Part shown: positions 1-22,784 of the stretch, piece by piece
Layout of the letters: every line of letters begins with the position of its first letter
How positions within the stretch are numbered: the first letter of the stretch is position 1
DNA from: an uncultured Rubrobacteraceae bacterium
Lineage (GTDB): Bacteria; Actinomycetota; Rubrobacteria; Rubrobacterales; Rubrobacteraceae
Direction of reading: 5' to 3'
Length of the DNA stretch: 22,784 nucleotides
NCBI GenBank assembly: GCA_902805985.1
Contig: CADCUW010000600.1
Location: 1 to 22,784, forward strand
Translations under genes and position numbers: made by a program
The notes under the pieces: generated by a model
What the model saw: the letters and a program-made list of their open reading frames with translations, nothing else
What the model was told of the DNA's origin: nothing
The model's database searches: none

Positions 1-553
1 CCCTGAGCGTCACGCGCAGGTCGAGCACGCCCTTGGCCTGCGTGCCGATGTGGAAGTCCGTCGGCTCGCCGGTGATCAGGAAATCCCCGACGTGGCCCTG
101 TCCAATAAGGACCTCGGCCCCGTTGGGCCCACCGTGCTCCTGCTCCTCGTCCGGCACGATGAGAAGCTCGACCGTCGCCTCGCAGCCAAGGGCCCTGAGG
201 TCCTCGACCGCGTACATCATGGCGGCCAGAGCGCCCTTCATGTCGTAGACGCCGCGGCCGTAGAGCTCGTCCCGCTCCTCGCGGGCCTCGAACTGCCCCT
301 CATCGCCAGGGACGACGTCAACGTGGCCGTGGAGCAGTATCCTCGGCTCCCCGGAGCCTACCCGCACTACGAGGGAGGTCAACTCGCCCTGGGAGCCGGC
401 ACCGCCGTAGCGCGTCGTCTCCAGGCCACGGGCCCCGAACCACCCGTTGATAAAGTCCATCGCCGACTGGGCGACGCCAGGCGTGTACGAGCGGTAGCGC
501 ACGAGCTGGCGGGTAAGCGCGAGCACCTCCGTCTTGTTCTCGACTACCGCCAG
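1..553 (-). CDS. M20 family metallopeptidase (ArgE/DapE/CPG2-like deacylase), N-terminal part, cut by window edge
   Basis: The minus strand encodes about 184 residues of a zinc-dependent M20 amidohydrolase, a family that cleaves N-acyl amino acids or peptides in the cytoplasm. Visible landmarks in order are HGHVDVVPGD (metal-binding His and Asp), YGRGVYDMKG (bridging-metal Asp) and PDEEQEHGG (catalytic Glu pair), then TGEPTDFHIGTQAKG leading into the dimerisation domain. The 3' end runs off the window. The start is unusual. The frame is open back to a TGA at about 601-599, but the only codon with a good ribosome site is CTG at 553-551, preceded by GGAGG (564-560) at 6 bases. Removing one G from the GGG at 558-556 would instead join the frame to an upstream GTG or TTG. 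The substrate cannot be assigned from this fragment. Confidence 0.88.
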   Translation of the reverse strand, partial: MAVVENKTEVLALTRQLVRYRSYTPGVAQSAMDFINGWFGARGLETTRYGGAGSQGELTSLVVRVGSGEPRILLHGHVDVVPGDEGQFEAREERDELYGRGVYDMKGALAAMMYAVEDLRALGCEATVELLIVPDEEQEHGGPNGAEVLIGQGHVGDFLITGEPTDFHIGTQAKGVLDLRVTLR

Positions 554-593
554 ATCCCGCCTCCAAAAAGCCTCGCCGGTTGACCACGAGAGT

Positions 594-839
594 CTACTTC
601 ATGGCACGCTGGCTCTGCCAGCTTTCGGCACGCTTCTCCTCCGCTTTAAGCTTCAGGCCCCTCGTACCGGCTCCGAGACGTGCCAGGAACCTCTCAAGAG
701 CGCACCAGAGCCGGATGCTCAGCCATGCGCCCGAGGCGACACCCCAGGCTCGGCCGAGCATACCGCGACGTATGGCCGCAGCGAGGCCTGGCAGAGACGG
801 AGGGCTTCTCCTCCGTCGGCGCCCGCCAAACATGCGCAC
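594..839 (-). CDS. Possible small basic hypothetical protein
   Basis: This 81-residue ORF lies between the SDR terminator palindrome and the M20 gene. It ends at TAG 596-594, about 40 bases before the M20 start. The product has an Arg-rich N-terminus, a moderately hydrophobic middle (about residues 26-50, with two Trp) and a charged C-terminus (KLKAEEKRAES). No Shine-Dalgarno site is visible before ATG 839. A shorter form could start at ATG 761, which also lacks one. I do not recognise the family. It could be a real membrane-associated small protein or a chance ORF in GC-rich DNA. Confidence 0.3.
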   Translation of the reverse strand: MRMFGGRRRRRSPPSLPGLAAAIRRGMLGRAWGVASGAWLSIRLWCALERFLARLGAGTRGLKLKAEEKRAESWQSQRAMK

Positions 840-856
840 GGGAAAGCCGCGCGCGG

Positions 857-892
857 CGATTGGGGCGAACCTCGCGAGGTTCGCCCCAATCG
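857..892. terminator. 36-bp perfect palindrome, probable terminator of the SDR gene
   Basis: A perfect 36-base palindrome with its centre at CTCGCGAG starts 5 bases after the TGA stop of the minus-strand SDR gene (stop 899-897). In RNA it would form a stem of up to about 15-16 bp. No T-run follows on either strand, so it is either a non-canonical intrinsic terminator, a bidirectional end barrier or a protein-binding site. Confidence 0.55.
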
Positions 893-896
893 GTGG

Positions 897-1685
897 TCAG
901 ACGGCCTTGGATACCCCCGCGTCGATAACCCAGTTCGCGCCGTGCACGCTCGACGCGAGTGGTGACGCCAGGTAGACGATGGCGTCCGCTATCTCTTCGG
1001 GCTCGATGAAACGGCCGGTCAGCATGCCCATCTGCGCCGGCATCGCCTTGATCATCTGTCCCTGGCTCACGCCCATGGCGGCGGCCACGTCGGCCCCGAA
1101 GCTCTGTTCCCCCTCCCAGAGGGCGGTGCGGGTGGCGGAGGGGCTTATGGTGTTGACCCGCACCCCCTGGGGTCCGAACTCCTCAGAGATCCCCTTGCCG
1201 AAGGCGTTCAGCGCTGCTTTCGCGGCGCCGTACGCCAACGGCGCGGTAGCCGGGCGGAGGGCTGAGTCGGACGAGACGTTGATGATCGCCCCGCGTGCCC
1301 GGAGGAGCGCCGGCAGGGCGGCCCGGGTTGTCCGCACCGCCGCGAAGAGGTTGAGCCCGAAGGTGCTCTGCCACGAGGCTTCATCCACGTCGAGGAAGCC
1401 GGCTCCGGGCGGTCCCGAGTCCCCGCCGCCAACGTTGTTGACCAGCACGTCGAGGGTGCCACCGAGCCGTGCGAGGGCTTCGGACACGACGCGGGACGGA
1501 GCGTCGGGCGCCGAAAGGTCCGCGGTGACGGTGTACGCGCCGGTCTCCGCGAGCTCCGGCGTCACGGTTCGCGACGCGCCAACGACCGTCACCCCTTCAC
1601 CCATCAGCGCACGAACCGTCGCCAAACCCATGCCTTTGCTCGCGCCGGTGACGATCGCGGTCTTGCCTTCCAGTTCCAGGTTCAT
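897..1685 (-). CDS. SDR family NAD(P)-dependent oxidoreductase
   Basis: This 262-residue classical short-chain dehydrogenase/reductase has a Rossmann fold. The cofactor glycine motif TGASKGMG is at residues 13-20, the NNVGG stabilising motif is near 83-87, the catalytic Ser is about 139 (NVSSDSA) and YGAAK places the catalytic Tyr and Lys at 152 and 156. The C-terminal segment (GANWVIDAGVSKAV) is typical of the fold. The family reduces carbonyls or oxidises alcohols; the substrate cannot be read from sequence. The ATG at 1685 is preceded by AAGGAG at 6 bases. A degraded gene remnant lies directly upstream on the same strand, and a TetR regulator is divergent beyond it, so the SDR was probably the second gene of a TetR-controlled operon. 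A 36-bp palindrome follows the stop. Confidence 0.93.
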   Translation of the reverse strand: MNLELEGKTAIVTGASKGMGLATVRALMGEGVTVVGASRTVTPELAETGAYTVTADLSAPDAPSRVVSEALARLGGTLDVLVNNVGGGDSGPPGAGFLDVDEASWQSTFGLNLFAAVRTTRAALPALLRARGAIINVSSDSALRPATAPLAYGAAKAALNAFGKGISEEFGPQGVRVNTISPSATRTALWEGEQSFGADVAAAMGVSQGQMIKAMPAQMGMLTGRFIEPEEIADAIVYLASPLASSVHGANWVIDAGVSKAV

Positions 1686-1736
1686 AGTTGACTCCTTCCG
1701 GTTGCGGTAGTACGTGGATTCTGCTGATGCTTCAGC

Positions 1737-1870
1737 TCATCTCGGTGTCGACGAGTCGCCGAACGGCAGCGGCTGCACCACGGACGTGCGGTCTTCGAGC
1801 AGGACCGAGATGGCTCGACGTCTTTGTCTTGCAGGGTGGCGATGAACCGCTCTACCTCCTACGTGCTCAT
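1737..1870 (-). pseudogene. Degraded remnant of a small gene, possibly SnoaL/NTF2-like
   Basis: On the minus strand, upstream of the SDR gene, an ATG at 1870-1868 opens as MST, then a TAG at 1861-1859, then in the same frame EVERFIATLQDKDVEP. After that the frame loses protein-like character and another frame reads SVLLEDRTSVVQPLPFG before a stop. The opening resembles the usual N-terminus of small SnoaL-like/NTF2-fold proteins found beside SDR genes, which run to about 120-140 residues. Here little more than 40 codons remain, with a nonsense codon and a frame change. The decay is visible in the sequence; the family assignment is inference from memory. Confidence 0.4.
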
Positions 1871-1928
1871 GTTCGTCCTCCTCGTCGTCGCCTCGGCACC
1901 ACCACGGCGCCTGGCTCAAAATGTCTCG

Positions 1929-1986
1929 TGTACATCTTCACAGTGAACACTGTACACCTAGCATCGGGGGGATGTCAAGGTGTACA
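1929..1986. promoter_or_regulatory. Cluster of three TGTACA palindromes, probable TetR operator region
   Basis: Upstream of the TetR gene start at 1996, TGTACA occurs at 1929-1934, 1951-1956 and 1981-1986. The last two lie in 10-base arms, ACTGTACACC and GGTGTACACT, that are inverted repeats with one mismatch, separated by about 22 bases. The latter contains the perfect palindrome GTGTACAC. The site lies between divergent transcription units, as expected for autoregulation by the TetR protein together with control of the SDR side. The DNA partner is inferred. Confidence 0.55.
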
Positions 1987-1995
1987 CTATCCAGC

Positions 1996-2553
1996 ATGCC
2001 GTATCCCTCGAAGACGAGTCCCCGGGAGATCCTGGACGAGGCGATGGCCCAGGTCGAGCGCGGCGGCGCCAGTCGGCTCTCCGTGCGCGCCGTGGCCGCC
2101 GCGCTCGGCCTCGCCCCGAACGCGCTCTACCGCTACTACGCCGACCGCGACGCCCTGCTCGCCGCCGTCGCCGACGAAGGGGCGCGTCTGCTCCTGGCCG
2201 CGGTCGAGGACGCCGCGCGCGGGCGGGAGGGCGCCGACGCCGTCCGCTCGCTCGCGGCGGCCTACCTCGGCTTCGCCCGGACGCGCCCGGCGCTCTACGC
2301 CACCGTCATGGCCCAGCACGACTTTCCCGCGGGCTCCCGCCCCGCGGTCGAAGACCTCTGGGACTTCGCGACCGGCCTACTCGGAACCTTGGCAGGCGAG
2401 GGGGCCGCCGATGAGGCAACCGTCGCCGTCTGGGGCCTGCTCCACGGCGCCGCCGGGCTGGATCAGGCGGGGTTGTTCGGCGGGAGGAAGCCGGGAGGAG
2501 GCGGGGTCGCTTTTGGCCTGGAGGCGTTGCTGAAGGGGATGGCGCGCTCCTGA
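1996..2553 (+). CDS. TetR family transcriptional regulator
   Basis: This is a 185-residue one-component repressor. The N-terminal helix-turn-helix covers about residues 12-55, with LSVRAVAAALGLAPNALYRY as the HTH core and a Tyr-rich recognition helix. The rest is a helical ligand and dimer domain resembling TetR_C/WHG types (TRPALYATVMAQHDFPAG). I chose ATG 1996 (MPYPSK) over the upstream ATG at 1921, because the earlier start would place the TGTACA operator cluster inside the coding region. The gene is divergent from the SDR dehydrogenase and its upstream remnant, so it probably represses both that unit and itself. The effector is unknown. Confidence 0.88.
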   Translation: MPYPSKTSPREILDEAMAQVERGGASRLSVRAVAAALGLAPNALYRYYADRDALLAAVADEGARLLLAAVEDAARGREGADAVRSLAAAYLGFARTRPALYATVMAQHDFPAGSRPAVEDLWDFATGLLGTLAGEGAADEATVAVWGLLHGAAGLDQAGLFGGRKPGGGGVAFGLEALLKGMARS

Positions 2554-2979
2554 GCGATCCGTCCGCACCATGCCGACGGTCTCAGGCCCATTGCCGCCCG
2601 CTACGGAAGACCTCCGTCGGCGGGAGAGAGCGAAGACGAACCAGACCTGCACGCGATGTGTGCGACCTATATCCGGAGTAAAACTGGCAGGAAAATGCCT
2701 ACCGAATGCGCGCTCCGCGACCCGAGAACGGCTTGGGAATAGGCTCGGACGAAGGCACCCGGCAGGCTGGAACATTAACCAGGCCACGCCGGGGTGCCGC
2801 CACACTGACAGAACTCCGGTGAGCGCCCGCACGCGGCCGCCGATCCGCTCGAACCGGTGGCGAAAGGCGTTGCGGCATGTTATCGGCACGGTTTCGGGTG
2901 CGATCCGCGAGGCGCCATGTCCTCGCAAGTCCCGGCGTCTCGCGCCGGTCCCCGAGGCGCTGCCGTCCGTCAGAAGGGT
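2554..2979. other. 426-base convergent intergenic region
   Basis: This gap lies between the ends of the TetR gene (plus) and the HxlR gene (minus). The ORFs crossing it are not protein-like and overlap real genes. An 8-base inverted repeat, GCCGACGG at 2572-2579 and CCGTCGGC at 2614-2621, sits just after the TetR stop and could be part of a terminator, though the loop is long and no T-run follows. I see no tRNA, CRISPR or recognisable mobile element. Confidence 0.5.
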
Positions 2980-3354
2980 TCAGCCGATGGTGCGCCTGTC
3001 GTATTCGCGCTGCGCCAGCTCGACGTCGGTCAGGTGGTCGATGGCCCACGCGTGGAGTGCCGCGAAGGGTCCCTCCAAGGTACGGCCGAGCGGCGTGATT
3101 TCGTACTCGACCGCGACCGGAGAGGCGCCCATGACGCGCCGCGAGACGATGCCGTCGCGCTCCAATCTCCTCAGGCACTCGGTAAGCGCCTTCGGTGTGA
3201 CACCGTCCAGGCGCCGCTTGAGCACGTTGAAGCGCAGCGGTGCATCGCACAGCGCGGCGAGGACCAGCACGGACCACTTGTCTGCGATCTGGTCGAGCAG
3301 GAGCCGGCTTGGGTAGTCTTCCAACCTGAGAACCTGTTCTTCGACCTTCGACAT
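2980..3354 (-). CDS. HxlR family winged-helix transcriptional regulator
   Basis: This 124-residue protein has full HxlR/DUF24 domain length. Residues 18-110 form the winged helix, with the hallmark segments LLLDQIADKWSVLVLAALCD, RFNVLKRRLDGVTPKALTEC and LRRLERDGIVSRRV. HxlR proteins bind DNA as dimers, often sense electrophiles or redox state, and commonly control adjacent oxidoreductases. Two Cys are visible (about residues 36 and 60), but not the N-terminal Cys known in YodB-type sensors, so the signal is uncertain. ATG 3354 has GGAGG 8 bases upstream. The gene is divergent from an NmrA-like NAD(P)-binding protein across a 161-base region that contains palindromes. Confidence 0.93.
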   Translation of the reverse strand: MSKVEEQVLRLEDYPSRLLLDQIADKWSVLVLAALCDAPLRFNVLKRRLDGVTPKALTECLRRLERDGIVSRRVMGASPVAVEYEITPLGRTLEGPFAALHAWAIDHLTDVELAQREYDRRTIG

Positions 3355-3370
3355 ACCAGTTTCCTCCCCG

Positions 3371-3420
3371 CTACCAGGTAGCCATCAGGTGCCTAGACGT
3401 CCCAGGTATACACCATATAC
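3371..3420. promoter_or_regulatory. Palindromic sites between HxlR and NmrA-like genes
   Basis: Two inverted repeats lie in the divergent intergenic region: CTACCAGGTAG (3371-3381, perfect 5-base arms) and GTATACACCATATAC (3406-3420, 5-base arms around CACCA). The second resembles the AT-rich dyads bound by HxlR/YodB-type regulators. They are likely operators for the flanking HxlR regulator. No convincing -35/-10 pair was found for either gene. Confidence 0.45.
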
Positions 3421-3515
3421 TGCCCCGGTAACGTCCCCCACTGTGGCGCGAGGGTAATGCGGAAGATAACAAGACATATGACGCGGGGAGTATGCTGCCC
3501 AGAAGGAGGGATCCG

Positions 3516-4415
3516 GTGAGCGGTAACACGATACTGGTGCTCGGTGCCACCGGACAGCAGGGGGGGTCGGTCGCCGCGGCGCTGAACGGCGGTGGCTGGC
3601 ACGTCCGGGCGCTCGTGCGCGACCTTTACAGCCCCAAGGCTAGGACGTTGTCGGCTGCAGGCATCAAGACGGTACGGGGAGATCTCGCCGATACCGCCTC
3701 CGTGCGTGCCGCGGTGGCCGGCGCGTACGGGGTCTTCAGCGTCCAGCCAAGTTCGGGCCAGGTCGGGCGCGGCGTCAGCGACGCCGACGAGGTGCGGTTC
3801 GGTCGTGCGGTGGCGGACACCGCGGAGGAGGCGGGCGTCGAACACCTCGTCTACTCCTCGGCCAGCGCGGCGGGCTCGAATACGGGGGTCGGCCACTTCG
3901 ACAGCAAAACGAAGGTGGAGGACCACGTCCGCGGCCTCGCGACGATGGACAGCACGATAATCAGGCCGAGCACATTCATGGAAATCCTGCTGGCGCCCGA
4001 CTTCGGCCTCGCGCGGGGCACGCTCACCTTTTTCATGAGACCGTGCCGGGCCATGCAGTTCGTCGCCGTCCAGGACATAGGCAAGATCGTCTCCGCGGTC
4101 TTCGCCGACCGGGCCGCCTACCGCGGCCGTACCTTCGAGATCGCGGGCGACAGCGTCACCGGCGACGAGCTCGCCGCGAAGTTCGGTCGCGCGGCAGATC
4201 GGCCCGTCTCCTACCGGCGCTTCCCGGAGGCGGTCCTCAACGGCAACGACCTCCTCCGACGGCTGGCCGGGCTGGTCGACAGAGGCCCCCTGGCCGGCAA
4301 CGCGGACATCGACGGCCTGCGCAAAAGGCATCCCGGCCTGCTGGACTTCGACGCCTGGCTGCGGGGCCCCGGGCAGACGGCGGTGGAAACGCTGTTCGGA
4401 GACGGCGGCAAGTAA
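3516..4415 (+). CDS. NmrA-like / atypical SDR NAD(P)-binding protein
   Basis: This 299-residue protein has a Rossmann fold opening with ILVLGATGQQG (about residues 6-16), the glycine motif of NmrA/HSCARG-type atypical SDRs. It continues with HVRALVRD after the second strand, VEHLVYSSAS in the middle, and FDSKTKVEDHVR, where a Lys stands in place of the usual YxxxK. The later segment TIIRPSTFMEILL followed by FVAVQDIGKIV is typical of the family. These proteins bind NAD(P) and act as redox sensors or quinone/isoflavone-type reductases; the reaction cannot be told here. GTG 3516 was chosen because GGAGG (3505-3509) is 6 bases upstream. The longer ATG 3492 lacks such a site. It is divergent from HxlR and probably its target. 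Confidence 0.9.
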   Translation: MSGNTILVLGATGQQGGSVAAALNGGGWHVRALVRDLYSPKARTLSAAGIKTVRGDLADTASVRAAVAGAYGVFSVQPSSGQVGRGVSDADEVRFGRAVADTAEEAGVEHLVYSSASAAGSNTGVGHFDSKTKVEDHVRGLATMDSTIIRPSTFMEILLAPDFGLARGTLTFFMRPCRAMQFVAVQDIGKIVSAVFADRAAYRGRTFEIAGDSVTGDELAAKFGRAADRPVSYRRFPEAVLNGNDLLRRLAGLVDRGPLAGNADIDGLRKRHPGLLDFDAWLRGPGQTAVETLFGDGGK

Positions 4416-4517
4416 ACCGCAAGGAAGATCGGCTGTTGTGACGGTCCGCACCAGTCCGCTGAGGCACCCGTCCGCCGATCTCGCGACTCCCCGACGTGGC
4501 ACGGTTCGCGTCCTAGT

Positions 4518-4537
4518 CCGGCGCCGGCCGTCTTTTT
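4518..4537 (+). terminator. Weak candidate terminator: GC palindrome followed by T5
   Basis: The palindrome CCGGCGCCGG (4518-4527) is followed within 6 bases by TTTTT (4533-4537), about 100 bases after the NmrA-like gene stop. The palindrome has no unpaired loop, so the fold in RNA is uncertain. Confidence 0.28.
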
Positions 4538-4861
4538 GCGTCAAGCCACCTCCACCCTTGCGCCGCAGATATTAGTAATCGGTCTGGATCGAACGTCGAG
4601 CGGCCTGATCCTCTCGTGCTCCCTATGCTCCCCCCAGACGTAGAGGAGCCTTAGCCGCTCTCAGGCTTCGGTCGGATCTGCGCGCCACCTCCACCGCTTC
4701 CCAATGCCTGCCCCCTCCAGCGAGCGATGTATGGACAGGAAAGAATGCCACGTCCGGGCTTTTCCCCCGACCGCGGCGGTTTCAGAGTTCACGTCGTTTC
4801 TGTCGGGTCTCGCTGTAATCCTACGTTGCGCTATCTCTGGCCCAGGTGGCGACACTACATC

Positions 4862-4890
4862 AAGAAAGCCGAAAGCGGCCGACAGGCCGC
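4862..4890 (-). terminator. Probable intrinsic terminator of murA
   Basis: On the minus strand, about 20 bases after the murA stop, GCGGCC-TGTC-GGCCGC (4890-4875) forms a 6-bp GC stem with a 4-base loop. It is followed by the T-rich tract TTTCGGCTTTCTT. Confidence 0.55.
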
Positions 4891-4910
4891 GTGCTGATAG
4901 GCGGAGTCCG

Positions 4911-6218
4911 CTAGGGCGCAGCGTGCTGCGACGACCGAAGGGAGGAGTCCGCTTCAAAAGCAATGGTGGCGCCGAGGTTCGTGAGCTTCTCTTCAAAGAG
5001 CTCGTAGCCGCGCAGGATGTGCTTCGCGCCCTCGACGGCGGTCGTCCCCTCCGCGACGAGGCCGGCCATCACGAGGGCGGCGCCGCCGCGCAGGTCGGGG
5101 GACTGCACGATCGTCCCCTCCAGCCGGCGCGGGCCTCGCACCAACGCGCGGTGGCCGCCGAAGAGGTCTATGCCCGCGTCCATGCGGTTGAGTTCCTCTG
5201 CCACCTGGAGGCGGTTCTCATAGACGTTCTCCGTGATGATCGAGGCCCCCGAGACCTGGGTTAGGAGCACGAGCATCTGCGCCTGAAGGTCCGTGGCGAA
5301 ACCGGGGAAGGGCAGCGTCGAGACGTCGACGCCGGTGAGCGAGACCGGGTCTCCGACCCGCGCCCGGATGCCGGGAGAGCCCGGATAGGTCTCGATCTCG
5401 ACCCCCATCCCGCGCATCTTGTCGAGCTCCATCTTGAGGTGCTCCGGCAGGGCGTTCCTGACGAGCACGTCCCCGCCGGTCGCGGCGGCGGCCATCAGGA
5501 AGGTGCCGGCCTCGATGCGGTCGGGCATCACCATCCACTCGATGGCCTCGAGCTCGTCCACGCCCTCGACGACGATGCGGCCCGTCCCGGCGCCCATCAC
5601 GCTCGCCCCCATCGCGTTCAGCATGTCGGCGATGGCGACGATCTCGGGCTCTCTCGCCGCGTTCTCGATGATCGTGACGCCTTCGGCCAGGACGGAGGCC
5701 ATCATGACGTTCTCCGTGGCGCCCACGCTCGGGTACTCGAAGATGATCTCCGTGCCCTTCAAACCATTAGGCGCCGTCGCCTTGATAAAACCGTGGTCGA
5801 GCTCGATGTCGGCGCCAAGCCTTCTCAGCCCATCCACGTGAAAGTTGAACTTCCGGAGCCCCAGGTTGCACCCGCCGGGCGCCGAGACCTCGGCCTCCCC
5901 GAACCTGGCTACCAGCGGCCCGAGGACGACGAGGCTCGCCCGCATCTGGCGTACGAGCTCGTAGGGCGCCGTGTAGGAGTCGACCCCGGAGGCGTCTATC
6001 TCCAGCGTGTGCCCTGAGAACGAGGTCTTCACCCCGAGCTCGTCGAGCAGCGAGATCATGGTCCAGATGTCCTTGATGCGCGGGACGCCGTGCAGGACGG
6101 TCTTGCCGGGCGCCAGGAGTGCTGCGGCGACGAACTTCAGGGCCGCGTTCTTGGCCCCGGAGACCTCGACCTCACCCTCCAGCCGCGCCCCGCCCTCGAC
6201 GTAAAACCTCTCGGACAC
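4911..6218 (-). CDS. murA: UDP-N-acetylglucosamine 1-carboxyvinyltransferase (MurA)
   Basis: MurA catalyses the first committed step of peptidoglycan synthesis, transferring enolpyruvate from PEP to UDP-GlcNAc in the cytosol. The 435-residue length is typical. Visible signatures are GAKNAAL (Lys 23, substrate binding), the Arg-containing VRQMRASLVVLGP, and APGGCNLG with the catalytic Cys at 117. That is the normal fosfomycin-target Cys, not the Asp seen in mycobacteria. FATDLQAQM follows in the second lobe, then the closing RGYELFEEKLTNLGA. Start GTG 6218 follows a GAGGGGGG site. The last 15 or so residues (SSLRSSQHAAP) are a short non-conserved tail. It lies 130 bases after atpC on the same strand, a neighbourhood common in Gram-positive bacteria. 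It may be read from atp transcripts or its own promoter. Confidence 0.97.
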   Translation of the reverse strand: MSERFYVEGGARLEGEVEVSGAKNAALKFVAAALLAPGKTVLHGVPRIKDIWTMISLLDELGVKTSFSGHTLEIDASGVDSYTAPYELVRQMRASLVVLGPLVARFGEAEVSAPGGCNLGLRKFNFHVDGLRRLGADIELDHGFIKATAPNGLKGTEIIFEYPSVGATENVMMASVLAEGVTIIENAAREPEIVAIADMLNAMGASVMGAGTGRIVVEGVDELEAIEWMVMPDRIEAGTFLMAAAATGGDVLVRNALPEHLKMELDKMRGMGVEIETYPGSPGIRARVGDPVSLTGVDVSTLPFPGFATDLQAQMLVLLTQVSGASIITENVYENRLQVAEELNRMDAGIDLFGGHRALVRGPRRLEGTIVQSPDLRGGAALVMAGLVAEGTTAVEGAKHILRGYELFEEKLTNLGATIAFEADSSLRSSQHAAP

Positions 6219-6330
6219 TAATCCCCCCTCGGTGTCTTACAAAAATGTTGCCCGTCTAAACGTGCTCTCAGGTACATACAATGCCCGGCAAATGTCACAA
6301 AGCGGTTACAACGGCGTTAAGGCTCTTTAG

Positions 6331-6351
6331 AAGATCCCCGAAGGGTTCCTA
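6331..6351 (-). terminator. Weak hairpin at the end of the atp operon
   Basis: The atpC stop is embedded in a hairpin: AGGA-A-CCC, a TTCG loop, then GGG-A-TCTT, with one A-A mismatch. It is followed by CTAAAGAG rather than a T-run. It could attenuate read-through into murA rather than end transcription fully. Confidence 0.3.
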
Positions 6352-6803
6352 GCCCTGCCCGTAACTGCCGGCCACACGCAGGAGGTTCTCCCCCATCCTG
6401 CGCTTACGGTCGATCTCGGCCCTCTTCCTTTCGCTGTCCTCGTCGTCTTCGGAGACTTCGGAGAGCTCGCGCTCGGCCTCCTCGACCTGGTTGACGGCCG
6501 CGTCGGTGTCGATCTCGTCCGCCGCGACGGCCTCTTCTACGAGGATCTGGACCAGGTTCTCGGCCACCTTGAAGAAGCCGTCGGAGGTGGCGAAGACGTG
6601 CAGCTCCTCGCCCTCCCTCACCCGGACGTCCCCGACCTCGGCGGAGGAGACGAGCGGGGCGTGGTCTACCATCACCCCGATGTCACCGTCCGCTATGCGG
6701 GCCATGACGAGGTTGGCCTCCCCGTCGTAGACCAACTTCTCGGGCGTGATGATCCGGCAGAAGAGTACCCGGCCCCCGTCCCCCTGCTGGCGGTCCTCAG
6801 CCA

Positions 6804-6804
<1 letters not shown>
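6349..6804 (-). CDS. atpC: F-type ATP synthase epsilon subunit
   Basis: This is the central-stalk epsilon subunit, which couples gamma to the c-ring and can inhibit ATP hydrolysis. Residues about 12-98 form the N-terminal beta-sandwich (CRIITPEKLVYDGEANLVMARIADGDIGVMVDHAPLVS is the recognisable stretch, in pieces). Residues about 99-151 form the helical C-terminal part. At 151 residues it is slightly longer than the usual 130-140. The extra length is an acidic insertion in the C-terminal helices (SEVSEDDEDSERKR). GTG 6804 overlaps the atpD TAG by one base (TAGTG), so translation is coupled. It is the last gene of the operon. Confidence 0.96.
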
Positions 6805-8489
<1,685 letters not shown>

Positions 8490-9365
8490 CTAGCCTGCGG
8501 CCAGGGCATCCGCGCCCGCCGCGATCTCGATGATCTCACCCGTGATCTGGGCCTGCCGCGCCTTGTTCATCTGCAACGTCAGGTTCTTGGCCAGATCGTT
8601 GGCATTGTCCGTCGCGTTCTTCATCGCCGTCATCCGGGCCCCGTGCTCGCCCGCGGCTCCTTCGAGCAGCGCCTGCCACACCATCGTCTCGACGTAGCGG
8701 GGCACGAGTTGCTCCAGCACCGTCTCGGGGTCTGGCACGTACTCCATGTACGCGAGGTTGTCGTCGCGCTCCCCTTCGTCCTCCGCTTCCTCGGTGGCGA
8801 CCGGGATGAGGCGTTTTAGGACGGGGCGCTGGGTGAGGGCGCTCTCGAAGCGGTTGTAGACCAGGTAGACCTCGTCAGCCTTCTCGTCCTCAAAGAGGCC
8901 CGTGAGCGCGCGCCCGATCTCGCGCGCCTTCTCGTAGGTCGGGGTGTCGGTGAAACCCGTGTAGACCTCGTCGAGCTCCACGTTACGAAACCGGAAGAAC
9001 GCGACGGACTTGCGCCCGCTCGCGACCTGCCCGAGCTCCGCTTCCTGCCCCTTCTCCGCCCTGAACTGCGCCGTGCGCCGCAGCACCTGCGCGTTGAAGC
9101 CGCCGGCGAGCCCGCGGTCCGCGGTGAGGGTGGCGACGACGATGCGGCGAACCTCCCTGCCGGCGAGCAGCGGGCTGTCGCCGCTCGCGCTGCGGGCGAC
9201 GTCGCGCATCATCTCCTCGACGTTGTCCGCGTAGGGGCGGGCCTTCTTCACGCGCGCCTCGGCCTTGCGGAACTTCACCGCGGAGACTGTCTGGAGGGCC
9301 TCCGTGACCTTGGCGATGTTCTTGACGGAGCCTATCTGCCGTTTGAGATCCCGGAGGCTCGCCAA
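8490..9365 (-). CDS. atpG: F-type ATP synthase gamma subunit
   Basis: This is the rotary shaft subunit, 291 residues, usual length. The N-terminal helix MASLRDLKRQIGSVKNIAKV and the C-terminal helix (RMTAMKNATDNANDLAKNL, then LQMNKARQAQITGEIIEI) form the coiled coil. TADRGLAGGFN near residue 82 marks the Rossmann-like domain. A charged EEAEDEGERDDN loop at about 200-211 is acidic, like the tails of the other F1 subunits here. The start is TTG 9365, with AGGG just upstream and 3 bases after the atpA terminal TAG. It ends with TAG. Confidence 0.97.
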   Translation of the reverse strand: MASLRDLKRQIGSVKNIAKVTEALQTVSAVKFRKAEARVKKARPYADNVEEMMRDVARSASGDSPLLAGREVRRIVVATLTADRGLAGGFNAQVLRRTAQFRAEKGQEAELGQVASGRKSVAFFRFRNVELDEVYTGFTDTPTYEKAREIGRALTGLFEDEKADEVYLVYNRFESALTQRPVLKRLIPVATEEAEDEGERDDNLAYMEYVPDPETVLEQLVPRYVETMVWQALLEGAAGEHGARMTAMKNATDNANDLAKNLTLQMNKARQAQITGEIIEIAAGADALAAG

Positions 9366-9368
9366 ACC

Positions 9369-10967
9369 CTAGCTCCCCTCGTCCTCGTCGTCTGACTCGT
9401 CACCGGACGAGCCGTTCGCGCTCGCGTCGACGATGCTGCTCGTCTGCGGCTCGTAGTTCTCGTTGAAGCGCTCGACGGCGTCTTCGAGCTTCCCGCGCGT
9501 CTCGTCGGAGACCTGCTTCTCATCGCGGATGGTCGAGAGGATCTCGCCGTGGGAATCGCGCAGGTAGTCGCGGAACTGGCTCTCCCAGTCCGGGACGTCG
9601 CTCGTCTCGACATCGTCGAGGTAGCCGTTGGAGGCGGCGAAGATCACGGCGATCTGCTACTCGACCAGCATCGGCTCGCGCTCGTTCTGCTTGAGGATCG
9701 CCGTCAGGCGCTCCCCGCGGTTGAGCGACTGCTGGGTGGCCTGGTCGAGGTCGCTCCCGAACTGGGAGAAGCTCGCCAGCTCCTGATACTGGTTCAGGTC
9801 GAGCCGCAGGGTGCCGGCGACGCTCTTCATCGCCTTGATCTGCGCCGACGAGCCCACCCGGCTCACCGAGTTGCCGGTGTCGATGGCCGGACGCTGGCCC
9901 GAGTTGAACAGGTCGGAGTCGAGGAAGATCTGGCCGTCCGTGATCGAGATGACGTTGGTCGGGATGTACGCCGAGATGTCGCCCGCCTTGGTCTCGATGA
10001 CCGGCAGCGCCGTAAGCGACCCGCCACCGGCATCATCTGAGAGCTTCGCGGCCCGCTCCAGGAGGCGCGAGTGCAGGTAGAACACGTCGCCGGGGTACGC
10101 CTCGCGGCCCGGCGGGCGCCTGAGGAGCAGCATCATCTGCCGGTAGGCGACGGCGTGCTTGGAGAGGTCGTCGTAGATGACCAGCGCGTCCTCCCCCCGG
10201 TTCATGAAGTACTCGCCGATGGCGCAGCCCGAGTAGGGGGCGAGGTACTGCAGCGTCGCGGACTGGGAGGCCGAAGCATTCACGATGGTCGTGTACTCCA
10301 TGGCGCCAGCCTCTTCGAGCGAGGCGTAGAGGCCGGCGACCGAGGAGTCCTTCTGGCCGACGGCGACGTAGATGCACTTCACGTTCTGGTCGGCCTGGTT
10401 GATGATGGCGTCTACGAGCACCGAGGTCTTGCCCGTCTTGCGGTCCCCGATGACGAGCTCGCGCTGGCCGCGGCCTATCGGGATGATGGCATCGATGGCC
10501 TTGATGCCGGTCTGGAGCGGCTGCTTGACCGGCTGGCGCTTGATGATGCCGGGGGCGACGACCTCGACCGGGACCTGCTCATCGGCCTCGATCTCGCCCT
10601 TCCCGTCCATCGGACGCCCGAGGGCGTCTATGACCCTGCCGAGAACGCCCTCGCCGACCGGCACGCTCGCCAGCCGCTCGGTGCGGCGAACGGTGTTGCC
10701 CTCCTGGATGTGGGTATCGTCGCCGGCGATGATGACGCCGACGTTGTCCTCCTCCAGGTTGAGGGCGAGGCCCGTGATCTTGTTCCCCCGCGCGTCCTCG
10801 AAGTCGAGCATCTCCTGATACATGACGTTCGTGAGGCCGTGGACGCGCGCGATGCCGTCCCCGACCTCAAGCACCTGCCCGACCTCCTCGGTGCGGACCC
10901 GGTTCTCGTAGTCCGTTATGGCGCCTTTTAGTATGGAGGAGATCTCCTCCGGCCTGAGCCTACCCAC
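9369..10967 (-). CDS. atpA: F-type ATP synthase alpha subunit, interrupted by one in-frame TAG
   Basis: The full frame is 533 codons including the final TAG at 9371-9369. Landmarks are the beta-barrel start ([16 protein letters not shown]), P-loop GDRKTGKT at 174-181, the [12 protein letters not shown] segment and VSRVG with the arginine finger. At codon 437 (9659-9657) the codon is TAG, within [23 protein letters not shown]. Family members usually read PVEEQ here, so one GAG-to-TAG change explains it. The next 94 codons in the same frame are a normal alpha C-terminal helical domain plus an acidic tail ([11 protein letters not shown]). A separate 92-residue product could begin at GTG 9647, but its ribosome site is weak. 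GTG 10967 overlaps the atpH TAG. Truncation at 436 would remove part of the C-terminal domain. Whether this is an error, a mutation or readthrough cannot be decided from sequence alone. Confidence 0.93.
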
Positions 10968-11506
10968 TAAACTACACTCCTCTCGAGCATGCCCTCCCGG
11001 AGGCTCTCTAGCCGCCCCCGAATGCTTCCGTCCATCATCTGTCCCCCGAACCGGAAGACCGCGCCACCCAGAAGATGCGGGTCTACCCGCGTCGCCAGCA
11101 CGACCTCCCGGCCTTCGAGCACCTTGCCCAGCCGCTCCCTCAGGTTATCCATCGCCCCGTCGGACAACTCGACCGCGGTCGTAACCTCCACCTCGATGCG
11201 GCCCATGTGCTCCTTGACGAGGTCCTCAAAACGCCTCGCGACGTCCTCGAAGATCCCCTCCCGCCCGTTGTCCACGAGCACTTTCAGGAAGTTCCGCGTG
11301 GAGAGCTTCATGCCCTCCGTAAGCGCGTCTATGGCCCGGCGCTTCTCGCGCTCGGGGACCTGCCCGCCGTAGAAGAAGAGCCTGAGCTCCTCGCTCCCTG
11401 TCAGCGCCGAGGAGAACTCGGTCAGGTCCTCGAGAACCGCCTCGAGCTCGTCCCGTTCGCGGCCGGCCTCGAAGAGGGCCTCGGCGTAGGTGGAGGCGGC
11501 GCTCAA
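10967..11506 (-). CDS. atpH: F-type ATP synthase delta subunit
   Basis: This is the peripheral-stalk delta (OSCP) subunit, which links b to the top of F1. At 179 residues it is standard length. The N-terminal helical domain covers about residues 1-105 ([11 protein letters not shown], then [30 protein letters not shown]). The C-terminal part has [11 protein letters not shown] and the hallmark [33 protein letters not shown], quoted here as consecutive segments in the order VDPHLLGG then [11 protein letters not shown]. The start is TTG 11506, overlapping the atpF stop as TTGA. The end overlaps the atpA GTG as TAGTG. Confidence 0.95.
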
Positions 11507-12042
11507 GCCGTACCGCGCCCGGTCGAGGAGCCGGCAACCTCTGCCTCGAGGTCGTCGAGGGCCTGGGCGACGAGGCGTTCGTGCTCGTCGTGGTCTACCG
11601 TGCGTCCGAGGACCTGCTCGGAGGCCTGTATCACCATCCCGGCCACCTCGCTGCGGACCTCGCGGATGGCGCTCTCGCGCTCGCGGCCGATCTCGTCGCG
11701 GGCCCGCTGGATGATCTTGTCACCCTCATCGCGGGCCTCCTTCTTCGTCCGCTCGCGCTGGGCGTCCGCCTGCTTGCGGGCGTCCTCGAGGATACGGCGG
11801 CCCTCACCGCGGGCCTCCTCGATCTGGCGCCGGTACTCGGCCAGGAGCTCCCTGGCCTCCTCGCGCGTCTTCTGGGCCTCGTCGATGGCGCCTTCGATCT
11901 CCTTCTGGCGCCGGTCGATCTGCTCCTTGATCGGCGGGAACGCGTACCGGTACAGGAGGAACAGCAGGATAGCGAAGGTAATGGCCTCCCAGAAGAGAAG
12001 GCTCGTGCTGATGAAATCGAAAATCCCCGTTGAGTCCAGCAT
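11503..12042 (-). CDS. atpF: F-type ATP synthase b subunit
   Basis: This is the membrane-anchored peripheral-stalk subunit, 179 residues. One N-terminal transmembrane helix (about 13-34, SLLFWEAITFAILLFLLYRY) is followed by the conserved F-PPIKEQIDRRQ stretch. A very long charged coiled coil (about 40-150), with right-handed-type Ala/Glu/Arg repeats, ends in VAGMVIQASEQVLGR, the delta-binding region. ATG 12042 has a strong AAGGAG at 5 bases. The last codon and stop overlap the atpH TTG start (TTGA). Confidence 0.96.
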   Translation of the reverse strand: MLDSTGIFDFISTSLLFWEAITFAILLFLLYRYAFPPIKEQIDRRQKEIEGAIDEAQKTREEARELLAEYRRQIEEARGEGRRILEDARKQADAQRERTKKEARDEGDKIIQRARDEIGRERESAIREVRSEVAGMVIQASEQVLGRTVDHDEHERLVAQALDDLEAEVAGSSTGRGTA

Positions 12043-12077
12043 AACTTCTCCTTAACTCGGCCCCGAACCCTCCCCGA

Positions 12078-12338
12078 CTACGGAAGGATCCCGAGCCCGA
12101 TGAGCAGGGCGAAGGCGAGGCCGAAGAGCGCCTGCGCCTCGACGAGCCCGATGCCGACGAAGAGCCACGTCCTCGAAAGCTCGAAGGCCTCCGGCTGGCG
12201 GTGAATGGAGGCGATGGTCTGCCCGAAGAGGTAGCCCATCCCGATCCCCGACCCGATCACCGCGGTACCGGCCGCCACGCCGAACCCTATCGCCAGCAAC
12301 CCGGTCTCAGGAACCTGCGCGAGCATCATCATGTCCAT
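12078..12338 (-). CDS. atpE: F-type ATP synthase c subunit
   Basis: This 86-residue proteolipid forms the rotor ring. There are two transmembrane hairpin helices: residues about 13-41, with the packing motif GSGIGMG, and about 57-82. The polar loop is RQPEA at 47-51. The ion-binding carboxylate is Glu 67 in GIGLVEAQALFG. The residue after it is Ala rather than Thr, and the Na+-type Gln pattern is absent, which points to a proton-driven ring. ATG 12338 has AGGAGACAGGA upstream. The gene is 35 bases before atpF. Confidence 0.96.
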   Translation of the reverse strand: MDMMMLAQVPETGLLAIGFGVAAGTAVIGSGIGMGYLFGQTIASIHRQPEAFELSRTWLFVGIGLVEAQALFGLAFALLIGLGILP

Positions 12339-12386
12339 GTTTCCTGTCTCCTCTCGTCCTTGTACGTACGACGTTTGGCCCTGTGG

Positions 12387-13178
12387 TTAGTGCTCCTGAC
12401 GGTACAGGGCGATCTCGATGTAAACCTGCGTAAGGATAGCGAATATGTAAGCCTGCAACACGGCGACGAAGATCTCGAATGCGTACAGCACGAGCGCCAT
12501 CGGGACGGAGATGATCGCCATGTACGTGCCGAAGTACAGGATGAAGCTCAGGAAGATGAAGATGAGCAGGTGCCCGGCCAGGATGTTCGCGTAGAGCCTC
12601 ATGGCGAGCGTGAGCGGCTTGCTGAGCTCCGAGATCCACTCGATAAAGAACATGAACGGCACGAACACGATCTTTAGCGGCAACCCCGGCGGCACGAAGG
12701 CCTTCACGTACCCCCCAAGACCGTTGCGCCGGATGCCGACGTACTGCGAGATGACGAACGTCAGCAGCGCGAGGCCTAGGGTGAACGTGATGCTGGCCGT
12801 CACGGGGTAGCTGTTCGGGATCAGGCCGATCAGGTTCAACACCAGCAGGAAGATGAAGAGCGAGAGCGTGTACGGGAAGAACTTCCTCCCCTCATCGCCC
12901 ATCTGCCCGGCCAGGCTGTTGCGTCCGAAGCCGTAGATCTCCTCGACAATGACCTGGTACGCCCCTGGCCGGTCCTTGAGCATCCTGGTCCCGATGAACA
13001 TGATCAGGAAGGTCACCGCCGCCCCCAGCCACAGGAAGGCGACCGCCTTGGTGATCGAGATGTCTATCCCGAACAGCGAGAGGTGCACGTACGCGTGCTG
13101 ACCGGCCTCGAAGGTGTGGATGATCTCCTTCCGCACCTCTTCCGGACTCAACTGACCCAACGTGAGCATGCCGCTCAA
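12387..13178 (-). CDS. atpB: F-type ATP synthase a subunit
   Basis: This membrane stator subunit has the proton half-channels. The 263-residue protein has five or six hydrophobic helices. The essential Arg is at 194 in LTLAMRLYANILAGH. Other family marks are NLIGLIP at about 115-121 and the C-terminal AVLQAYIFAILTQVYI. I accept TTG 13178, which overlaps the atpI TGA as TTGA and has GGAGG 8 bases upstream. An ATG three codons further in (13169) is a possible alternative but is poorly placed relative to that site. The stop is TAA, 48 bases before atpE. Confidence 0.96.
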   Translation of the reverse strand: MSGMLTLGQLSPEEVRKEIIHTFEAGQHAYVHLSLFGIDISITKAVAFLWLGAAVTFLIMFIGTRMLKDRPGAYQVIVEEIYGFGRNSLAGQMGDEGRKFFPYTLSLFIFLLVLNLIGLIPNSYPVTASITFTLGLALLTFVISQYVGIRRNGLGGYVKAFVPPGLPLKIVFVPFMFFIEWISELSKPLTLAMRLYANILAGHLLIFIFLSFILYFGTYMAIISVPMALVLYAFEIFVAVLQAYIFAILTQVYIEIALYRQEH

Positions 13179-13603
13179 ACTCCAGTCCTCCGTTCTACTC
13201 CCCCGCCCGCCGGCCGGGCCATACTCCTTGCCCGAACCGACCTCGGCGCCATCTTCAAAAGCAACAGGTTCTCAACTACATAGACCCCCGCCAACCCGCA
13301 GAGCATCGGCAGGACCGGCCACGCGCCGGCGAAGACCGCCACCCCCACGGCCGCAACCACGAGGACGATTCTCGCGCCGTAGGACGCGACGCCTAGCAGT
13401 ATCCGTACCCCCGAAGGTCGCACGGTCAACAGCGACACCGTGAAGGCGATCGACGCAAACCCGATTACGCCAACCCCCACACCATATAGGAACGAGACCG
13501 CGTGCGCCCGCGTGAGAAAATACCAGACCGCCCCACCTACGGGCAACGCCAGCGCCAACGCCAGGACCGCGCCCTTGAGGGCGAGGCGCGAATGCGTGTT
13601 CAA
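13175..13603 (-). CDS. atpI: ATP synthase subunit I-like membrane protein (AtpI)
   Basis: This 142-residue protein has four predicted transmembrane helices (about residues 8-26, 32-54, 66-88, 92-110) and a basic C-terminal tail (KMAPRSVRARSMARP). Its position directly before atpB matches AtpI, a poorly conserved assembly factor for the c-ring and Fo. The start is TTG 13603, overlapping the upstream stop as TTGA, with a GGTGGGGGG ribosome site. The longer open frame reaching back to 13873 is only antiphase read of the upstream gene. Assignment rests on topology and position more than on motifs. Confidence 0.8.
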   Translation of the reverse strand: MNTHSRLALKGAVLALALALPVGGAVWYFLTRAHAVSFLYGVGVGVIGFASIAFTVSLLTVRPSGVRILLGVASYGARIVLVVAAVGVAVFAGAWPVLPMLCGLAGVYVVENLLLLKMAPRSVRARSMARPAGGGVERRTGV

Positions 13604-13827
13604 CCGCCCCCCACCTGCTTCAACGCCGTGAACAGGTAGTAGAGGGCGGCCACGAAACCGACGAGCATCCCGAGAAGCAGGAAGAGCGGCAACGTCCCGA
13701 CCAGCCAGTCGAGCACGTACCCACCGACCGTGAAGACCGCGATGATGAACATGAAAGCGAACCCAACATGGAAGAAACGGGCGTAGTTGCCACCGGAATC
13801 GTTGCGTTGAGAATCGGTGTTCGGCAT
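13600..13827 (-). CDS. atpZ: AtpZ/AtpI family small membrane protein, first gene of the atp operon
   Basis: This 75-residue protein has a short polar N-terminus (MPNTDSQRNDSGGNYA) and two transmembrane helices (about 18-37 and 43-66). It includes the conserved GGYVLDWLVGTLPLFLLLG pattern of the AtpZ/'F0F1-ATPase subunit' family, which associates with AtpI and has been linked to Mg2+/Ca2+ transport and Fo assembly. I chose ATG 13827. The longer TTG start at 13863 coincides with the promoter -35 hexamer. No ribosome site precedes ATG 13827, which fits a leaderless transcript. The end overlaps atpI by TTGA. Confidence 0.83.
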   Translation of the reverse strand: MPNTDSQRNDSGGNYARFFHVGFAFMFIIAVFTVGGYVLDWLVGTLPLFLLLGMLVGFVAALYYLFTALKQVGGG

Positions 13828-13863
13828 CGCCGGAATAATACCGTACCGCGCATATTGTTGCAA
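13828..13863 (-). promoter_or_regulatory. atp operon promoter, predicted leaderless
   Basis: On the minus strand, TTGCAA (13863-13858) and TATTAT (13840-13835) are spaced by 17 bases, a good housekeeping sigma match (4/6 and 5/6). Only seven bases (TCCGGCG) separate the -10 box from the atpZ ATG, so transcription should begin at or within a base or two of the A of ATG. Confidence 0.62.
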
Positions 13864-13898
13864 AGAGTTTCAAGCTCTCCGGCTCCTCTGTACCCGGG

Positions 13899-14777
13899 TC
13901 ATCGGGCGGTTCCCGTCCCGCTTCTGGGCCGGACGAAATCGGCTACGTGCTCGGCGAGGGTCTCAGGCCGGTCTACGGGCACGAACGCGCGGGACCCGGA
14001 GAGGAACCGCAACGTGGCATCCGGGAAGTCCCTCTCCAGACGCCAGGCGTACCGCGAGAGAAAGAAAGGGTCGTCCTCGCCCCAGACGATCAAGACCGGG
14101 TTTTGGAAGCCCGGGAACCGCCTGGCAGCCTCCAGCGTGTATCTCCTGGAGATCTTCTGTAGGAAGCGCGTCAGATCGCGCCTGACCCCCGGGTTGCCCG
14201 TCACGTTCGCGAAGTAGGCGTCGAGCGTGTCCTCGTCCATCCGCCGTTTGGCGACTAACTTGAGCAACAAACGCTGGGCGGGACGGGCCCTCAGCACCCA
14301 GGCCAGCGCCCCGACGAAGGGGGCGCCGAGGAGACGGGGGCCGTGCTGGAAGATGCCGAGTTGCCACGGCAGGAAGGCCTCGTAAGCATCGCAATTGGTG
14401 AGGACCAGGCGGCCGATCCTCCCGGGATGCTCGGTAATGACCAGCTGGCAGATGGCCCCGCCCGTGTCGTTGCCGACGAGGGTCACGTCGCGCAGGTCCA
14501 GCGCCTCCATGAAGTCCGCGACGAGCCGGGCGACGCCCCGCGGGCTGAGGTCCGTCTCCGGGCTCATCGGCACGGCGTGCCCGCCAAGCGGCAAGTCCGG
14601 GACCACACACCTGAACCGACCGGAGAGACCAGGGACCACGTCCTTCCACAGCACGCCGTTCGTCAGCAACCCATGCACGAACACCAGCGTCGGCCCGCTC
14701 CCGACCTCCCGGTAACGGATCACGTCCCGCCCCAGCCGGACTTCCCTCTCTTCCCCAATCGCCCGTAACCCCGTCAC
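13899..14777 (-). CDS. Alpha/beta-fold hydrolase with Asp at the nucleophile position
   Basis: This 292-residue alpha/beta hydrolase has the oxyanion motif FVHGLLTNG at 33-41. The nucleophile elbow is LVGNDTGG at 100-107, with Asp 104 where esterases have Ser; this resembles haloalkane and fluoroacetate dehalogenases. The acid region is VWGEDDPFF at 231-239. At the usual catalytic His position, normally GHF, the sequence is SRAFVPVDRPE, so His is absent and Ala 264 is aligned there. It may therefore be a non-dehalogenating or degenerate member. GTG 14777 has AAAGGAG at about 6 bases. A good promoter lies upstream under a TetR-type operator, so expression is probably repressed by the divergent regulator. 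It sits between the atp promoter and the regulator, interrupting an otherwise housekeeping stretch. Confidence 0.9.
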   Translation of the reverse strand: MTGLRAIGEEREVRLGRDVIRYREVGSGPTLVFVHGLLTNGVLWKDVVPGLSGRFRCVVPDLPLGGHAVPMSPETDLSPRGVARLVADFMEALDLRDVTLVGNDTGGAICQLVITEHPGRIGRLVLTNCDAYEAFLPWQLGIFQHGPRLLGAPFVGALAWVLRARPAQRLLLKLVAKRRMDEDTLDAYFANVTGNPGVRRDLTRFLQKISRRYTLEAARRFPGFQNPVLIVWGEDDPFFLSRYAWRLERDFPDATLRFLSGSRAFVPVDRPETLAEHVADFVRPRSGTGTAR

Positions 14778-14807
14778 CCTGATCTCCTTTCATCGGGTTG
14801 TAACAGC

Positions 14808-14836
14808 ATGATACCCGGTTATTGACATCGCGTCAA
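14808..14836 (-). promoter_or_regulatory. Promoter of the alpha/beta hydrolase gene
   Basis: TTGACG (14836-14831) and TATCAT (14813-14808) are separated by exactly 17 bases on the minus strand, each 5/6 to consensus. The -35 box lies inside the upstream operator repeat, so regulator binding would block polymerase. Confidence 0.65.
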
Positions 14837-14853
14837 TAGACATCGCGTCAATA
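14821..14853. promoter_or_regulatory. Tandem 15-bp operator repeat for the divergent TetR regulator
   Basis: GACATCGCGTCAATA occurs twice head-to-tail (14824-14838 and 14839-14853). Each unit lies over the dyad TGAC-ATCGC-GTCA or its near copy, and the first extends to ATTGAC-ATCGC-GTCAAT (14821-14837). The 15-bp period puts the two dyads about 1.5 helical turns apart. It overlaps the hydrolase -35 box and lies 18 bases before the TetR ATG. Confidence 0.65.
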
Positions 14854-14871
14854 AGGGGGTAGATTGGCGCC

Positions 14872-15555
14872 ATGGAAGGATCGAGGCAGGTGGGCGGGGA
14901 GCGCAGGCGGCGCCGGCGGCCCGAGGAGGCGGAGCGCGCGATCCTGGCGGCTGCGAGGGCTTTTCTGTCCGAGCATCCGTTCAGGGAGATGAAGGTAGAG
15001 GATGTGATGGCGCGCACGGGGTTGTCGCGTCCCGCGTTCTACGCATACTTCAAGGACCGCTACGAGCTGGTGACGCGGCTGCTGGAGGGCATTGGCGGGC
15101 TGTTGTTCGCGGTGGACCGGCGGTGGTTGCTCGGGGACCCGGGCGTGGGCGGGGAGGAATCCGCCGGGATCCTGCGGGAGGCGTTGAGGGGGGGCGCTGA
15201 GACGTTCGAGCGTTACGGTCCGGTGCTGCGGGCCATCTCGGACGCGGCGAGCTACGACAGACGGGTCGAAGAGGTGTACAGGTTCGGCCTGATCGAACGC
15301 CTCATCGTCGCGGTGACGGACCGGATATCACGCGACATCGAGGCCGGCGTCTCCCCGCCTGACCTGGACCCGCGAGAGACCGCCCGCGCCCTCGTGTTCA
15401 TGACGGAGCGGTACCTGATCGACGCGTACGGAACCTCCTCCCCATCCAAGGGCGACGCCGGTGACGCGGTCGTCCGGACCCTGGAGGCGGTATGGACCAG
15501 CACCCTTTACGGTCCGACGACCCAACCCGAAGAACGCGCGGGAGGAGAGCGTTGA
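14872..15555 (+). CDS. TetR family transcriptional regulator
   Basis: This 227-residue regulator has a basic N-terminus (GERRRRRRPEEAE), a helix-turn-helix at about 17-65 (ILAAARAFL, then MKVEDVMARTGLSRPAFYAY) and a C-terminal helical ligand domain. The C-terminal half (FERYGPVLRAISDAASYD, then ALVFMTERYLIDAYG) resembles EthR-like regulators of actinobacteria. It is divergent from the alpha/beta hydrolase, with a tandem operator in the 94-base gap, so it probably represses both. ATG 14872 is the only strong start, with a loose GGGGGT upstream. A broken DUF6713-like gene begins 8 bases after its stop. Confidence 0.92.
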   Translation: MEGSRQVGGERRRRRRPEEAERAILAAARAFLSEHPFREMKVEDVMARTGLSRPAFYAYFKDRYELVTRLLEGIGGLLFAVDRRWLLGDPGVGGEESAGILREALRGGAETFERYGPVLRAISDAASYDRRVEEVYRFGLIERLIVAVTDRISRDIEAGVSPPDLDPRETARALVFMTERYLIDAYGTSSPSKGDAGDAVVRTLEAVWTSTLYGPTTQPEERAGGER

Positions 15556-15562
15556 AAATCCG

Positions 15563-15972
15563 GTGCTCCATGATGCCTGGAACCGAAACCGTCATCCCCG
15601 TCGGTTGGCCGTGCTAGGCCATCCGTTCTCTCTGCTCGGGTTCTGCTTCCTGCTGGTTCACGAGATGGATGCGATCCGGTGCAGGGAGTGGAGGGTGTTC
15701 CCCGTAACGTCGAAGATGGGAGACGAGGCGGGTTACATCGCCTTCACGGCCGTGCACGTACCGCTCTACGCCTTGTTGTTGTGGGGCTCTTAGGCGGGGA
15801 CGGGGTGAACCGCGGGTTGCTGATCGGTCTCGACGTGTTCTTTATCGTTCACGTCGGGCTGCACCTGCTATTCATCAATCACCCGGAGCACAGGTTCAGA
15901 TCCGCGTTCTCCTGGACGCTCATACTGGGGGCCGGGGTGTCCGGCGCTATAGACCTTCTTCTATTTCTCTAG
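15563..15972 (+). pseudogene. DUF6713-like integral membrane protein, broken by a one-base frameshift
   Basis: The first half reads LAVLGHPFSLLGFCFLLVHE, then MDAIRCREWRVFPV and HVPLYALLLWG, then hits TAG. The second half, one frame over, reads LLGGDGVNRGLLIGLDVFFI and continues through HVGLHLLFINHPEHRF to a hydrophobic end. Adding one G to the GGGG at 15783-15786 joins them into one protein of about 136 residues with about four transmembrane helices. This looks like the DUF6713 family, recalled from memory; its function is unknown. The start is uncertain: GTG 15563 or TTG 15605. It is co-directional with and 8 bases after TetR. The break may be a real mutation, a homopolymer sequencing error, or less likely programmed frameshifting. 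Confidence 0.7.
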
Positions 15973-15993
15973 GCCGCTACGGCGTGCGGAGGG

Positions 15994-16491
15994 TCATGCG
16001 GGGGGCGAGAACCTGACCATCTGGAGGCCGGCCTCGGCGGCGAGTTCCATCGCGAGCGGGTCGGGGTAGCCGCCGGCGTAGCGGACCTCTTCGATGCCGG
16101 CGTTCATGATCATCTTGACGCACATCAAACAGGGCTGGTGGGTGCAGTAGATGGAGGCGCCGGTGACGGAGACGCCGTGGTAGGCGGCCTGGATGATGGC
16201 GTTCTGCTCCGCGTGGAGGGTGCGCTGGCAGCTCTCGCGGCCGTCCACGATGCGGATGAGGCACCCGACGTCGTCGCAGTGGGGCAGCCCTGAGGGGGAG
16301 CCGTTGTAGCCGGTGGTCAGCAGGCGCTTGTCGCGCACGATCACGGCGCCCACGGCGAGGCGCGGGCACGTCGAGCGGGTCGCGACCTCGTGCGCGATGC
16401 GCATGAAGTACTCGTCCCACGAGGGACGGACCTTTTTCAGGGTCTCGTGCCCGTGGGTGGTGTCCACCCCGGGGTTCTTAAAGGGTTCCAT
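15994..16491 (-). CDS. comEB: dCMP deaminase / ComEB-like cytidine-deoxycytidylate deaminase
   Basis: This zinc enzyme deaminates dCMP to dUMP for dTTP synthesis. The 165-residue protein has HAEQNAI (zinc His 93, catalytic Glu 95) and QPCLMCVKM (zinc Cys 121 and 124). It also has the second metal-type cluster typical of dCMP deaminases (TCPRLAVGAVIV, then LPHCDDVGCLI). I chose ATG 16491, which overlaps the upp stop by 14 bases and has AGG 5 bases upstream. GTG 16512 would add seven residues without a ribosome site. It is the last gene of a glyA-upp-dCMP deaminase run, a grouping known in Gram-positive bacteria. The name comEB reflects that synteny, not competence evidence. Confidence 0.9.
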   Translation of the reverse strand: MEPFKNPGVDTTHGHETLKKVRPSWDEYFMRIAHEVATRSTCPRLAVGAVIVRDKRLLTTGYNGSPSGLPHCDDVGCLIRIVDGRESCQRTLHAEQNAIIQAAYHGVSVTGASIYCTHQPCLMCVKMIMNAGIEEVRYAGGYPDPLAMELAAEAGLQMVRFSPPA

Positions 16492-17113
16492 AGAGCCTGT
16501 CGCCCGCGTCACCGAGGCCGGGGACGATAAAAGAGCGCTCGTCCAGCTCAGGGTCCACGGCCGCGGTGTAGAAGTTGACGTCGGGGTGCTCGGCTGTCAC
16601 GCGCTCGACGCCTGGGACGGCGGCGACGGCGTGGAGGCAGGAGATCCAGGCCGCCCCCTCCTCCTTGAGCTTGTCGATGGTCGCCGACAGGCTGCCGCCG
16701 GTCGCGAGCATGGGGTCGAGGACGAGGACGAGGTACTCGTCCAGGTTCTGCGGCAGGTTGACGTAGTACTCGACGGGAAGCGCCGTCTCCTCGTCGCGCT
16801 GGAGGCCCATGAAGCCGACGGTGGCGCGGGGGAGCAGGGCGAGGGCGCCATCGAGCATCCCGAGGCCCGCGCGCAGGACCGGAACGAGGCACACGGGGCC
16901 GGAGATCTGCTCGACCTCCGTCTCCGTGAGCGGGGTCCGGATGCTCTCGTGGCGGGTGGGCATCTTCCTCGTCGCCTCGGCGACCATGATGAGGGAGAGC
17001 TCGCGCATCGCCTGGCGGAAGTCCGTCGTGGGCGTCCGCTCGTCGCGCAGCACGGCGAGCTTGTGGCGGCTCAGGGGGCCGTCGACGACAAAGAGGTTCT
17101 TGGCCTCATTCAT
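16478..17113 (-). CDS. upp: Uracil phosphoribosyltransferase
   Basis: Upp salvages uracil by converting uracil and PRPP to UMP. The 211 residues match the family length. The PRPP loop is [11 protein letters not shown] at about 131-141. [11 protein letters not shown] and the C-terminal uracil-binding [16 protein letters not shown] are strongly diagnostic. ATG 17113 overlaps the glyA stop by eight bases (ATGAATGA). The end overlaps the deaminase start by 14 bases, so all three are translationally linked. Confidence 0.97.
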
Positions 17114-18329
17114 AGAGCGGGAAGGCGTCCGTGAGCTGCGCGACCCGGTCGCGGAGACCCTCCGTCTCGCCGCGGGCTGTGGCGCTGATGACGGAGCCTA
17201 TCTCACGCATCTCATCCGGCCCCATGCCGCGCGTGGTCATGGCCGGCGTCCCGAGCCTGACGCCGCTCGTAACCGTCGGGGGCTCGGGGTCCTTGGGGAC
17301 CATGTTCTTGTTGCACGTAACACCTACGGCTTCCAGCGACTGCTCCAGCTCGTGCCCGTTAACGTCGGCGTCCCGCAGGTCTACCAGCACCAGGTGGTTG
17401 TCCGTGCCGCCGGAGACGAGGTTCAGGCCGCCTTCCAGGAGACCGTCGGCGAGCGCGCGGGCGTTCTCGACGATGCGGGATGAGTACTCCTTGAACTCCG
17501 GCTGAAGCGCCTCGCCGAAGGCCACGGCCTTGCCGGCGACCGCGTGCATCAGGGGTCCGCCCTGCATGCCGGGGAAGACGCGGCTGTTGACCTTCTTGGC
17601 GAACTCCTCGCGGCAAAGGATCATGCCTCCGCGCGCGCCCCGCAGAGTCTTGTGCGTGGTCGTGGTGACGATCTCACAGTACGGGACGGGCGAAGGGTGG
17701 ACGCCCGCTGCCACGAGGCCCGCGATGTGGGCCATGTCCGTGAGGAAGAAGGCGCCGACCTCGTCGGCGATGGAGCGGAACTTCTCGAAGTCTATGACGC
17801 GCGGGTAGGCGCTGGCGCCCGCGAGGACCATTTTGGGTTTCTCGCGCAGGGCGATCTCGCGCACCTCATCGTAGTCTATGTAGCCGTTCTCGCCGACGCC
17901 GTAGTGGACGAAGTCGTAGGTCCTGCCGCTGAAGTTGATCTTCATCCCGTGCGTCAGGTGCCCACCGTGGGCCAGGTCCATGGACAGAACCTTATCCCCC
18001 GGTTCTATGAGCGCCGCGTAGGCCGCCTCGTTCGCCTGGCTGCCCGAGTGGGGCTGCACGTTGGCGTGCTCCGCCCCGAAGAGCTCCTTCGCCCGCTCGA
18101 TGGCGAGCGTCTCGACCTTGTCTACCTGCTCGCAGCCGCCGTAGTAGCGCTTGCCCGGGTAGCCCTCCGCGTACTTGTTCGTGAGCACGGACCCCTGGGC
18201 CGCCAGCACGGCGGGGGAGGCGAAGTTCTCGCTCGCTATGAGCTCTATCGTCGTCCGCTGGCGTTCGAGCTCCCCTTCGAGCGCCTCCTGGACGGGCCGG
18301 TCCACGACCTCCGTGTAGGGTCCTATCAT
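17106..18329 (-). CDS. glyA: Serine hydroxymethyltransferase
   Basis: GlyA is a PLP enzyme that interconverts serine and glycine with tetrahydrofolate, feeding one-carbon units to thymidylate and purine synthesis. The 407 residues are standard. Diagnostic features are IELIASENF at 28-36, [15 protein letters not shown] at 51-65, PHSGSQAN, the PLP-binding DMAHIAGL (Asp 198, His 201) and [10 protein letters not shown] with the Schiff-base Lys 227. ATG 18329 has GGAGG 6 bases upstream. A good promoter lies about 100 bases upstream. Its end overlaps upp by eight bases, heading the glyA-upp-dCMP deaminase operon. Confidence 0.98.
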
Positions 18330-18427
18330 GGTCTACCTCCGCTCGGGGTTGGAGTCGTCTCGGGTGTACGTGCTGCGCGGTGACGCCGGATCTCCCCACG
18401 TCCTCCCTGTTGCGTTGCCCTGTCCGG

Positions 18428-18456
18428 AGTATAGAGGCTGCCCGCCACGCCCTCAA
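18428..18456 (-). promoter_or_regulatory. Promoter of the glyA operon
   Basis: On the minus strand, TTGAGG (18456-18451) and TATACT (18433-18428) are spaced by 17 bases. The predicted leader to the glyA ATG is about 90 bases. I looked for ZTP, glycine and THF riboswitch signatures in it and did not see them. Confidence 0.55.
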
Positions 18457-18468
18457 CGACCGCGTTGC

Positions 18469-19056
18469 TCACCGCGCTCCGGCCTCCTCGGCGAGCATGT
18501 CGCGCAGCCGGCCCGGCGCCGCGGCGCCATAGAAGAGGACCTCATCGGCCGTGGCGACCGTCGGCACGCCGTGTATCCCGAGACGCAAGGCCTCATCCCG
18601 GGTCGATCGCAGGGCGACGAGCCTGCCCGGGTCCCACGCGGCCTCCATCGCGGCGTCGGCGTCGAGCCCGGCCTCACGGGCGGCCCCGCGCAGAACGGCG
18701 TCGTCGCCCACGTCCAAACCCTCCACGAAGAACGCCCGGTGGGCGGCGTTCCTAAAAGATCTGCCCCTGCCCTCCTCCACGGCGAAAGCGTGGAGCGTGA
18801 GGGCCACGGTCGAGCGGGGCTGATGGCGGGGGACGTGAATCTCGACGCCGTGCTCGTCCGCGAGCCGGTACACCTGCCCGCGCCAGTGTCCCCTGATGTA
18901 CTCCCCCCGCGGCTCGGGCAACGGGGCCGGCGCCGGCCTGAGCTCGAAAGGCAGCCACTCTATCTCAGCCAGTCCCTCGTCCTCCGCCGCCTCGACCTCG
19001 AATCCCATGATGTAGCTGTACGGGCAGACCACGTCAAAGAAGTACCGCAACGCCAT
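18469..19056 (-). CDS. DsbA family (FrnE/HCCA isomerase-like) thioredoxin-fold protein
   Basis: This 195-residue DsbA-like protein opens as LRYFFDVVCPYSYIM. The active-site position is C11-P-Y-S14, so only one redox Cys is present, as in FrnE-like and glutathione S-transferase kappa-like proteins. The cis-Pro motif is GIHGVPT near 160-166, after the helical insertion domain (residues about 65-150). No signal peptide is visible, so it is probably cytoplasmic. Role could be isomerase, disulfide handling or polyketide-type tailoring; sequence does not decide. ATG 19056 has GGAGG 9 bases upstream. It lies 50 bases after the YrdC/Sua5 gene on the same strand and just before the glyA promoter. Confidence 0.85.
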   Translation of the reverse strand: MALRYFFDVVCPYSYIMGFEVEAAEDEGLAEIEWLPFELRPAPAPLPEPRGEYIRGHWRGQVYRLADEHGVEIHVPRHQPRSTVALTLHAFAVEEGRGRSFRNAAHRAFFVEGLDVGDDAVLRGAAREAGLDADAAMEAAWDPGRLVALRSTRDEALRLGIHGVPTVATADEVLFYGAAAPGRLRDMLAEEAGAR

Positions 19057-19106
19057 CCCTGTATACCTCCGGATCTCGTGGGAGTGACCGGACGGGTTGT
19101 ACTACG

Positions 19107-19673
19107 TTACCCGGATGAACCGCCCGTCAATTTGCGAAGCGTCTCACCGGTAAACCCCTCCGTCGCCCGCAGAACCCGCGCCTTCCCACCCGAGAGATCG
19201 ACAACCGCAGAGGCCTCGCCGCTCCCGGGTTCGCCCTCCACCACGAGGTCGACGGCCGCTACCACCCCAGGGTCCACTTCAGCGAGCGACCGCGGCGCCT
19301 GCCTGCCCGAAGGGTTCGCGCTCGTCGCGTACAGGGGGCCACCAGAAGCACGAAGCACCCCCACGACGGCGCCGCCCGGAACGCGGACCCCCACGGTCCC
19401 TCCTCCGGCCATGTCCAGCACGAGCGTCAGCGGGCCGGGCCAGTGAGCCTCCGCCAGAGCGCGGGCGAACGGAGACACCTCGGCCGCGAGGGAGAACGCC
19501 TCCCCGGCCGACGCGCAGAGCAGGGCGAGCGGCTTGCCGGGGTCGCTGCCCTTGACCTCGTTGAGCCGTCGCGCCTCCGCGGCCACGAGCCCGACCACGG
19601 TATCGGTCGGCACCAGCACCACCCCGCCGTCGCGCAGAACGGACGCCGCCTCGCCGGCCGAACCCGCCCTCAT
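19107..19673 (-). CDS. L-threonylcarbamoyladenylate synthase (Sua5/YrdC/TsaC)
   Basis: This enzyme makes threonylcarbamoyl-AMP from Thr, bicarbonate and ATP for the t6A37 modification of ANN-decoding tRNAs. The 188-residue protein covers one YrdC domain, with GGVVLVPTDTVVGLVA, WPGPLTLVL, VGVRVPGG and YATSANPSG. The usual KxR motif reads KGSDPGKPLALL, so the Arg is Ser, a variation in a substrate-binding motif. I prefer ATG 19673, whose ATGA overlaps the prmC stop. GTG 19682 would add three residues. The Sua5 C-terminal domain is absent, so it is the short TsaC type. Position after prfA-prmC is conserved in many Gram-positive bacteria. Confidence 0.92.
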   Translation of the reverse strand: MRAGSAGEAASVLRDGGVVLVPTDTVVGLVAAEARRLNEVKGSDPGKPLALLCASAGEAFSLAAEVSPFARALAEAHWPGPLTLVLDMAGGGTVGVRVPGGAVVGVLRASGGPLYATSANPSGRQAPRSLAEVDPGVVAAVDLVVEGEPGSGEASAVVDLSGGKARVLRATEGFTGETLRKLTGGSSG

Positions 19674-20530
19674 CCATCCCACCTGAGCAGCGCCGTGCGG
19701 GGAGATCCGGCAAGGTCTTCGCGAAGACCGAGCGGCACGAACCCGGCGTCCTGGCCAAGGTCGAGGACCGACTCCCCCTGCCCGTCCCCCACCTCCAACA
19801 CGACATCCGCGCCGTCCTTCAGCAGCGGCGGCGCCTCCTCGAAGATGCGGCGGTAGAAGAGGAGGCCGTCCGGCCCACCGTCAAGGGCCCATCGGGGGTC
19901 CCAGTCGCGTACCTCTGGCGCAAGTTTCTCAAGGGCCCCGGCCTCGACGTACGGTGGGTTGGAGACCAGCAGGTCCACTGCCCCCTCAAGGATGGCGAGC
20001 CCGTCAAACAGGTCAGCGTGGTGGAAATGGACGGCCGCACTGTTCTCTCCGGCGTTCCTCTCGGCGGCTTCGAGCGCCTTCTTCGAGAGGTCCGTGGCGT
20101 GTACCGTGGCGCTGGGCCGTTCCTGGGCGATGGAGATCGCCACGGCGCCCGAGCCGGTCCCGACGTCCAGGACGACGCCCCCGCCGCCACGCCTGTCGAT
20201 GATCTCGATGGCGGAGCCCGCCACGCTCTCGGTGTCGGGGCGTGGGATCAGGGTCTCCTCGTTCAGGTCCAGGACGAGGTTGCGGAAGTATGCGCGCCCC
20301 AGTATCCGCTGCACGGGCTCCCGGTTCGACCGGCGTTCGATCCAGGCCTCGTAGAGTCTCGCCTGCTCGTCGTCTAGCGGTGGTTCGTACAAGGAGATCT
20401 CACCCCGCCGGATGCCGAGAAGCTCCGAGATGAGGATCTCCGCGGAGGCCCCGGGCTCGGGGACACCGGCTTCCTGGAGTTCCCGAGTTGCCCTACGCGC
20501 GGCGTCCCTGGCGCGGAGGCCGGTCTGCAC
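19670..20530 (-). CDS. prmC: Peptide chain release factor N5-glutamine methyltransferase
   Basis: PrmC methylates the Gln of the GGQ motif in release factors, using SAM. The 286 residues have an N-terminal helical domain (about 1-85), the SAM loop LDVGTGSGAV at 121-130 and the catalytic NPPY at 191-194, preceded by LLVS. GTG 20530 lies 3 bases after the prfA stop. Its direct substrate, RF1, is encoded immediately upstream. It overlaps the next gene by four or thirteen bases depending on that gene's start. Confidence 0.97.
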   Translation of the reverse strand: MQTGLRARDAARRATRELQEAGVPEPGASAEILISELLGIRRGEISLYEPPLDDEQARLYEAWIERRSNREPVQRILGRAYFRNLVLDLNEETLIPRPDTESVAGSAIEIIDRRGGGGVVLDVGTGSGAVAISIAQERPSATVHATDLSKKALEAAERNAGENSAAVHFHHADLFDGLAILEGAVDLLVSNPPYVEAGALEKLAPEVRDWDPRWALDGGPDGLLFYRRIFEEAPPLLKDGADVVLEVGDGQGESVLDLGQDAGFVPLGLREDLAGSPRTALLRWDG

Positions 20531-20533
20531 CGA

Positions 20534-21634
20534 TCAGCTAGCGCTAGGGGTTCCGGCGGCCTCGGCGGCGAGCTTCTCGGAGCGCTCCTTGGCGGCCAGC
20601 GCCCGGGTGAACTCCTCGAGGTCGCCTCCCAGGGTGGCCTCTAGGTTGTGGGAGGTGACGCCGACGCGGTGGTCGGTGATGCGCCCCTGCGGGAAGTTGT
20701 ACGTGCGGACCTTCGCCGAGCGGTCTCCGGTGCCGACCTGGGCCTGGCGGAGGGCGCCCTCTTCCTGGGCGCGCTCCTGCATCTCGCGTTCGAGGAGGCG
20801 GCTTTTCAGGATCTTCATGGCCTGCTCCTTGTTCTGGAGCTGGCTCTTCTCGTTCTGGCAGGTGACGACGAGGCCCGTTGGCTTGTGCGTGATGCGCACC
20901 GCGGAGTCCGTGGTGTTCACGCTCTGGCCGCCCGGGCCGCTGGAGCGGTAGACGTCTATCTCCAGATCTCCCGAGTTGATCTGAACGTCCACGTCCTCGG
21001 CCTCCGGCAGAACGGCGACGGTCGCCGTGGACGTGTGGATCCGGCCCTGGCTCTCGGTCTTCGGGACGCGCTGTACCCGGTGCGTGCCGCCCTCGTGCTT
21101 GAAGACGGAGAAGGCCCCGTCGCCCTGCACCTCGAGGGAGACCTCGCGGTAGCCGCCGACCTCGGCCGGGCTGGAGGAGAGCGTATCGTGCTTAAACCGG
21201 AGGCGTTCGGCGTAGCGCGAGTACATCTCCATCAACTCGCCCGCGAAGAGGGCGGCCTCATCACCGCCGGCTCCGGCCCGGATCTCGATGATCACGTCCT
21301 TATCGTCGTTCGGGTCGCGGTCGATAAGCTCCGTTCGAATAGTCTCGGAGAGCTCCTCGATCTTCTCCTCCGCCTCCCGCGCCTCCGCCGCGTAGAACTC
21401 CCGCTCCTCGGCGTCTTCGGCCTGCGGGACGAGTTCCCTGGCCTCCTTCTCGGCCTCCACGGCGCGGAGGAGTTCCTTGCTCATCTCGGCACCCCGCCTC
21501 ATGCGGGAGTGCTCCTTGGCGACCTCGGCGTAGTGGCGCTGGTCGCTGTAGATGTTCGGGTCCGAGAGTTCTTTTGTGAGTGCTTCGTAGCGGCCGAGGG
21601 TCTCCTCGGCCAGCTTCAAGACCTGCTCGTCCAT
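20534..21634 (-). CDS. prfA: Peptide chain release factor 1
   Basis: RF1 terminates translation at UAA and UAG. The 366-residue protein has the N-terminal coiled domain (1-105), [15 protein letters not shown] at 118-132, the codon-recognition PxT motif as PKT at 191-193 followed by ESQGRIHTS, and the catalytic GGQ at 235-237 in [10 protein letters not shown]. Nothing essential is missing, so UAG should be read efficiently as stop in this organism. That bears on the TAG inside atpA. ATG 21634 overlaps the upstream TGA by one base (TGATG). The frame stays open upstream to 22360, but that part is antiphase to the DUF1385 gene. Confidence 0.98.
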
Positions 21635-22548
21635 CAGATCACCAGCTTGTTCGTGGCCTCGTTCGGCTCTATCTTCGCCTGCTCCTCCATCGAGAGCACC
21701 CTCTTCAGGGACGCCATCGCCACCTCTACCATGTCGTCGGTAGGCTCCCTCGTGGTCAGCCGCTGCATCTGAAGACCGGGCCAGACGAGTACCTTGACCA
21801 GCGGGCTCTTCTCGTTGCGCGCGCTCCACATGATGAACTCGAAAGCTATTCCAGCCACGAGCGGGATGACGACGACCCGGCTCGCCAGCATGTAGAGCCA
21901 GCCCTCGACACCCAACAGCGAGAAGGCCAGGATCGAGAGGACCAGCACGTACAGGACGAAGCTCGTCCCGCAGCGGACGTGGCTCGTGTCCAGCTTGTGC
22001 GAGTTCTCCGGGACGAGCTCCTCGCCCCGCTCGTAGACCTTTATCGCCTTGTGCTCGGCACCGTGGTAGGCGAAGAAGCGTTTGATGTCCTTGCTGATCC
22101 AGGTGATACCCAAGATGTAGAGGATGAAGATCCCGATCCGGATCGCACCCTCTATCAAATTGAACAGTACCGGGTTCTCGATGCTCGTCCCGGCCAGCGC
22201 CCCGAGCCCCTTCGTCCCGAAGACCGGGGCGACCAGAAAGAGCCCGAAACCGAGCACGAGCGCGAAGAGGAGCGTACCCGCGATCTCCTTCTTGGAGAGC
22301 TCCTCTTCCTCGCCGAGCGCGATGTTCGTCGAGAGGGTGAGCGCCTTCATCCCGAGCCACAGCGTCTCCCCGAGGGAGAGCGCCCCCCGGATGATCGGCA
22401 GCCTGAAGAGCCTGCTCTTGCGGGTTATGGAGCGGAAAGGCTCGGCCCGGAGTTCCACGTTGCCTTCGGGAGAGCGCACCGCCATCCCCCAGAAGTTGGG
22501 GGAGCGCATCAGCACGCCCTCCATTATGGCCTGGCCGCCGACCCTCAA
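21634..22548 (-). CDS. DUF1385 family integral membrane protein
   Basis: This 304-residue polytopic membrane protein has the family opening [31 protein letters not shown] and the conserved [16 protein letters not shown] followed by HVRCGTSF. There are about four or five hydrophobic segments (about 87-110, 125-150, 205-225, 228-250). Its molecular function is unknown. It is almost always found beside rpmE and prfA in Gram-positive bacteria, as here. The start is TTG 22548 with a G-rich ribosome site, 10 bases after the rpmE stop. Its stop overlaps the prfA ATG. Confidence 0.93.
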
Positions 22549-22558
22549 GCGGTGCCCC

Positions 22559-22784
22559 CTACTGCCGGTTCTGGCGGGCCTGACGGCGGTTCTCGAAGCG
22601 CTGCACCCGGCCGCCGGTGTCCACTATGCGCTGCTTGCCGGTGTAGAACGGGTGGCTGGCGCTCGAGATATCCAGCTCCACGAGCGGGTACTCGTTGCCG
22701 TCCTCCCAGGTGACCGTGCGGCTCGTCTCTATCGTCGAGCGGGAGAGGATCGCGAAGTCCGCGCTGTTGTCGCGGAACACGACC
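22559..22784 (-). CDS. rpmE2: 50S ribosomal protein L31 type B, 5' end outside window
   Basis: At least 75 residues of L31 are visible, cut at the N-terminus by the window edge. The signature [18 protein letters not shown] is clear. The region [20 protein letters not shown] with no Cys is the type B (C-minus, zinc-free) form, which many bacteria use under zinc limitation or as the main copy. The first GTG in the window (22780) is probably an internal Val codon: type B proteins usually have about 11 further residues before [10 protein letters not shown]. It leads the DUF1385-prfA-prmC run and ends with TAG. Confidence 0.95.

Follow-up and report, generated by a model that had tools for sequence, protein, structure and literature searches.

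An in-frame TAG in atpA of a fragmented Rubrobacteraceae draft genome, best explained as a one-base consensus error

Main

In the window, by which we mean the whole stretch of 22,784 nucleotides analysed here, the gene for the F1 ATP synthase subunit alpha (atpA) carries an in-frame TAG at codon 437, where relatives read GAG, in a gene that is otherwise conserved. The draft genome is fragmented and seems to mix related strains, and we consider a one-base consensus error the best explanation, with a probability of roughly 55%. The coding-strand T would stand in place of a G, wrong in the consensus rather than mutated in the cell; the organism itself would most likely have an ordinary, intact atpA, and the TAG would be without function.

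Results

The atpA frame is interrupted within its C-terminal domain

The minus strand of the window holds an ordinary atp operon with murA after it. The atpA frame begins at GTG 10967 on this strand and spans 533 codons including the final stop: codons 1–436 (9660..10967) encode the beta-barrel, the nucleotide-binding domain and the first half of the C-terminal domain (TIGR00962, E=2.2e-222, and Pfam), the TAG follows at 9659–9657, and the same-frame tail (9369..9656), holding the second half of PF00306, runs for 95 open codons to a final TAG at 9371–9369. The stop with its intact same-frame tail, described in an earlier note made from the sequence alone, is present in the sequence; the note gave 94 codons after it, and we counted 95. 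With X placed at the TAG, the protein matched the full PF00306 (residues 376–501, E=1.8e-46), so the TAG cuts the C-terminal domain. Codons 1–436 alone scored 739.2 bits against TIGR00962, above the curated cut-off of 484.45, while the single uninterrupted reading frame of the family is broken at codon 437. Among 43 candidates from a first coding-potential scan of sampled contigs, the atpA TAG ranked first by the lowest of four scores, and is therefore not a chance feature of an open frame.

Relatives have a sense codon at position 437

A search with the tail matched 36 of 60 genomes, the organism's own included. Loci were given for 29 of the 35 others, and in the 26 that were readable at position 437 the residue was Glu in 24, Met in one and Gln in one, with no stop. 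Among genomes of the same genus, six of eight had GAG and the remaining two gave no match to the atpA tail. Further afield, the best 80 of 593 loci in distant bacteria, with the stretch shown for 70 (a few out of register), contained no stop. Nor was there one among 120 homologous proteins (Glu 107, Met 11, Gln 1 and Asp 1), a set of full-length predicted proteins and thus biased against stops. A stop conserved at the same place, as expected for recoding, was accordingly absent from these 26 loci and 120 proteins. Two apparent stops in relatives, in atpC of genome G003 and murA of genome G004, were natural C-terminal ends.

Codon 437 is GAG in G003, the closest relative, and in G004, G006 and G007, in agreement with the single GAG-to-TAG change that had been proposed; since the closest genome has GAG, one G-to-T change explains the TAG, and this favours a consensus error. 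A single substitution would be enough, too, for a real nonsense mutation of very recent date, carried by one strain within a mixed population or by a lineage whose ATP synthase is defective. We regard such a mutation as possible rather than probable.

The gene around the stop is not decaying

Besides the stop, the window protein has only two residues private to it against the 120 homologs, V183 and L434 (the count covers columns with at least 100 letters and thus stops short of the very end of the protein). L434 (CTG, 9666..9668, minus strand) lies three codons before the TAG, where 107 of 120 homologs have Pro and the closest relative has CCG (P434L); the chance of so close a pair among three private sites is about 0.033. 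The small number of private residues and the position of L434 near the TAG both favour a consensus error. For a nonsense mutation the adjoining P434L is a weakness, as it fits an error equally well.

Compared with G003, codons 389–451 differ by three nonsynonymous changes (428, 434 and 437) and by no synonymous one, and the rest of atpA shows 55 synonymous differences. For a stretch of 63 codons to lack synonymous differences altogether, the chance is about 0.0007, a value calculated with 54 such differences and for a tract picked after the fact. With no synonymous differences, the tract gives the impression of recent sharing with the G003 lineage, and the few differences it does have resemble unselected ones, as errors or very young mutations would; this appearance likewise favours a consensus error.

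For the tail (columns 438–515), dN/dS from the window to G003, G006, G004 and G007 was 0.25, 0.62, 1.03 and 0.41, respectively, against 0.30–0.64 between intact relatives; the value of 1.03, above that range, is based on seven synonymous changes. Tail dN from the window to G006, G004 and G007 (0.134, 0.157 and 0.190) was close to that from the intact G003 to the same genomes (0.125, 0.144 and 0.188). Judged by its codons, the tail is not visibly decaying. Pseudogene decay of atpA was rejected, given the few private residues and a tail dN close to that of G003. A gene that is not decaying is also what a very recent nonsense mutation would leave behind. The loss of ATP synthase alpha should be costly, and this weighs against such a mutation, as only a single atpA was found.

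The assembly is fragmented and appears to mix strains

The window is the whole of one contig in a 4.23 Mb assembly of 707 contigs, 88.62% complete and with 5.93% contamination, and from these values we infer a metagenome bin. The named proteins nearest to the window AtpA are from Rubrobacter. We fetched 101 of the 706 other contigs, 63 of which were readable, making 573 kb together with the window. All 38 fetched contigs of 2747 bases or fewer consisted of N throughout and made up 13% of the fetched bases, and the 63 readable ones were all of 3624 bases or more; the short contigs of the assembly thus appear to be masked. Within six pairs of sampled contigs the two members matched at 88–97% identity, over lengths of 142 to 1468 bases. 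Although paralogues are possible, this points to related strains or species binned together, and we infer that the bin mixes related strains. A fragmented, contaminated assembly with matching contig pairs of this kind favours a consensus error at the atpA TAG.

At one edge of the window, the last 107 bases (22678–22784) match, at every position, the first 107 of contig C546 (L148:1–107), which carries rho. The assembly breaks here despite the overlap of the contigs, and strain variation can cause such breaks.

Other domain-internal stops occur in the same assembly

A coding-potential scan of the 573 kb gave 35 candidate in-frame stops, of which 33, that of atpA among them, were searched against Pfam (E 0.001 or E 1e-6). 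A domain extended across the stop in three, domains lay beside it in 20 and no family was found in ten. One of these three domain-internal stops is the atpA TAG; the others are a TAA in a protein kinase and a TAG in a phage-type integrase. The count excludes a TAG in a Prim-Pol protein (L175), which lay outside the matched domain.

The kinase gene (L180:8917–11061, minus strand) has PASTA domains and its TAA near the start of the kinase domain. The corresponding codon was TAC in all four homologs in which the motif was found (eight were looked at) and in G003. Four codons before the TAA there is a Met-to-Ile difference to G003, and the kinase belongs to a large paralogous family. In the integrase (L200:6528–8153, minus strand) the in-frame TAG is inside the Phage_integrase domain. 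Recoding specific to TAG was rejected as a common cause, the two stops besides that of atpA being a TAA (kinase) and a TAG (integrase). In atpA and the kinase alike the change is G:C to T:A, and two cases prove nothing.

The two further stops inside Pfam domains favour a consensus error in atpA. Three events in 573 kb would correspond to about 22 per genome (roughly 5–65) with mixed stop types, and at such a rate no special mechanism is required to account for a stop in a conserved gene of this assembly. In a control of 400 kb of G006 (two contigs, completeness 97), none of 18 candidates was spanned by a domain and one had no family. Against a consensus error, the excess over this control was not significant: the chance that all three would be in the larger sample is about 0.20, and that of zero in 400 kb at the same rate about 0.12. 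The integrase and the kinase, besides, could be genuine pseudogenes. The remaining atp genes of the window, moreover, are open along their full length.

A direct comparison with G006 also counts against a consensus error, as it suggests no high error rate. G006 ORFs aligned to the own-genome sample over about 44 kb gave 16 rows with stops, and the reverse direction gave five; we judged by eye that all of these were in antisense or non-coding ORFs, and with no stop judged to be within a real gene there was no sign of a high error rate. The same comparison gave a multi-frame match (L256/L180): at L180:12318–13221 a G006 ORF was matched in two frames, at 97.9% identity in one and 85.5% in the other, which may mean a frameshift.

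No second atpA found and little sign of a two-piece alpha subunit

Searches of the organism's own genome with PF00006, PF00306 and DNA, in an incomplete assembly with short contigs apparently masked, found no second atpA. A third PF00006 match was Rho and not atpA. With about 11% of the genome missing and short contigs apparently masked, a second atpA or a suppressor tRNA lying there would be missed.

That alpha is made as two pieces, through re-initiation at GTG 9647 (9645..9647, minus strand), seems to us barely credible. A 92-amino-acid ORF (9369–9647) does start at this GTG, and its start has counterparts elsewhere: P0147, a 92-amino-acid AtpA tail on a 689-bp contig, starts at the same GTG, and the start of P0162 (885-bp contig), a protein of a more distant relative, is in the same position. 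The break, however, would fall inside PF00306, and by eye there is no GGAGG-like site before the GTG; because of this, and because the relatives read keep one uninterrupted frame, re-initiation is disfavoured. The other tail proteins from the same search begin at a variety of internal codons, and of its 17 tail proteins 16 are on contigs of 3312 bases or fewer, so that contig edges explain the start of P0147 as well. That start could be a contig edge or reflect an upstream stop in a related strain; P0147 is, apart from its first residue, identical to the tail of the full-length P0001. A search with the first 436 residues likewise returned no shortened alpha among the best 120 of 8000 scored, the shortest of these being 520 amino acids.

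The termination machinery is intact and TAG serves as a stop

The frame of prfA (20534..22360, minus strand), encoding RF1, is intact, with the RF1 match at residues 254–597, and prmC (19670..20530, minus strand), encoding the methyltransferase of release factors, is intact as well. Upstream of the RF1 match the prfA frame has about 240 open codons with no Pfam domain in them, probably just a long open frame in GC-rich DNA. TAG ends seven of the 14 gene ends checked (murA, atpC, atpD, atpG, the atpA end, atpH and atpE), exactly the seven that the earlier note had listed. Its view of RF1 as normal holds with the intact prfA frame, and its judgement that genome-wide recoding is unlikely is borne out by intact RF1 and PrmC and by the use of TAG as a stop: recoding would have RF1 lost or UAG abandoned as a stop, and here RF1 is intact and six other genes end in TAG.

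No CUA anticodon was present among the 32 tRNAs found, a census without tRNAs for Asp, Glu, His, Ile, Lys and Phe. The absence of tRNAs for six amino acids is more than a completeness of 88.6% suggests, and masked short contigs may explain it. A search for PylS in the incomplete, partly masked assembly gave one weak match, which scored 26.8 bits where the cut-off is 178.15.

Local UAG readthrough or nonsense suppression, yielding a full-length alpha, is in our judgement unlikely. The conserved tail would be expected under readthrough also, and with six amino acids missing from the tRNA census a suppressor could be missed; one study (PMC7918605) argues that bacteria frequently read through in-frame stops. 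It is disfavoured mostly because the TAG occurs in no relative read and RF1 is intact; an intact PrmC, six other window genes ending in TAG, the lack of CUA among the tRNAs found and a PylS score below cut-off add to this, and PMC7918605 itself assumes the vast majority of its cases to be without functional recoding. Very unlikely, too, is a TAG that is real and fixed, with a suppressor tRNA in the unsearchable part of the genome, or leaky termination, yielding enough full-length alpha from the single gene. Special decoding of atpA is unsupported, as nothing we found points to it. Proof of readthrough would make this atpA a striking example of a core bacterial gene that relies on UAG suppression.

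Discussion

Four options had been put forward in the earlier note. The two that take the TAG as an error or a recent nonsense mutation fit the evidence; readthrough is without positive support and re-initiation at GTG 9647 is disfavoured. We retain the one-base consensus error as the best explanation. Where a draft genome is fragmented, a lone in-frame stop in an important gene needs a check against reads before recoding is claimed.

In PMC7918605, in-frame stops are described as widespread in bacterial genes. The sources it gives are annotation artefacts, sequencing errors, pseudogenes and functional genes with premature stops, and it assumes the vast majority of cases to be without functional recoding. 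The study also states that such stops in bacteria tend to persist only at the scale of population polymorphism, a point in favour of a very recent nonsense mutation in atpA. The literature matches listed included no stop in a Rubrobacter atpA. The stops of that study and the atpA TAG alike lie in a gene with purifying selection on both sides; the study, however, kept stops common to at least two species, whereas the atpA TAG was seen in one draft genome.

With UAG decoding by pyrrolysine or a suppressor tRNA, the case shares an in-frame UAG and a conserved tail. It differs in that the genome of the window has an intact RF1 and uses TAG as a stop, and in that its searchable part holds no PylS above the cut-off and no CUA tRNA. 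The closest likeness is to AtpA itself (TIGR00962): the window gene has the same domains and the operon order atpB-E-F-H-A-G-D-C, its protein is 96% identical to a full-length protein, and it departs from the family in the TAG that occupies codon 437, a sense codon in the relatives read.
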